Source of the DNA: Commensalibacter melissae
GTDB lineage: Bacteria > Pseudomonadota > Alphaproteobacteria > Acetobacterales > Acetobacteraceae
Direction: 5' to 3'
Assembly: GCF_003691365.1 (NCBI RefSeq)
Contig: NZ_CP033087.1
Location: 1,688,501 to 1,752,500, forward strand
Length of the DNA stretch: 64,000 bases
The translations under genes and the position numbers were made by a program. Of the stretch, positions 1 to 64,000 are shown one piece after another. The notes under the pieces are model-generated. The model was not told where the DNA came from, ran no database searches, and saw only the letters and a list, made by a program, of their open reading frames with translations. Position 1 is the stretch's first letter. Each line of letters begins with the position of its first letter.

Positions 1-852
1 ACACTCCGCATTTCAGGATTTTTCCGTGATGCGTTTGAAGATCAGATCACATTGTTTGATCAAACGGTTAAAACCCTTGCCCAACGTGCCGAAGATAAAG
101 ATTGGAATTACTTGGCATATCTCTTTCAGAATACCCCCCCCGGAAGCCATCATTCCCGGCTTAACCGCATTTATGGTACAGCCCAACGTACATATGGAAC
201 GGGCATAGAATATGCCTTGAATACTGGAAATTGGCGTGAACAAGCGGAACTGGGCGAAAAATGGCTGGAAAATTCAGCATATAGTTATGGAAACGGGCAA
301 GATGGCATTTACGATAGACAAGGGCTTTCAGAACGTTTAAAAACAACACAGGCTTTTTTTCACAGTCAAGACCATGCCGAAATTGACCTTCTGGATAGCG
401 CTGATTACGCTGCCCATGAAGGTGGTTTTGCGGCAGCTGCAAAACTCTTTGACAATACACCCAACTTATATCACGGTGACACTTCAAAAGCAGAAAATCC
501 AAAAATCCGTTTATTGGTTGAGGAAGTCAACCGTATAGTGCGTGGACGTGTTGCCAATCCCATGTGGATAAAGGCAATGATGAATCACTCCTATCGTGGA
601 GCCGCGGAAATAGCCCGTTCTGTCGATGCACTTTTCAGTTTTTCAGCAACGCTTTCCCATTGTTTTGATCAACAGTTTGAACTCATCTTTGCAGCAACGC
701 TTGGAAATGATACTGTTAACCGATTTTTACAAAATTCCAATCCAGCGGCAAAAAAATTCATTCAAAATCGCTTCAATGAATCCCTTAAACGTGGCTTGTG
801 GCATCCAAAATCAAACAGCGTTTTCATGAAACTGGAAGAAAACGATGAATAA
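1..852 (+). CDS. cobN: Cobaltochelatase subunit CobN (3' part)
   Basis: This is the C-terminal 283 residues of the large, ATP-dependent cobaltochelatase subunit that inserts cobalt into hydrogenobyrinic acid a,c-diamide together with CobS and CobT-type partners. The reading frame is open from the first base, so the gene begins outside the window; internal TTG or ATG codons should not be taken as starts. The visible N-terminal residues (TLRISGFFRDAF) match the conserved CobN stretch, followed by the SHHSRLNRIYGTAQRTYGTG region and a tail rich in Trp, His and Asn that is usual for this family. The stop overlaps the start of cobG by 8 bases, so the two are translationally coupled in one cob operon. 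Family assignment is strong; the missing part is only beyond the edge. Confidence 0.93.
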   Translation, partial: TLRISGFFRDAFEDQITLFDQTVKTLAQRAEDKDWNYLAYLFQNTPPGSHHSRLNRIYGTAQRTYGTGIEYALNTGNWREQAELGEKWLENSAYSYGNGQDGIYDRQGLSERLKTTQAFFHSQDHAEIDLLDSADYAAHEGGFAAAAKLFDNTPNLYHGDTSKAENPKIRLLVEEVNRIVRGRVANPMWIKAMMNHSYRGAAEIARSVDALFSFSATLSHCFDQQFELIFAATLGNDTVNRFLQNSNPAAKKFIQNRFNESLKRGLWHPKSNSVFMKLEENDE

Positions 853-2035
853 TATACGTCGGGGATGGTGTCCATCGCTTTATCATCCTATGGAGACAGG
901 AGATGGATGGTTATGTCGAGTTAAGCCTCCTTTTGCAAAATTAACCAGTCGACAGGCACGTTTTATTGCAAGATCAGCATCTGATTTGGGAAATGGCTTT
1001 ATTAATTTATCACAAAAGGCCAATCTGCAACTACGGGGATTTACCCGGGAACATATCCAACAATTCATACCTTTAGCCAAAAATGAGAATCTATGCAGTC
1101 CCGATGCATTGGAAGAAGGTAAACGCAATATTCTTATTTCACCCTTGGCCGGTATCGACCCTTCTTGCCACCAAGATACCATGCGCTATGCCCAGTGTAT
1201 ACAACATGAAATCATTGAAAATGAGACTGTAAAATTTCTGACTGGCAAATTTAGTTTCGTTATTGACGGGGGCGGGTTATTCCCCTTAATCCGTCATCAT
1301 GCCGATATTAATCTACGTATCCATCATGACCAATGGATTTTGCAATTAGGTCATGCGAAACAGGTAATACCCTGTAACTTGGATAATTGTGTCAAACTGC
1401 TTAAACAGATTTTGCAATTTTGCAATAAACACAATTATTTCCGCTTGCTTCATCAAGACTATGCTGATCAATTTATAAGGGAAAATTCATGTTCCAAACA
1501 ATCCTATACCTATCCAACTTCAATTGAAAAACTTTCGATTGGTCAATTTCCACATGGTTATCATATCGGCATTCCCTTTGGATTGCTCCATAATCAAGAT
1601 TTAAGTCTACTGGCAGACATCTCTGATCAATATGGAAATTCCACCCTGCAGCTCACCCCCGATCGGACAATTATACTGCCCTATTGTTCAAACGCAGCTC
1701 ATACCCATTTGAAATCATTTATTACCGATAAACAGGATCCTCGTTTAAATATCATCTTATGTCCGGGTAAACCCTATTGTCTTCAGGGAATGCAACCCGT
1801 GATGAAAGATGTTAAAAAACTTATACGCTTCTGGCATTCCAAACTACAGACACTGCATATATCTGGCTGTGCGAAAGGATGCGCATCTCCCCTGAAAAAT
1901 CCTTTAACCCTGTGTGCAACCCCCAAGGGATATAATTTTATTTTACACGGCAGGGCAAATGATGAAAGCCTTTACAAAAATCTAGACTTGGAAGAAATCA
2001 GCGCTAAACTCATTACATATTCTGAAATGAAATAG
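845..2035 (+). CDS. cobG: Precorrin-3B synthase CobG
   Basis: The 396-residue protein belongs to the sulfite/nitrite reductase-like hemoprotein family. CobG is the oxygen-using monooxygenase that forms the hydroxy-lactone precorrin-3B, so it marks the aerobic B12 route. Visible signs are the repeated half-domain layout, and a Cys pair in CPGKPYCLQ (about residue 300) followed by HISGCAKGCASP (about residue 340), which supply the Fe-S and siroheme-type ligands. The ATG start lies inside the end of cobN and is preceded by a weak GGAAGAA ribosome site. It lies between cobN and cobH in the same direction. The length is usual for CobG. The main alternative, a nitrite/sulfite reductase, is unlikely in this neighbourhood. 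Confidence 0.9.
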   Translation: MNNIRRGWCPSLYHPMETGDGWLCRVKPPFAKLTSRQARFIARSASDLGNGFINLSQKANLQLRGFTREHIQQFIPLAKNENLCSPDALEEGKRNILISPLAGIDPSCHQDTMRYAQCIQHEIIENETVKFLTGKFSFVIDGGGLFPLIRHHADINLRIHHDQWILQLGHAKQVIPCNLDNCVKLLKQILQFCNKHNYFRLLHQDYADQFIRENSCSKQSYTYPTSIEKLSIGQFPHGYHIGIPFGLLHNQDLSLLADISDQYGNSTLQLTPDRTIILPYCSNAAHTHLKSFITDKQDPRLNIILCPGKPYCLQGMQPVMKDVKKLIRFWHSKLQTLHISGCAKGCASPLKNPLTLCATPKGYNFILHGRANDESLYKNLDLEEISAKLITYSEMK

Positions 2036-2046
2036 GAAAAACATTC

Positions 2047-2682
2047 ATGCCTCTTTATGACTATATCCATGATGGCAAGATTATTTATCAAAATTCCTTC
2101 GCAACCATTCGCAAAGAAGCTGACCTATCTAATTTTACAGAAGATGAAGCCAGAATTGCCGTCAGGGTTATCCATGCATGTGGACGGATCGAGATAACAA
2201 AAAATATCGTATTCAGTCCCGATTTTATTGAAAAAAGTGAACAGGCCCTGTTCATGGGTTCCATGATTTTTTGTGATTCAGAAATGGTTGCGCATGGAAT
2301 TACTCGACGTAGACTGCCTGCCAATAATAAAATTATTTGCACCCTGAACCATCCCGATACAATCAAGATTGCCCAAGATATAAAAAACACACGTTCAGCT
2401 GCTGCCATCCATTTATGGGGGGACACCCTGAAACAGGCGGTTGTGGTCATTGGTAATGCACCAACAGCCTTGTTTCATTTGATCAATTTATTAGACCAGA
2501 AGAAAATCCCCCAGCCTGCAGCAATTATCGGCGTCCCTGTAGGTTTTGTGGGTGCGGCTGAATCAAAACTGGCATTGCAAGAATGGGGAAAAATTCCATA
2601 TATGATCATAACGGGCAGACAGGGTGGAAGCGCCATGGGTGTTGCCGCATTGAACGCTTTGGCCCAAAAACAGGAAATATAA
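2047..2682 (+). CDS. cobH: Precorrin-8X methylmutase CobH
   Basis: The 211-residue enzyme moves the C11 methyl group of precorrin-8X to C12, giving hydrogenobyrinic acid. Family features are seen: the early SFATIRKEADL segment, HACGR near residue 44 (the active-site His region), and the GVPVGFVGAAESK and GRQGGSAMGVAALNAL segments near the C-terminus. The ATG is preceded by an AGGA site about 9 bases upstream. It is 11 bases after cobG and one base before cobI, clearly within the operon. Length and motifs are normal. Confidence 0.95.
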   Translation: MPLYDYIHDGKIIYQNSFATIRKEADLSNFTEDEARIAVRVIHACGRIEITKNIVFSPDFIEKSEQALFMGSMIFCDSEMVAHGITRRRLPANNKIICTLNHPDTIKIAQDIKNTRSAAAIHLWGDTLKQAVVVIGNAPTALFHLINLLDQKKIPQPAAIIGVPVGFVGAAESKLALQEWGKIPYMIITGRQGGSAMGVAALNALAQKQEI

Positions 2683-2683
2683 A

Positions 2684-3403
2684 ATGAAAGGCACATTATT
2701 TATATTGGGTATGGGACCGGGCGATCCTGAATTGGTGACAAAAAAAGCCGGACGCATTCTAAATTCCCTTTCTTTTATCGCTTATTTTTGTAAAAAAGGT
2801 GAAATGGGTCATGCACGTCAAATTGCCACACCATTCCTTATCCATGAATTAACAGAATTACGTTTTGAATACCCCTTGACTACAGAAATCCCTCATTATG
2901 CTCCTGAATATAAAGAAACGTTAGAAACATTTTATGATCACTGTGCCTATAAGATTCAAAAAAAACTCGATGAAGGACAAGATATAGGATTGTTATGTGA
3001 AGGCGATCCATTATTGTATGGATCTGCAATTTATATATTGGAAAGATTACAAGAACAATATACCATAGAGACCATTCCAGGCGTTATGGCAATGAATGGT
3101 TGCTGGAGCCGATTACATTTACCGATTGTTCGCAATGATCAAACCTTAACCATTTTGTCCGCGACTTTACCCCTCGACAAACTTTTGGTAAAATTGAATC
3201 AGTGTGAATCCATCGTCATCATGAAAATTGGCCGCAATCTTGCAAAGGTTAAAACCGCTATAAAGCAGACCCATTTGCTTGAACAAGCAACCTATATTGA
3301 ACGTGGCACCCAAAACCAGGAACGTATCTTGCCATTATCACAAATGCAGGATGAAAAAGCGCCCTATTTTTCACTGATCCTTATCGCCGGTAAGGAGAAT
3401 TGA
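2684..3403 (+). CDS. cobI: Precorrin-2 C20-methyltransferase CobI
   Basis: This 239-residue SAM-dependent tetrapyrrole methylase methylates C20 of precorrin-2. The N-terminal glycine loop GMGPGDPELVTKKA is the signature of the family, followed by the CEGDPLLYGSAIYI segment and ETIPGVMAMNGCWSRLHLP, which is typical of the C20 enzyme. It follows cobH by one base and precedes cobJ by one base, so it is cotranscribed. C20 specificity is deduced from the sequence segment and from the gene order cobG-H-I-J. Confidence 0.94.
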   Translation: MKGTLFILGMGPGDPELVTKKAGRILNSLSFIAYFCKKGEMGHARQIATPFLIHELTELRFEYPLTTEIPHYAPEYKETLETFYDHCAYKIQKKLDEGQDIGLLCEGDPLLYGSAIYILERLQEQYTIETIPGVMAMNGCWSRLHLPIVRNDQTLTILSATLPLDKLLVKLNQCESIVIMKIGRNLAKVKTAIKQTHLLEQATYIERGTQNQERILPLSQMQDEKAPYFSLILIAGKEN

Positions 3404-3404
3404 G

Positions 3405-4214
3405 ATGACGGGACATCTATACATCATAGGCCTTGGTCCTGGAGATCCTGAATTACTGACGATTGAAGCATCAAAAATTTTGCCAACCTTAACAGACCTG
3501 ATTGGCTATGGTCCTTACCTTGATCGCATCCCTGATAGACCATCTTTACGAAAACATAAATCAGATAATCGCGAAGAACTCGATCGTGCCGAACATGCGT
3601 TAACACTTGCCGGAAAAGGCTATAAGGTTGGGGTTGTCTCTTCAGGAGATGCCGGCGTTTTTGCCATGGCCAGTGCTATTTTTGAAACCATTGATCATGG
3701 AAAACCAATATGGAAAGAGATTGAAATAACTGTCTTACCAGGAATTTCCGCCATGTTTGCGGCTGCTGCAAGACTAGGGGCGCCTTTAGGTCATGATTTT
3801 TGCGCCATTTCCCTTTCCGATAACCTGAAACCTTGGAAACTTATTCTGCACCGTTTAAAGCTTGCGGCTCAGGCTGATTTTGTCATAGCCCTTTATAATG
3901 CCGTTTCCAAAGCGAGACCATGGCAACTTGATAAAGCTTTTGAATTATTGAAGGAAATTTTACCTCCCTATATTCCAGTGGCTTTTTGTCAGGCAATTTC
4001 CCGAAAAAACGAACATATTCACCTAACCACCCTGGGCGATGCCAAAGGTTCCATGGGAAATATGCAAACCCTGGTCTTGATTGGCAACCGTTATAGTCAA
4101 TTAATTCCCCAGTCACGGGAAAATATACGTCCCTGGTTCTACACACCTCGTTCGATTATAACCGAATTTATCCCTGAAGATGACTCATCAACCATTGATA
4201 AGCCTTATCCGTAG
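3405..4214 (+). CDS. cobJ: Precorrin-3B C17-methyltransferase CobJ
   Basis: This 269-residue tetrapyrrole methylase adds the C17 methyl group and contracts the ring of precorrin-3B to give precorrin-4. The family loop GLGPGDPELLTIEA is at the N-terminus, with the SSGDAGVFAMASAI and LPGISAMFAAAARLGAPLGHDF stretches that mark CobJ/CbiH. A strong GGAG site precedes the ATG. The last 47 bases overlap the end of cobK on the other strand. CobJ carries only the methyltransferase domain and no fused CbiG-type domain, consistent with a separate CobE further on. Confidence 0.95.
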   Translation: MTGHLYIIGLGPGDPELLTIEASKILPTLTDLIGYGPYLDRIPDRPSLRKHKSDNREELDRAEHALTLAGKGYKVGVVSSGDAGVFAMASAIFETIDHGKPIWKEIEITVLPGISAMFAAAARLGAPLGHDFCAISLSDNLKPWKLILHRLKLAAQADFVIALYNAVSKARPWQLDKAFELLKEILPPYIPVAFCQAISRKNEHIHLTTLGDAKGSMGNMQTLVLIGNRYSQLIPQSRENIRPWFYTPRSIITEFIPEDDSSTIDKPYP

Positions 4215-4932
4215 TTGAAACAGAAGGAAGTTGAGGCATAACAGGTCTTTGAATCATGATCACAGGAATTGACAATTTTCTTGCCGCATCAATTTTCGCA
4301 TAAACAGTCTGACCACCGGAGTTTTTCGTAACAATACATTCAATATGGTATTGTTTTAAAAAATCATATTCGCTTTGCACATCAAAAGGCCCTCTAGCAG
4401 TAATGACCTCGGCATGACTTGGCAAAACCGTATCATCAGGCTTATCAACACTTCTTATCCAATAATGATGCTGGATAATATTCTCTTTAAATAATAATAT
4501 ATCTTTACGACCGATAGTTAAAAATACCCTTAACGTTCTATGACCCAAAATTTTTACAGCTTCAGGAATTGAATTTACCTCATACCAATGATCACCATCC
4601 CGCTTCTGCCATGCCGGACGTTGCAAATTCAAAAAGGGAATTCCGCAAATCTTCGCTGCCTTCCAGGCATTATTAGTCATCTGTAGGGCAAAAGGATGTG
4701 TTGCATCAATTAGGAAATCTATTTGATTATTCTTTAACCACATTATCAATCCGGTGACACCACCAAACCCACCCACACGTGATATCACATTTCTGGGTAA
4801 TACAGGATTTTTTGTCACACCTGCTAGAGAAAAAATAACTTCTATGGAATCATTATTTTGCAGACAGTGTACTAATTGGGAAGCCTCACTTGTGCCACCT
4901 AAAAGCAAAATCTTTTTTCTTTTTTGTCCCAC
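4168..4932 (-). CDS. cobK: Precorrin-6A reductase CobK
   Basis: The 254-residue NADPH-dependent reductase converts precorrin-6A (6x) to dihydroprecorrin-6. It starts with a Rossmann-type LLLGGTSEASQL motif and has the IDATHPFALQMTNNAW segment and the TKNSGGQTVYAKIDAARKL segment near the C-terminus, all typical of CobK/CbiJ. The start is a GTG. It runs against the surrounding cob genes and its 3' end overlaps cobJ by 47 bases; its 5' end faces cobL across about 118 bases, where divergent promoters must lie. The reverse orientation within the cluster is unusual but the protein is intact. Confidence 0.92.
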   Translation of the reverse strand: MGQKRKKILLLGGTSEASQLVHCLQNNDSIEVIFSLAGVTKNPVLPRNVISRVGGFGGVTGLIMWLKNNQIDFLIDATHPFALQMTNNAWKAAKICGIPFLNLQRPAWQKRDGDHWYEVNSIPEAVKILGHRTLRVFLTIGRKDILLFKENIIQHHYWIRSVDKPDDTVLPSHAEVITARGPFDVQSEYDFLKQYHIECIVTKNSGGQTVYAKIDAARKLSIPVIMIQRPVMPQLPSVSTTDKAYQWLMSHLQG

Positions 4933-5050
4933 TAAAGATACCTATAAAAATTTGTCATTACATAAATAGATTACATGATTTTTTCAATTACCCCAGCTAT
5001 AATTCATTTCCGTTACCTGATAGAATTAATAAGTGATTTTTGTAAATAAT

Positions 5051-6256
5051 ATGACTTACCCTTTTCTTAGCATTATTGGTATTGGCGAAGATGGTATCAA
5101 CTCCCTTTCCGATCAGGCTCGTAGATGTCTAAAAAACGCATCTTACGTTTTCGGTGGTAAGCGTCATTTGAGACTGGCAAACACCCTTATTCAAGGTCAA
5201 ACAGAAATATGGTCGTCGCCCATTCAAGAATCCATAAACAAAATCAATAACCTTAAACCTGAATCAGTTGCAATTCTTGCGTCAGGTGACCCGTTCTGGT
5301 ATGGGATTGGTCCTTTAGCCGTACAATCCTTGGCTATCAATGATTGGCAAAGTTTTCCTACCCTTTCATCCTATAGCCTTGCCTGCAACCGGTTAGGTTG
5401 GTCAGGACAAACCATTGAGACAATCTCCTTATGTGGTCGCTCATTGGAAACCTTGCGCCCAGCCTTAATACCAGGTCGTAGAACACTTATTTTATCCGAA
5501 AATGAATCAACACCTCATAACGTCAAGGCATATCTGGAAAAATGGCAAATCCCATATAAATTATTTTATATTCTTGAAGCACTTGGTGGACCGCGAGAAC
5601 GGATACGTTCTTTTTTATTAAAAGAATCCCTGCCCGGAACAATTGACCCTTTAAACATGATTGCCCTTGAATTAGACCGGTTTGAAGGGCTTCCCTATTG
5701 CCATGGACGAAAAGATTCCTATTTTCGACATGATGGTCAATTAACAAAGCAATATATCCGCACGGTAACTTTATCAGCATTGCAACCTTTTCCTGGCGCT
5801 TTGTTATGGGATATTGGCACGGGATCCGGTTCCATTGCCATCGAATGGATGTTAACCCATCCCGGCTGTAAAGCCATTGCCATTGAATCACGTCATGATC
5901 GGGCTGTAAGAGCAAGGGAAAACGCATATAGTCTGGGTGTCCCATCCCTGAAAATCATTGAAGGCAAGGCCCCTGAAGCTTTAGATAAACTGCCACGTCC
6001 TGATGCCGTTTTTATCGGAGGTGGATTAACAGCACCTGATCTTTTAAAAACTGTATGGAGAAACCTTCATCCTTATGGACGGCTGGTTATTAATTCCGTA
6101 ACGACCGAAAGCGATCAAATCCTTTTTCAGACTCAACAACAATTGGGCGGAACAATCAGCCGCCTTCAAATCCAGCATTATGAATCTTTAGGGAATTACC
6201 ATGGTTTCAGACCCGACCGCACCATTACCCAATATTGCGTCACGCGCCTCCCCTGA
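5051..6256 (+). CDS. cobL: Precorrin-6Y C5,15-methyltransferase (decarboxylating) CobL
   Basis: A two-domain protein of about 401 residues. The N-terminal half is a tetrapyrrole methylase of the CbiE type (IIGIGEDGINSLSDQA, then LASGDPFWYGIG). The C-terminal half is a CbiT-type methyltransferase with the SAM loop LWDIGTGSGSIAIEW. Together they methylate C5 and C15 and remove the acetate carboxyl at C12. The ATG at 5051 gives the family-like N-terminus MTYPFLSIIGIGEDG; an in-frame GTG at 5033 would add six residues, and neither has a clear ribosome site. The 3' end overlaps cobE by 56 bases. Confidence 0.93.
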   Translation: MTYPFLSIIGIGEDGINSLSDQARRCLKNASYVFGGKRHLRLANTLIQGQTEIWSSPIQESINKINNLKPESVAILASGDPFWYGIGPLAVQSLAINDWQSFPTLSSYSLACNRLGWSGQTIETISLCGRSLETLRPALIPGRRTLILSENESTPHNVKAYLEKWQIPYKLFYILEALGGPRERIRSFLLKESLPGTIDPLNMIALELDRFEGLPYCHGRKDSYFRHDGQLTKQYIRTVTLSALQPFPGALLWDIGTGSGSIAIEWMLTHPGCKAIAIESRHDRAVRARENAYSLGVPSLKIIEGKAPEALDKLPRPDAVFIGGGLTAPDLLKTVWRNLHPYGRLVINSVTTESDQILFQTQQQLGGTISRLQIQHYESLGNYHGFRPDRTITQYCVTRLP

Positions 6257-6638
6257 CACTTTATTAATTGGTCTAGGCAGTCAAAAAAAAACAAATGCCA
6301 AACATATATATTGTACACTGCAAGAAATTAAACGAAACTATCGGGCTTCTATTTATTTAATTGCTGCGCCTGCTTTTAAACAAAAAGATAGCACTTATCT
6401 AATCCTGCAACATCATTATAAACTACCCATTCAATTCATTGCATTGGACACGCTCAAAAATCTTCAGTCCCAATGTCAATCTTATTCAAACAGAATTTAT
6501 GAACTAACCGGTTTTGGTGCTGTTTCAGAAGCCTGTCTTTTAGCCATTATGCACAAAAAAGATCATTTACTGATACGAAAGATGATTTATAAAGGAATTA
6601 CCTTATCTTTAGCCTATAAAGGATCCTCAACACCATGA
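6201..6638 (+). CDS. cobE: CobE / CbiG C-terminal-type cobalamin protein
   Basis: The 145-residue protein has the fold signature of the CbiG C-terminal domain: LLIGLGSQKKTNA near residue 22 and a C-terminal segment TGFGAVSEACLLAI, which matches the usual GVGSVAEAAAL region. CobE is required in aerobic B12 synthesis although its reaction is poorly defined; CbiG opens the precorrin lactone in the anaerobic route. It starts inside cobL and its TGA is shared with the ATG of cobM (ATGA), so it is tightly coupled. With CbiD elsewhere in the window it may do a CbiG-like job here (inference). Confidence 0.82.
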   Translation: MVSDPTAPLPNIASRASPDTLLIGLGSQKKTNAKHIYCTLQEIKRNYRASIYLIAAPAFKQKDSTYLILQHHYKLPIQFIALDTLKNLQSQCQSYSNRIYELTGFGAVSEACLLAIMHKKDHLLIRKMIYKGITLSLAYKGSSTP

Positions 6639-7390
6639 CCGTCCATTTTATCGGGGCAGGCCCAGGGGCTGCTGACCTTATAACATTACGTGGGAAAAAG
6701 CTTTTGGAACAATGTCCAGTATGTCTTTACGCCGGATCTATTATTCCTAAAGATATTCTGAAATTTTGCTCTTTTGATACACAATTAATTGATTCGGCCC
6801 CACTAAATTTGGATCAGATTGAAGCTGAATTTGTAAAGGCAAATCAAGCGGGAAAAGATGTTGCCCGTTTACATTCAGGGGATCTCTCTGTTTATAGTGC
6901 TGTTGCCGAACAAATGCGCCGACTTGAAAAACACGCCATTCCCTATACACTTACACCCGGTGTACCCGCTTTTGCAGCCGCTGCTGCAATCATAAAAAAA
7001 GAATTGACTATTCCAACAATAGCACAATCCATTGTTTTAACACGCATTTCTGGACGTGCATCAGTAATGCCAGAAAAAGAAAAATTGGAAACCTATGCAC
7101 AAACTGGCACTACACTGATTATTCATCTCGCCATTCATCGCATTGAAGAAATTGTTCAGCGTTTGGTTCCTTTTTATGGAGAAAATTGTCCAATCGTCAT
7201 CGCTGCGCATGTAAGCTGGCCAAATGAAAAAATTATACAGGGAACATTAGCCACTATTTTAAAAAAAATAAACGCCAATCCAATCCAACGTACTGCGTTA
7301 ATTATGGTTGGTCCTGCTATGGGTAGTAAAAACCATATGGAAAGTGCCCTATATAATGTTAACTATCAACGTCGTTTTAAAAATCAATAA
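6635..7390 (+). CDS. cobM: Precorrin-4 C11-methyltransferase CobM
   Basis: This 251-residue tetrapyrrole methylase adds the C11 methyl group of precorrin-4. Its N-terminal loop FIGAGPGAADLITLRG, the CLYAGSIIPK segment, the LHSGDLSVYSAVAEQMR segment and the TPGVPAFAAAAA stretch are all characteristic of CobM/CbiF. The ATG overlaps the cobE stop by four bases. It is the last gene of the first cob block; an AT-rich gap and the glycan island follow, so this is one boundary of the cob locus. Confidence 0.95.
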   Translation: MTVHFIGAGPGAADLITLRGKKLLEQCPVCLYAGSIIPKDILKFCSFDTQLIDSAPLNLDQIEAEFVKANQAGKDVARLHSGDLSVYSAVAEQMRRLEKHAIPYTLTPGVPAFAAAAAIIKKELTIPTIAQSIVLTRISGRASVMPEKEKLETYAQTGTTLIIHLAIHRIEEIVQRLVPFYGENCPIVIAAHVSWPNEKIIQGTLATILKKINANPIQRTALIMVGPAMGSKNHMESALYNVNYQRRFKNQ

Positions 7391-7414
7391 TATTTATTCT
7401 ATTCAATAAATATT
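7389..7414 (+). terminator. AT-only hairpin after cobM, possible terminator
   Basis: A ten-base perfect inverted repeat (AATATTTATT, 6-base loop, AATAAATATT) begins at the cobM stop and is followed a few bases on by CTTTTT. All pairs are A-T, so the stem is weak and it may only be a chance palindrome in AT-rich DNA. Confidence 0.3.
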
Positions 7415-7947
7415 AAAACCTTTTTCGATCATTTTTCAGTCCTTTGATTTTTATCACGTGTAATTATAAAAAAACAATTCATTCAGAATGAAACCATTTT
7501 TTAAAACATATCACTTACCATTACCAACATTAATTCCAGTTATTGTGAACAGTAAATGCATTAAAAAAATTTTAACAAACCTATTTTCATACAAAAAGTA
7601 ATTTGTGACAAGAAATTGCAAGATTTAACCCAGCAATCTGGATTCATATTACCCCTGAAATCGTATTCAGGAACTAAAAAAAATCATAATAATAAAATAT
7701 TTAATATTATCTCAAACTAACAATATATTTCGTTGAATCACATTCCCATACAATACTTTACGAAAAATTGAGTTAAACACCTTCGATCCTAAAACACTTA
7801 ATCAAAATGCATAACATAAAAAAGGCACGACTAATAACCTTAACACATGTCAAAATTATTTTAATTAATTATTAAGAATTAGGTAAAACAAATATATAAA
7901 ATTTATCTTTACCTATTCTTGAAATTAACTTGATATAAAATTTAGTT
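7391..7947. other. 557-base intergenic stretch at the cob/glycan boundary
   Basis: This stretch lies between the ends of cobM and the convergent glycosyltransferase gene. It is very AT-rich, with many runs of A and T. I see no protein-like reading frame, tRNA or transposase remnant. It marks one edge of the lower-GC island. Confidence 0.6.
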
Positions 7948-9684
7948 CTAAATTTTTACCTTTCTTTTCAATAAAGTATTCCAATATTCTTTAGTGGTTG
8001 TTTTTTTTCTAAATTGCAGCATTTGTTCCCTAAACTTACTTTGTTGCAAAAAGATACATAAATAATTTTTAATAAAAAACATAATATAAAAAATTAAATG
8101 TTTTCTCTCAAAAAAATGTTTCTCACCACATTGTTTATGAAAATCATATACAATTACTTCACGTTTTCTTATAAAATCAGAAGGTCTACGATTAAATCCT
8201 TTTTGTGAAACACCTTGTTCAGAAGGTGAAAGAATAAAATTCAATAAAAATAACAAAATCTTTTTTCTTAACCTGATATGCGTATATTGATTTTCATAAT
8301 AAACAAACCCTTCTACACTACTTTTCTTTTTAACAGAATTATAAACATTGACAATTCTTTGATGATTTTCATATGGATTTGCTTCATATCTACCTGAAAT
8401 AAAATCCTCAACAGCCATCATATTCATTTTTAAGGCTACATAATTCCAAGTCGTAATATTTCTAATGAATTTATTACGAAAAAAACGCATGCCAAATTCG
8501 ATTAAATTTTGAGGCGTAGAAAATGAAAAAATCAATACATTGCGCAGGAGATAGTAATCTTCCATAATTTCAGAGTATTTTTTGTAAAAAGGCTCATGCC
8601 AAACACAAATTCCAGGCAATGACAATATTTTAGCATTACAACGTCGAGAAAATTCGATATCATCACCACGGATAAAAATTGGCAACGGCATTCCATAATC
8701 TTTTAAATGCTGGGTTGAAAATGCACAAAACCACCAACCAGCAACACCATTGACCAATCCACAAGTCGCGTTTTGTAAAATTTCCCCATACAAACGCAGG
8801 TCTTGACAATGACCCTGATGATGCATGCCATAATTGTCAATGATTGTATTTCTTTCATATTGCAACCATTTTTCATCTAAAGAAAACATGGAGCCAGAAA
8901 GAAAAATATTCTTATATTTACTGGCTATAAAACTATAAAAAGCATAAGTTCTAAATACGGACTCAAAATTTAACTCGATATCATCATCCATGAATATAAT
9001 ATGAGTACAGCCCATCTCAGAGGCCATTAATGCAGCTCTTGTAAAACCGCCCGCCCCACCATAATTATCGCTATTTTCCAAATGAATTATATCATTATTT
9101 TTTATATTTATTTTTTTTCCATTATTAGAAATAAAAATCAAACTATTTATTTGTGAACTAACAATACCTTCATGAATTTTCTTAACATTTTTTGTTATAT
9201 AATTTTCTCTATTATATGTACAAAAACAACATCCTAATTTTACATCCTGTGTCGGTTCATCTTTGGTATAAAAAAATATTTTTTTTAAAACAACAACATC
9301 TTCACATGAAGCCAATCGACAATAAACAGCATCATATTTTGACCAGTTTTCAATTGTTAAATTCACTTCATTAGTAAAATAATGCGATAGTAAGTTAACT
9401 TCATAAGAATGTGCCAATTCTTGTTTAATCCCATATACTTCTATCTTTGCTTTACCTTTTACAACCACCCCAACATTTAAATCTTTAATATTCGTATACT
9501 TAACATATTGTTTGGAAGGAAAGATATTATAATAAGTGTTAAAAGACACATGTGAAAAAGCATCAATATAAATATTACCATCCTGTATAACAACATCTTT
9601 TGGGCATCTGAAAAAAATTTCATTTTCTGCAACATATGGAGTTTCTACGCCCCAAGAAAAATTATGTAATATGTGCTTTTCCAT
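7948..9684 (-). CDS. GlfT2-like family 2 glycosyltransferase
   Basis: The 578-residue protein has an N-terminal beta-sandwich-like part (residues 1-145) and a GT-A catalytic domain starting at VKLGCCFCTYNRE (about 148). It then shows SDNYGGAGGFTRA (205-217), the metal-binding FMDDDIEL (231-238), GWWFCAF (316-322), the GDD motif (340-342) and WHEPF with His363. This order matches bacterial galactofuranosyltransferases of the GlfT2 type, which extend glycans processively with UDP-galactofuranose; the donor here is not known. There is no signal peptide, so it is cytoplasmic or peripheral. A good AAAGGAA ribosome site precedes the ATG. It is a distant paralogue of the gene at 15652-17421, and base composition is more AT-rich than the cob genes. 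Confidence 0.8.
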   Translation of the reverse strand: MEKHILHNFSWGVETPYVAENEIFFRCPKDVVIQDGNIYIDAFSHVSFNTYYNIFPSKQYVKYTNIKDLNVGVVVKGKAKIEVYGIKQELAHSYEVNLLSHYFTNEVNLTIENWSKYDAVYCRLASCEDVVVLKKIFFYTKDEPTQDVKLGCCFCTYNRENYITKNVKKIHEGIVSSQINSLIFISNNGKKINIKNNDIIHLENSDNYGGAGGFTRAALMASEMGCTHIIFMDDDIELNFESVFRTYAFYSFIASKYKNIFLSGSMFSLDEKWLQYERNTIIDNYGMHHQGHCQDLRLYGEILQNATCGLVNGVAGWWFCAFSTQHLKDYGMPLPIFIRGDDIEFSRRCNAKILSLPGICVWHEPFYKKYSEIMEDYYLLRNVLIFSFSTPQNLIEFGMRFFRNKFIRNITTWNYVALKMNMMAVEDFISGRYEANPYENHQRIVNVYNSVKKKSSVEGFVYYENQYTHIRLRKKILLFLLNFILSPSEQGVSQKGFNRRPSDFIRKREVIVYDFHKQCGEKHFFERKHLIFYIMFFIKNYLCIFLQQSKFREQMLQFRKKTTTKEYWNTLLKRKVKI

Positions 9685-9828
9685 TAAAATTGTTCCTTTC
9701 TTTTTAAATCATAATTATTTAAAAAAATATCAAAAATCAATTTACTTTCTTATAAGAATAATTTTAAGCTCAATATAAAAATTTATTGTTTTTATATTTT
9801 TAAACACATTATTAGGGTTAATATAGTA

Positions 9829-10779
9829 ATGATTTATGTTTCTTTGCTCGTTCATGAAAATATTGATGTAATCATTAATCAAATTGATAATTTAAACAAA
9901 TTTTATTCTAACTGCATCATAATCATACATATTTCCAAAATTTCAAAAATAACAACAAATAATTTAAATGAAAAAATAAAAAATTTAAAAATCAAAAATG
10001 TTATTATCAATAATAACCAAACTGACACATCATGGGGAAATGTAATAGCAGGGCATATTGCCAATATTGAGTATATTAAAAATATGAAAGAGAGAGGCAT
10101 TATTGTATTTCATGCATCAAATGATATGCTTATTTCCAATAAAGTTGAAAATTACGTTTCTACCACAAAATCTGCCTATAATTTAAGATTGGTTTTACCC
10201 GGATCTTATTGGTGGCCTGCACATATGGTTTTACAGGATAAGATTTTCACTAACTTTGTTAACTCTTTTAATTCAGGCGCTATCTTTGCATCACAAATAG
10301 AAGGATCCTTTTATGAAACAGATGTTTTATTCGAAATTATAACCCTTATTAACAAACACGATTTGCTGGATACTAACTATCATTACACTAAAGAAGAAAT
10401 ATTTTTTTCAACGCTAGCTCATTGCATAGGATATCAACCCAATGGATTACCCTATATTTTTTCAGAAGTTCATGATTTTGATAGGATACTATGGAGTAAA
10501 TTTACAAAAATAGACAATAACAAATTTCTTAATCCATTCATTAAGAATAAATTAAAAAAAATCTTAAATAATAAACTGTTTAAAAAAGGTGATTACAAAA
10601 TTAATATTAAAACGGTTCTATCTCTCCTAAATAAAGATACAGATTTCCTTCAAAAAAAAGAATACCTTAATGATGGCAATTATATTTGGCAAATTTATGA
10701 TAAAAACCATTTATATGGGGTTAAAAGAATTAATAGAAATATTTGTGATCCTGTCAGGAAGTTTATTTCTAATTTGTAA
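9829..10779 (+). CDS. Putative GT14-like (core-2/I-branching type) glycosyltransferase
   Basis: This 316-residue protein is very rich in Asn, Ile and Lys and has no close family that I recognise outright. It shows SWGNVIAGH (68-76), ASNDM (96-100) and YTKEEIFFSTL (186-196). These resemble the GT14 pattern of WGG, then S-G-x-D, then an acidic residue before FFxT. The same landmarks occur in the next gene (WGN, ASNS, LEE), and both share SQIEG/TQIEG, so the two are related. The proposed role is a glycosyltransferase in surface-glycan synthesis. No signal peptide is seen. The assignment rests on motifs read by eye and needs profile searching. Confidence 0.5.
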   Translation: MIYVSLLVHENIDVIINQIDNLNKFYSNCIIIIHISKISKITTNNLNEKIKNLKIKNVIINNNQTDTSWGNVIAGHIANIEYIKNMKERGIIVFHASNDMLISNKVENYVSTTKSAYNLRLVLPGSYWWPAHMVLQDKIFTNFVNSFNSGAIFASQIEGSFYETDVLFEIITLINKHDLLDTNYHYTKEEIFFSTLAHCIGYQPNGLPYIFSEVHDFDRILWSKFTKIDNNKFLNPFIKNKLKKILNNKLFKKGDYKINIKTVLSLLNKDTDFLQKKEYLNDGNYIWQIYDKNHLYGVKRINRNICDPVRKFISNL

Positions 10780-10968
10780 TTAGATTACAATCTATCATTA
10801 AATCAACAGTGAATTTGTTTATGATCAATTAATTATTTTTTTTGATATAACTTTTATTTAATATCAATTAAGGTTAATGTATCGAAATATAAATCTTCAT
10901 ATATGTTCAAAATATTAAATTTTCATAAGATTTCTACATCAGTTTAACAATTAAAGACATTAAAAATA

Positions 10969-12849
10969 ATGATGCAAAAAATATGGTTTCCTTCTAAAGT
11001 TTTTGACTTAGGAAAAGAAAATACAATTGATACACTTCATATCAATAACTTTAATAACAATGATATCAGTATTCCTTTATTTTCAATATTCTTATCTAAC
11101 AATAACCAGGATTGGGTATGTTATTATACACAACCCAGTCATCATTGGGATAATCCAACCGAATTTGATATTCATTTAAGTAAAAAGGTTCAAGCACAGT
11201 ATATTAAATTTCAATTAAATTCTAAAGGCAATTTAGATAAATTGGAAATAACACTGGACAATAACCACATCGACAATAATGAAGAAATAATAAATATCTC
11301 CTCTTTTATAGAAAAAACAAAAAAAGAGGCAGCTAATAGCAGGGTAGTTATTAGTACATTATTCAATGAATCTGATGATTATTTAATGTTATATATTAAT
11401 AACTTTCTTTTTTTTACACCAGAAAATGTTATTTTAATATTAAATTTTCCACATAATAGACCCATTCCTAAGGCTGCTTTAACAATTAGTGACCGTATTA
11501 TCATCATTAATGGAGGGTTTAAAAGACACAAATGGGGAAATACTCTATTATTAGGACATCTTGAAACGTTGGATTACGCAAAAAATAATCTTGTTTTTGA
11601 CTACTTTTGTACAATGGCTTCAAATAGTCTTTTTGTAAGGCACCTTACAATATCCTCCATACTAAATCAATTGAATCAAAAAGCTTTAACTCCAATTGCC
11701 TCACAAAGATCTTACGATTATGATGTTGATCTTGACGCTGAAATCACTACTAATCATGGAACTTGGATGTGGCATCACTATAAATCTCTTCCCCAATTAA
11801 AAGAACATATCATTAATGAAATCGGACTTACCCGTATTTCAGCAACCCAAATCGAGGGATTATTTGCTCATAAAAAGGATTGGTTTTTAATTCTTGAAAA
11901 AGTTGAAGAGATAAAAAACTTGGCACCTTTTTTATCCTCTCATTTTTTCGTTGCACTTGAAGAAGTCATTCCTATTTCCATTTTCAACCAGTTCGGCTCT
12001 GGATATTATACTCATATCTGTTTTATGTTATGGACAAAACCTAACTATTTAATAGAAATCAAGGAAATTTTATCTATAGGATCACAATTACCAGATCATA
12101 TTTCATCCATTAAATGGTTTCCGAGAGATTGTTATGCATCAACAACCTTGGCTGTTTGTACATCATGGGGAAGACAATTAATTGGACTAGAAAAAAAAGA
12201 AAGATTGCCTAACAAATTACAAGCTTCAATCATCCTTAATGATTTTTTGCAAGCCATTAAATCCAGAATACAGACATTGCCACTGACTGAAAAATGGAAA
12301 CTGGATAAAAAAAATTCAGCTTTAGATTTTCACTGGAATTATAATAATTATCCAGTGGAACGACAAAGATTTTATTTAGATATAGGTCAGTCCTTCACAG
12401 ATTCAGAAGATCCAGAAACAGGTCCTGCACACTTATTTTTTGAAAATACAAATCACCTTGTTGATTTATCCCTTTTTCTCATCGAGAAAAAAAATACCTG
12501 TAATATTTTACGCTATTTTTGTCTCTCCTTTGATGCCCAGAAAAAAACTTTGGTTTCTAATATTTCCGAATTGGAGGGATATTTGTATTTATCATCACAG
12601 CAAAAGAATAAATCAATAAAAATCTCAATCGATAAAAATAAGATGAATAACTATCATCATTATCAAAAATTATTTGAACGTTTTGTAGAACATACAAATA
12701 TTGAAGGGCCTCATAATTATTTTGTAAGAAATTGGGATTTAAAGGAAGAAAATGAAAATAAAATAGATTACTATTTTCTTAATTGCCAATGTATTGGTAC
12801 CCCAATTATTTCAAACAATTTAATTGAAGTTGAAATGTCAATTTTTTAA
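10969..12849 (+). CDS. Multidomain GT14-like protein with discoidin-like N-terminal domain
   Basis: A 626-residue protein with three parts. Residues 1-98 look like an F5/8-type C (discoidin) carbohydrate-binding sandwich (FSIFLSNNNQDW, then QYIKFQL). Residues about 125-430 match the preceding gene: KWGNTLLLGHLETL (188-201), DYFCTMASNSLF (211-222), ATQIEGLF (292-299) and FVALEEV (327-333). Residues 440-626 form a further beta-rich region of unknown kind. I infer a glycosyltransferase that carries its own glycan-binding modules. It is separated from the upstream gene by 189 AT-rich bases and lies in the same direction as the sugar-activation genes. No signal peptide or membrane segment is seen. 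Function remains unproven. Confidence 0.5.
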   Translation: MMQKIWFPSKVFDLGKENTIDTLHINNFNNNDISIPLFSIFLSNNNQDWVCYYTQPSHHWDNPTEFDIHLSKKVQAQYIKFQLNSKGNLDKLEITLDNNHIDNNEEIINISSFIEKTKKEAANSRVVISTLFNESDDYLMLYINNFLFFTPENVILILNFPHNRPIPKAALTISDRIIIINGGFKRHKWGNTLLLGHLETLDYAKNNLVFDYFCTMASNSLFVRHLTISSILNQLNQKALTPIASQRSYDYDVDLDAEITTNHGTWMWHHYKSLPQLKEHIINEIGLTRISATQIEGLFAHKKDWFLILEKVEEIKNLAPFLSSHFFVALEEVIPISIFNQFGSGYYTHICFMLWTKPNYLIEIKEILSIGSQLPDHISSIKWFPRDCYASTTLAVCTSWGRQLIGLEKKERLPNKLQASIILNDFLQAIKSRIQTLPLTEKWKLDKKNSALDFHWNYNNYPVERQRFYLDIGQSFTDSEDPETGPAHLFFENTNHLVDLSLFLIEKKNTCNILRYFCLSFDAQKKTLVSNISELEGYLYLSSQQKNKSIKISIDKNKMNNYHHYQKLFERFVEHTNIEGPHNYFVRNWDLKEENENKIDYYFLNCQCIGTPIISNNLIEVEMSIF

Positions 12850-12896
12850 CATTTATATATAATTTTATACATATTAATAATGAATTGAATATTTAT

Positions 12897-13271
12897 ATGA
12901 AACGTTTGGTTTTCGACCTTGATGATACCTTAACTATTAATACTTCGGGTGTTTCTTATGCTGACAAACTCCCGAACCTACCAGTTATTCAAAAATTAAG
13001 GGAATACAAGAAACAAGGATTTGAAATTATTATTCAAACAGCCAGAAATATGTATACTTATAACGGTGATATTGGAAAGATTAATGCCAATACTTTACCA
13101 ATTATCATTGAATGGTTAAAAAAACATGAAATTCCATATGATGAAATTTATGTAGGAAAACCATGGTGTGGAAAAGAGGGATTTTATATTGATGATCGTG
13201 CCATACGACCGTCTGAATTCATTTCAATGTCTTTTGATGAAATTACAAAATTAATTGAAACAAAAAAATGA
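12897..13271 (+). CDS. HAD-superfamily phosphatase, capsule-biosynthesis type
   Basis: The 124-residue protein has the HAD motif I FDLDDTL at residues 5-11, motif II-like QTARNM, a conserved Lys in GKPWCGKEG, and the acidic motif FYIDDRAIRP. It lacks a large cap, like small HAD proteins encoded in capsule and lipooligosaccharide loci. The likely role is removing phosphate from a sugar or polyol phosphate before activation. The ATG at 12897 gives the family start MKRLVFDLDD; an in-frame TTG at 12885 is less likely. It overlaps the next gene by four bases (ATGA), so the two are coupled. Confidence 0.78.
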   Translation: MKRLVFDLDDTLTINTSGVSYADKLPNLPVIQKLREYKKQGFEIIIQTARNMYTYNGDIGKINANTLPIIIEWLKKHEIPYDEIYVGKPWCGKEGFYIDDRAIRPSEFISMSFDEITKLIETKK

Positions 13272-14890
13272 CTTCATCTTGCGTAAATATTATCACTTCT
13301 GCCGCATATGTGAATCAAGAACTGGCAGCCGAATTTGGTTTAATTCCCCCTTCCTTTCTACCTTTGGGAACGGGAAGATTATTTGAAATACAGGTTAAAA
13401 ATTTTAGAAAAAACTTAATTGAAAATTCACCAATCTACCTGACTTTGCCTGATAGCTTTATTGTTACTCCCTATGATAAACATACTTTAAAAGAAAAAGG
13501 TGTAGTAATCGTTTCTGTCCCGGATGACATGTCTTTAGGAAATTCCCTAGTATATACGATTAATGTCATCAATGCATACAATTCGAACATACGTATTTTA
13601 CACGGTGATACAATTCTTGATGATATTCCTCAAGAAATGGATATTATTGCAAGTTATCCTGATGGTGACGATTATTCTTGGGCAGTTATCAATCAAGCTG
13701 ATGATAAATATATTAAAAATCTTGAAACTATCAAATCAACCAAAGATGAAAATAATTACCGTCCAGTAGCTTGTGGCTATTTTTCTTTCTCAAAGGGGAA
13801 TGAACTGATCAAGTCCTTATGTCAAGCACGTGGAAATTTTATTGAGGGAATAAACTTATATAACAAACATCAGCCCTTAAAAATAAACGCTATTAAAAAC
13901 TGGTATGACTTTGGACATATTCAGACTTATTTTCAATCAAGACGTTTGGTTACAACTGCAAGGGCCTTTAATTCACTCCAAATTACCTCAAATACCGTTA
14001 AAAAAATTTCTTCTGATTCTTTTAAGATGCTTGCTGAAGCAGAGTGGTTGGAATCAACTCCACCAAATCTAAAACCCTTCACCGCTCGTCTTTTCGAATA
14101 CGGACAAGATAATGACAAAACATTCTATTCCACTGAATATCAATACACACCAACGCTAGCTGAATTATTCGTATTTTCAGATATTGGAAAAGCTACATGG
14201 AACAAAATTCTGGCCTCTTGTACTGATTTCCTGAATTTATGCGCAAAACAAAAAGGTAAAAAAAAACGGGACGATTACACTGCACATTTAGTAGGTAACA
14301 AAACCTTTGAACGTTTGAAACTCTTTTCAAATCAAACAGGTTTTAATATCATGCATGACCTCGTTTTCAATGGTAATAAATATCCATCATTATTAACTAT
14401 TGCAAATAATTTGTCAGATTTTATTACAAAAAATCCTGAAGAATTATGTACAATCATGCATGGCGATTTTTGTTTCAGTAACATTTTATATAATTCACGC
14501 AATCGTCGTATTACAGTGATTGATCCAAGAGGATATGTATTTCCCCATATAAAGGAAAATTATGGTGATTTACGTTATGATATGGCCAAGCTATCCCATT
14601 CAATTAACGGGTTATATGACTTTATCATAACAGGACGCTATAATCTTATTAACAATAATCAATATGATTTCGAACTAACATTTGATTTATCATCTTCCCA
14701 TAAATGGCTACAGACATATTTTAATAAAATAAATATTGCAAATATTACGGTTTCAAGCAAAGAAATCCAGGCTATGACCATAGCATTATTTTTATCGATG
14801 TTACCTTTACATGCTGATCGCCCTGATCGACAAAAAGCATTTATTGCAAATGCCTTACGTTTATATTCGATATTTGAAAGAAAAGATTAA
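13268..14890 (+). CDS. Fused nucleotidyltransferase-like / APH-type kinase
   Basis: A 540-residue two-domain protein. Residues 1-230 resemble a sugar nucleotidyltransferase: LPLGTGRLFEIQ near residue 28, HGDTILDD near 113, DGDDYSWAVI near 131. Residues 240-530 are an aminoglycoside phosphotransferase/choline kinase-like domain with the catalytic HGDFCFSN (His398, Asp400, Asn405) and metal-binding IDPRG (Asp419). Such fusions could phosphorylate and then nucleotide-activate a small alcohol or sugar for glycan decoration. The substrate cannot be read from sequence; choline-like, ethanolamine-like or sugar substrates are all possible. Its TAA overlaps the start of the next gene (TAATG). It lies in the HAD-NTase/kinase-NTase operon. 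Confidence 0.72.
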   Translation: MTSSCVNIITSAAYVNQELAAEFGLIPPSFLPLGTGRLFEIQVKNFRKNLIENSPIYLTLPDSFIVTPYDKHTLKEKGVVIVSVPDDMSLGNSLVYTINVINAYNSNIRILHGDTILDDIPQEMDIIASYPDGDDYSWAVINQADDKYIKNLETIKSTKDENNYRPVACGYFSFSKGNELIKSLCQARGNFIEGINLYNKHQPLKINAIKNWYDFGHIQTYFQSRRLVTTARAFNSLQITSNTVKKISSDSFKMLAEAEWLESTPPNLKPFTARLFEYGQDNDKTFYSTEYQYTPTLAELFVFSDIGKATWNKILASCTDFLNLCAKQKGKKKRDDYTAHLVGNKTFERLKLFSNQTGFNIMHDLVFNGNKYPSLLTIANNLSDFITKNPEELCTIMHGDFCFSNILYNSRNRRITVIDPRGYVFPHIKENYGDLRYDMAKLSHSINGLYDFIITGRYNLINNNQYDFELTFDLSSSHKWLQTYFNKINIANITVSSKEIQAMTIALFLSMLPLHADRPDRQKAFIANALRLYSIFERKD

Positions 14891-15615
14891 TGATAGTTAT
14901 TCCAATGGCGGGACTGTCCAGCCGTTTTTCAAAAGCTGGATATACACAACCTAAATACATGTTGCCTTTAAATGGAAAAACAGTTTTTACCCATTCAGTT
15001 GAAAGTTTCAAAGCATATTTCCAAGATACTCCATTTCTGTTCATTGCCCGTTCAATTATGAATACGGAAAATTTTATACAAACTGAAATTGACAAGCTTG
15101 GTATCAAAAAAGCAAATATAGTCATTCTAGATCATCCTACCGCTGGACAGGCAGAAACTGTAGAATATGGAATTCACAAAGCCGGACTTGAAAATAACAT
15201 GGCACTGACAATATTCAATATTGATACCTTTAGAAAGGATTTTCATTTTCCCCAACAAGAATGGTTTAAACATTCTGACGGATATCTAGAAGTATTTAAG
15301 GGTAATGGTGAAAATTGGTCTTACGTGGAACCAGATTCTGAAAGTCAAGAGCCTATTGCGCTAAGAACCGCAGAAAAAAAACCAATATCCGATTTATGTT
15401 GTAACGGTCTTTATCACTTCAAGAAATCTGGAGATTTCCTATATGCTCTTCAACAAGAAAGAAAAACGCCTTCTACATCCGAATTATATATAGCGCCCTT
15501 ATATAATTATTTAATTCAAAATAATAAAAAAATTCACTATAAACTTGTTAATAAAGATTGCATAACATTCTGTGGGGTTCCCGCGGAATATGAAGCTTTA
15601 TGCAAAAACTCTTAG
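14890..15615 (+). CDS. Sugar-phosphate nucleotidyltransferase-like protein
   Basis: The 241-residue protein has the classic nucleotidyltransferase N-terminus: IPMAGLSSRFSKAGYTQPKY, then MLPLNGKTVFTHSVESF. It also has an FNIDTF motif at the position of the usual catalytic Asp and a KDCITFCGVPAEYEAL C-terminal end as seen in glucose-1-phosphate-type transferases. It probably joins a phosphorylated sugar or alcohol to CTP, UTP or a similar nucleotide. It starts within the stop of the upstream kinase-fusion gene and ends 36 bases before the convergent GlfT2-like gene. The exact substrate is unknown. Confidence 0.75.
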   Translation: MIVIPMAGLSSRFSKAGYTQPKYMLPLNGKTVFTHSVESFKAYFQDTPFLFIARSIMNTENFIQTEIDKLGIKKANIVILDHPTAGQAETVEYGIHKAGLENNMALTIFNIDTFRKDFHFPQQEWFKHSDGYLEVFKGNGENWSYVEPDSESQEPIALRTAEKKPISDLCCNGLYHFKKSGDFLYALQQERKTPSTSELYIAPLYNYLIQNNKKIHYKLVNKDCITFCGVPAEYEALCKNS

Positions 15616-15651
15616 CTTTGATATAAAACTGGATTATGTCCAGTTAACCAA

Positions 15652-17421
15652 TCATCTCTTGAATTGATAAACCTTTCTCCAAAATTTTTCTGTCATGATT
15701 TTTGGAACCACTTGTCTATATTCTCTTTTTAATTTTTTGAATCTGGCAGCAAATTGAATTATCAATTTCAAACCTAAAAACAATTCGGAAAAAAATTTTT
15801 TTTTATTATATATCGCTACATAACCTTTATTATATTCACTTGAATAATATAATATATTCCTCTCTAGAAATATTTCATATGGGAAATGTTTTATTTCCTT
15901 TTTACTCAGAATAAGTCTGTCTCTAATAAAAAAATCAGGAAGAAAAAAACCATTGAAGGTCATAATAATAATGATTTTTTTCAATATGGGAAAACGAACT
16001 TGTCTGATACTTGGTTTTAGTTGATCTATATCAACATCATCCATTTTCTCTGCCGACAATACATTCGAAATGACAGGATATATATCCGTTAAGGATAAAT
16101 AGCGTGTCCAGAATTCTGGACCTCGCATAACATGTTGCAAAGCAATGCTAGTAGCTCGGGCAGAAGCATAACGATAGGTTAAAATGGAAATAAATATCCA
16201 ACGTATATAACGCCAGACATAAATCCATAAAGAACAATCTGAATATATCAAAGCCAAAGCAAAATTGGCCCTTACGCTTAAATATCGGGGTAAGGGGCCA
16301 TCCTTGTAACGGAAATCCTCTCCAAAAACACATATGCCATTCATAGTAATGATATTGAAATGATTCATTAATCCGAAAAGCATATCATCTCCCTTAACAA
16401 AAAAAGGAAATGGAAAATAATTTACATCTTCAATCTTAAAGGCAAAATGCCACCAGGCACCATATTCAATTTTCTTTTTATCTAAATCAGTCGCTATAAT
16501 AGTTTCAAATTTCGATATATCAAGACCACAATATAGCTGTATCAAGCTTAAGGGCTTATACTGGGCACCCTTCTCATGAATGATTGTCGATTCTTTTTCA
16601 TATAACATGGTTCCAGCTATTGCCAATCGCTCCACGACTGAATATTGCAATAATCTGAAAGTCTTGATTATAGATTCAATTTCACAACTGGCATCATCAT
16701 CCATAAAAAGACAATGTGTATAATGATGATCTTTCAAATACAGTAATCCGCGTGTAAATCCCCCGGATCCTCCATAATTGAGATTAGAAATAACAATCGC
16801 CTCCCCTGCCTCTTCTGAAGAAACATCTCGAGAATTATCTACAATAATAAGATCAATGTTGTTTTTAAAAGATTCATTGGATAAAAGCTGCGTTTCTATC
16901 CGCCGAATGGCAGGGATCAGATACTTTTTACGATTATAGTGCGTAATAACTATTCCTAATTTTACATAGTTAAAAGGATCTGTTTTGGTGCAAAAAGAAC
17001 CACCCTGTATGAAACATTCGCCCTTTGTATCTATTGTAAAATGAAGAATGCCTTGTTTTTTCAATAAAAATGAGCAATCAATGCAAAAACAATCTTGATC
17101 TTTATTTAAATAAACTTGTTTTTCAATAACACGCTTTGATGAAGAAGGCTGGTAATTTTTGTCTGTCAGCCAGAACCTCAATACAAATTCACCTTTTCCC
17201 TGTAATTGAAAATGAAGATCTTTAAGTTGGCAATATTTACGCCATGTATTTAAGGAAAAATAATTGAAATATGTTCCAAAAGAAATTCTGCTATTTTTTT
17301 CAAGAATAATTCCATCATTTTCCGATAACGGTTGTATACCGCCTTTTTGAATATCAAAATATAATTTTTCTGAAATATCTGATAAATGATTATTAAAAAG
17401 CAGATTTTGAAGAACATGCAT
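15652..17421 (-). CDS. GlfT2-like family 2 glycosyltransferase, second copy
   Basis: The 589-residue protein has the same layout as the gene at 7948-9684: an N-terminal sandwich (SFGTYFNYF, 47-55), then VKLGIVITHYNRKKY (153-167), NLNYGGSGGFTRG (213-225), FMDDDASC (239-246), YGAWWHFAF (320-328) and the GDD motif (344-346). At the place of WHEPF in the first copy it reads FGEDF (366-370), so the His that helps bind metal in GlfT2 seems to be replaced. It may use another donor, or bind metal differently. Hydrophobic segments near 390-420 could sit on the membrane. Sequence identity to the first copy is modest, so the two probably make different linkages. Confidence 0.78.
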   Translation of the reverse strand: MHVLQNLLFNNHLSDISEKLYFDIQKGGIQPLSENDGIILEKNSRISFGTYFNYFSLNTWRKYCQLKDLHFQLQGKGEFVLRFWLTDKNYQPSSSKRVIEKQVYLNKDQDCFCIDCSFLLKKQGILHFTIDTKGECFIQGGSFCTKTDPFNYVKLGIVITHYNRKKYLIPAIRRIETQLLSNESFKNNIDLIIVDNSRDVSSEEAGEAIVISNLNYGGSGGFTRGLLYLKDHHYTHCLFMDDDASCEIESIIKTFRLLQYSVVERLAIAGTMLYEKESTIIHEKGAQYKPLSLIQLYCGLDISKFETIIATDLDKKKIEYGAWWHFAFKIEDVNYFPFPFFVKGDDMLFGLMNHFNIITMNGICVFGEDFRYKDGPLPRYLSVRANFALALIYSDCSLWIYVWRYIRWIFISILTYRYASARATSIALQHVMRGPEFWTRYLSLTDIYPVISNVLSAEKMDDVDIDQLKPSIRQVRFPILKKIIIIMTFNGFFLPDFFIRDRLILSKKEIKHFPYEIFLERNILYYSSEYNKGYVAIYNKKKFFSELFLGLKLIIQFAARFKKLKREYRQVVPKIMTEKFWRKVYQFKR

Positions 17422-17547
17422 ATAATACCAGACCCGCTTTCATTTAATGATTGATCTAAACACTTACCTTATTTTAGCAATATTTTCTAATAAAATATGA
17501 TAATCTAATAATTAATCAGAAATCCAATATTTGATATTATTAATACA

Positions 17548-18621
17548 TTATGCAAACGCCCTCCCAAGACAATTACCCTTACGATCAACCATCAGAATTT
17601 CGATTTTAAAAATCACGGGATCAAGTGTTTCTTTTACAACTGCCTGTGCCTTTTCTGCAATAAAATCCGCCAGGGGCAACCGTTTTACATGACAGTTCCT
17701 GAAAACCTCCAGGGCAGTATTAGCCAGCCTGACTTTCTCAACAAAACTATCCTCCGCCCCCAATTCCGCAACCCATTCTGCCAATTGTGCAAAATCTACC
17801 TGTGAACGGCCAGAATGAAGATCCAGATGACCTTGTGCCAATTTTGTAAATTTGGCAACGCCTCCTGCCAAGGTTAGCCATTGAACTGGATGTGTTTTTA
17901 GATATTTCAGAACTCCCCCGACAAAATCACCCATTTCAATAAAGGCTGATTCGGGCAATGTATAGATTTTTTTGGCCGTTTCTTCAGATACATTCCCGAC
18001 AGAGGCAATCAGATGCGTCAAATTTGCAGCCCGTGCCACATCTATCCCGCGATGAATGCTCGCGATCCATGCTGCGCAAGAAAACGGTACAACAATGCCT
18101 GTTGTTCCTAAAATCGATAATCCACCCATAATACCCAATTTTGGATTCATCGTTTTTTTTGCAAGCTCCTCTCCATTAACAACGCTTATTTCCACCTCTA
18201 CATCGGGGGAAAAAGATACCTCGTTCAATGCATACCGGATCATTTGACGAGGTACTGGATTGATTGCAGGCTGACCAACAGATAATTGTAATCCGGGTTT
18301 AGTAATTGTCCCCACACCTTTTCCTGCCTTGAAAACAATTCCACGATCAATGGATAAGATTGTTATTCTTACATGGATTTCCGCTCCGTGGGTAACATCA
18401 GGATCATCCCCCGCATCTTTGATAACCGAGGCAATGGCACAGTGCCGATCCAGAATTTTGTGGTTAAAAATCCTAAATGAAACTCTTTTCCCCTGTGGAA
18501 GAGTAATTGTAACACGATCCGAAAAAAAACCACGTTTTAAAGCCAAATAAGCCGCTTTTGCAGCTGCTGTCGCACAAGCCCCCGTTGTCCAACCATATTT
18601 TAATTTTTTGACATGTTCCAA
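17548..18621 (-). CDS. cbiD: Precorrin-5 / cobalt-precorrin-5B C1-methyltransferase CbiD
   Basis: The 357-residue enzyme methylates C1 of the ring. The N-terminal LKYGWTTGACATAAAKAAY is the CbiD signature, followed by GTITKPGLQL, NPVPRQMIR and the GILGTTGIVVPFS-like region. The start is a TTG, chosen because a full AAGGAGG site lies four bases upstream; the nearby ATG is out of frame. CbiD is the enzyme of the anaerobic route, yet the partners here (CobG, CobM, CobE) are of the aerobic type and no CobF is seen. It faces cobB across 150 bases, so a divergent promoter region is likely. Confidence 0.92.
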   Translation of the reverse strand: MEHVKKLKYGWTTGACATAAAKAAYLALKRGFFSDRVTITLPQGKRVSFRIFNHKILDRHCAIASVIKDAGDDPDVTHGAEIHVRITILSIDRGIVFKAGKGVGTITKPGLQLSVGQPAINPVPRQMIRYALNEVSFSPDVEVEISVVNGEELAKKTMNPKLGIMGGLSILGTTGIVVPFSCAAWIASIHRGIDVARAANLTHLIASVGNVSEETAKKIYTLPESAFIEMGDFVGGVLKYLKTHPVQWLTLAGGVAKFTKLAQGHLDLHSGRSQVDFAQLAEWVAELGAEDSFVEKVRLANTALEVFRNCHVKRLPLADFIAEKAQAVVKETLDPVIFKIEILMVDRKGNCLGRAFA

Positions 18622-18625
18622 TATT

Positions 18626-18632
18626 CCTCCTT
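18626..18632 (-). promoter_or_regulatory. Strong ribosome binding site deciding the cbiD TTG start
   Basis: On the minus strand AAGGAGG lies four bases before a TTG codon that opens the family-conserved N-terminus. No in-frame ATG is present nearby, and this site is stronger than those of most neighbours. Confidence 0.7.
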
Positions 18633-18771
18633 TTCACGAAATAGTAATTTTTTTAATTTAATTCTAAATCAGGGAAAATTGATCTATGATTGCTATTCTT
18701 CAAATGGCTTGTATTTTACAGGTTATTTCAATCATCAATAAACTTTTTTTTATTCAAGTTCAAATATTTAT

Positions 18772-20091
18772 ATGAACAATCAACCGCATTCTATCAAAGC
18801 GTTTATGATCGCCGCTCCCAAATCGGCAAGTGGAAAAACAACCATCACCCTAGGATTATTAACTGCTTTACGCCGTAAAAACATACATGTTCGTGCGGCA
18901 AAATCAGGACCAGATTATATCGATCCCGCCTTTCACGCCATCGCGACGCAAAACACATCCTTTAATTTAGATAGCTGGGCCATGCCTTTTCCTTTACTTG
19001 ACCATTTATTTAATGCCTCAACAAAAAGCGCAGAATTATTCATCATTGAATCCTCGATGGGGTTTTTGGACGGCATCGAAAATGAAGAGGGCAAAAGAGG
19101 ATGTGGAGCTGATCTGGCAATACGCTACAACATTCCAATCTTATTGGTTCTGGATATTACTGGTCAGGCGCAATCGGCCGCTGCTATTGCCTATGGTTTC
19201 GCCAATATAAACCCGAAATTCAAGATTCTCGGTGTAATTTTAAATAATGTGGCATCCACCCGTCATTATCAAAATACCAAAGCTGCCTTTGACCGGATTA
19301 ATATTCCGATATTGGGCAGTGTTCCCCGTAATTCAAAACTTCATTTACCGACAAGGCATCTGGGATTAATTCAAGCCGAAGAACATGAGGATCTGGATAA
19401 TCATCTTGATTTTCTGGCTGATTTTATTGAAGAAAATATAGATCTGGATAAATTATTGTCATATATTCCTCAGCTTTCCATCCCATCAGATAATTCAGTT
19501 ATTGCCCTACCACCCCTTGGTCAAAGAATAGCAATCGCAAGAGATCTCGCTTTCAGTTTCATTTATCCCCATATTCTTGATGGATGGCATCGGCAGGGAG
19601 CATCCATCCATTTTTTTTCTCCACTGCAAGATGAGGCACCATCAGAAAAATGTGATAGTTGCTGGCTACCAGGAGGATATCCAGAGCTATATGCTGAAAA
19701 AATTGCCAATGCCAATCAGTTTTTACAGGGTTTACAAAACTTTGCCCAAACTAAAACTGTGCATGGTGAATGCGGGGGATATATGGTTATGGGGAAAAGC
19801 CTCATTGACAAAAACGGGCAAGCACATAGAATGAGTGGGCTGCTCAGCCATAGCTGCAGTTATGCAAAACCTAAAATTCATTTAGGATATCGTATAGCGA
19901 GGTTACCTAACCAAAACGGGGATCTTACAATATATGGCCATGAATTTCATTACGCAACCCTTTCAGATCCAGGATCTGACCAGCCATATGCCTTACTGAG
20001 CGATGGAACAGACAATTATCTTGGTCCTGAAGGTGGAAGACGTAATAAAGTTACAGGCTGTTTTTTCCATAGTATTGCATTAAAATCATGA
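18772..20091 (+). CDS. cobB: Hydrogenobyrinic/cobyrinic acid a,c-diamide synthase CobB
   Basis: The 439-residue amidotransferase amidates the a and c side chains of the corrin using glutamine and ATP. The N-terminal P-loop-type motif is APKSASGKTT (15-24), followed by SGPDYIDPAFHA and the ESSMGFLDG segment. The C-terminal class I glutamine amidotransferase domain contains HGECGGYMVMG with the nucleophile Cys334, and YGHEFHYA with the catalytic His. The ATG was taken because it precedes the conserved domain directly. Its stop overlaps cobT by four bases. Confidence 0.95.
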   Translation: MNNQPHSIKAFMIAAPKSASGKTTITLGLLTALRRKNIHVRAAKSGPDYIDPAFHAIATQNTSFNLDSWAMPFPLLDHLFNASTKSAELFIIESSMGFLDGIENEEGKRGCGADLAIRYNIPILLVLDITGQAQSAAAIAYGFANINPKFKILGVILNNVASTRHYQNTKAAFDRINIPILGSVPRNSKLHLPTRHLGLIQAEEHEDLDNHLDFLADFIEENIDLDKLLSYIPQLSIPSDNSVIALPPLGQRIAIARDLAFSFIYPHILDGWHRQGASIHFFSPLQDEAPSEKCDSCWLPGGYPELYAEKIANANQFLQGLQNFAQTKTVHGECGGYMVMGKSLIDKNGQAHRMSGLLSHSCSYAKPKIHLGYRIARLPNQNGDLTIYGHEFHYATLSDPGSDQPYALLSDGTDNYLGPEGGRRNKVTGCFFHSIALKS

Positions 20092-21104
20092 AACACTTTA
20101 AGTCTATTACCGAATTAAGAAAATTGTGCCTTGTACTGCCCGAAAAGGATAAAAAAGCTGAACAGGCCACTTTTACCCGCCAGAATAACCTTTTAAAACC
20201 TCCTGGCAGTTTAGGAGAGCTTGAAAATCTGGTTGCATGGCTAGCATCCTGGCAAAAAAAAGAAATGCCCAGCCTCGATAAGGTATGTATCATGATTTTT
20301 GCTGGAAACCATGGCATTACCGACGAAAGTGTCACACCCTATAATGCTGTCGTTACGGAATTGATGGTCACCCAGATCGAACAGGGACATGCAGCAATTA
20401 ACCAGCTGGCAAAAACTGCGGGAGCAGAACTGCGTATTATCCCTCTAAATCATTTTGAGAAAACCAAAAACTTCTGTCATGAAGCGGCCATGTCAGAACA
20501 TGATTTCCTTAAGGCGGTCGAGACGGGATATAATGCCGTAACACCCAATATCAATCTGCTTTGTTTAGGGGAAGTTGGAATTGGCAATACAACAATAGCT
20601 GCCGCTTTGAGTGCCGCCCTGTTTGGTGGAAATGGCGCCCAATGGGTCAGCAAAGGCACAAGTCAATCGCCTGAATATATCCAGAACAAACAACGTGTTG
20701 TTGATAAGGCTCTAGCCAAACATCAGGATATTCTCGATGACCCACTTGAAATTTGCCGACACTTTGGTGGATATGAAGAAGCGGCTTTGTTGGGGGCCAC
20801 TTTGGCTGCTCGTTATCTCAATATTCCGGTATTATTAGATGGTTTTGTTTGCACCAGCGCTGTTGCTGCATTGCAAAAGCTAAACCCGTCAGGTCTTGAT
20901 CATGCAAAAATCAGCCATCTTTCTGCAGAAAAAGGGCATTTGTTATTGGCCGGAAACCTGAACCAATATCCTTTGATAGCCTTTAATATGCGATTGGGAG
21001 AAGGCAGCGGATGCGCAATAACCATTCCAATTCTTCAAGGTGCCCTAGCCTGTTATAAAGGTATGTCCACCTATGATGAGGCCGGATTACCTTCTCCTAA
21101 ATGA
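20088..21104 (+). CDS. cobT: Nicotinate-nucleotide-dimethylbenzimidazole phosphoribosyltransferase
   Basis: The 338-residue enzyme (CobT in Salmonella naming, CobU in Pseudomonas denitrificans naming) makes alpha-ribazole phosphate for the lower ligand of B12. Visible family segments are RQNNLLKPPGSLGELE near the start, IMIFAGNHGITDE, LLCLGEVGIGNTTIAAAL, LLDGFVCTSA and the C-terminal LGEGSGCAITIPIL with the catalytic Glu. It is coupled to cobB and cobS through ATGA overlaps. Length is normal. Confidence 0.95.
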   Translation: MKHFKSITELRKLCLVLPEKDKKAEQATFTRQNNLLKPPGSLGELENLVAWLASWQKKEMPSLDKVCIMIFAGNHGITDESVTPYNAVVTELMVTQIEQGHAAINQLAKTAGAELRIIPLNHFEKTKNFCHEAAMSEHDFLKAVETGYNAVTPNINLLCLGEVGIGNTTIAAALSAALFGGNGAQWVSKGTSQSPEYIQNKQRVVDKALAKHQDILDDPLEICRHFGGYEEAALLGATLAARYLNIPVLLDGFVCTSAVAALQKLNPSGLDHAKISHLSAEKGHLLLAGNLNQYPLIAFNMRLGEGSGCAITIPILQGALACYKGMSTYDEAGLPSPK

Positions 21105-21877
21105 TTTTTCTTTTCGTAAGGAAAGTCATAACTGATTTTTTCAGTAGTCTTTCCTTTTTTTCACGATTGCCAATTCATTATATTTATAATGATTTTCATT
21201 TCTTTTCATTTGCCAGATCCATATGGATTTGGCCATTTATTTCCGCTTTTATCGGTGGACTTGAAGGATGTTTTATTTATACCCTTTCTTTCACCACTCT
21301 ATCTTCGTCAATTATCGCCTTTTCAGCATTAGGATTTCATCTATTGCTAACCGGCTGTTTACACGAGGATGGATTGGCAGATTGTGCAGATGGATTTGGT
21401 GGCGGACATAGTATTGATCAAAAATTGACCATTATGAAAGATAGCCGTTTAGGCACATACGGGGTTCTAACATTATTAATTGTACTCGGAATACAAATCA
21501 CCTCCGTGATTTCTTTAATGACACTTCATCAGAAAATTATTCCGCTTTTAACAGCCATTGCGGTTTTATCCAGATCATCCATGTTGATCCCCGTTTTTAT
21601 CCTTTCCCCTGTTCAATCAAAAAGTATGGCCAGTCAGCTTGATCATATTCCATTTATTCCCAGTTTCATTCATTTCACCGTAACGATAAGCATATGTCTC
21701 TATCTCTTAAACTGGAAATTTACAATCTTGTATCTTTTGGTTTCCTTTATAACCGGTTTTTTATCCAGCTTGATTATCAACAACCATATTAAAGGATATA
21801 ACGGGGATTGCCTGGGCGCTGTTCAGGTATTATCCACAACCGCTTTACTCGTTACAAGCAATTTGTTGTTTATCTAA
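21101..21877 (+). CDS. cobS: Adenosylcobinamide-GDP ribazoletransferase (cobalamin synthase)
   Basis: The 258-residue integral membrane enzyme (CobS, or CobV in P. denitrificans naming) joins adenosylcobinamide-GDP and alpha-ribazole. The acidic motif LHEDGLADCADGFGGG and KDSRLGTYG are the family hallmarks. Several hydrophobic segments follow (about 40-65, 115-160, 185-225), and the C-terminal GYNGDCLGAVQ matches the second conserved motif. It is the last gene of the cobB-cobT-cobS operon and its 3' end overlaps the opposite-strand phosphatase gene by 33 bases. Confidence 0.94.
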   Translation: MIFLFVRKVITDFFSSLSFFSRLPIHYIYNDFHFFSFARSIWIWPFISAFIGGLEGCFIYTLSFTTLSSSIIAFSALGFHLLLTGCLHEDGLADCADGFGGGHSIDQKLTIMKDSRLGTYGVLTLLIVLGIQITSVISLMTLHQKIIPLLTAIAVLSRSSMLIPVFILSPVQSKSMASQLDHIPFIPSFIHFTVTISICLYLLNWKFTILYLLVSFITGFLSSLIINNHIKGYNGDCLGAVQVLSTTALLVTSNLLFI

Positions 21878-22423
21878 AGCATGTTTTGAAAAGGTAAATA
21901 ATTCAATTCGACCAAAATCTGGTAATGGACCTAACAGTTCAATTGATTTTTCTAACACAATCTGCCTTAAAAGCCGTAAAGGGCCACCATGTGAGACAAT
22001 CAAAATATTTTGACCCTTTTTTTTAATTTCATGCCAAATTTCAATAACCCTAGCAAGAAGTAATCGACCTGTTTCCCCTTCCGGAATCTGCCAATCCCAA
22101 GGATTTTCTGCCCAGGCATCAATGAATTCCTTGGGGATTTCATCCCATTTTTTTCCTTCCCATAAACCGAAATTCAATTCAATCAAGCGCCTATCTTCCT
22201 GATATGGAATCTGATATTGCAATGCAATGGCACGGGCCAACTTGAGACAACGTGACAAAGGGGAAGTATAAATCTGATCAATTGCAAACCCTTCTGGAAT
22301 CGAAACATATTGTTCCCATCCATTTCGTAAAGGTATATCTGAATGCCCGTAACACATGCCAGCAGGAATCTGAACAGGTGGATGACGCATTAAACCAATC
22401 TGGAAATGATCATTTATGCTCAT
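21845..22423 (-). CDS. cobC: Histidine phosphatase, CobC (alpha-ribazole phosphatase)-like
   Basis: The 192-residue protein belongs to the phosphoglycerate mutase-like histidine phosphatases. It has the MRHPPV motif (in place of the usual RHG), CYGHSDIPL, the IYTSPLSRCLKLA segment, the acidic LIELNFGLWEGKKWDEI region and the second catalytic His in IVSHGGPLRLL. Its place beside cobS suggests that it removes the phosphate of alpha-ribazole phosphate or of cobalamin phosphate. Specificity cannot be decided from sequence. Its 3' end overlaps cobS. Confidence 0.85.
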   Translation of the reverse strand: MSINDHFQIGLMRHPPVQIPAGMCYGHSDIPLRNGWEQYVSIPEGFAIDQIYTSPLSRCLKLARAIALQYQIPYQEDRRLIELNFGLWEGKKWDEIPKEFIDAWAENPWDWQIPEGETGRLLLARVIEIWHEIKKKGQNILIVSHGGPLRLLRQIVLEKSIELLGPLPDFGRIELFTFSKHALDKQQIACNE

Positions 22424-22445
22424 AATAATGAATCAACCTGTCCTT

Positions 22446-22598
22446 TCATTCATCAAAATCATTAAGATCCTGTTGAAAATTTTTTTTCTGTTCTTCTCTG
22501 CTCCAACGCCCCAATATCACATCCCATAACGCACAGATTATGGAATACATTACCAGTAAAACAATACAGGTTGATAAGAAAATAATTGCTGCCGCCAT
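22446..22598 (-). CDS. Small single-span membrane protein (50 aa)
   Basis: This short gene encodes 50 residues: MAAAIIFLSTCIVLLVMYSI begins the chain, a hydrophobic helix spans about 2-28, and the charged tail ends NDFDE. An AAAGGAAAAG ribosome site lies just upstream of the ATG, which supports translation. It has no family that I recognise. It could be an accessory subunit of a membrane complex or a short regulatory peptide. It lies 22 bases downstream of the start of the cobC-like gene on the same strand. Confidence 0.6.
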   Translation of the reverse strand: MAAAIIFLSTCIVLLVMYSIICALWDVILGRWSREEQKKNFQQDLNDFDE

Positions 22599-22763
22599 AT
22601 TCTTTTCCTTTCTTACCAACCTGCCATCAGAAAATTTAATAAAAAAATTAATGTATTCTATTCTTTAAACTATAATCCAGATTGTCATAAAATCCGACCG
22701 TTTGTAAACTATACGTTTTTTTTTACATGAAATAGAATTCTTAATTTTCAAACCACATTGTTA

Positions 22764-23624
22764 TTATGGTAAATTTTCCTTAATATATGGCGGGAGACAA
22801 AAAGATGCCATATGAACATCTGGAGACCAGTACCGTGTCAATCCTTCAAGTTTTGCCACCTTTGCTCGTTGCTTAATTATATCAACTGTTTGATTGGTTT
22901 GATTTTCTTTTTTTCCTGCAATCCCTAGCGTCATAAATCCACCCACATAGGTTGGAACCGCAGCGACATAAGCCGATACATATGAAAAGAATTTTTTACG
23001 ACGCAAACTGGTTTCCCGCAATTCCTCGGCTTGCATAAACGGAACACCACATTGATTCACAATCAGGCCGTCTCCAGTTAAAATTCTGGCTGCATTTCGA
23101 TAAAAATCATCCGTAAATAAAACTTCCCCAACACCAATTGGATCAGTGCTATCCACAATTATAACATCAAAACTTTCCTTTGGCGCATCGGCAACATACT
23201 GGATACCATCCCCAATAATCACTTCTGCACGTGGATCATTCCAGCAATCTTTTGAAATTTCAGGCAGAAATTCCTTGGACAGAGCGATAACATCCCCATC
23301 AATCTCCACCATAACCGCCTTTTCAACTGTTTGATGCTGTAAAACCCGACGTAAAACCCCACCATCTCCAGCACCAATAATCAGAACACGCTTTGCATTG
23401 CCATGTGTCAACAAGGGAACATGAACAAGCATTTCCTGATATACAAATTCATCTTTTTCAGTAATCTGGGTCACGCCATCCAGGAATAAAACCTTGCCAT
23501 ATTCTTCATTTTCAATAATGCGTATATCCTGAAATAAAGATTTTTTATGCACGATTTCCCTATCAGCACGGAAGCTCTGTTTCCAGGCCGGATACAACGT
23601 TTCATCAACCCATTTAAAAGACAT
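22764..23624 (-). CDS. speE: Spermidine synthase
   Basis: The 286-residue aminopropyltransferase makes spermidine from putrescine and decarboxylated SAM. The family motifs are QDIRIIENEEYGKVLFLDG, the SAM-binding VLIIGAGDGGVLRRVL, DSTDPIGVGEVLF with the substrate-binding Asp and the PTYVGGFMTLGIA segment. Cleanly paired with speD on the same strand, 92 bases apart, so the two steps of spermidine synthesis are encoded together. Start MSFKWVDETLYPAW is the usual N-terminus. Confidence 0.96.
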   Translation of the reverse strand: MSFKWVDETLYPAWKQSFRADREIVHKKSLFQDIRIIENEEYGKVLFLDGVTQITEKDEFVYQEMLVHVPLLTHGNAKRVLIIGAGDGGVLRRVLQHQTVEKAVMVEIDGDVIALSKEFLPEISKDCWNDPRAEVIIGDGIQYVADAPKESFDVIIVDSTDPIGVGEVLFTDDFYRNAARILTGDGLIVNQCGVPFMQAEELRETSLRRKKFFSYVSAYVAAVPTYVGGFMTLGIAGKKENQTNQTVDIIKQRAKVAKLEGLTRYWSPDVHMASFCLPPYIKENLP

Positions 23625-23716
23625 TAAATTCTGCTTTCACCTTTATTGAATGACAAAAAAAACTGGACAATATTCTTTTGTCCAGTGTTTGTTACTACTA
23701 TAGAAATATCGTTTTT

Positions 23717-24181
23717 CTATAAATTTTCTTTCCCACGCCTCTGTTCGTCCAGTACAATTCTTTCAGGTTTAAAGAAATGTTGTAAAACAGGAATGGCAAG
23801 ATACGGATCACAAGAACCACACATGAAAATGTCCAGAGCAGCAAAATTCCGTTCTGGCCAGGTATGAATGGAAATATGGCTTTCCGCCAAAACAACAACA
23901 CCAGAAACCCCACCATTCGGTGAAAAATGATGAAAATGACTGTGTAATATCGTGGCCCCAGCTACAACAGCAGCTTCACACAAGATGCGATCAATCTCTT
24001 CTGGATTATCCAGATTGGTTGCATCCCACAAATCAACAAGAAGATGCGTTCCTGCAAAACGCATACCATCTTTAACAATAAAATAATCTTTACGATCTTC
24101 CATATTTTCTGAAAAATCAATTGAAACCTGGTTATTTCTCGGAGTTTCCGAGACCATCCCCAGTTGAGCAAGTCCGTTCAT
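23717..24181 (-). CDS. speD: S-adenosylmethionine decarboxylase proenzyme
   Basis: The 154-residue proenzyme supplies decarboxylated SAM to SpeE. The self-cleavage site is in AESHISIHTWPE (Glu100/Ser101 from the chosen start): Ser becomes the pyruvoyl group, while the His in HTWPE and the Cys in FMCG are the processing and catalytic residues. The ATG at 24181 has an AGGGG site about six bases upstream; a GTG one codon earlier is less well spaced. A nested GC-rich hairpin lies in the leader just before this ribosome site. Confidence 0.95.
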   Translation of the reverse strand: MNGLAQLGMVSETPRNNQVSIDFSENMEDRKDYFIVKDGMRFAGTHLLVDLWDATNLDNPEEIDRILCEAAVVAGATILHSHFHHFSPNGGVSGVVVLAESHISIHTWPERNFAALDIFMCGSCDPYLAIPVLQHFFKPERIVLDEQRRGKENL

Positions 24182-24184
24182 CAC

Positions 24185-24592
24185 GTACCCCTAAACCAGT
24201 AGACGGCCTGTTGGGCAATATGCCCCCTTGGGCCAAAGAATAAAGTGAAACTAGAACATACATAAACTTCAATCAGAAACGAACCCTGTTCTAGTAATCA
24301 AACAGAATTTGTCCTAATCAATAATATATCATATATTCCGCGAAATAACGACCACCGTTATATTTAGGTTAGTATATGACCCCTTCACTGACGAATCTCA
24401 AGTTTTTTTTTATATTTTTTCAAAAAAATATTTTTTTTACATTTTTAGACTCAAAATCTTGTTTTTATTAATTTACCCACTATTTTTTAAAATTTATTTT
24501 TTTTACTTGGCGAAATAGTTACTCGCTATTATAAAGCTCTAATAAAAGTAATTTAGGCTACTTTATTATTCCATATCTATAGCAGGTGCATA
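24185..24592. other. Divergent intergenic region between speD and dksA
   Basis: These 408 bases hold the leaders and promoters of two divergent genes. Apart from the speD-proximal hairpin there is a six-base stem ATAACG/CGTTAT at 24345-24361 and long runs of T (24402-24440 and 24475-24505) ahead of dksA. No reading frame of note is seen. Confidence 0.5.
24205..24234 (-). promoter_or_regulatory. GC-rich nested hairpin in the speD leader
   Basis: Within AT-rich DNA, GGCC at 24205-24208 can pair with GGCC at 24231-24234, and GGGCA with TGCCC (24213-24217 and 24221-24225) around a three-base loop. On the minus strand this hairpin lies about ten bases before the speD ribosome site. It could affect speD translation or termination. 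It resembles no riboswitch class that I recognise. Confidence 0.35.
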
Positions 24593-25024
24593 ATGAATAC
24601 GTTACCGCTTGATAAAAACTATCGCCCTTCTGAAGATGAGGAATTCATGAATCCTCGTCAGCTTGCATATTTTAAAAAGAAATTGGAAGATTGGCGGGAT
24701 TCTCTTTTGCAAAATTCAACTGAGGCCCTTAATCATCTCTCAGAAGATAAAAATGTTGATATTGATCTCAATGACCGGGCCAGTTCTGAAACAGACCGCG
24801 CAATTGAGCTGCGTACTCATGACCGGGCCAGAAAACTGCTTGCAAAAATCAATAACGCACTTCAGAAAATTGAAGATGGTTCTTATGGCTATTGTGAGGT
24901 AACAGGAGAACCCATCAGTTTGAAGCGGCTAGAGGCCCGCCCCATCGCCACTCTTTCCATTGAAGCTCAAGAACAACATGAGAGAAAGGAGCGCGTTTAT
25001 CGAGATGACCAACCAATTGACTAA
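24593..25024 (+). CDS. dksA: RNA polymerase-binding factor DksA
   Basis: The 143-residue protein acts with ppGpp at the RNA polymerase secondary channel. The coiled-coil tip motif DxxDxA is present as DLNDRA (58-63). The C-terminal zinc-finger region reads GYCEVTGEPISLKRLEARPIA: only Cys101 remains, and the other three finger positions are Thr, Ser and Ala. Cys-poor versions are common in alphaproteobacteria, so this is a lineage trait rather than damage. It is monocistronic, divergent from speD and convergent with panC. Confidence 0.93.
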   Translation: MNTLPLDKNYRPSEDEEFMNPRQLAYFKKKLEDWRDSLLQNSTEALNHLSEDKNVDIDLNDRASSETDRAIELRTHDRARKLLAKINNALQKIEDGSYGYCEVTGEPISLKRLEARPIATLSIEAQEQHERKERVYRDDQPID

Positions 25025-25032
25025 ACCATGAC

Positions 25033-25067
25033 TTATTTTCCATTTCAATTAAATAAATGGAAAATAA
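25033..25067. terminator. Bidirectional hairpin between dksA and panC
   Basis: A 13-base perfect inverted repeat (TTATTTTCCATTT with AAATGGAAAATAA, 9-base loop) lies between the convergent stops of dksA and panC. The T-rich arms could serve as the tail in either direction. Confidence 0.55.
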
Positions 25068-25070
25068 ATT

Positions 25071-25892
25071 TCATATATTATCCAATAATCGTACACTTCC
25101 CAGTTTTACCGCTGCAATAAGACGTGCATTATCATTCCACTTGGTTATTTTCTGTAGAGAATTTCCATCAACCGCACAAAAATAATCCACTTTAAACTCT
25201 TTTTTTTCCAATGCCTCTATTGCGTTTGATAAAATAAGTGAAATATTACCTCCACTTTTTAACTTTAGATAAGCCTCTTGTAATATTTTATACAAAAACG
25301 GTGCTCGCGAACGCTCTTCACTCGTAAGAAAACGATTCCTGGATGATTTTGCAAGACCATCTTTTTCACGCACGATTGGCACATTCACCAAAGTAACAGG
25401 TAAAAGCAAATCCTTTACCATTCTGTGAATCACCTGAATTTGTTGCCAATCCTTTTCCCCAAAGCAGGCAAATTTAGGTCTGACTAAAGAAAACAATCGA
25501 TAAACAACGGTTGCAACGCCTGAAAAATGACCTTTACGCAATGCACCTTCCCATTGTAAAGCTGGTCCACCTATCTCAATACGCGTGTCAAAACCTTTTG
25601 GATAGATATCCTCGACTTTTGGAAACCACACTATATCGACCTGATTTTGTTCAAGCAAATGAACATCCTCTTTTTCAAGTTTAGGATATCGAAGAAAATC
25701 CTCTTTCTGATCAAATTGTAAAGGATTGACAAAAACACTTACAATGCAATGTTTGGCTATTTTCTTGGCTTTCTTTACCAAAGCAAGATGACCTTCGTGT
25801 AAAGCTCCCATCGTTGGAACAAAGGATACATCAATCATGTCTAAATGTCCTCTCTCCCTTAAAAACTCATTCAAATCATGGGTAATAATCAT
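25071..25892 (-). CDS. panC: Pantothenate synthetase
   Basis: The 273-residue ligase joins pantoate and beta-alanine. It has the nucleotidyl-transfer signature PTMGALHEGHLALVKKA (His-x-Gly-His), VFVNPLQFDQKEDFLRYP, the GHFSGVATVVYRLF segment, CFGEKDWQQIQVI and the KSSRNRFL motif. All are standard PanC features. It is alone on its strand and converges with dksA. Start and length are normal. Confidence 0.96.
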   Translation of the reverse strand: MIITHDLNEFLRERGHLDMIDVSFVPTMGALHEGHLALVKKAKKIAKHCIVSVFVNPLQFDQKEDFLRYPKLEKEDVHLLEQNQVDIVWFPKVEDIYPKGFDTRIEIGGPALQWEGALRKGHFSGVATVVYRLFSLVRPKFACFGEKDWQQIQVIHRMVKDLLLPVTLVNVPIVREKDGLAKSSRNRFLTSEERSRAPFLYKILQEAYLKLKSGGNISLILSNAIEALEKKEFKVDYFCAVDGNSLQKITKWNDNARLIAAVKLGSVRLLDNI

Positions 25893-26135
25893 ATCTTCCC
25901 CTATTTCCCTAGTATATTTATGTAATATGCTTTTTAATAATAATTTTTAAAATTCATGAAAGTTTAATTAGGATACCAACGATTCCTTTCCTTATCGTAA
26001 AATGAAGATGTTTTAAAGCCACAGTTTGTTTTGAATAACATTATTTACGAAATAAAAATCATTTCAAAAAGACTAATTATCAGAGATAATATATTTATTT
26101 CTTAATCTTTTTAACATTCAAGATGATTTATTAAA

Positions 26136-27032
26136 ATGATCCGTAAAATTATCTCGGTTTTCTTCCTTACGTTTCTTGTCGCCTGTGGTGGACCACCAAA
26201 TAACCCCCGTATAACACCAACTCAACAAACAACATCATCGCAAAAACCGGTCGGATATTATTATAATGACCGTGTTCCAGATTTTGCAGTTAGAAATTAT
26301 GAACCTTTTTCCCGCCAGGAAGTAGTAGCGTTAACCTTACGCGAATGGCGCGTATTTAACCAACCCATTGCCGATGAAGATCCCCTTCAGCGTCCTGAAC
26401 CAACAAGTCCGGATGTAAAGGCTGAACGTTCATCTGGTTTATGGCAACGGGTGGGTGAATATTGGTGGATCGGTATGGATCCCGGCATGAAAGAAGGAAG
26501 TTATACTGGAAAACATAATAGTAATGGAACCGTTTTCAACTTTATCAACGATGGAAATTATGCCTGGTCCGCGGCTTTTATCTCTTATATCATGAGAATT
26601 GCAGGTGCAAATGACCGTTTCCCCTATTCACCCAATCATTCAACCTATATTAATGCAGCCGCTTCTGGAACATCTCCTGTCTTAAGGGGGCATGATCCAG
26701 CCACTTATGCACCAAAACTGGGTGACATGATTTGTACCGCCAGAGGTAAAAGCCGAAACACTATCCGTTTTAATACACTTCCCACAACATACGGATTTCC
26801 TGCACATTGCGCTATTGTCGTTATGACAAATCAGAACATGCAACCTTTTGGCAAGGAAATCAGCATTATTGGCGGCAACGTAAATGATTCCGTTGCATTG
26901 ACCCATGTACCTGTTGACACTCAGGGCATGATATCCAATGCAAATGGTGAAAGCTATGACTATCGTTATCCCTGGTGTATTGTCATTGAAATCGTATATG
27001 ATGCAGAGGCAAGCCCTCCTACAAATATGTGA
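26136..27032 (+). CDS. DUF2272-containing lipoprotein
   Basis: The 298-residue protein begins with a lipoprotein signal peptide whose lipobox is LVAC (Cys17), so the mature protein should be anchored in a membrane facing the periplasm. The central region with GEYWWIGMD, YAWSAAFISYIMRIAGA, the NHSTYINAA segment and PKLGDMICTAR matches DUF2272, a domain thought to relate to NlpC/P60- or CHAP-like hydrolases. The Cys in DMIC and the His in PAHCAIVV are candidate catalytic residues (inference). It converges with the rhodanese gene 8 bases away. Confidence 0.75.
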   Translation: MIRKIISVFFLTFLVACGGPPNNPRITPTQQTTSSQKPVGYYYNDRVPDFAVRNYEPFSRQEVVALTLREWRVFNQPIADEDPLQRPEPTSPDVKAERSSGLWQRVGEYWWIGMDPGMKEGSYTGKHNSNGTVFNFINDGNYAWSAAFISYIMRIAGANDRFPYSPNHSTYINAAASGTSPVLRGHDPATYAPKLGDMICTARGKSRNTIRFNTLPTTYGFPAHCAIVVMTNQNMQPFGKEISIIGGNVNDSVALTHVPVDTQGMISNANGESYDYRYPWCIVIEIVYDAEASPPTNM

Positions 27033-27039
27033 AAATTAT

Positions 27040-27450
27040 TTAAGATTTTTTCGTGAAAGGTAAATTATCTGCTAGCCAACCAGCAATTGTCCCCCTTACT
27101 CCATGGACATTTGCTGGCCCTTCAAACCCTTCTTTTATATTGTAAACACTTTTATAGCCTTCATCCTTTGCCAAGATTGCAGCGATTCGACTTCGTCCTC
27201 CCATAAGACATAAGAATAATAAAGGCCGATCTAATTGCGTTACGGTTTTTTTCAACTCCCGTATAAAATTCACATTTCTATTTCCCATCCTGTCTTGTAG
27301 GCTAATCTTGATAACTTCCTTACCTAGAGATGATAACTCTGGATAGCCGACCTGTTCCCACTCCTCCGGCGTTCTGACATCAATTAACAGAGCCTGCCCA
27401 TCCTTTTTTAACAAATCCCAAGCTTCTTTAGGCATTATTTCTGGTATCAT
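27040..27450 (-). CDS. Rhodanese-domain sulfurtransferase-like protein
   Basis: A single rhodanese domain of 136 residues. DVRTPEEW near residue 24 and the active-site loop LCLMGGRSRIAA, with the Cys followed by a six-residue loop, are typical of rhodaneses. The C-terminal GFEGPANVHGVRGTIAGW matches a subgroup of alphaproteobacterial rhodanese-like proteins. It probably moves a persulfide sulfur or has a signalling role; the acceptor is unknown. No signal peptide. Confidence 0.85.
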   Translation of the reverse strand: MIPEIMPKEAWDLLKKDGQALLIDVRTPEEWEQVGYPELSSLGKEVIKISLQDRMGNRNVNFIRELKKTVTQLDRPLLFLCLMGGRSRIAAILAKDEGYKSVYNIKEGFEGPANVHGVRGTIAGWLADNLPFTKKS

Positions 27451-27611
27451 GATAATCTATCCTTTACTTTAATTTAATTGATTTTCACTATAAAATGGTT
27501 TCCAAAAGAAAAAACATCATTACTCAAAGTTTTGTTAATAAATAATATTTGCCTTTAATCACGTTAATCTATATCTGACCAGATTTTAACTTTTCTTGTT
27601 TTTGATATCTT

Positions 27612-28337
27612 ATGGAACAAACTATACATCTTTTAATAATTGATGATGATCACGAAATTGTAGATCTGCTCTCTCAATTCTTGCAAAAACATCATTTCAA
27701 GGTTTCCTATGCATATAATGGGGAGCAAGTGCGCCAAGTTTGGAAAAACAATCATTTTGACCTTGTGATTCTCGACCTTATGCTACCTCAGGAAAGTGGT
27801 TTCGAGATAGCCCATTGGTTAAGAAAAAAAGCTGATATTCCTATCATTATGTTAACCGCTATGGGAGACGAAGCAGATCGGATTATCGGACTAGAACTAG
27901 GTGCCGACGATTATATGGCAAAACCTTTCAACCCAAGAGAATTACTGGCCCGTATCCATGCCGTTTTGCATCGTTCACAACGTAAACAATTCATTCACGA
28001 CCCCTACATACAGAAAATCATCCAGTTTGGAGGCTGGAAGGTCAATTTACTTCACAGACAGCTACTGAATCCTCAAAATGTTGAGGTTTCCCTGACAAGC
28101 AAGGAATATGACCTGTTAATTGCTTTAATCGAACATGCCCCAGAAATTGTTACCCGGGAAACTTTATCCGAAATTCTATATGGGCATCAGCTTCCTTCCA
28201 CCGATCGTACAATTGACGTTACATTAAGCCGATTGCGTCGAAAACTGCAAGATGACAGCCGCCAGCCAAAAATAATTAAAACCGTTCACCGAGGAGGCTA
28301 TTTGTTGGCCCTACCCATTCACTATGTCACAACATAA
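27612..28337 (+). CDS. OmpR/PhoB-family response regulator
   Basis: The 241-residue regulator has a receiver domain with the acidic pocket IIDDDHE, phosphoacceptor Asp55 in VILDLMLP and Lys104 in MAKPFNPRELLAR. A winged-helix DNA-binding domain follows, with LTSKEYDLL and DRTIDVTLSRLRRKL. It overlaps the histidine-kinase gene by 14 bases and both make one two-component system. The sensing input is not known; the kinase resembles EnvZ-type osmosensors. Confidence 0.93.
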   Translation: MEQTIHLLIIDDDHEIVDLLSQFLQKHHFKVSYAYNGEQVRQVWKNNHFDLVILDLMLPQESGFEIAHWLRKKADIPIIMLTAMGDEADRIIGLELGADDYMAKPFNPRELLARIHAVLHRSQRKQFIHDPYIQKIIQFGGWKVNLLHRQLLNPQNVEVSLTSKEYDLLIALIEHAPEIVTRETLSEILYGHQLPSTDRTIDVTLSRLRRKLQDDSRQPKIIKTVHRGGYLLALPIHYVTT

Positions 28338-29712
28338 ACCAAGAAAGTGGCATTTATGGCCCTATTCTCTAGCAGCTCGTACAGCCTTGATCTTAATCAT
28401 TGGGATGGGTTTGATCGAGGCATGTGGCTTGTTAATCAATACTTTGGATCGGCTAGATTTCAATCGCCTCACCCAAGAACAGGAAGCTGTAAATCGCGCA
28501 ACAGCTATCTATCGTGATATTTCAGAAGTCGATAGCAAGGATCGGTCCGATGAGATTAATGATCTAGATCCAATACATGGATTTACCATTTTTCTTTCAA
28601 ACGAACCCAATCTTAAAAATGTCAACCTCCCTTCCCCTAAATTGGAACAAACTGTTTCCCACCTTCTTACAACAATCTTGTTCCCACCCGAATTACGTCC
28701 AACCAAAATTATTGCCACCTCTGATCCAGAAAAACATAAAAATGCAATCGCATTTCAGTTACCAGATGATAAACAATGGTTAAACATCATATATGAATTA
28801 ACCACACCAAACCCTTTCAAATCAGCAACGTTTCCGATCAGCTTTTTCATCATGGCAACAGCAACAAGCCTGCTTACTTTGTGGAGTGTTCGACGATTAA
28901 TTGCCCCTGTCAGTACATTAGCCGCAGCAGCGGGAAGGCTGGGACAAGATGTCAATGCCACTCCACTTGTTGAATCTGGACCAGAAGAAGTTGCCCAAGC
29001 CGCACGGGCATTTAACGATATGGCACGGCGTATAAATCGTTTTGTAAATGATCGTACACAACTTCTTTTGGCAATTGGTCATGATCTGCGCACACCGATT
29101 ACACGATTGAAATTAAGATCTGAATTTATCAATGATAAACATTTACAAAAAAAATTCATCTCAGATCTTGATGAACTTGAAAAAATGATTGATGCGACCC
29201 TGGCATTCGGACGTGACAATACGCATCATGAACCTGTTATCAATCTTGATTTAACAAGCCTGATTGAAACCCTTATCCATGAATTACAGGAAACCCATCC
29301 GGATAAAATTGATCAAATCCGTCTTCACCATCCCTTACCCAATTATACAATCAAGGCTCGTCCGATCAACCTAAAAAGAGCCCTACAAAACCTAATGAAT
29401 AATGCGCTTAATTATGGAGGGAATGTTACTGTATCGCTAACCTCAAAACCTCCCTTCCCATCACTTTATAACCAGAAAGACAAACATATCTTCATATTGA
29501 TCGAAGATGATGGACCCGGATTGAAACAGGAAAATCTTGAATATGTTTTTGAACCCTTTGTCCGTATGGAAACAAGCCGCAACCGTTCTACAGGAGGGAC
29601 TGGACTGGGACTTTCAATCGCAAGAAATATTATTCGCGGACAAGGTGGAGATATTACTTTACATAATCGTATTCCTCATGGATTATGTGCAGTCGTTATG
29701 CTTATAGAATAA
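28324..29712 (+). CDS. EnvZ-like sensor histidine kinase
   Basis: The 462-residue kinase has two membrane helices (about 19-40 and 170-190) around a periplasmic loop of 130 residues, then a HAMP linker (about 191-243). The H-box is AIGHDLRTPITRL with His253, and the ATPase domain follows with NLMNNALNYGG, EDDGPG and GGTGLGLSIARNI. The pairing by overlap with the OmpR-type regulator is clear. The periplasmic loop is small and unlike a known ligand-binding fold, so the signal is not predicted. Confidence 0.93.
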   Translation: MSQHKPRKWHLWPYSLAARTALILIIGMGLIEACGLLINTLDRLDFNRLTQEQEAVNRATAIYRDISEVDSKDRSDEINDLDPIHGFTIFLSNEPNLKNVNLPSPKLEQTVSHLLTTILFPPELRPTKIIATSDPEKHKNAIAFQLPDDKQWLNIIYELTTPNPFKSATFPISFFIMATATSLLTLWSVRRLIAPVSTLAAAAGRLGQDVNATPLVESGPEEVAQAARAFNDMARRINRFVNDRTQLLLAIGHDLRTPITRLKLRSEFINDKHLQKKFISDLDELEKMIDATLAFGRDNTHHEPVINLDLTSLIETLIHELQETHPDKIDQIRLHHPLPNYTIKARPINLKRALQNLMNNALNYGGNVTVSLTSKPPFPSLYNQKDKHIFILIEDDGPGLKQENLEYVFEPFVRMETSRNRSTGGTGLGLSIARNIIRGQGGDITLHNRIPHGLCAVVMLIE

Positions 29713-29779
29713 CTTTCCCGAAACGAATTTCGTTACATTAACCTCAATCTATACAAATATAAAACCATTTATTTATTTT

Positions 29780-30358
29780 ATGCTCAAACATCTTTATGCA
29801 CGCGCCTTACAACTCGCCGCAAGTCAGTACGCGATATTCTGGCTTATGCTAACCGCGTTTTCCGAGGCAAGCTTTTTCCCAATACCGCCGGATATTCTCC
29901 TTTGTCCAATGATTCTCGCTAAACGATGCAAAGCATGGCTATATGCAACAGTTACAACTTTAAGTAGTGTTGTCGGAGGGTTATTGGGATGGATAATAGG
30001 TGCTTTTTTACTTCATTATCTTGCAATGCCTATCATTCATTTCTATCACGCAGAACAGCAACTCATCAATTTGCAGGATAAATTCAATACATATGGCGTA
30101 TGGATTATTCTAATCAAAGGATTAACACCGATCCCCTATAAATTCATCACCATTACTGCCGGTGCGGCACATTTTGCCCTGATACCCTTCCTGCTCGCAA
30201 GTTTAATTACCCGAGGCTCCCGTTTTTTCCTGGAAACTGTTCTACTTTATTTTTTTGGGTCATCTATTCAGGATTTTATTGAAAAGCGATTAATATGGGT
30301 AACCAGTTTTATCTGCTTATTGCTTATATCGGGTATCATCGCTTTTAAATATATCTAA
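29780..30358 (+). CDS. YqaA/DedA-like VTT-domain membrane protein
   Basis: The 192-residue protein contains several hydrophobic segments and family motifs SEASFFPIPPDILLCPM near residue 30, VVGGLLGWIIGAF near 65 and KGLTPIPYKFITITAGAA near 110, typical of the YqaA branch of the SNARE-associated (VTT) family. DedA relatives are linked to membrane homeostasis and lipid-carrier movement. It follows the kinase gene by 67 bases but shows no clear functional tie to it. Confidence 0.83.
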   Translation: MLKHLYARALQLAASQYAIFWLMLTAFSEASFFPIPPDILLCPMILAKRCKAWLYATVTTLSSVVGGLLGWIIGAFLLHYLAMPIIHFYHAEQQLINLQDKFNTYGVWIILIKGLTPIPYKFITITAGAAHFALIPFLLASLITRGSRFFLETVLLYFFGSSIQDFIEKRLIWVTSFICLLLISGIIAFKYI

Positions 30359-30367
30359 CTATAACAT

Positions 30368-30730
30368 TTATTTCTTGATTTTCAGACCTTTTTGTAATGC
30401 CTTGACATATTCCTTAACTTGTTGGTCAGATAAAACAAACCCAAGTGGACCAAACCCTGGATGTTGAAAAGCAAGCAAAGTTTCTGCTTTTTCAATATTC
30501 TTCTGAATTGCCCATTTGGTTTGATATGCAGGTTTGATCTGCGCCCCGGTTATTTCAGCTATTTTTTGACCTTCTGCCATCATCCATCGAACAGATCCCA
30601 AAGCTTGGATAAGATTGTCCAGTTCCAGCTGATTTAATTCTAATTGACCGGTTACGCCACTATCAGGTGAAAAAGTTAAAATTGTTTTTTTACGGTCTTC
30701 CGTAATCCGTATATTCACATCAATAGCCAT
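30368..30730 (-). CDS. Conserved-looking hypothetical protein (120 aa)
   Basis: A soluble 120-residue protein with no motif I recognise. It starts MAIDVNIRITEDRKKTILTF and has a balanced composition, an amphipathic C-terminal half (QQVKEYVKALQKGLKIKK) and a GAGGG-like absence of signal peptide. A GAGGG ribosome site is found upstream of the ATG, so it is probably translated. It lies downstream of ispE on the same strand, 50 bases away, and may be cotranscribed with it. No function is proposed. Confidence 0.6.
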   Translation of the reverse strand: MAIDVNIRITEDRKKTILTFSPDSGVTGQLELNQLELDNLIQALGSVRWMMAEGQKIAEITGAQIKPAYQTKWAIQKNIEKAETLLAFQHPGFGPLGFVLSDQQVKEYVKALQKGLKIKK

Positions 30731-30780
30731 TTGTAACCCTCTTTATCCCTCTAAAATATTTTATATCTATAAAACTTAAA

Positions 30781-31656
30781 TTAATGAATAGCTTTCCCCC
30801 CCCATATCCACCAAGAATATTTTGAGGATAAAATCTCCGCCGCTTTTTGTGCTTGCTCAACCGTTTCAAATAATCCAAAACAAGTTGCACCCGATCCACT
30901 CATTCGTGCCAAGCGACAGTGGGGTAACATCCTAATTTCTTCCAAAACTTTTTCAATTTTAGAATTTAATAAAATAGCAGGCTCCTGTAAATTATTATCA
31001 TAGGTCGTTATATCATGAATAAATGAATTAACATTATCGAAACTATTTTTCAAATTAACTTTGTCAAAAAAAGAAGATTGACGCTTCTTAAACACTTCCG
31101 CCGTTGACACCCCTTCTCCATGATTCACTAAAATGATTCCAAAAGAGGGAATTTCTATATCCCTTGAAATGACTTCACCAATTCCCTGCATGCGTTGTGT
31201 GACCGGATTAAGACAAACGGGAACATCTGCCCCCAATTGTAATGCAATCTTCTGTAATGAATCATTGTCAATTACAAGATTCCAATAACGCATCAATAAC
31301 CGTAAAGTAGCCGCTGCATCTGAAGATCCTCCCCCAATTCCTGAGGCGACAGGAAGATTTTTAATCAGTTGGATTTTAACAGGCTTTAAAGGTTGTTTTG
31401 TACATGCTGCAAGTTTATAGGCTGCTTTAACAATCAGGTTATCGTCCTGATTTTCCTGAGATAACTGCGATACAAATTGCCCCGTTATTTCAAGCTCGAC
31501 AAGCCTGTCCTCTTTACCTGACACTGGAAACAGGATCAATTCATCCCCTACATCAGGAAAAACAACCAGACTATCCAGAATATGATATCCATCAGGACGT
31601 TTGTCCGTCACATGCAAAAAAAGGTTTATTTTGGCGTACGCTTTTTCTATAAACAT
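30781..31656 (-). CDS. ispE: 4-diphosphocytidyl-2-C-methyl-D-erythritol kinase
   Basis: This GHMP kinase of the MEP isoprenoid pathway phosphorylates CDP-methylerythritol. It begins FIEKAYAKINLFLHV and carries RPDGYHILDSL, the ATP-binding PVASGIGGGSSDAAA, LGADVPVCL and ARMSGSGATCFGLF near the end. The ATG at 31656 gives the usual start; an in-frame TTG five codons upstream is less likely. It follows the TPR gene by 28 bases. It feeds isoprenoids to hopanoid synthesis, as does dxs downstream. Confidence 0.94.
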   Translation of the reverse strand: MFIEKAYAKINLFLHVTDKRPDGYHILDSLVVFPDVGDELILFPVSGKEDRLVELEITGQFVSQLSQENQDDNLIVKAAYKLAACTKQPLKPVKIQLIKNLPVASGIGGGSSDAAATLRLLMRYWNLVIDNDSLQKIALQLGADVPVCLNPVTQRMQGIGEVISRDIEIPSFGIILVNHGEGVSTAEVFKKRQSSFFDKVNLKNSFDNVNSFIHDITTYDNNLQEPAILLNSKIEKVLEEIRMLPHCRLARMSGSGATCFGLFETVEQAQKAAEILSSKYSWWIWGGKAIH

Positions 31657-31684
31657 TGAATCTTTTTTCAAATAGTAAAGTTAC

Positions 31685-33439
31685 CTAATGGTGAGAGGAC
31701 AAGAATTTATTTTTTTTAGCTTTTTGTAATGCATTCAATATTAAATTTCTATTTTCAGGATTTGGATTGCAAGTCAAGGCTACATTCCATTGATTAATCG
31801 CCTCTTGATAGCGTCCAACCTTCCAATAGGCAACCCCCAGATGGTAATTTAATTCAGGATCCTGTGGAATGGTCTCGGCCGCCAGCTCCAACTGTTGTAT
31901 GGCTAAAGCTGTTTGATTATTCAAAACCATAATCCAGCCTAAACTATCACGGATTGCCCCTTCATCCGGTGCAATATCAATGGCTTTCTGTAGCATTATC
32001 TGGGCTTTCTGCAAGTTTTTATGTCTTAGTGCCCATGAATAACCCAGATAATTCAATAAAATTGGCTCATTTGGTGCCAATTTTAATGCCATTTGTAGAT
32101 CCTGTTCAGCTTTTAGCCATTGTTTTTGTTTTTCATAAGCAACCCCTCTTATGAAAAACATTGTCCAATCATATTTAGTTTTGTTTTTCTTTAACTGAAT
32201 GACTTTACTGTAGATTTGAATGGTTTTTGGATAATTTTTCTGATCAAAATAAATATCACCCAACGTTTGCCATAAACTAATTTCTTGTGGGTAATCCTTT
32301 AACAATTCTTCCAAGGATTTTTCCGCCCGAGAATAATGTTTTAATAATGCATCATAACGGGCAAGTTGTAACTGTATATTGGTCTTTAACGGATCATCCG
32401 GATTAACGGGAAATAAGATTTTACGGGCCTGTTCAGCGTGTTTTTGTTCCGCAAGAATGCCCGATAACATAATTTTGGCTTCAGAAAGATTTGGATTGAG
32501 CTGTAAAGCAAACCGTAAAAATATCTGTTCAGTATGAAGGGCAACCTTATACGAAATTTTAGCCTCCCTGTCATTTTCATCAACAGTCTGATTGGCCAAA
32601 TCCTGCTGAATCAGGGAGGCCATTGCCAAGTAAACCTGAGCAACCGCCCCTTGAGCATCATGCACTGGAAATTGAGAAAGATTGCGACGTAAATTATTTT
32701 TTGAAATGGATAAAAAAGGCAAAATATCAGTCAAATTATCGACCATTGCCTCCGCTTTTCCAGCTCGATGATGCTTATAAAGCCAATTTCCATAAGCCCG
32801 CATTAACAGCAAATCCGCCCCGGGAAAAACCCGGTAGGCTTTTTCAAATAAAATGCCAGCTTTTTTATCATGATGTGATAAAGTTTCCGCAACGCCATAA
32901 TGAATTAGAAAAACTCCACTAATAGGCGTATTAATTCCTTTTTCAAACAGAGCATTTGCCTGATCAATCTGACCAGCACCATATAGGCACCATGCTTGCA
33001 ACAATAAAAACGTCATCTGACCCAATGGATCACCAGGAGGAGAAGTAAAATATTTTAATGCCTCTTTCCAGTTTCCCTTAACAATTGCATCATTTCTTAA
33101 TACCAGAGCGGAAATTGGATCTTTATCTTCTTGTTTTGCCAAATTTACTGCGGCTGGATTGCCGGCGATCACACTATAGTAAAATGCCCTTTCACGTGCA
33201 TCCGTGTTTTTTAGATCATGATTAAACACATTATTATAAAATTTTGCAGCGGTCACATTATCATCGGTCTGCGCCGCATAATAGGCAGACAGATAATCCC
33301 CGTACCCGCCCCTTTGATGCACCAAGGGAATAACAGGCTCTGGATCCTTTACAATTACGGACGCTTTAGATGTCAAGCTCATCCCAGCAATTAGAGAAAA
33401 AGATAAAAGCATGGTGCGTAGAAAGCGTGGGCATTGCAT
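31685..33439 (-). CDS. Tetratricopeptide-repeat protein, exported
   Basis: A protein of about 584 residues with a hydrophobic signal sequence (about residues 6-25 ending at SLTSKASV) and many TPR helices, for example ALLKHYSRAEKSLEELL, ISLWQTLGDIYFDQKNY and LNYHLGVAYWKVGRYQEAINQW near the C-terminus. TPR arrays bind partner proteins; an outer-membrane or periplasmic scaffold role is likely. The ATG at 33439 has a GAAGA site before it; a GTG two codons upstream is possible. It precedes ispE on the same strand and the two are likely cotranscribed. Confidence 0.85.
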   Translation of the reverse strand: MQCPRFLRTMLLSFSLIAGMSLTSKASVIVKDPEPVIPLVHQRGGYGDYLSAYYAAQTDDNVTAAKFYNNVFNHDLKNTDARERAFYYSVIAGNPAAVNLAKQEDKDPISALVLRNDAIVKGNWKEALKYFTSPPGDPLGQMTFLLLQAWCLYGAGQIDQANALFEKGINTPISGVFLIHYGVAETLSHHDKKAGILFEKAYRVFPGADLLLMRAYGNWLYKHHRAGKAEAMVDNLTDILPFLSISKNNLRRNLSQFPVHDAQGAVAQVYLAMASLIQQDLANQTVDENDREAKISYKVALHTEQIFLRFALQLNPNLSEAKIMLSGILAEQKHAEQARKILFPVNPDDPLKTNIQLQLARYDALLKHYSRAEKSLEELLKDYPQEISLWQTLGDIYFDQKNYPKTIQIYSKVIQLKKNKTKYDWTMFFIRGVAYEKQKQWLKAEQDLQMALKLAPNEPILLNYLGYSWALRHKNLQKAQIMLQKAIDIAPDEGAIRDSLGWIMVLNNQTALAIQQLELAAETIPQDPELNYHLGVAYWKVGRYQEAINQWNVALTCNPNPENRNLILNALQKAKKNKFLSSHH

Positions 33440-33517
33440 AATCACTATCTTCTCAATAAACTGAAATCTTAGTATATAAGGTTTCGTTAACCATCATTAT
33501 ATTTATCGTAATCTAAA

Positions 33518-34270
33518 ATGTATGACCATTTATCATTGTTACAGCTATATTCTGAATGGGGTATAGATGAAAATTTAACTTCAGTAAGTATCAACCATTT
33601 AGAAAATAGAAAACCTATTCCTACTCTTCCTTTACCTAAAAAACAATCTGTTTCAACGAAAATTATAACAAAAACAAATCGACACTCCGCTTTTCAAACC
33701 AATAGTTTACAAGAAATAAACCAGGCTATCTTAAAGTTCAAAGACTGTTCGCTTAAAAACACAGCCATGAATACAATACTTTCTGTTGGAGATCCAAAAT
33801 CCCATATTTATATTATCGGGGATGTTCCAGATGCCGATGAAGATCGTAGCGGAAGGGTTTTCGCAGATACGGGAAATTTCTGGCTTGAACAGATGCTTGA
33901 TAACATCGATATTTCTCTTGATGCTTGTTTTCGTATTCCGCTTGTTCCATGGCGCCCCCCAGGTGGACGACAAATATCAACAAATGAATTAGAACTTTGC
34001 CTACCTTTTTTATATAAATTACTAATCCTGTATCAACCCAGATATATCCTGACAATTGGACAATTACCTGCTAAGACCTTACTAAAAACCCCGGTCAATT
34101 TTAACCAGCTAAAAAATCAATGGCATTCATTCACATACTCTGGAATTCCTAACCCCATCCAACTTTTTCCATTACACCATCTTTCCCAAATTAACATTAA
34201 TGCCAAGATCCGCCAGGTAACCTGGAAAAATCTCCTTTACATTCGTGCCACCATAGATAAAAACACTTGA
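33518..34270 (+). CDS. Uracil-DNA glycosylase-family protein, divergent
   Basis: A 250-residue protein of the type 4 uracil-DNA glycosylase superfamily: IIGDVPDADEDRSGRVF stands in the place of GEAPG-x-x-ED, followed by TGNFWLEQML, WRPPGGR, the ELELCLPFL segment and PRYILTIG. Two of the four Cys that bind the Fe-S cluster in thermophile enzymes are absent (Phe and Trp instead), as I recall for alphaproteobacterial members. The active-site GEAPG, the Asn before the RPP region and the HPAYLLR motif also look altered (here GDVPD, Pro and HHLSQIN). Activity may differ or be lost. The first 75 residues are low-complexity and not conserved. Confidence 0.7.
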   Translation: MYDHLSLLQLYSEWGIDENLTSVSINHLENRKPIPTLPLPKKQSVSTKIITKTNRHSAFQTNSLQEINQAILKFKDCSLKNTAMNTILSVGDPKSHIYIIGDVPDADEDRSGRVFADTGNFWLEQMLDNIDISLDACFRIPLVPWRPPGGRQISTNELELCLPFLYKLLILYQPRYILTIGQLPAKTLLKTPVNFNQLKNQWHSFTYSGIPNPIQLFPLHHLSQININAKIRQVTWKNLLYIRATIDKNT

Positions 34271-34364
34271 TTGAAGCATTATATATATTTCAGCGATAAT
34301 ATTTAATTACCTAAAATAAATAACTCTTGAATTACATGACACTCTTTCCTAATTAATATGTATT

Positions 34365-36284
34365 ATGCAAGGGACAAACATTCTTTCCCCTTTGGCTGTC
34401 CGGGCTTTATTGGCAAGCGCAGCCTTGTTTGCAGGCGTATCAACTGTATCCATACGGGCAACTACGCCAAAACAGTTAGATCAGCGTGAAGAAACAATCA
34501 TTACACAAGCTAGAAATATTATTCGAAATGGTAATGGTCGTGTCAGCTTTCCTCGTCCGTTAAATTCAATGGATGAACAGCGTATTCGCTATATATTTGA
34601 TCTACAACGCAAAGGGGATTTCACAACGGCTCAATCTGAAACAATTCAGATTTCAGACAATTTGTTGCTCGGCGATATTCTTGCCGAGCGTTACCTAAAC
34701 CCACATTTTTTACCAAATACAGGGCAATTAAAGTTATGGCTGAAAAATTTTGCATCTTATCCTGATTCACCTGATATTCAAAAGCGTCTGAACAATCTTG
34801 GCGCTATTAAAGTATCAATTCCCGTCAGTCAGAATCTACCTATTGATAACAACAATAATGTCATGGCTTATTTGCAAAGCCTTGATCATCTTAATTTCGA
34901 AACCAATTCCTTCAAAAGAAATCCTTTGTTGGATCAAACTGTTCGTGAACGCAGCGCATCAGGTTGGCAGGGAGCGAAAAGTGCCTTGCAGCTTATTCAA
35001 CAGACACACGGAATGAATAATCTATATGCCGCACAATTACAGGCAGAAATAGCTCAACAGCTCTTTGCAATGAATTATTCAGATCATGCCTATCAACTGG
35101 CTAAAAATGCGTTTAAATCATCCAATTACCGCGTTGGTTTGGCTGGATATGTCGCTGGATTAATTGCCTGGAAAAATAATGATATTGATCAATCCTTGAA
35201 ATTTTTTGCACAGGCTTCAAAGGCAGATATTATCACTACCAATATTAGAGCAGGTACTTATTTCTGGGCTGCACGTTCATGTCTAAGAAAGGAAAATAAA
35301 CAGGAATATATTATCTGGTTGCGCAGATCGGCTTCGTTTGTGCATACCTTTTATGGTATTTTGGCCAACCAGATTCTAAAAGAAAACGATCATGATACTT
35401 CAACAGAGAAGACTGATTTTCATCCTTTACTAAATTTCCTTAAATTTTCTTCTACAACACTTTCTCAAGTGGATATCAACACTATTGAAGCCACTGCTGA
35501 GGGAAAAAGGTTTTTTGCCTTACTACAAGTGGACGAAAAAAAACGGGCTGAGATTATTTTAAAACAGATATGGATGAAAAATAGAAAGAATCTTGCCCTT
35601 TTGCATTCCATTCAATTGATTGCAAAAACCATAGGCGCAAACGATTTATCTAAACAGCTTGTTGAGATAATTGTACAAAATGAAAATCTTCTCGACCACA
35701 ATAAAAGCTTACCCTTACCCAATTTACATCCAAGGAATGGCTACAGAATCAATCCGGCCCTTATCTATGCGTTGATCCGTTTAGAATCAAATTTCAATAG
35801 CAAGGCTGTTTCGAATACAGGGGCACGTGGCTTAATGCAAATCATGCCTATGACAGCAAAATATATTGCAAAACAAAAAAATAACGTATCGATTCACCGT
35901 TTGGATGAACTGCAAAATTCCGCTTTAAATTTGGAAATCGGTCAATTATACCTTATCCATTTATCAGGACTTTATAACAAGAAAAACTATGATATGCTTC
36001 CAAAAGGGGGAAGCCTTATTCATATGCTGGCCAGTTATAATGCCGGACCTGTAATAACATCAAAATGGTTGAATTCAGCTGAGAATAACCAAGATCCATT
36101 ACTGTTCATGGAAACAATTCCCATCAAGGAAACAAAAAACTATTTGCATAAAGCACTGACTTTTCTTTGGATCTATTCTGATAAGCTTGATTTACCTTCT
36201 CCTTCCTTAAAGGCTCTGGCTCAAAACAAATGGCCTAAATTTACAAATGAAGTAAAATTGGCCCAAGTCATTACATTACATTAA
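34365..36284 (+). CDS. slt: Soluble lytic murein transglycosylase (Slt-like)
   Basis: A 639-residue periplasmic enzyme that cleaves peptidoglycan with formation of anhydro-muramic acid. A signal peptide occupies about residues 1-32. A long helical superhelix follows (100-430), then the SLT catalytic domain with YALIRLESNFNSKAVS (catalytic Glu474), GARGLMQIMP and MLASYNAGP. The ATG was chosen because the signal peptide follows directly. A strong terminator follows the stop. It lies beside a uracil-DNA glycosylase-type gene with no apparent functional link. Confidence 0.93.
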   Translation: MQGTNILSPLAVRALLASAALFAGVSTVSIRATTPKQLDQREETIITQARNIIRNGNGRVSFPRPLNSMDEQRIRYIFDLQRKGDFTTAQSETIQISDNLLLGDILAERYLNPHFLPNTGQLKLWLKNFASYPDSPDIQKRLNNLGAIKVSIPVSQNLPIDNNNNVMAYLQSLDHLNFETNSFKRNPLLDQTVRERSASGWQGAKSALQLIQQTHGMNNLYAAQLQAEIAQQLFAMNYSDHAYQLAKNAFKSSNYRVGLAGYVAGLIAWKNNDIDQSLKFFAQASKADIITTNIRAGTYFWAARSCLRKENKQEYIIWLRRSASFVHTFYGILANQILKENDHDTSTEKTDFHPLLNFLKFSSTTLSQVDINTIEATAEGKRFFALLQVDEKKRAEIILKQIWMKNRKNLALLHSIQLIAKTIGANDLSKQLVEIIVQNENLLDHNKSLPLPNLHPRNGYRINPALIYALIRLESNFNSKAVSNTGARGLMQIMPMTAKYIAKQKNNVSIHRLDELQNSALNLEIGQLYLIHLSGLYNKKNYDMLPKGGSLIHMLASYNAGPVITSKWLNSAENNQDPLLFMETIPIKETKNYLHKALTFLWIYSDKLDLPSPSLKALAQNKWPKFTNEVKLAQVITLH

Positions 36285-36285
36285 A

Positions 36286-36322
36286 AAAAAGCCCTTTTCT
36301 TAAAAAAAGAAAAGGGCTTTTT
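36286..36322. terminator. Perfect bidirectional terminator between slt and the CNNM/CorC gene
   Basis: A 16-base perfect stem (arms AAAAAGCCCTTTTCTT and AAGAAAAGGGCTTTTT, five-base loop) lies between the convergent stops. Each arm ends in a T run in its own direction, so it can serve both slt and the gene at 36332. Confidence 0.92.
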
Positions 36323-36331
36323 AAATACCTA

Positions 36332-37621
36332 CTAGTTTTTTGCCACAGGTTGTCGGCTTGCCTTTACACGAGTAACCCGACGATTTTCCATCTCCAAAAC
36401 CTCAAAAAGCCAACCTGAAAAAACAACCTTGTCACCTGTAACCGGGACTCTTCGTAAAAGTGCCAAAATCAATCCGGCGACTGTGTGATAACTTCCTTCC
36501 GCAGGTAAATCTCCTAAATCCAGCTGATCCCTGACTTCATCGACCTGAGTCGTCCCTTCCAGTAAATATTCATTACTTATCCCTGACTCAAGACGGGGGG
36601 CATCCAGAGACTGATTGATTTCACCTACAATTATTTTAAAAATATCCGAAACCGTTACAATTCCCTCAAATGAGCCATATTCGTCAAGAACCAGTAATAT
36701 TCCTAACAAATCACCCCTCAATCGTTCCAGAGCGTCCAAGGCAGACATACTATCCGGAACAACAAGAGGACGCTGTAAACAGGCATTAATTGACAAGCTG
36801 TTTTTATGTAAAAGCTGGCTGAACAAATCATTAACCAAAACCACACCAACAGGATTATCAATTCCATTTTCACAAACAACCAATCGTGTATGTGAAATAT
36901 TGTACAAAGCCTGTTTCAATTTGTCCCCTGAAATAGAACGATCAATCCATATAATTTCATTCCTTGGACGCATAACAGCCCTGACAGGTCGGTCAGCCAG
37001 TCGTAGCAAACGTTCAATCATATCCCGTTCTTCAACTTCCAGCACACCAACCTTGGCACCCTCGGCAATGTAGGCCCTTAATTCCTCTTCTGTTACAGAG
37101 ACAGAAACTTTATTATGTCTTCTTAATAATTTCAAAACGCATTCAGAGGATTTACTGAGGACCCAAACTGCAGGAGAGGCAATCTTTGATATAATTATAA
37201 ATAGCCAGGACAGGCGGACAGCAATGACCTCAGGCTCTAGTAACGCCAGCTGCTTTGGAACCAGTTCCCCAAAAATTAGCATAAAAAAAGTAATAACCAA
37301 AACAACGATAAGAATCGACAAGTCATCTGCCCAGATTTTGATTAACGAAAATTGTTCAAGCCATTGCCTTAGACAATTTTCAATACGGGATCCCCCAAAG
37401 GCTCCCTCAAATATTGAAACCAGCGTAATACCAACCTGAATAGTGGGTAAAAAACTTTGTGGTTTATCAATTAATCGTAAAGCCCCTTCAACACCCTTCA
37501 CCCCTTGATGTTGCATCGCAACCAGCCGGGCTTTTCGGCTTGATATTAAAGCAAGTTCGCCCATAGCGAAAATACCATTCAAAAAAATCAAGCATAAAAT
37601 AACAATAATTGAAACAAGCAT
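36332..37621 (-). CDS. CNNM/CorC (hemolysin C)-type transporter-associated protein
   Basis: A 429-residue protein with three domains: an N-terminal CNNM (DUF21) membrane part with four hydrophobic segments (about 1-25, 60-85, 95-125, 135-160), two CBS domains (RAVMRPRNEIIWID and the second near VTVSDIFK), and a C-terminal CorC_HlyC domain. It is likely involved in magnesium/cobalt export or membrane damage tolerance. The name hemolysin is historical. It starts with an ATG and is followed by the slt terminator. Confidence 0.88.
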   Translation of the reverse strand: MLVSIIVILCLIFLNGIFAMGELALISSRKARLVAMQHQGVKGVEGALRLIDKPQSFLPTIQVGITLVSIFEGAFGGSRIENCLRQWLEQFSLIKIWADDLSILIVVLVITFFMLIFGELVPKQLALLEPEVIAVRLSWLFIIISKIASPAVWVLSKSSECVLKLLRRHNKVSVSVTEEELRAYIAEGAKVGVLEVEERDMIERLLRLADRPVRAVMRPRNEIIWIDRSISGDKLKQALYNISHTRLVVCENGIDNPVGVVLVNDLFSQLLHKNSLSINACLQRPLVVPDSMSALDALERLRGDLLGILLVLDEYGSFEGIVTVSDIFKIIVGEINQSLDAPRLESGISNEYLLEGTTQVDEVRDQLDLGDLPAEGSYHTVAGLILALLRRVPVTGDKVVFSGWLFEVLEMENRRVTRVKASRQPVAKN

Positions 37622-37796
37622 TTACTTAAATCCAATAAATGTAATCATAATAAAAAACAGAAATTACAAAAATAATCTAACAAAATTGTTACTAATAAAA
37701 AATAATAAATCTGTTATACTTATTTTTACTTTGAGTATGATTTAACATTTTTATTTTTATTTCTGTAATAAATTTGTTCCTTACACAACTATTAAA

Positions 37797-37828
37797 AAAG
37801 GCAAGCTTGAAAAACTAAGCTTGCCTTT
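37797..37828 (-). terminator. Rho-independent terminator of hpnH
   Basis: A 12-base perfect stem (AAAGGCAAGCTT and AAGCTTGCCTTT, eight-base loop) lies about 30 bases after the hpnH stop; on the minus strand it runs into TTTTTT. It is the clear end of the hpnH transcript. Confidence 0.88.
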
Positions 37829-37860
37829 CCTTTTATTCCACAAAAGATACCAATGTATAA

Positions 37861-39030
37861 TCAGGCTTCCTGAACGGCCACCTTTTTAACACGACGAACT
37901 GCTGTCCGTTTTTTAACAGAATCCTTAGGCAGTTTCTTCATTAGTTCCGCCACCTGTTCATTATAATCGTATTTTGCCTGTCTTTGTTGTGACAAATCTA
38001 TTTCGGGTGCCATTACACCTTCGACCTTGGGCCCTGTTAAAGCAACATGAGCAATATGCCATGGACGTTTGATCGCATCCTTAACAGCGGTAGCTTCATA
38101 TCCGGAATGAACCATGCAATTGGCGCATTTTTCGTAATTGCCCGTACCGTACTGATCCCATTGAGTTTCATTCATCAATGCTTCAAACGTCGGTGCATAG
38201 CCTTCTCCCAACAGATAGCATGGACGTTGCCATCCAAAAACTGTTCTTAAAGGCTTACCCCAAGGAGTACAGTGATATTGCTCATTTCCAGCCAGAAAAT
38301 TCAGGAATAATGGTGATTGCGTGAAACGCCATTTATGTCCCTTTCCCAATCTGAAAATTTCACGAAATAATTTTTTGGTATTTTGACGGTTCAGGAAATG
38401 TTCTTGATCTGGCGCCCTTTCATAGGCATAGCCAGGAGCAGTCATAATACCATCAACCCCCAACTCCATAACACTGTCAAAAAATGCCGCTACACGATAT
38501 GGATCGGCATTATCAAACAGGGTGCAGTTGATTGAAACCCTGAACCCTTTAGACTTGGCAAGTTTTATTGCTGAAACGGCACGATCGTAAACACCCTGCT
38601 GACAGACAGAAGCGTCATGCATGGACTTGTCACCATCCAAATGAATATCCCATGAAAAGAATGGAGATGGTTTATAATCGTCAATCTTTTTTTCAAGCAA
38701 CAATCCATTAGTACACAGATATACATACCGTTTACGAGCGATCAATCCCTCAATAATCTGTGGCATTTCCTTATGTAACAAGGGTTCACCCCCTGCAACT
38801 GCCACGACAGGGGCGCCACATTCAGCATCAGCATCCAAACATTCCTGCACACTCAATCGCTGATTCAATATCTCAGCAGGATAATCAATCTTTCCGCAAC
38901 CAGAACAGGCCAAGTTACAACGTAATAAAGGCTCCAACATCAAAACGAGTGGATATTTTTCACGTCTTTTTAGATGTTGTTTAACAACGTAGCTACCGAC
39001 TCGTACTGCCTGCATCAGAGGAACAGCCAT
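37861..39030 (-). CDS. hpnH: Adenosyl-hopene transferase HpnH (radical SAM)
   Basis: A 389-residue radical-SAM enzyme that joins the 5'-deoxyadenosyl group to diploptene, the first step of the extended hopanoid side chain. The cluster motif is LLRCNLACSGCGKI (Cys-x3-Cys-x2-Cys, near residue 36), followed by the SAM-contact VAVAGGEPLLH. The CxxC pair in NYEKCANCMVHSGYEA is the C-terminal feature of HpnH. The C-terminal tail is Lys/Arg-rich. It is divergent from dxs and followed by its own terminator. Confidence 0.95.
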   Translation of the reverse strand: MAVPLMQAVRVGSYVVKQHLKRREKYPLVLMLEPLLRCNLACSGCGKIDYPAEILNQRLSVQECLDADAECGAPVVAVAGGEPLLHKEMPQIIEGLIARKRYVYLCTNGLLLEKKIDDYKPSPFFSWDIHLDGDKSMHDASVCQQGVYDRAVSAIKLAKSKGFRVSINCTLFDNADPYRVAAFFDSVMELGVDGIMTAPGYAYERAPDQEHFLNRQNTKKLFREIFRLGKGHKWRFTQSPLFLNFLAGNEQYHCTPWGKPLRTVFGWQRPCYLLGEGYAPTFEALMNETQWDQYGTGNYEKCANCMVHSGYEATAVKDAIKRPWHIAHVALTGPKVEGVMAPEIDLSQQRQAKYDYNEQVAELMKKLPKDSVKKRTAVRRVKKVAVQEA

Positions 39031-39459
39031 TTATCTAAGCTCCCAAACCGGTTTAACCGATATTAACATATAATAAATGCGTCATTCATAAGATAAATGA
39101 CCCTTAACAACAAGAAAAAAATATTATTAGTAAAAAACGTACTTTACGACAAAAACATTTTATTTTAAATTTCAAAAGCCTTGCCGTCTCTCTTTTTCCT
39201 TCTTTAAAGTAACAATTTACTTTATAGATGTGTTCCTCAAGCAACAAATTTAATATCTCGTTTGAAAAAAAAGATAAAATCAGCCATAAAAGCTTAATAA
39301 AAAAGTGTAATATATTGTTCGCTTTTTATCCTTTTTTATTCATGAAAGGTGATAGATTTTACATAACGTGTATTTGAATATCATCTAAACTCGAGTATAA
39401 GCTAAAAAACTTAACATTTATATTAAGCTATTATGTAACAGTTACGGACGAAATATAAC
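39031..39459. other. Divergent intergenic region hpnH/dxs
   Basis: This 429-base region holds the two divergent promoters and leaders and no reading frame that looks coding. It is AT-rich and has several runs of A/T. No riboswitch-like fold was recognised. Confidence 0.5.
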
Positions 39460-41490
39460 ATGGATGAACAAACCGAAACGCCTAAGAACAAAGAAAATCT
39501 TATGGAAAATGAATCGGCTAATCATTTAAAATCCATTCCTACTTATGGACGTTTCCCTTTATTAGACCGCGTTCATACCCCAACAGATCTCAAAAACCTT
39601 TCCATTGAACAGCTAGAACAGTTAGCCAAGGAATTACGTGCCGAAACAATTGATGTCGTTTCCACAACAGGTGGACATTTAGGGGCCTCTTTGGGTGTGG
39701 TTGAACTTACTGTTGCATTACATGCCGTTTTTGATACACCAAATGATTCACTAATATGGGATGTTGGTCATCAGGCTTATCCCCACAAAATATTAACTGG
39801 TCGTCGTGAATTTATTCGTACATTACGTCAACCTGGAGGATTATCAGGCTTTACAAAACGTTCAGAAAGTATATACGACCCTTTCGGAGCCGCCCATTCC
39901 TCAACCTCGATCTCGGCAGGATTGGGTATAGCTGTTGCAAACCATTTTAAGGCCAAAAAAGATCCAGCATATGATGAACGCAGTGTCATAGCGGTAATCG
40001 GTGACGGATCCATTTCAGCTGGTATGGCCTATGAGGCCATGAATAATGCTGCAGTTGCTGGGCCAGGTGCAGAACGATTAATTGTTATCCTGAACGATAA
40101 TGAAATGTCCATTGCTCCACCTGTCGGTTCAATGTCCGTTTATCTATCGCAGCTTCTCTCATCACGTCATTTCTTGGGGCTAAGAGATCTTGCCGCCAGA
40201 GTCGCCAGCAAATTACCCGAGAGTCTTGAAAAAAAGGCAAAACGGGCCGAAGAATATGCCCGCGCTTTAATGACGGGCGGGACATTGTTTGAGGAACTAG
40301 GTTTCTATTATGTGGGACCAATTGATGGACATAATTTACAACAACTGGTTCCTGTCTTAAGAAATCTGCGCGATGCCGAACATATCGGTCCAGTGCTTTT
40401 ACATGTCGTAACCCAAAAGGGACATGGATATAAACCAGCTGAATCTTCAGGCGATAAATATCATGCTGTCTCCAAATTCAATGTCATAACAGGAAAACAG
40501 AATAAAGGACCGCCCGGACCACCATCGTATACCTCGGTTTTCAGTAATGAACTACTGAAATGCGCTGAAAAAGATGACAAAATTATTGCCATAACCGCTG
40601 CGATGCCATCTGGTACAGGATTAGACAAATTTGAACAGAAATTTCCCGAACGCTATTTTGACGTCGGCATTGCTGAACAACATGCGGTTACATTTGCTGC
40701 AGGTCTGGCAACCGAGGGGTTAAGACCTTTCTGTGCTATATATTCCTCTTTTCTGCAACGTGCCTATGATCAAGTCATGCATGACGTTGTCCTGCAGAAT
40801 TTACCTGTTCGTTTCGCCATTGATCGCGCTGGACTGGTTGGGGCTGATGGGGCAACCCACGCTGGCACCTTTGATATTGCATATTTGGGGTGTCTACCAA
40901 ATATTGTTATCATGGCTCCCAGCAATGAAGTTGAATTAGTTCATATGACAGCAACCGCCGCAGCTTTTGATGAAGGTCCAATCGCCTTCAGATATCCGCG
41001 GGGCCCTGGTATTGGTCTTTCTTTACCGGCAGAAAGTCAAATTCTTCCAATTGGTAAAGGAAAAATCATTCAGGAAATGGGAGAGCAGACTGGTGATGAA
41101 AAGGGGGGAATTGCCATCTTGTCTTTCGGAGCCCGTTTGGCAGAATGTTTAAAAGCTGCCGAAACCCTTAAACAATATGGATTGCCCCCTACAATTGTCG
41201 ACGCTCGTTTTGCTAAGCCTCTCGACAAAGGATTAATTGATCAGCTGGCTAGAAACCATAAGGTTCTTATCACTATTGAGGAGGGATCAACAGGCGGATT
41301 TGGAGCATTTGTCATGCAACATCTTGCCCAGAACGGTCTTTTAGATCATGTAAGGTTCAGGCCAATGGTTCTACCTGATTATTTCATTAACCATAATACC
41401 CAAACCGCGCAATATATTGAGGCAGGTTTAGATGCTCCATCTATTGTCAAAATCGCTTTAAAAGCTTTAGATGTACCTTTGGAAATTTAA
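39460..41490 (+). CDS. dxs: 1-deoxy-D-xylulose-5-phosphate synthase
   Basis: A 676-residue thiamine diphosphate enzyme that starts the MEP isoprenoid route. The family landmarks are [32 protein letters not shown], the ThDP motif [26 protein letters not shown], the [17 protein letters not shown] segment and RYPRGPG. About 30 residues at the N-terminus are extra and Glu/Asn-rich compared with shorter homologues. It is the first gene of a plus-strand run with hpnM-hpnI-hpnJ-hpnK, linking isoprenoid supply to hopanoid synthesis. Confidence 0.97.
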
Positions 41491-41517
41491 ATATAAAAAG
41501 TTTAGGTAGATTCAACT

Positions 41518-42195
41518 ATGAAATTTCATCGTTATATCCTGTTATGCAGTGTTACAGCCTTTATAGGCTTTAATTCTCCAATCGCAATTCATGCAAATGA
41601 TACTGCCGTCCGTCCTGTTTCTGTAACCGGATCTGATACAGAAAATTCCATTAAAACACCTGTTGTCAATCTGTATCGCATCCTAAGCCAACTTCAACAG
41701 TCCAAGCAAGCCCCTGCTGAAAAAGGTATGACCGCTCTTAGAAAAGTTTTAAATGATTCCTATGATTTCTCTTCAATTTTAAGCAGTACAGTTGGTTATC
41801 GTTACGATTCATATTCCGAAGCTGAAAAAGAGCAGCTTTTGCAAGCTTTCACTAATTATACAGTTGCAAGGTATTATTCCAGTTTTGCCAAAGAAAAAGG
41901 TACGGGATTTAAAATTTTACCAAATGTTAAAAATGCAACGACAAACGATGATAAAATTATTAAAACCAGGGTTGGAGACGCAAGTGATATGGGATCAGCA
42001 ACAGAAATCAACTATCTGTTGCGTAAAACCCCACAAGGATGGAAAATTGTCGATGTGTTGCTGAATGGTCATATCAGTCAAATAGCCATTCAACATGGTG
42101 ACTTTAGTTCGACCTTGGCAAAAGGTGGCAGTCAAGGATTGATTGAAATGTTAAACAAGAAAACACAATCCTTCATGTCAAAAAACAACTCCTAA
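41518..42195 (+). CDS. hpnM: HpnM, hopanoid-associated MlaC/Ttg2D-type periplasmic protein
   Basis: A 225-residue protein with a signal peptide (about 1-26) and the MlaC (Ttg2D) fold signature, including FSSILSSTVGYRYDSYSEAEKEQLLQAF near residue 85 split across the start of the fold and WKIVDVLLNGHISQIA near the end. MlaC-type proteins bind phospholipids; HpnM is coded with hopanoid genes and presumably helps move hopanoids or linked lipids. It is the second gene of the dxs-hpn run. Confidence 0.82.
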   Translation: MKFHRYILLCSVTAFIGFNSPIAIHANDTAVRPVSVTGSDTENSIKTPVVNLYRILSQLQQSKQAPAEKGMTALRKVLNDSYDFSSILSSTVGYRYDSYSEAEKEQLLQAFTNYTVARYYSSFAKEKGTGFKILPNVKNATTNDDKIIKTRVGDASDMGSATEINYLLRKTPQGWKIVDVLLNGHISQIAIQHGDFSSTLAKGGSQGLIEMLNKKTQSFMSKNNS

Positions 42196-42208
42196 TCTAA
42201 CAGTCTAT

Positions 42209-43375
42209 ATGTTTTGGTCTTTACAAACGAAAATTAAATTAACACGAATTTTATCCATTTGTACATTACTGGGGTGCATTCAATCTGGAATCAGCTGTCT
42301 GCTTATCTATTTCTTTAAAAAAAAAATTAAAAACCAAAAAAAATATACAGCCCCCTCTTCCCTTCCCCCAGTAACAATCTTAAAGCCTTTGGCTAATACA
42401 GAACCCCTCCTTTATGAGGCTTTACAAAGTTTCTGCGAACAGGATTATCCAGATTTTCAATTAATTTTTGGCGTTCAAGATAAAAAAGACCCTGCAATTG
42501 AAATTGTTCATCATCTACAGAATCAATATCCCAATCGCAATATTAAACTGGTTATCAATCCAAAAATTCATGGGGTAAACCGCAAAGTATCAAATTTAAT
42601 AAACATGTTTGCCTACGCAATCCATGACTGTCTACTTATTTCAGATTCCGATATTCACACACCGCATCAGAATTATTTAAGAGAAACCATTCCCTTATTG
42701 GATAATGACAATGTTGGACTGATAACCTCTTTATATAGTGGATTACCTTATGAATCCTCTATTGTCCAAATGCTGGCCAGTGCTCATATCAATTATAACT
42801 TTATGCCGGGCGTGATACTCTCACGCTATCTGGGCCGTCAGGATTGTTTTGGTGCCTGTGTTGCAATCAAACGGTCCATACTTATGAAAATTGGCGGATT
42901 AAAAGCTCTGTTACCCTATATTGCAGATGATGCAAAACTTGGAGAGCTTATCCGAAAACAAAATTTAGAGGTTGTTCTTTCACCTTCCATCGTTAAGACA
43001 ACTGTTTCTGAAAATACTTTTCAAGCTTTATATAAACATGAGTTGCGCTGGAATCGTACCGTTTTTACAGTGGAACCCCTTGGTTTTACATGCTCTTTCA
43101 TCCAGCTTCCCCTATTCTGGATTTCTCTTGCTGTTTTACTGAACCCTCTGAAAAAAAAATCATGGATTAATTTTTTAAGCTGCTGGATTTTTCAATCTAT
43201 TTGTTGTTTAGTGATCAATAAAAAGATTAAACTTGACCTTAAGTTAATTCCTTTCCTGTTACCCTTAAGGGACTGGATCTCGGCTTCTATTATGATGAGA
43301 AGTATTTTCAAAGAAGATATTGAATGGCGTGGACAAAAAATGACTTTTAAAAAAAACCAAGGTTCCAATAGTTAA
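42209..43375 (+). CDS. hpnI: Hopanoid biosynthesis glycosyltransferase HpnI
   Basis: A 388-residue family 2 glycosyltransferase like ceramide glucosyltransferase. There is an N-terminal membrane helix (about 12-36). The catalytic part has VTILKPLANTEPLLYEAL, the DxD-type ISDSDIHTP, LGRQDCFGACVAIKRS, DDAKLGELIRKQ and a Q/R-x-x-R-W-type HELRWNRT. C-terminal hydrophobic segments follow (about 285-310 and 345-365). It adds an N-acetylglucosamine to bacteriohopanetetrol, as reported for HpnI. Followed by hpnJ and hpnK as in other hopanoid producers. Confidence 0.93.
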   Translation: MFWSLQTKIKLTRILSICTLLGCIQSGISCLLIYFFKKKIKNQKKYTAPSSLPPVTILKPLANTEPLLYEALQSFCEQDYPDFQLIFGVQDKKDPAIEIVHHLQNQYPNRNIKLVINPKIHGVNRKVSNLINMFAYAIHDCLLISDSDIHTPHQNYLRETIPLLDNDNVGLITSLYSGLPYESSIVQMLASAHINYNFMPGVILSRYLGRQDCFGACVAIKRSILMKIGGLKALLPYIADDAKLGELIRKQNLEVVLSPSIVKTTVSENTFQALYKHELRWNRTVFTVEPLGFTCSFIQLPLFWISLAVLLNPLKKKSWINFLSCWIFQSICCLVINKKIKLDLKLIPFLLPLRDWISASIMMRSIFKEDIEWRGQKMTFKKNQGSNS

Positions 43376-43458
43376 ACGATAGTGATAGATAATTGAACCA
43401 ATTAAGTATTTTTAAACAACCATAATAAAATAGAAAAAATCAAAGGATTAGTTCCATC

Positions 43459-44883
43459 ATGATGAAGACTCTGTTTCTACAACCCCCCTCCTTTGAAGGT
43501 TTTGATGGAGGTGCAGGTTCCCGCTACCAAGCCAAGCGCGAAATTAAATCATTCTGGTATCCAACTTGGTTGGCCCAACCGGCAGCCCTTATCCCGAACA
43601 GTCGCCTGATTGATGCGCCCCCTGCAAGAATGACGATGGAACCCATTCTTGCTGATGTTAAAAACCGTGATCTGGTGATCATGCATACTTCTACCCCATC
43701 CTTTTCATCGGATGTCAAGGTTGCAAAAATGCTCAAGGATGCAAATCCTTCCCTCAAAATTGGCATGGTCGGTGCAAAGGTTGCTGTTCAACCCCAGGAA
43801 AGTCTCGAAAAGAGCGATGTTATTGATTTTGTAGCCCGGAATGAATTTGACTTTACATTGAAAGAAGTCGCAGAAGGTCGCGATTTCAAAGATATTGACG
43901 GCATATCCTGGCGGGATGCAAATGGCAAAATTGTTCATAATAAAAACAGGGCAATAATTGAAAATATGGATTCCTTGCCTTTTGTTACCGAGGTTTACAA
44001 AAGGGATCTACATATTGAAGATTATTTCATTGGATATTTAAAACATCCATATCTTTCCCTATATACTGGCCGTGGATGCAAATCACGCTGCACGTTCTGC
44101 CTGTGGCCACAAACTGTAGGTGGACATCGTTATCGTACACGAAGTCCAGAACATGTCGCGGCAGAAATTCGTTTGGCTCAACAATATTTTCCACAAGTTA
44201 AAGAATTTTTCTTTGATGATGATACATTTACAGATGATCTTCCTCGTGCGGAGGCAATCGCTCGTGAATTGGGAAAATTAGGGGTGACCTGGTCCTGTAA
44301 CGCCAAGGCGAATGTTCCCCGTAACACCTTGAAAGTGTTAAAGGATAATGGGTTGCGCCTATTGCTAGTTGGTTATGAAAGCGGAAATCAGCAAATCCTG
44401 CATAACATTAAAAAGGGAATGCGAATCGAGGTTGCACGTGAATTCACAAAAAACTGTCATGAACTTGGAATTAAAATCCACGGCACCTTTATTCTCGGTT
44501 TACCAGGAGAGACCAAGGAAACAATCCAGGAAACAATCAAATTCGCCACTGAAATCAACCCTCATACTTTACAGGTTTCCCTAGCCGCTCCATATCCAGG
44601 AACATTTCTGCATCAGCAGGCACTTGAAAATGGATGGCTGGATGAAAATAATGCGGAATTGATTGATGAACATGGCGTTCAGATCGCCCCTTTGCATTAT
44701 CCTCATTTATCTCATACGGAAATTTTTGATAGCGTTGAAACATTTTATAAGAAATTTTACTTTCGCGCTCCCAAAATAGCATCTATTGTAGGAGAGATGA
44801 TCACCAGCCCACAAATGATGAAACGTCGCTTACGTGAAGGCGTCGAATTTTTCCAATTTCTACGAGATCGCCATACATCATAA
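43459..44883 (+). CDS. hpnJ: HpnJ, hopanoid-modifying radical SAM protein
   Basis: A 474-residue B12-binding-type radical-SAM protein. The Cys-x3-Cys-x2-Cys motif is GRGCKSRCTFCLW (about residue 200) following a Rossmann-like N-terminal region. GGHRYRTRSPEHV and FFFDDDTFTDD are typical of the group. HpnJ is thought to form the bacteriohopanetetrol cyclitol ether from the glucosaminyl form. It begins after 83 bases and has an ATG repeated (MMKTLFLQPP). Its place next to hpnI and hpnK supports the name. Confidence 0.95.
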   Translation: MMKTLFLQPPSFEGFDGGAGSRYQAKREIKSFWYPTWLAQPAALIPNSRLIDAPPARMTMEPILADVKNRDLVIMHTSTPSFSSDVKVAKMLKDANPSLKIGMVGAKVAVQPQESLEKSDVIDFVARNEFDFTLKEVAEGRDFKDIDGISWRDANGKIVHNKNRAIIENMDSLPFVTEVYKRDLHIEDYFIGYLKHPYLSLYTGRGCKSRCTFCLWPQTVGGHRYRTRSPEHVAAEIRLAQQYFPQVKEFFFDDDTFTDDLPRAEAIARELGKLGVTWSCNAKANVPRNTLKVLKDNGLRLLLVGYESGNQQILHNIKKGMRIEVAREFTKNCHELGIKIHGTFILGLPGETKETIQETIKFATEINPHTLQVSLAAPYPGTFLHQQALENGWLDENNAELIDEHGVQIAPLHYPHLSHTEIFDSVETFYKKFYFRAPKIASIVGEMITSPQMMKRRLREGVEFFQFLRDRHTS

Positions 44884-44902
44884 TAAACGATAAAGAAATT
44901 TT

Positions 44903-45754
44903 GTGACAAGAAAAATTCTTATTTCAGCAGATGATTTCGGTTTATCTGTCGAGGTCAATGAGGCAATTGAAATTGCACATCGGCAAGGAGTCCTGAGTAC
45001 TGCGAATCTTATGATTGCAGGCGATGCAGCTGAGGATGCAATCATAAGAGCCAAAAGAATGCCAAATTTGCAGGTTGGATTGCATGTTGTTGTCATTGAG
45101 GGAAAATCGATTTTGCCAAAAAGTGAAATTCCACTTCTTGTCGATGAAAATCGTCTTTTCCCCTCACAACAACTTAAAATGGGAATCAACTACTTTTTCA
45201 ATCAACACATCCGTAGACAACTGGAAAAGGAAATCAGGGCTCAATTTGAAACCTTTAGAAAAACAGGACTGGCTCTTGATCATATCGATGTGCATAAACA
45301 TATGCATCTTCACCCAACCATTGCTCAGCTTATTATAAAAATCAGTCATGATTATCGGTTGCAACGAATAAGACTTCCCAAAGAACCCGTTAAGATTCTC
45401 AGATCCATTGATCAGACAACCAATCTAGATAATACAAATAACTTGCTGGTTTATTATTGGTGCAAACTTCTTGAAGAACAGATCAAAAAAGCCGGGATGA
45501 AATCTTTTGATTGGTGCTTTGGCTTATCCTGGTGTGGGCATATGACATTTGACCGTATCCAGAAATTAATCCCGTCCCTACCACAAGGTAATTCTGAATT
45601 GTTTTTCCATCCTGCAACCACAAAAATGGGATTATATAATCAACTTATGCCTCAATATGAACCTGAAAAGGAGCTGGAGACCCTCTGTCATCCAGACTTC
45701 CCCAAGCTGCTTCAGGAACATGGCATTCATCCAATTACTTGGAAAAACATTTAA
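44903..45754 (+). CDS. hpnK: Hopanoid N-acetylglucosamine deacetylase HpnK (ChbG-like)
   Basis: A 283-residue YdjC/ChbG-type carbohydrate deacetylase. The motif ISADDFGLSVEVNEAI supplies the first metal-binding Asp, GLHVVV and HIDVHKHMHLHP supply the His ligands. The substrate is presumed to be N-acetylglucosaminyl bacteriohopanetetrol made by HpnI. The start is a GTG at 44903 giving VTRKILISADD; no in-frame ATG fits. It ends seven bases before the convergent trxA. Confidence 0.9.
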   Translation: MTRKILISADDFGLSVEVNEAIEIAHRQGVLSTANLMIAGDAAEDAIIRAKRMPNLQVGLHVVVIEGKSILPKSEIPLLVDENRLFPSQQLKMGINYFFNQHIRRQLEKEIRAQFETFRKTGLALDHIDVHKHMHLHPTIAQLIIKISHDYRLQRIRLPKEPVKILRSIDQTTNLDNTNNLLVYYWCKLLEEQIKKAGMKSFDWCFGLSWCGHMTFDRIQKLIPSLPQGNSELFFHPATTKMGLYNQLMPQYEPEKELETLCHPDFPKLLQEHGIHPITWKNI

Positions 45755-45760
45755 AATATC

Positions 45761-46090
45761 TCAACGGATAGCTGTTTCAATCCAGCCTTTCAATTTTTCC
45801 TTTGGTAAGGCTCCTACCTTGGTTGATAAAGGCTGTCCATCTTTGAACAAGATAAGGGTTGGAATTCCCCTAACTCCATAATTTGTTGGCACCTCAGGGT
45901 TTTCCTCGACATTAACCTTGGCAACAACTAATTTACCTTGCATTTCTTTTGCTAATTCTTCCAAAACTGGAGCAATCATTTTGCAAGGTCCGCACCATTC
46001 CGCCCAGAAATCAACCAGGACGATTTGATCGGATTTCAATACATCCTGTTCAAAACTTTGATCTGTTACTTTTTTAGTAAATTCGCTCAT
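45761..46090 (-). CDS. trxA: Thioredoxin
   Basis: A 109-residue thioredoxin with the active site [13 protein letters not shown] (Cys33 and Cys36), the cis-Pro in GIPTLILF and a GVRG segment. The start has a GAGGTAGAA site just before the ATG. It lies downstream of addA in the same direction, so could be read through from addB-addA, though 80 bases separate them. General cytoplasmic disulfide reductant. Confidence 0.97.
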
Positions 46091-46171
46091 TTCTACCTCA
46101 TAACTTTTAAAATATTATTCATATCTACTAAATAGATGACTGTCCTTGATGTCAAATATTATTAAGATTGT

Positions 46172-49100
46172 CTATATCTGTGCCGGCAAATATTTTTCAA
46201 GTAAAGCAATGGGCAATTTCATTATTTTTAGAGCATCCGTCCAAATCAGTAACGGCTCAATTTGATGATATGGATAAATTTCCTTTAATAAGATCCAATA
46301 AGATGCCATCTGCCTTAAATAAATTTTGGATACCATTTCAACAGTATCCGGCACTTTTTGACCGGATTTAAAATCACATAGTAAAATTTTATCCGGTAAA
46401 ATACGCATACGATCAATCTGACCCGTAATGACAAGATCATTGACAATACCTGTTACAGGTTGTTCAACCAAACTATCAGAATCAAACAATTTTTGTAATT
46501 CTGGATTATTAATCAACTGGATAACTTGATGAACAATTTTATTCAATTCCTGACCGGATAGTTTAACATTTTCTCGCTTGAACCATTGATATGCCAAGTC
46601 ATAACGCTTTTCACAAGGGTAATTTGGCAAATATTGTAATAAGGCATGGATGATTCGACCACGATAAAAAGGATCTTTTTTCTTTCTTGTTTTAACCGGT
46701 GATATTTTAGAAGGAACCTCACCAAATATTATCCCGTCTGGTCGACTTGGAATATAATGGGGTAATATGACATTTTCATCAGGTAACGCAACAGCCTTTC
46801 CTTTTTGTTGCAACCATTTGGGCAAAATTATTGATTTGCTGGATTGATTTCCAAAATCATCCGGTGAACAATTCATATTGTATGAAAGGGAATTACTTTT
46901 ATTTTCTATAAAATAATGTGTTCCTTCCCAAATTTCTTGGAAAAACCAGGCCTGCAAATCAGGCAACTGCTTCATCGCCTTTTCACAATAATCATACCAA
47001 GTGTTTTCAGTTTTTTTATTTTTGGATTTTTGCCAGCCACAAACCAATAACCATTCACTTGCACGCGTTAATGCAACATAAAGCAGACGATTGCTTTCTT
47101 CGGTATCCAATTGCAATTTAAATGACCTATATTCTTTACTTTCCCTAATATCGCAATTTTTATTTGGAACATATAAAGGGATTTTGATATTCTTTTCCGC
47201 ATCCTCTTTCCAAACCAGAACCTGATCAGATTGAAATCCGCCCTGTTTAGATACGGGATTCACGGTATCAGGTAAAATGACTAAACGCCCCTGCAGTCCT
47301 TTCGCACCATGTACCGTCATAATCCTAACCATATCAAGGTCTGCTTCCGCCTCGTTTTTTATGGTACGTTCGGATTGTTTCAACCAATATAAAAAACCCT
47401 GTAAAGATGGAATATGATTATCTTCATATTGCATTGCCTGGAAAAGTAATTCATCAATCGCCTCAAGTGCCTCTTCCCCCAAACGGGCAAGAAATCTTTC
47501 CCGTCCACGATATTCTCCCAAAATCTCAACCAACAAGGCATAGGGCGTAACATAATCCACTCTGGCAAACAATTTTGAAAGCATTAACCATGCCTCCTGC
47601 CAGTCTTTCCTTTCCAAATGCCGAATAAACAAGGCATTCCACAAAGTCTGGCCTTTTATTCTTGATCCAGCAAGCTCCATAAGACTTTCTTCATCCAAAC
47701 CCCCCAAAGGTGATTTTAAGACACATGCCAAGGTCAAATCATCCTGCGGCAATAAAAGCACCTCACAAAGTACCAATAGATCCTGTACGGCTATTTGATC
47801 AAGCAATTGTGTTTTAACCAGATTGACCAATGGAATATTTTTCATTTTCAGAGCCCGGATCAAGGCCCGTGAAAAATCAGATCGTTTCCGGATTAAAATA
47901 AGAATATCACCTGCCCTGATGGGACGCCCACCATAAGGTGGTACCCTGCCGATCTGTCCCTTAATCCAATCGGCAAGACATTCAGCCAAAACCATGTCAG
48001 GTGTTGAATGATACTGATTTTTCCTCAATGGTTTCCATAAGGTTTCCAAATCCTCCTTTTCCATATCATCCATCATCGCTAATGGCCATATATCAACCCG
48101 TCCGGGAGCAGATATCTTAGCCGAACGATGCAGGCGAAACTGATCCATTGATAAATTATCCCAGACGCCTGTTAATCCATTTTCAGGCGAAAAGACCTGA
48201 TCTACGAAATCAAGAATAATCTGACTGGAACGAAAGGAAACCCGTAATTGGGGATCCGCCCATAATTCACCTGCCTCTTTTACCTTTTTTGATATTTTTT
48301 CACGAAAATTAAAAAATTCCTGTGGCTTTGCCCCCTGAAAAGAATAGATGGATTGTTTGTAATCTCCAACAGCAAAAATCGTTCTGGAATGATGCGAAAC
48401 AGGATCCTTACCAAATCCCGCAAAAAATTCAGACGAAAGATTATCTGCAATCCGCCATTGTTCAGCCGAATTATCCTGTACTTCATCCAACAAAATATGT
48501 TCCAAACCACCATCGAGCTTGAACAAAACCCAAGCGGCGCCAGGATTATCAAGCAAATCCAAAGTGTAATTAATCAAATCACTGTAATGCAAAACTCCTT
48601 GGGCACGTTTAATATCTTGATAATGTTGCCAAATTAATGAAAAAACATTCAAAAGAGCCCCTGTATATTCATAAATGTCATAGCGATTGATTGTTTCAGC
48701 AATCTGATACATATAGTCAGCCTGTTCATTCAACAAAACTGCAATCGCGTTATTTTCCCCCTTATTGACAGTAAAATTTTTAACTTCACCATTTTTTTTA
48801 AGCAAGGTCTCCTGCATTATATCCCATTGGACAATTCGTTGATCGCTCGAAAGATCAAACCATCGAATACAGGATTCTATTGCCGCTCTAGATTTTTTAT
48901 TTTTAATATCCCGATTCAGTTCCAGACATTTTCTAATGTCCTTTTCTGCTGGCCAGATTTCACATACACGAGCTAAATAATCCTGTTTATTGGAAAAATC
49001 CAGCTTTAAACATGACCGTAAATAAGCGGAAAATTGTCGCTGTTGAATCAAACGTAAAACTGGCTGTAAATATTGCTGATTTTGTTGTAGTTCCTGTAAA

Positions 49101-49711
49101 AGCTCCAAAAAATGATTATTATTGATTAATGGGCTTAAGACCTGAATATCATGATCAGAAATTTCATCAATTTTTTCGTTAAAAGCCCTTTTGAAGGTTA
49201 ATAAATTATCACCCTCCTCAATAACCTTGAACTGAGGAATAATTCTGGCCTCCAAAGGGAAACGCTGCAGGATAGATTGACAAAATGCATGATTGGTTTC
49301 AATCCGCATACCCCCTGGTAAATCCAAAATTTCTGCAAACAATGCCCGAGCCGCTCTGCGCATCTTATCGCACGGATTGATTTGTAAATCGAGCAAAGCC
49401 CTATCCAGTTCTTGATTCGTATAGCCAACCCATTCACTTAATTTTTTTTGCAACCGAATTGCCATTTCGGCAGCCGCGGATTTGGAATAGGTTAAACATT
49501 GGATCCGCTGCGGTTGTATACCGGGATGAATTTTACCCTTTTTATCAGTCCAGGGCATCATTAACCGTAATAAACGATCAACAAGAAGTTTTGTTTTACC
49601 GCTTCCTGCCGATGCGGATACAAAAACTGAATAATGCGGATTAGAGGCATCTCTTTGTTGCCTGTTCGCTTCTTCAACAGGATCTGAAAAAGAAGACTGC
49701 CGCTGCATCAT
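46172..49711 (-). CDS. addA: Double-strand break repair helicase-nuclease AddA
   Basis: A protein of about 1179 residues: UvrD-type helicase plus PD-(D/E)XK nuclease subunit of AddAB. The Walker A motif is SASAGSGKTKLLVDR, the Walker B-like motif is LLDEVQDNSAEQW, the helicase motif VRIMTVHGAKGLQ and LLYVALTRASEWL follow, and the nuclease motif is LCDFKSGQ near the C-terminus. The start ATG at 49711 overlaps the addB stop as ATGA; an in-frame ATG at 49735 lies within addB and is less likely. Confidence 0.95.
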   Translation of the reverse strand: MMQRQSSFSDPVEEANRQQRDASNPHYSVFVSASAGSGKTKLLVDRLLRLMMPWTDKKGKIHPGIQPQRIQCLTYSKSAAAEMAIRLQKKLSEWVGYTNQELDRALLDLQINPCDKMRRAARALFAEILDLPGGMRIETNHAFCQSILQRFPLEARIIPQFKVIEEGDNLLTFKRAFNEKIDEISDHDIQVLSPLINNNHFLELLQELQQNQQYLQPVLRLIQQRQFSAYLRSCLKLDFSNKQDYLARVCEIWPAEKDIRKCLELNRDIKNKKSRAAIESCIRWFDLSSDQRIVQWDIMQETLLKKNGEVKNFTVNKGENNAIAVLLNEQADYMYQIAETINRYDIYEYTGALLNVFSLIWQHYQDIKRAQGVLHYSDLINYTLDLLDNPGAAWVLFKLDGGLEHILLDEVQDNSAEQWRIADNLSSEFFAGFGKDPVSHHSRTIFAVGDYKQSIYSFQGAKPQEFFNFREKISKKVKEAGELWADPQLRVSFRSSQIILDFVDQVFSPENGLTGVWDNLSMDQFRLHRSAKISAPGRVDIWPLAMMDDMEKEDLETLWKPLRKNQYHSTPDMVLAECLADWIKGQIGRVPPYGGRPIRAGDILILIRKRSDFSRALIRALKMKNIPLVNLVKTQLLDQIAVQDLLVLCEVLLLPQDDLTLACVLKSPLGGLDEESLMELAGSRIKGQTLWNALFIRHLERKDWQEAWLMLSKLFARVDYVTPYALLVEILGEYRGRERFLARLGEEALEAIDELLFQAMQYEDNHIPSLQGFLYWLKQSERTIKNEAEADLDMVRIMTVHGAKGLQGRLVILPDTVNPVSKQGGFQSDQVLVWKEDAEKNIKIPLYVPNKNCDIRESKEYRSFKLQLDTEESNRLLYVALTRASEWLLVCGWQKSKNKKTENTWYDYCEKAMKQLPDLQAWFFQEIWEGTHYFIENKSNSLSYNMNCSPDDFGNQSSKSIILPKWLQQKGKAVALPDENVILPHYIPSRPDGIIFGEVPSKISPVKTRKKKDPFYRGRIIHALLQYLPNYPCEKRYDLAYQWFKRENVKLSGQELNKIVHQVIQLINNPELQKLFDSDSLVEQPVTGIVNDLVITGQIDRMRILPDKILLCDFKSGQKVPDTVEMVSKIYLRQMASYWILLKEIYPYHQIEPLLIWTDALKIMKLPIALLEKYLPAQI

Positions 49712-52700
49712 GATCCCCCAGTTCCCAGTCCCCATTCAAGAAAACGAGCCAAATGCTTATAATCTCCAAAAACAGGCAGGGTTTGTACATATTCTTTTAT
49801 TAAATGAGGACGTGGACAAGATAAATAAGGCTGTTCCTGGTCACAATAGGCAATAATTAGCTTTTGCAGAACTTGCCAGTATCTTTCGCTTAAATTTGTG
49901 GCATCCCCTTCTTTTTGAATATTATCTATATGGATTTCCTTACCTTCTTCTATTCCCCCCTTTAACTCCCAATATGTAAATTTAGAAATTTCATGTTCAG
50001 CCAGACTTTTATCAAACCCGCCATAATAAGCCATTGCCGCTTCCAAGGGTAACTGCGGAAACAATCCGTTCTTCACATTTATACACGCAGGGGTAACACC
50101 TGTTTTGTAATCATATATTTCTACAGTTCCATCCGTGTTTAGCTGTATTCGATCCGCAATACCCCGTAAGGTGAAGTCAATTCCTGCGGTCAACTGAAAA
50201 TAATGATGGCCTTCTTTTTCAAGATAAAACTGAGGAAGCATTCGACTGTTACGACGTGACTTTTCCTGTTGGTAAACCCAATGGGCAATTTTTAATAACC
50301 GTGCATGCCACCATTTTTTATAAGAAATTAAGATATCCTGACGTTTATCCAGTGCATCCAAAAGAGTCTGCTCTATTCCGCTTAGCGTCCATTGTTTGCT
50401 ATAATTTTCATAAACATTCTTTAACCCTTCATGAACTATCAACCCAAAAATACTGGTTGATCGATCTTCCTCCAAACCAACAATTTTTCTTAAATTAAGT
50501 ATTTTTTTCGCATAAATCTCATAAGGATCCTTTATCCATCGCTCAACATCAGTTATGGAAATGGATTTTGGACGCAATGCCGGCAAAGGTTTCGGAGAAG
50601 GACATTCCATTGGGGTTGGAGATCCATCTGGTTGATCAAGATATTTTGTCCACATCAAAGCCGGATGCTGCTGAATTACACTCTTGCGCCCCTTCAACCA
50701 CGCCTTAAGACGGACAATCCAACGCGATTGCACAACTGGCGCATTTTCCTGTCTTAACGGTGAAGACAAAATCACTTCTGGTATCGAACAACACAAAGCC
50801 ATAAAAGCATAGGCTGTACGACCTATTTCAATATCCGGCAGTCCCATCCCCATTTTTTCACGCATCGGGCGGCTTAGCCAAGAACCAGAATCAATGGAGG
50901 GTGGCCATACCCCTTCGGATAATCCCCCTAAAATTACCATATCAACATTCTGCAACCGTGCTTCAAGCAATCCCCAGATATATACCCTTGGATGAAGCTG
51001 TCTAACTTCTCTCCCTTGTAGGGCACGGCGCGTGTGAACAATTAATCCTTGAAACGATGCCCTGAAAATACTGGCAAATTCAGATAAAGTAACCACCTTT
51101 ATATATTCAGTTTCAACAATAAGATCTCTTAAATGCTCGGCAAGTACATTTCCCTCTTCAGCCTTCCATAGAATATCCTCTCCATTCTGTTCTTGATTAG
51201 AGGCAAGCTGTTCCGCAGCTCTTGCCAAATACGTCACCCATTCGCCAACCGTATATTTTGTAGTTTTTCCCAACAGAGTTTGCACATTCTGTTTCAATCG
51301 ATCCAGCAAGCTGACCAATTCAGATGAGTTGGAAAAAAAATATGCGATATCGGTTCTTAGGGTATCCTTATCTAACAGCTTAATTTCTTCGATTTTCTGC
51401 TTCAATGCTGCTTGAATGACTGATAAACCAGAAGCTGCAAATTGTCTTAGAATAAAGATCTCCAGCAAACGGCTATAATCACGGCATAAACTGGCAGGCA
51501 ATCCACAACAAGCAAATGGATGTTTAAGTAAGGATAATAAAGATAAAGGGGTAAAATCCTCGACACAAGCTTGTAAAATCAAATTTAAAAAAACTGTGCC
51601 GGCCGTTTTATAAAGCGGTTCACCAGCACTATCATCCGCGATAACCCCCCACCGTCCCAATTCCAGAGAAACACGCATTGCCAAATTACGATCAGGCGTA
51701 ACAAGTGCAATTCTTTTCTGTGGAATTTCCAAAGCATCTCGAATCATTAACGCAATGGCTATTGCCTCTTGCTGCTGATTGAGCGGTTCAATTAAAAAAC
51801 ATTGATCCAATTGTACAGGACGCCGATTTATTAACCAGCTTTCCAAACGGTCAGCAGGTAATAAAATTTGCTGAAATGCTGATATACGCTCCTTACAAAT
51901 TGGTTGAACACATATATGATCCCAGTATTGAAAATCAGAACGCTTAATACCTAATGCCAAAAACATTTTGACAAGTTCGGCATAGGGATGCGTGATAGGC
52001 AAAGCATTCCAGCTTTCCTCTGACAAATCCTCCTGTAACCCGGAAACAATCAAACGTCCGCGTGGCAATTGAACAACCGTGGACAGAAATTCAACAATAA
52101 CGGGCCTTGCATCTGCAAATCCGACCACCCAAACTGGATCCTGGCATCCAGAATTCCGCCAACTTTTAGCCTGGGCTTTTAAAAGAGCTATTACCCTTGC
52201 TACGGGATTCATCAATTGATTATCCTGTAACCATTGAGGCCATATCTCGGTTATAATTGATAGAAATTTTAGAATATTTTGCCAGTGCTGTGCATATTCA
52301 TCCTCAACCGCTTTTGATAAAGCCGTTTTTAAATCACATCCAATCCATTCCGCCTCATCCATTAAATCAGCCAGGGATTTAGCCAAATTCCAAGCTTCAC
52401 CAGCCTGAATTTGATTACCAAGCTTATGATTCATTTGTATAATTAACGATGTCAGAATTGATAATCTTTTTACAGGATGAACTGCGGGAAAAAGTGTCAG
52501 TTCCTCTTTGCTATTAAAAGATAATCCTGCCTCATCTATAGTGCCAATGGAAATAATTTTGGGTAAAAGCAGCGGTTTCCCTTTATTAACTTTAATAAAA
52601 CTATTAATTAACGCTTTTACGGTTCTCTGATTGGGAACAATAACCATTCCACACGGGTAACCCCCTTGAGAATGCATCTCCTCCATCCATTTTTGAGCAA

Positions 52701-52749
52701 TCGTATCCAAAAATACTGCATTAAAGGGGATCGTGATATATTTAGACAT
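49708..52749 (-). CDS. addB: Double-strand break repair protein AddB
   Basis: About 1013 residues, the partner of AddA in recombination repair. AddB-type features include the degenerate helicase-like N-terminal half with VVPNQRTVKALI in the region of the lost ATP-binding site, GGLSEGVWPPSIDSGSWLSRPM, and the C-terminal nuclease motif EIYDYKTGVTP. The start ATG at 52749 was preferred; an in-frame TTG lies two codons upstream. It is coupled to addA by a four-base overlap and follows tsaE by 21-27 bases. Confidence 0.94.
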   Translation of the reverse strand: MSKYITIPFNAVFLDTIAQKWMEEMHSQGGYPCGMVIVPNQRTVKALINSFIKVNKGKPLLLPKIISIGTIDEAGLSFNSKEELTLFPAVHPVKRLSILTSLIIQMNHKLGNQIQAGEAWNLAKSLADLMDEAEWIGCDLKTALSKAVEDEYAQHWQNILKFLSIITEIWPQWLQDNQLMNPVARVIALLKAQAKSWRNSGCQDPVWVVGFADARPVIVEFLSTVVQLPRGRLIVSGLQEDLSEESWNALPITHPYAELVKMFLALGIKRSDFQYWDHICVQPICKERISAFQQILLPADRLESWLINRRPVQLDQCFLIEPLNQQQEAIAIALMIRDALEIPQKRIALVTPDRNLAMRVSLELGRWGVIADDSAGEPLYKTAGTVFLNLILQACVEDFTPLSLLSLLKHPFACCGLPASLCRDYSRLLEIFILRQFAASGLSVIQAALKQKIEEIKLLDKDTLRTDIAYFFSNSSELVSLLDRLKQNVQTLLGKTTKYTVGEWVTYLARAAEQLASNQEQNGEDILWKAEEGNVLAEHLRDLIVETEYIKVVTLSEFASIFRASFQGLIVHTRRALQGREVRQLHPRVYIWGLLEARLQNVDMVILGGLSEGVWPPSIDSGSWLSRPMREKMGMGLPDIEIGRTAYAFMALCCSIPEVILSSPLRQENAPVVQSRWIVRLKAWLKGRKSVIQQHPALMWTKYLDQPDGSPTPMECPSPKPLPALRPKSISITDVERWIKDPYEIYAKKILNLRKIVGLEEDRSTSIFGLIVHEGLKNVYENYSKQWTLSGIEQTLLDALDKRQDILISYKKWWHARLLKIAHWVYQQEKSRRNSRMLPQFYLEKEGHHYFQLTAGIDFTLRGIADRIQLNTDGTVEIYDYKTGVTPACINVKNGLFPQLPLEAAMAYYGGFDKSLAEHEISKFTYWELKGGIEEGKEIHIDNIQKEGDATNLSERYWQVLQKLIIAYCDQEQPYLSCPRPHLIKEYVQTLPVFGDYKHLARFLEWGLGTGGS

Positions 52750-52776
52750 TTTCAAATAATCATGAAGGTCATTTTA

Positions 52777-53226
52777 TTATTCAAGCAAGTTTAGCCGTTC
52801 ATCCCAGCCTGAAAGGACAACACGACGCCCGGAATCAGAATGTAGGGAAAAATCAATATGCAAAGCCCCGTCAGGAACAAAATCCTGCAAACGCTCTGGC
52901 CATTCGACCAAGACAACACCCTCCATTGCATCATCCCAATCCAACTCGATTAAATCCTGTTCATTTTCCAACCGCCACAAATCATAGTGATATAAATGAA
53001 ATTTTGGGCTTTCATAATGTTGTACCAAGGTAAAAGAAGGACTGGGAACTTCCATTTCAGAATCTTCACAAATAGATCGCAAGAATGACCGAACAAAAGC
53101 AGTTTTACCAATACCCAAAGGACCTGATAATAAAATGGCGTCACCTGTCTGTATTAAACGGGAAATTTTTACAGCCAAATCATTTGTTGCTTGCAAATTT
53201 GGTAAATCATACATTTTTATAATCAT
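52777..53226 (-). CDS. tsaE: tRNA threonylcarbamoyladenosine biosynthesis ATPase TsaE
   Basis: A 149-residue ATPase needed for t6A modification of tRNAs that read ANN codons. The P-loop is LSGPLGIGKTAFVRSFLR and the family segments SPSFTLVQHY, YHYDLWRLE and VVLVEWPERL are present. It begins the tsaE-addB-addA run on the minus strand. Normal size; start at MIIKMYDL. Confidence 0.95.
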   Translation of the reverse strand: MIIKMYDLPNLQATNDLAVKISRLIQTGDAILLSGPLGIGKTAFVRSFLRSICEDSEMEVPSPSFTLVQHYESPKFHLYHYDLWRLENEQDLIELDWDDAMEGVVLVEWPERLQDFVPDGALHIDFSLHSDSGRRVVLSGWDERLNLLE

Positions 53227-53444
53227 GATTACATAAAACTTAACTGGTAATAAAACGATTTAATAATAACTTACAGAAAGTTAACATTTCTAGATTACAG
53301 ATATGTCTTGATAATAAATATATTCAATAAAATTCATTTTATAACAATTTTTTTCAAACTATTATTTTATGCTTATTTTAATATGTAAACTCTTTGCAAT
53401 CATCCTTATAATTCTATTTTTTTCTTATATTAAAGGTCAATATA

Positions 53445-54467
53445 ATGATTGGAACCTCTATCACGACTGATATTGCCATAATTGGTACGGGTCCGGCCGG
53501 CTTATTTGCCGCTTTTGAATGCAGTATGCTAAAAATGAAGTCTATCTTGATTGACACACTGGATACAGTGGGGGGACAGTGTTCAGCCCTATATCCAGAA
53601 AAACCAATTTATGATATTCCCGCTCATCCAAGTATTACCGCACAATCTCTTATTGATTCTCTAGAAAAACAAATTGAACCTTTTGATATTCCACGCATTT
53701 TATCAAACAAGGTTGTAGAAATGAAAGGTCAGAAAGGAAATTTCACTTTAAAAACCGATAAAAACAATATCATTCATGCCAAAGGCATAATCATTGCCAT
53801 TGGTGCAGGGTCTTTCGGTCCGAATCGTCCACCGTTGGAAAATATAGAAGCTTATGAACAGACCAAAACCGTTCATTATTACATCCGAAAAAGTGATTTA
53901 TTTATAGATAAAAATATTGTCATTGCCGGTGGTGGGGATTCAGCGGTTGACTGGGCACTGGCCTTAAAAGATAAGGCCAAATCCATCACTTTGATTCATA
54001 GAAGAGACCGTTTCCGGGCTTCACCGGAAAGTCTTGCACGTCTTGAAACGGCAATTTCAGAAAAAAAAATCAATAAACTTGTCCCCTACCAGCTTCATAA
54101 GCTGCATGGAAAACAAGGCTTTCTAGAATCAGTTGATGTTATTTCACTAGACAAACAGATTAGATCTCTTCCAGCCGATCATTTACTGGCCTTTTTTGGC
54201 CTGACCACTGATCTTGGCCCTTTACAATCCTGGGATATTGACATTATTCAAGGGAGAATTCCGGTAACTCCATCGACCTGTGAAACAAGTCTGGAAGGAA
54301 CATTTGCCATCGGAGATATCGCTTTTTATCCAGGAAAATTAAAACTTATATTACAAGGATTCAGCGAGGCCTCTATGGCTGCTTATGCGTTATATAATAT
54401 TGTTAATCCAGAAACACCACTGCATTTTGAACACTCAACAACACACGGAATTCCAGTAAAACCATAG
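53445..54467 (+). CDS. Ferredoxin/flavodoxin-NADP+ reductase, thioredoxin reductase-like type
   Basis: A 340-residue FAD protein of the YumC-type ferredoxin-NADP+ reductases. FAD-binding IIGTGPAGLFAAFECSML, the TVGGQCSALYPEKPIYDIPA segment (no CxxC redox pair follows as in TrxB), NADP-binding VIAGGGDSAVDWALAL and IGDIAFYPGKLKLILQGFSEA fit the family. It probably supplies reduced ferredoxin or receives electrons from it. It is followed 25 bases later by alr. Confidence 0.92.
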   Translation: MIGTSITTDIAIIGTGPAGLFAAFECSMLKMKSILIDTLDTVGGQCSALYPEKPIYDIPAHPSITAQSLIDSLEKQIEPFDIPRILSNKVVEMKGQKGNFTLKTDKNNIIHAKGIIIAIGAGSFGPNRPPLENIEAYEQTKTVHYYIRKSDLFIDKNIVIAGGGDSAVDWALALKDKAKSITLIHRRDRFRASPESLARLETAISEKKINKLVPYQLHKLHGKQGFLESVDVISLDKQIRSLPADHLLAFFGLTTDLGPLQSWDIDIIQGRIPVTPSTCETSLEGTFAIGDIAFYPGKLKLILQGFSEASMAAYALYNIVNPETPLHFEHSTTHGIPVKP

Positions 54468-54491
54468 ATCCCAGTTTCCAAGGTCTTTATA

Positions 54492-55622
54492 ATGATGCAA
54501 CCCTATATTTCCATAAACCCTGATCTTTTTACCAAAAATGCGGGGGCAACTTTATCTATTGATTTAAGTGCGATTATAAAAAATTATGATTTGCTCAATA
54601 ACAAAACAAAAATGGCACGATGTGGGGCTGTCGTCAAGGCAAATGCTTATGGACTGGGAATGTTACCGGTGGCAAGGGCATTACAAAAAACAGAATGCAA
54701 GAATTTTTTTGTTGCTTATCTAGATGAAGGAATTGCACTTAGATCAATATTGGGAAATGAATACGCAATCTATGTCCTGAACGGTTTTTATCCATATGAT
54801 GCCAAAACATTTATCAATTACAATCTGACCCCAGTTCTAAATAACCTGAAACAGGTAAAGTTATGGGTACAAATATGTAAAGATGCCAATTTTAATTATC
54901 CTGCCGCCTTGCAATTTGATACAGGCATGTCTCGTTTCGGTCTTGACATAAACGATTTAAGAATCATCCAGGATGAATCTATATCACCTTTCATTCCTAC
55001 CCTGACCATCAGCCATCTAGCCTGTGCCGATGATCCAAATCATTCATTAAATCTTATTCAATTGCAACGGTTTAAGGCTTTTATCCATCACTTTCCTTCC
55101 GTACCGGCCAGTTTATCCGCTTCAAGTGGTATTTTTCTAGGTGAAAATTGGCATTTCGATCTAACACGTCCAGGAGCGGCATTATATGGGATCAACCCTG
55201 TTCCTGGACACAAGAATCCCATGTATCCTGTTGTGACATTACGAAGTAAAATCTTACAATTGAGGGAAATTCCCAAAGGGGCCACTGTCGGTTATGGTGC
55301 AACGTTCACGGCAGACAAAGTGTTAAAACTGGCTATCGTTTCAACGGGCTATGCAGATGGTTTTTTTCGATCACTCAGCAATAAAATCTGCGTCAAACAT
55401 ATTGATCACCCTGACATTCCCTTACCCGTAATTGGGCGAATTTCGATGGATTGTTTATGTATCAATATATCACCCCTTGCCAATAAAAAAGTTATGATTG
55501 ACGATGAAATAGAAATTATTGGCCTCAATTGTCCAATTGAAACAATAGCCAATGCAGCAGATACAATTGGTTACGAAATTCTTACCGCCTTGGGAAACCG
55601 TTATCGGCGTATTTACAATTAA
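54492..55622 (+). CDS. alr: Alanine racemase
   Basis: A 376-residue PLP enzyme that makes D-alanine for peptidoglycan. Lys49 in AVVKANAYGLG binds PLP; the opposite-domain Tyr is in TVGYGATF; FDTGMSRFGLD and GRISMDCLCIN are also conserved. The start ATG at 54492 is followed by a second ATG. The N-terminus has about 20 residues before the barrel. A terminator lies just after the stop, but it belongs to the opposite-strand gene. Confidence 0.95.
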   Translation: MMQPYISINPDLFTKNAGATLSIDLSAIIKNYDLLNNKTKMARCGAVVKANAYGLGMLPVARALQKTECKNFFVAYLDEGIALRSILGNEYAIYVLNGFYPYDAKTFINYNLTPVLNNLKQVKLWVQICKDANFNYPAALQFDTGMSRFGLDINDLRIIQDESISPFIPTLTISHLACADDPNHSLNLIQLQRFKAFIHHFPSVPASLSASSGIFLGENWHFDLTRPGAALYGINPVPGHKNPMYPVVTLRSKILQLREIPKGATVGYGATFTADKVLKLAIVSTGYADGFFRSLSNKICVKHIDHPDIPLPVIGRISMDCLCINISPLANKKVMIDDEIEIIGLNCPIETIANAADTIGYEILTALGNRYRRIYN

Positions 55623-55628
55623 ATAAAA

Positions 55629-55659
55629 AAGACAGGGTGGTACGATACAACCCTGTCTT
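55629..55659 (-). terminator. Terminator of the Ala/His/Lys-rich gene
   Basis: A ten-base stem (AAGACAGGGT and ACCCTGTCTT, 11-base loop) runs on the minus strand into TTTTTT. It lies 24 bases beyond the stop of the gene at 55683-56006 and its G/C pairs make it a good terminator. On the plus strand no T tail follows. Confidence 0.82.
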
Positions 55660-55682
55660 GAACAACTAATTAAACAGAATAA

Positions 55683-56006
55683 TTAGTTAGCAGCTGGAGC
55701 TGCTGCGTCTGTTGCTGGAGCTTCAGAAGCTGCCGCTTTTTTAGCATGGTGCGCTTTTTTACCATGATGTGCTTTTTTACCATGATGCGCTCTTTTCCCA
55801 TGATGAGTAGCTGGAGCTGCTGCGTCTGTTGCTGGAGCTTCAGAAGCTGCCGCTGCTGGAGCAGATGCTGGTGCTTGAGCTGCTGGTGCAACAGCGGCAG
55901 GAGCAGGAGATGCTGGTGCAGCTTCTTGAGCGAAAGCTGGAGCTGCAAAACCTAATACAGCTGCCGTTGATAGAGCGAAAGAAAGACGACGAGCTAATAA
56001 TTTCAT
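55683..56006 (-). CDS. Exported Ala/Pro- and His/Lys-rich repeat protein (acid-shock-like)
   Basis: A 107-residue protein. After a signal peptide (about residues 1-26, MKLLARRLSFALSTAAVLGF to APAFA) comes an Ala/Pro-rich run, then repeats of HHGKKA (HGKRAHHGKKAHHGKKAHHAKK), then a second Ala/Pro-rich copy. The mature chain is strongly basic with many His. It resembles the acid-shock protein Asr, so a periplasmic buffering or acid-stress role is possible in an acetic acid bacterium (inference). A longer TTG start at 56030 is less likely. A GGGA-type site precedes the ATG, and a terminator follows. Confidence 0.7.
   Translation of the reverse strand: MKLLARRLSFALSTAAVLGFAAPAFAQEAAPASPAPAAVAPAAQAPASAPAAAASEAPATDAAAPATHHGKRAHHGKKAHHGKKAHHAKKAAASEAPATDAAAPAAN
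55692..55854. repeat. 46-base direct repeat inside the Ala-rich gene
   Basis: Positions 55692-55737 and 55809-55854 are the same 46 bases, encoding the two AAASEAPATDAAAPA copies. Between them lie repeats of about 18-21 bases coding the HHGKKA units. Such repeats can expand or shrink by slippage or recombination. Confidence 0.9.
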
Positions 56007-56294
56007 TTTATTCCCAATCAAAATTATCAATTAAAATCGTATCGAAAATCTATATCCGATATGTGAAAAAGTTAGCATAACCTGATGGGTTTGTCTTACA
56101 TTATAATTGCATTATTTTTGCTATTTTTTACAATTATGCCTTAATTTGGTCTTATTTCATTTCTTAAAAGAAAACAGAAAATCAGCAATCCTTGCAATCG
56201 TGTTAATTATAAAATGACCTGTTTTAAAATCAAGTTACAAATTGTTACATACAGGATCATATCCTATTATAATCCTGTATAAATTTATGTATAA

Positions 56295-58118
56295 TCAACT
56301 TTCAGCTCTTTGTCTGACGTGACGTTTCCGCTCATGTGGATCAAGATATAATTTGCGAAGACGAATGGCTGATGGTGTAACTTCCACCAATTCATCATCC
56401 TCAATATAAGCAATAGCCTGTTCCAATGACATTTTTCTTGCCGGAGTCAATAAAAGTGCCTCATCTTTACCCGCAGCACGCATATTGGTTAATTTTTTTT
56501 CTTTAATTGGATTAACATCCAGATCATTTTCACGAGAATGTTCACCAATAATCATTCCGACATAAACCTTGTCAGAAGGTTCTACAAACAAAACCCCTCG
56601 ATCCTGTAAAGAGAAAAGGGAATATTGAACGGCAACACCATTTTCGGCAGAAATCAACGAACCATTACGACGCCCAGCAATGGGTCCAGCCCAGGGACCA
56701 TAACCTGAAAAAAGCCGGTTCATGATCCCGGTACCCCGCGTATCCGTCAAGAACTCGCTATGATATCCAATCAAACCCCGGGAAGGAATTGAGAAAGTCA
56801 ATCTCACTTTTCCGCCGCCAGATGGATTCATATCCTGCATTATACCTTTTCGTAGGGACATTTTTTCAACAACAACCCCAGAATAAGGTTCATCAACATC
56901 AATAAGAACCTCTTCATAGGGTTCTTCTTTTTCACTTGTTTCCTCGTTAATGCGGGTTAGAACTTTTGGACGGCCAATAGTCAGTTCAAATCCTTCCCGA
57001 CGCATCGTTTCAATCAAAACACCGAGCTGTAGCTCTCCACGTCCAGCCACTTCAAAAGCGTCATTTTCAGCACTATCCGTAACACGAATAGCAACATTAC
57101 CCTCAACCTCGCGATACAGGCGTTCACGAATTTGACGAGAGGTCACCTTTTTTCCTTCACGTCCACCCAAAGGACCGTCATTAATGCGAAAGGTCATAGA
57201 TAGGGTTGGAGGATCAATCGGGGTAGCATGTAAGGGTTCCGTTATTTCTGGAGAAGCAATGGTTTCTGAAACGGTTGTATTGGATAAACCTGCCACAGCC
57301 ACGATATCACCAGCCTGGACCTCCTCAACAGGAACACGTTCCAGGCCTCTAAAGGCTAACAATTTTGTTAGACGGCCTGTCTCAATAATTTTACCATCAT
57401 GTTGCAAAACACGAACAGGCATATTTACCCTTGCCGTTCCCTGTTCTACCCGTCCGGTTAATATACGTCCAAGAAAATTGTCATATTCAAGGATAGAAGC
57501 AACCATTGCAAAAGGCGCATCAAGGTTAACCGTTGGTGCCGGAACGTGTTTGACAATAAGATCAAACAGCGCACTTAAATCCTCTTTATGGTTTTCAATT
57601 GTATAATCAGCCCATCCCTGACGCCCTGACGCATAAAGCATTGGAAAATCCAGCTGCTCATCATTGGCACCCATCGCTGCAAACAGGTCAAAAATTTCAT
57701 TATGCACTTCATCCGCACGAGAATCTGAACGATCAACCTTGTTCACCACAACAATGGGGCGCAAACCACGATTCAAAGCTTTTCCAACTACGAATTTAGT
57801 TTGTGGCAAAGCTCCCTCGGCTGCATCAACCAAGACAACCGCCCCATCAACCATTGATAAGATACGTTCAACCTCCCCCCCAAAATCCGCATGACCTGGG
57901 GTGTCAATAATATTAATTCTTACATTATTCCATACAACAGAGGTACATTTGGCAAGAATCGTAATTCCTCGTTCACGTTCCAAATCATTACTATCCATTG
58001 CACGTTCAACCACATGCTGATTTTCACGAAAAGTTCCGGACTGCTGTAATAACTGATCAACCAACGTTGTCTTGCCATGGTCAACATGTGCAATAATGGC
58101 AATATTTCGGATCTCCAT
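56295..58118 (-). CDS. typA: Translational GTPase TypA/BipA
   Basis: About 607 residues. The G1 motif is [15 protein letters not shown], with [14 protein letters not shown] (G3) and NKVDRSD (G4) as in ribosome-binding GTPases; the C-terminal half holds the domains that follow the EF-G fold, ending with [16 protein letters not shown]. TypA is involved in ribosome assembly and stress adaptation. The start is the ATG at 58118 giving [15 protein letters not shown]; in-frame upstream starts at 58130 and 58163 are possible. Confidence 0.95.
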
Positions 58119-58248
58119 GATGTTTTTCATTCTCCAACAATACAAAATATGTATGTTTCGCATTATCTACAAAACATACATATTATTCTTCTTCTCAATA
58201 GTTACGTAAATTAATAACAAAAGTTATTTTTATCAAAAAAGCCAAAAA

Positions 58249-59277
58249 TTAGAAATTCATGACTTCTTTCAATTCCGGTAATGGTCTGGCACCCACATGG
58301 GAAATAACTTCCGCAGCCACAACACTTCCCAGACGACCACATTCGGCATAAGTCCTGTCTGTTGTCCAGCCAGCCAAAAATCCAGCGACATAAGCATCAC
58401 CTGCCCCTGTCGTATCCACAACAACCGTTGGAACACTTGCAACCTCTATCCGTTCTGAATTGGCAAGAATAACACTGCCCTTCTCACCACAGGTTATAAC
58501 AGCGATTGGAATATCCTGCGAAGCATTTTGAATGGCTTTTTCCAAATCTTCCGTTTCGTATAGTGCACAAATTTCAAATTGGTTTGCGAAAACCATATCC
58601 ACGTGATTTGATACAAAATCCTTAAACTGTACCAGATGTCGCTTTACACAAAAAGGATCGGACAAACTCAACGCGATTTTCCTTCCTGCTTTGTGCGAAA
58701 TATCTGCAGCCTGATAGAATGCCTTTTGTGCAAGTTCACCATCAAATAAATATCCCTCCAATAAAGTTATTTTGGCATGACTTATGACATCTTCATCAAC
58801 ATCATCTGGTGTAAATTGAGTGCAAGCCCCCAAATAAGTATTCATGGTTCTTTGTCCGTCGGGCGTTACAAAAATAATTGACCGAGCTGTATATAGATTT
58901 GGATGCAGGGATGATTTTAAAGGGGTCGATGGAAAATAAACACCACCCTGCTGAATATCTTCTGCAAAGCGTTTTCCGACGGTGTCATCCGCAACTTTTC
59001 CCAAATAAGCCGTTTTTGCCCCCATCAGGGCCGCAACAAAACAGGTATTTGCCACTGATCCCCCACTCATTTGTTTTTCCGGCTTTATCAGGCTTTTCAA
59101 GGCCTTGACCCGTTTTGCATCAATCAAACTCATACTTCCGGGTATCATTTCCTGTTTTTCGAGAAAATCATCATTAACTCGTGTCAATATATCAACAATG
59201 GCATTCCCTATTCCTGCAATATCAAATTCAACATCATCCTCTTTCTTCCGACCAAGTAAATTTTTAAAACCACGCAT
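58249..59277 (-). CDS. PfkB-family carbohydrate kinase (adenosine kinase-like)
   Basis: A 342-residue ribokinase-like kinase. GIGNAIVDILTRV near residue 22, the GGSVANTCFVAALMGAKTAYLG segment, and the ATP/anion-hole motif DTTGAGDAYVAGFLAG near the C-terminus are standard PfkB marks. Close relatives in alphaproteobacteria are called adenosine kinase; the substrate is not certain. Its first 15 residues (MRGFKNLLGRKKEDD) look like an unconserved basic lead. It precedes typA on the same strand by about 130 bases. Confidence 0.88.
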   Translation of the reverse strand: MRGFKNLLGRKKEDDVEFDIAGIGNAIVDILTRVNDDFLEKQEMIPGSMSLIDAKRVKALKSLIKPEKQMSGGSVANTCFVAALMGAKTAYLGKVADDTVGKRFAEDIQQGGVYFPSTPLKSSLHPNLYTARSIIFVTPDGQRTMNTYLGACTQFTPDDVDEDVISHAKITLLEGYLFDGELAQKAFYQAADISHKAGRKIALSLSDPFCVKRHLVQFKDFVSNHVDMVFANQFEICALYETEDLEKAIQNASQDIPIAVITCGEKGSVILANSERIEVASVPTVVVDTTGAGDAYVAGFLAGWTTDRTYAECGRLGSVVAAEVISHVGARPLPELKEVMNF

Positions 59278-59567
59278 AAAAAACTATTTCCTTTCCATAT
59301 AATTATAAAAATTATATTCACTAATCTTAAATGATGTTATTTCTTTTTCTTGCCAGCATACTTAAAAAGTAATTAATATATTTAAAACATTTACTAATTT
59401 TTCAAAAATCTTCAATCTGTTTTGACTAAATGTCATTTTTCCCTAGCAGGTCTGTTATACTTTGCTTTACAAACTATACAAGAAGCCATTATTAAACAAC
59501 AAAAATAACCCGTAACCCAACGTTACCCGATTTTACTTTGTTCTTTAAACGAAAGTCTTATCTTACA

Positions 59568-60068
59568 ATGAATAATCTAACCCCTATTCTTGAAAAAAAA
59601 CTTATTAACCGAAATACGCTTTTAAACAATACAGAACATACATATTCAAATGACGCATCCCTAAATCGCAGGGCTCTTGTCGTTGGTCAGGGTATACACA
59701 TACAAGGTACGTTTAATGACGTTGAAACACTCATAGTTGAAGGAACGATTGAAACCTCTTCAATCAAGTTGAAAAAACTTGTCATTCAGCAATCTGGAGT
59801 TTTCCGTGGAACTGTTGAATCCCAGGATATTGAAATAACCGGTATACTGGAAGGCAATATTACCGCTCAAGGAAATCTTACAGTCACTGTAAGTGGCAAG
59901 CTCCTTGGCAAGGCGAAATGCCGACGCCTTAAAGTTGAAGATGGTGGACAAATCACCGGACAGGTTGAAATGATTACCACGGACAAACTGAAACAAACGT
60001 CAGCTGTCGATTATAGCAACGATAAAGAGGAAGTGGTGACAGAAGAAGTTAAATCTTCAGCAACTTAG
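59568..60068 (+). CDS. Bactofilin (polymer-forming cytoskeletal protein)
   Basis: A bactofilin of about 166 residues: the beta-helical core (about 45-145) has VVGQGIHIQGTFNDVETLIVEGTI-type repeats, then SGVFRGTVESQDIEITGILEGNI and VSGKLLGKAKCRRLKVEDGGQI. Bactofilins make filaments at the membrane and organise cell-shape or stalk-type structures. The ATG at 59568 was chosen; an in-frame TTG at 59538 would add MFFKRKSYLT, which resembles short membrane-binding leads of other bactofilins, so the longer form cannot be excluded. Confidence 0.85.
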   Translation: MNNLTPILEKKLINRNTLLNNTEHTYSNDASLNRRALVVGQGIHIQGTFNDVETLIVEGTIETSSIKLKKLVIQQSGVFRGTVESQDIEITGILEGNITAQGNLTVTVSGKLLGKAKCRRLKVEDGGQITGQVEMITTDKLKQTSAVDYSNDKEEVVTEEVKSSAT

Positions 60069-60100
60069 TCGAAATAATAAACAAATATTTATGTAACCAT

Positions 60101-60138
60101 ATCTTCTCTCATCAAAATTCAATTTTATGAGAAAAGAT
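60101..60138. terminator. Hairpin between bactofilin and gcrA
   Basis: A convergent-gene hairpin: ATCTTCTCTCAT pairs with ATGAGAAAAGAT with one mismatch; the inner AAAATT/AATTTT can extend it. It is a possible shared terminator, lacking a clean T tail. Confidence 0.45.
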
Positions 60139-60145
60139 AGATTTA

Positions 60146-60682
60146 TTAGGCAACGTTATTCTTACGATCTTTCAATTTTACATAGGCGATCTGAACATGT
60201 TCCAAACAATAGGGTTTACCCGGAACGATCGGCGCCTTGCAAAAATGGAAGTCTTTTTCGCCTGGATCACCTATCGGCCAACAGCATTCTGAATTTGATT
60301 TTCGATAAGAAGGCAGCTCTTTTGGTGATATAAATTCAAGCTTTTTTGGTTTTTTAGTCCTAACCTCAAGCTTCTCTTTAACTGATTCGTCTTTGACAGC
60401 ATTAATCTCTTTTGATTCTATAACAGTCTGTGTAACGGTTTTATTTTTTTTAGACTCATCCTTTTTTGATATAGCATTTTTTTGAGATTTTGTTTCACTC
60501 ACTTTATCTTTTGTTACACTCGCCTTGCGAATCGGGGAAGGTCTTCCCTCAAGTCCCAATCGATGCGCTTTACCAACAACAGCGTTTTTCGTTACATTAA
60601 GCTGTCTGCCAATTTCCGCTGTTGAAAGACCTTGTGCCCATAATTCCCGTAGGCGGGCAACGATTTCATCAGTCCATTCCAT
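60146..60682 (-). CDS. gcrA: Cell cycle regulator GcrA
   Basis: A 178-residue protein. The N-terminal MEWTDEIVARLRELWAQGLS plus IGRQLNVTKNAVVGKAHRLGL is the conserved GcrA DNA-binding helix-turn-helix (about residues 1-45). The Lys-rich middle is not conserved. The C-terminal CCWPIGDPGEKDFHFCKAP and GKPYCLEHVQIAY form the sigma-interacting domain. GcrA with sigma70 drives promoters marked by CcrM methylation at GANTC. It is only known in alphaproteobacteria. The start has an AAGGTG site. Confidence 0.96.
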   Translation of the reverse strand: MEWTDEIVARLRELWAQGLSTAEIGRQLNVTKNAVVGKAHRLGLEGRPSPIRKASVTKDKVSETKSQKNAISKKDESKKNKTVTQTVIESKEINAVKDESVKEKLEVRTKKPKKLEFISPKELPSYRKSNSECCWPIGDPGEKDFHFCKAPIVPGKPYCLEHVQIAYVKLKDRKNNVA

Positions 60683-60741
60683 ACATTTTCACCTTAATTA
60701 CATCACTTTATAAATAACAAATAATTTTTTAAAAACAAAAT

Positions 60742-61917
60742 TCAAACTTTTACAAATTTTAATGTTTTATCTTGAACGGATATCATGAGTTTCCCTTCAC
60801 ATAGATCAATGGCATCTTTTCCAAAAACCTCATGACGCCAACCTGTAAATATTTCCAAATCTCGGTAACCCAGAGCTATTTTTTCAATATCCTTACTACT
60901 GGCAACCAGCTTAGGGGCCACTTTATAAATTTCACATTTGGCCAATAGCATTACCTTTAACAACGAAACCAGAGCTTCTGATGGTTTTTCTACAGGATTT
61001 TTATAGATAAAAGGGGTTGGCAATGATTCAGAATCAATCGCTTTCGCTTTTTTTATAATTTCTAAGACAGATTGACCATCTTGGCCGTTGGCAAAATCTC
61101 TATTAATACCTCTTATTTTTTCCAAGGTTTTTACAGTATCGGGTAAAGCCACGGCAATAGCAATAAGACTTTCATCCCTAATGAAATGATGCCTTGGAAT
61201 ATTCACCTTTTGAGCTTTCTCTTCACGCCATTGTATTAAATAAGATAAGCAGGCCAATGATCGACCATTACGAATTTTTGCCCCTAATTTTTTACAGATT
61301 TTTTCAATAGGAGGTAAATAAAAATCTGGATTGGACAAAAGTTCCATTTCAGAAGCAACCCAACTTAAGCGATTATCCAATCGTAATTTTTCATATAAAA
61401 TTGGAAAAGCACTCCACAGATAGGTTACATCTGCAACTGCATAATCCTGTTGTGCTTTTGTTAAGGGACGCATTGACCAGTCACTAAACCGATAGGATTT
61501 ATCAACCTTATGGTTCAGTAACGATTCAATCAATGAATCATAACCGATTTGATTTCCAAACCCTGCAACCATTGCAGCAATCTGCGTATCAAATATCGAT
61601 ACAGGCAAAAAGCCGAATAAATGCAAAAAAATTTCCAAATCCTGCTGAGCGGCGTGAAAAACCTTAACAATCTTTGGTTCAAGCAATAGAGGGGTTAATA
61701 AGGATAAATCAATTGTCTTGGAAAGAGCATCAACCAAATAAACCTGATGACTACCTGCAATTTGAATTAAACATAGTTCAGGCCAATAAGTCGATTCTCT
61801 TACAAACTCGGTGTCCATTGTTACATAGTTTTCTACCAACAATGAATCAACCATTTGTTTCAGAGAATGACTGTCTGATATTAATTGAGGAGCAGGAAAT
61901 TCCTTAAGTGATCTCAT
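60742..61917 (-). CDS. rnd: Ribonuclease D
   Basis: About 391 residues. The DEDD exonuclease domain has TMDTEFVRESTYWPELCLIQ, HAAQQDLEIFLHLFG and the DYAVADVTYLW segment; an HRDC-like domain follows (about 200-370). RNase D trims the 3' ends of tRNA precursors. Start at the ATG giving MRSLKEFPAPQLISD; an in-frame TTG lies two codons earlier. It lies alone, upstream of the gene-poor stretch. Confidence 0.93.
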   Translation of the reverse strand: MRSLKEFPAPQLISDSHSLKQMVDSLLVENYVTMDTEFVRESTYWPELCLIQIAGSHQVYLVDALSKTIDLSLLTPLLLEPKIVKVFHAAQQDLEIFLHLFGFLPVSIFDTQIAAMVAGFGNQIGYDSLIESLLNHKVDKSYRFSDWSMRPLTKAQQDYAVADVTYLWSAFPILYEKLRLDNRLSWVASEMELLSNPDFYLPPIEKICKKLGAKIRNGRSLACLSYLIQWREEKAQKVNIPRHHFIRDESLIAIAVALPDTVKTLEKIRGINRDFANGQDGQSVLEIIKKAKAIDSESLPTPFIYKNPVEKPSEALVSLLKVMLLAKCEIYKVAPKLVASSKDIEKIALGYRDLEIFTGWRHEVFGKDAIDLCEGKLMISVQDKTLKFVKV

Positions 61918-61923
61918 AAACAA

Positions 61924-62868
61924 TTAAATTAGTTACACTGAAAATCGTTATAAATAATATGATTTTCAAGGTAATTTAAATTTCCTCCAATTTCCTATTT
62001 CTGTGTTTTTATAAGATAACTCTGCATGATTACAAACACGGTTTATAAAATAATTTGACATTAATCTCAAAGTATCAATAGGCAAAAAAGATTAATTTAA
62101 CAAAATTGTATCCATTAACAATTTTAAAACACTCGTTGATAAGAGCTGGTCCAGTACGCTCCCCCCTATATTGGCAAATGCTTTTGTTTCAGTCTGATTT
62201 TTTATTTACCATTTTTGATACGATCAAACCATTTTCAATATAGGAATCATTTCCCTGAACATATAAAAAAAACAATCAAATTCCTGATAGACAAAAATAT
62301 TATCCAGACTTGCATAACAATCAATTTCAACATCAATATGTTTGCAATAGATAACAGAAACGAAAAATGTCTGATTGCATTACTGGATAAATACAGCAAC
62401 CCTGAAATAAATTAGCAAATTCAAAAAGATAATATTGCTTTATAAAATCATAAGATTGATCAAAATCAAAAAAAAGTAACCACGTAATCGTTATTGCATT
62501 TTGTTTATTTTTTGAACAGATTCCCCCATGTTGGCTTGCAAATGATAATCGCGCCAAAAAATATAATCTTTTTTTCCACAGGCAATTTTGATCTGCCTGA
62601 ACGCCATTCTGATCATCAACTATATTAAAATATTGGACTTTCAAATATATTGGCAATTCCGGCATTGGCGTGTAACAATATTTTAAATTTTGCCGCCTGT
62701 TTTTCTTCCTCTGTAAACATCTTGTTTTTTCTATCCTATTGTAATACCAACGTCACTAAATCCTGTTTCCGTTTTCATAGAATATGATTAAAGTAAATCC
62801 AATATAAACTTAATCGATATTATGAATTCAAAAATGTTATATTCAACCTTGCAGTAAAAGGTAAAACA
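61924..62868. other. 945-base gene-poor region with possible gene remnants
   Basis: No complete gene is evident between rnd and queF. On the minus strand three short protein-like pieces occur in different frames: 62625-62720 (31 codons, MFTEEEKQAAKFKILLHANA first), 62491-62616 (41 codons, containing KDYIFWRDYHLQANMGE) and 62092-62205 (ETKAFANIGGSVLDQ, no start). They could be the decayed pieces of one or two genes, or small genes. A 66-codon plus-strand frame at 62215-62415 does not look convincing. No tRNA or insertion sequence is seen. Confidence 0.3.
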
Positions 62869-63336
62869 ATGAATGATACCAAAGAACTTAAAAACTACCT
62901 GACCCAGCTTGGGGCAAACACCTCTTTACCTCAATCTCCATCCGAAGCAAAACTTGAAAAAGTGCCTGCCCCTTATCCGGAATATGATTATACTATTCGT
63001 TTTACCGCACCAGAATTCACATCATTATGCCCAATTACCGGACAGCCAGATTTTGCTCATCTTGTAATCGACTATATTCCAGATAAATGGATTGTCGAAA
63101 GCAAATCACTAAAATTATATTTGGCAAGTTTTAGAAACCATGGAGCTTTTCATGAAGCTTGTACAGTTGAAATCGCAACCACACTGACAAAATTACTTGA
63201 CCCAATATGGTTACGAATTGGTGGATATTGGTATCCAAGAGGGGGAATGCCTATAGATGTTTTTTGGCAAACCAGCACACCTCCCGAAAATGTATGGATT
63301 CCTTCACAAGATGTTCCTGCCTATCGTGGCAGATAA
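62869..63336 (+). CDS. queF: NADPH-dependent 7-cyano-7-deazaguanine reductase
   Basis: A 155-residue type I (YkvM-like) QueF, which reduces preQ0 to preQ1 for queuosine synthesis. The thioimide-forming Cys is in [37 protein letters not shown] holds the conserved Glu/His region, and [14 protein letters not shown] is the C-terminal feature. The ATG is preceded by an AAAGGTAAAAC site. No preQ1 riboswitch was recognised in the upstream region. It converges with atpC, 12 bases away. Confidence 0.95.
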
Positions 63337-63348
63337 TATCTTTGATTA

Positions 63349-63777
63349 CTAAAGGGTTTGGTTATGTTTATCTGAAACAGCCAAATCAATAATAGCATTG
63401 GCTCCCTGCATTCTGTCAATCAACTCACGTTGCTTATCAGTATCATTGGTACCTGAAACCCTATTATACTCTTCCTGCAATTTTGCCAAACGCTTGATCC
63501 CTTCCTCTTCAGAAAGTTCATTCAATTTTTTGACTTGTTTGGCAAGAACAGTACAACAACTTTCTTGCATTTCGGCAAACCCGTCTTCAACAAACAGACG
63601 ATGGATAACCTTATTGTCCTGATAAAGATCAATCACTCCAGCACGAAGAAGAAAAATCATGGGGACATGACCTTCCATTGCGGCAATATCCCCCTCTAAA
63701 GCAGGTAAAACAGCCATATCCACTGTCTGAGAAAGAACAACTTTCTCGGGACTAATAATTTCAAGTTTGATTGACAT
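63349..63777 (-). CDS. atpC: ATP synthase F1 epsilon subunit
   Basis: A 142-residue epsilon subunit: KLEIISPEKVVLSQTVDMA, then LPALEGDIAAMEGHVPMIFLLRAG in the N-terminal beta-sandwich, followed by the helical C-terminal part (LNELSEEEGIKRLAKLQEEY). It follows atpD by 29 bases in the usual order of the F1 operon (atpHAGDC), whose remaining genes lie beyond the window. A good AAAGGAAAA site precedes the ATG. Last gene of its operon. Confidence 0.96.
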   Translation of the reverse strand: MSIKLEIISPEKVVLSQTVDMAVLPALEGDIAAMEGHVPMIFLLRAGVIDLYQDNKVIHRLFVEDGFAEMQESCCTVLAKQVKKLNELSEEEGIKRLAKLQEEYNRVSGTNDTDKQRELIDRMQGANAIIDLAVSDKHNQTL

Positions 63778-63806
63778 TATTATTTTCCTTTATGGCTTTT
63801 AACCGT

Positions 63807-64000
63807 TCATTTTTCTTCTTGTTTCATTTTTTCGGCTTTTGCAACTGCCTCTTCAATAGTGCCTACCATATAAAAAGCAGCTTCTGGCAAATCATCATGT
63901 TTTCCATCGACAATTTCCTTAAAGGAACGAACTGTATCCTTTACCGCCACCAATTTACCTGGCATTCCGGTAAAGATTTCAGCAACATGAAAAGGCTGGG
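63807..64000 (-). CDS. atpD: ATP synthase F1 beta subunit (3' part)
   Basis: The C-terminal 63 residues of the catalytic beta subunit. Read on the minus strand from the edge: [20 protein letters not shown], then [20 protein letters not shown], which are standard for AtpD, ending with a Lys/Glu-rich tail. The start and the nucleotide-binding parts lie beyond the right edge. The frame is open to the edge. Confidence 0.95.

Follow-up and report, generated by a model that had tools for sequence, protein, structure and literature searches.

A six-gene insertion in a cobalamin biosynthesis cluster

The cobalamin biosynthesis cluster of Commensalibacter melissae is interrupted by an AT-rich block, and the question it raises is what two of its genes, here called P1 and P2, encode and which substrate their products might use. 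We analyzed the locus within the window, a contiguous stretch of 64,000 nucleotides. Our reading, to which we give a probability of roughly 0.6, is that P1 and P2 are GT14-related GT-A glycosyltransferases, probably inverting and metal independent, that most likely use the activated product of the operon directly downstream of them. The block occupies window positions 7390 to 15650 in the order GTa-P1-P2-HAD-NTK-NT, with a G+C content of 24 to 32% inside a cluster of 38 to 43%. Its first gene, GTa (7948..9684, minus strand), encodes a GlfT2-like galactofuranosyltransferase-type GT2 protein of 578 aa (Pfam Glft2_N, E 9e-8). P1 (9829..10779) and P2 (10969..12849) follow on the plus strand and encode proteins of 316 aa, probably cytosolic, and 626 aa, respectively. 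Downstream on the same strand lie a HAD phosphatase of the EcbF/BcbF capsule family (12885..13271; NCBIfam TIGR01689, 193 bits against a cut-off of 162), a fusion termed NTK (13268..14890) with a nucleotidyltransferase-like N-terminal half, assigned by reading the sequence, and an APH/EcKL-like kinase C-terminal half whose match is weak (E 0.002), and the sugar nucleotidyltransferase NT (14890..15615; PDB 4evw, E 2e-75).

The nearest related species (G110) lacks all six genes and has the order cobM-GTb-cbiD, and other congeners have cobM-cbiD; the block was therefore acquired, or lost, as one module. GTb, a second GlfT2-like GT2 protein (15652..17421, minus strand), occurs in G110 already and thus lies outside the insertion. 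We note that two diverged GlfT2-like genes (7948-9684 and 15652-17421) thereby bracket the P1-P2-operon genes from the opposite strand. A UDP-galactopyranose mutase gene (glf) is present in the genome about 800 kb away, and together with the two GlfT2-like neighbors it would fit a galactofuranose-containing glycan.

P1 and P2 are homologous and share an ordered set of motifs

A sequence-only reading of this region had proposed that the two proteins are related and carry WGN, ASND/ASNS, (S/T)QIEG and an EE pair in the same order, as a distant bacterial branch of GT14. All four motifs are present in that order in both ORFs. In P1 they are W69-G70-N71 (W69-G70 at 10033..10038), A96-S97-N98-D99 (10114..10125), S155-Q156-I157-E158-G159 (10291..10305) and E189-E190 within KEEIFFSTL (10393..10398); in P2 they are W189-G190-N191, A217-S218-N219-S220, T293-Q294-I295-E296-G297 and E331-E332 (11959..11964). 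Relatedness was borne out by BLASTP (E 5e-4, 21% identity), by a P1-family profile that contained no P2 sequence and whose sole other match in the whole 2.02-Mb genome was P2 (E 1e-13), and by profile-profile comparison of the two families (98.9%, E 3e-17, 244 columns). Judged by these sequence comparisons, P1 and P2 are homologous, with a likeness beyond chance. Among 21 proteins from the two families, E10, W128, G159, E189 and E190 (P1 numbering) are invariant, and N21, G70, H76, S97, N98, Q156 and E158 are nearly so. Neither family has a conserved DXD; its position is taken by ASND, SSNE, SPAN or ASN[SGA].

Profile and fold comparisons place the pair nearest to GT14

For comparison with GT14 we assembled a profile from eleven bacterial PF02485 proteins, which as a positive control recovered the sequences of XylT1 (E 2e-15) and C2GnT-L (E 6e-7), aligning its DE-FFQT with PAESFFHT of XylT1 and PDEFLWAT of C2GnT. 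The P1-family profile matched this profile at 92 to 93% (E 3e-7 to 6e-7, 193 to 196 columns, score 56.8), against scores of at most 21.6 for 60 column shuffles, 16.6 for the reversed profile and at most 28.2 (best 5%) for seven other families (WavE, HYP531, HYP257, GlfT2-like, NT, HAD and NTK). The alignment pairs VHE with CHK/VH, WG with WG, ASND with SGDC, SQIEG with GSQWW and KEEIFFSTL with PDETFFQTL. W69-G70 is therefore the counterpart of the GT14 WG(G) motif, ASND stands at the SGxD position, and E190 aligns with the Glu of PDETFFQT, itself aligned with XylT1 and C2GnT-L, in line with the catalytic Glu that GT14 enzymes carry in [PD/PA]-E-x-x-[FW]-x-T. The proposed profile-level link to GT14 held for P1 (93%, E 3e-7) and failed for P2 taken alone (0.8%, not significant); the tie of P2 to GT14 is thus weaker than that of P1 and runs through P1 and through the fold.

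The AlphaFold2 alignment input omitted one row from the plasmid collection. In the confident P2 model (pLDDT 83.8, pTM 0.81) a beta-sandwich (F5/8C) at the N terminus is followed by the GT-A domain and then by a beta-domain at the C terminus; for P1 the model is good over residues 1 to 200, with pLDDT below 50 beyond. In Foldseek searches of the PDB, ranks 1 to 13 for P1 were all GT14 structures (C2GnT-L 3otk/2gam; XylT1 6ej7-6eje and 6foa; E 7e-7 to 5e-5), followed by generic GT-A enzymes, and rank 1 for P2 was XylT1 6eje (E 2e-7), with an alignment that takes in the C-terminal domain as well as the GT-A domain. TM-scores were modest, at 0.40 to 0.46 for the GT14 matches of P1 and 0.31 for P2, and a range of 0.3 to 0.46 leaves family-level GT14 membership unproven by fold. 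Structure prediction thus gave a GT-A fold with GT14 enzymes nearest for both proteins, and neither a fold unlike GT-A/GT14 nor a significant match to an unrelated family appeared. Together, the P1 profile match, the fold ranks and the position of the Glu support the GT14-like reading.

We consider it quite improbable that P1 and P2 belong to another GT-A lineage, GT2/GlfT2-like or unnamed, with a likeness to GT14 that is generic to GT-A enzymes. Such an assignment could appeal to the galactofuranosyltransferases GlfT2 and GfsA, which come next after XylT1 among the fold matches of P2, and to the nonsignificant match of the P2 profile to GT14, but the P1 profile matches GT14 at E 3e-7 and GlfT2-like and WavE proteins not at all, its first 13 fold ranks are GT14, and a conserved DXD is missing from both families. 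GlfT2 and GfsA are DXD-type enzymes that have a GT-A fold, as P1 and P2 do, but show no profile similarity to either. No Pfam GT2 or Glft2 model matched P1 or P2, and hhalign gave 0.1%. Profile comparison excluded P1 and P2 as GlfT2-, WavE- or HYP531-like proteins.

P1 and P2 have in common with C2GnT-L and XylT1 the GT-A fold, the WG, a small Ser-rich motif replacing DXD, a GS/SQ that precedes the acid and a Glu with FF-x-T after it, and their conserved C-terminal basic residues are candidate equivalents of those in GT14; XylT1 and P2 both have a beta-domain after the GT-A domain. The bacterial PF02485 proteins (loci L058-L067, from one family of the phylum) show the same motif order and carry SGDC or SGSC, GSQWWCL and PDE-FFQT. 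On the other side, identity to GT14 is about 18%, the SND and SQIEG variants are unseen in the GT14 set used, and the N-terminal F5/8 type C domain is a feature of P2. Because hmmscan for PF02485 returned no match up to E 1 in P1, P2 or their relatives, we describe the pair as GT14-like and not formally as GT14. We found no PF02485 protein in the genome that encodes P1 and P2.

Relatives and annotation status

P1 is rare. Among 299 genomes of the order it occurs in the same species and as three weak relatives only, and a P1-family profile run on 399 genomes sampled from the phylum found no P1 outside the species. A plasmid of Caballeronia grimmiae and a Flavobacteriales MAG each encode a better relative (33% identity for both), the MAG locus being the single P1 locus added by a scan of genome contigs. 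P2 has relatives in 14 of those 299 genomes, where tandem paralogues are frequent and an accompanying P1 is usually missing. No model in Pfam, NCBIfam or PHROGs matches the catalytic domain of either protein, no Pfam or NCBIfam model matches those of their relatives, and single-sequence phmmer searches against PDB, Pfam, NCBIfam and PHROGs returned nothing for P1 and just the F5/8C domain for P2. Searching the PDB with either family profile by hmmsearch gave chance matches only, and a search of phages gave no match. Every annotated homologue is a "hypothetical protein." The suggestion of a new family is accurate with respect to Pfam, NCBIfam and RefSeq annotation, and these probable surface-glycan transferases are invisible to annotation as it stands.

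Predicted catalysis and domain roles

GT14 enzymes are inverting, need no metal and take the sugar from UDP-GlcNAc, UDP-GlcA or UDP-Xyl. They use a Glu as base and have no DXD, with basic residues replacing the metal, and in C2GnT-L R378 and K401 contact the UDP beta-phosphate (PMC7185993, PMC3961637, PMC7948508). Given the missing DXD, the invariant EE aligned on the GT14 base and the invariant Lys and Arg residues, inverting, metal-independent transfer is the best inference, and by analogy P1 and P2 are probably enzymes of this type. The second Glu of the pair (E190 in P1, E332 in P2) would act as the base, and conserved Lys/Arg residues toward the C terminus of the catalytic domain would hold the diphosphate in place of a DXD-bound metal. 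Candidates in P1 are K299 and R300 of VKR-x-x-R (K299-R300 at 10723..10728) and R310, all invariant in its family; the P2 counterpart of VKR-x-x-R contains the invariant K382 and R386 of K382-W383-F384-P385-R386 (12112..12126). These residues either lie beyond the region aligned with GT14 or are modelled with low confidence, and since P1 is poorly modelled past residue 200 the candidate site has no structural placement.

P2 is a three-domain protein, with an F5/8 type C (CBM32-like) domain at residues 12 to 87 (11002..11229; PF00754, E 4e-7) that is found in 13 of 22 P2 relatives as well, a GT-A domain at residues 122 to 412 (11332..12204) supported by the P2-family alignment, the model and the profile-profile comparison, and a C-terminal beta-rich domain at residues 453 to 625 (12325..12843) defined by DSSP on the model and lying within the XylT1 alignment. 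We hypothesize that P1 and P2 act in the cytosol, extending a nascent surface glycan by a residue, and that the two accessory domains of P2 probably hold the acceptor chain. These two binding-type domains, and the missing Asp of the P1 ASND motif, might instead suggest that one of the two proteins, with P2 the likeliest candidate, is a noncatalytic or acceptor-organizing partner of the other. We regard this as very improbable, given that E331-E332, Q-I-E-G, K382 and R386 are invariant and WG nearly so across 22 P2 relatives, and that most relatives carry P2 without a P1.

The HAD-NTK-NT operon and the likely donor

In the reading that we favor, the donor is most likely a nucleotide-activated compound made by the HAD-NTK-NT operon directly downstream of P1-P2, in which the kinase would phosphorylate, the HAD phosphatase would remove another phosphate and the nucleotidyltransferase domains would activate the product. 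The three genes occur together in nearly every examined contig that spans all of them, and they form one run, HAD-NTK-NT-P1, with P1 as the fourth gene, on the Caballeronia plasmid as well as in the Flavobacteriales MAG. P2 relatives adjoin the operon in L031, L041 and L046 (=L152), and in L035 the distance between them is about 3 kb. By genome, the operon (scored as NTK) is present in 13 of the 14 that carry P2 against 34 of 299 overall (hypergeometric p 6e-13), the exception being G251; by genus the figures are 6/6 against 16/65 (p 1e-4), a count that is the only handling of relatedness applied. We also note that the operon, at window positions 12885-15615 here, occurs in L030, L047-L052 and L116-L154, from Pseudomonadota and a Flavobacteriales MAG.

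This association runs strongly from P2 to the operon and not from the operon to P2, as the operon is found with WavE, HYP531-family or other transferases where P1 and P2 are absent, and they are therefore not its only partners. The same operon core is present in capsule loci of E. coli, Phaeobacter and Citrobacter plasmids, and as a variant in Legionella, where its neighbors are WavE or other unnamed transferases in place of P1 and P2. The frequency of such arrangements, the P2 copies far from the operon in four genomes (G019, G029, G091 and G093) and the fact that, to our knowledge, all characterized GT14 donors are UDP-sugars would be explained if P1 and P2 were GT14-like but used ordinary UDP-sugars while another enzyme of the locus transferred the operon product, the genes sharing a polysaccharide island and nothing more. 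We judge this unlikely, since close relatives of P1 adjoin the operon in two further distant lineages and 13 of the 14 genomes with P2 have it, whether or not the two are linked.

Use of the operon product by P1 and P2 thus remains our preferred reading. A more specific version of it, in which the pair founds a new GT14-branch family whose members transfer a nucleotide-activated residue, as yet undescribed, that HAD-NTK-NT would supply, is one we hold tentatively, as possible but doubtful. As speculation, such a residue could be a ketose, with fructose 2,6-bisphosphate converted to the 2-phosphate and then to NDP-fructose, a route that would suit the logic of kinase, phosphatase and activation. 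Our literature search on the product of EcbF/BcbF-type operons, including fructose 2-phosphate and CDP- or GDP-fructose, returned nothing on point, and no paper on NDP-fructose as a donor was found. Campylobacter jejuni HS1 has a fructose transferase, and the HAD-NTK-NT operon is absent from it as far as its paper lists genes. The tie between these transferases and the operon, in Pseudomonadota and Bacteroidota, offers a concrete route to an otherwise undescribed surface-sugar pathway, and the pair would show the bacterial distribution of the animal-type GT14 catalytic solution, with a Glu base and basic residues in place of a metal.

Other transferase-like genes at related loci

The "hypothetical" gene beside the operon in E. 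coli, Phaeobacter and Citrobacter was considered as a P2 homologue and rejected. Another unnamed transferase-like family of about 530 to 560 aa, with the motif R-x-RPD, accompanies the operon in capsule loci (L047:9918-11606, L048:14360-15955 and L049:17812-19419) and has at most a weak Pfam match to DUF7796.

A separate, mostly plasmid-borne branch of the P1 family occurs in Acetobacter and Rhizobiaceae (L042:9257-10144, L043:9087-9974, L171:7989-8876, L172:8010-8858 and L173:7992-8840). A sugar transferase on conjugative plasmids deserves separate attention: the Acetobacter members adjoin type IVB conjugation genes (DotH/IcmK and DotG/TrbI), four of the plasmid-branch loci have an NT-family nucleotidyltransferase within about 6 kb, and two have an annotated HAD phosphatase nearby.
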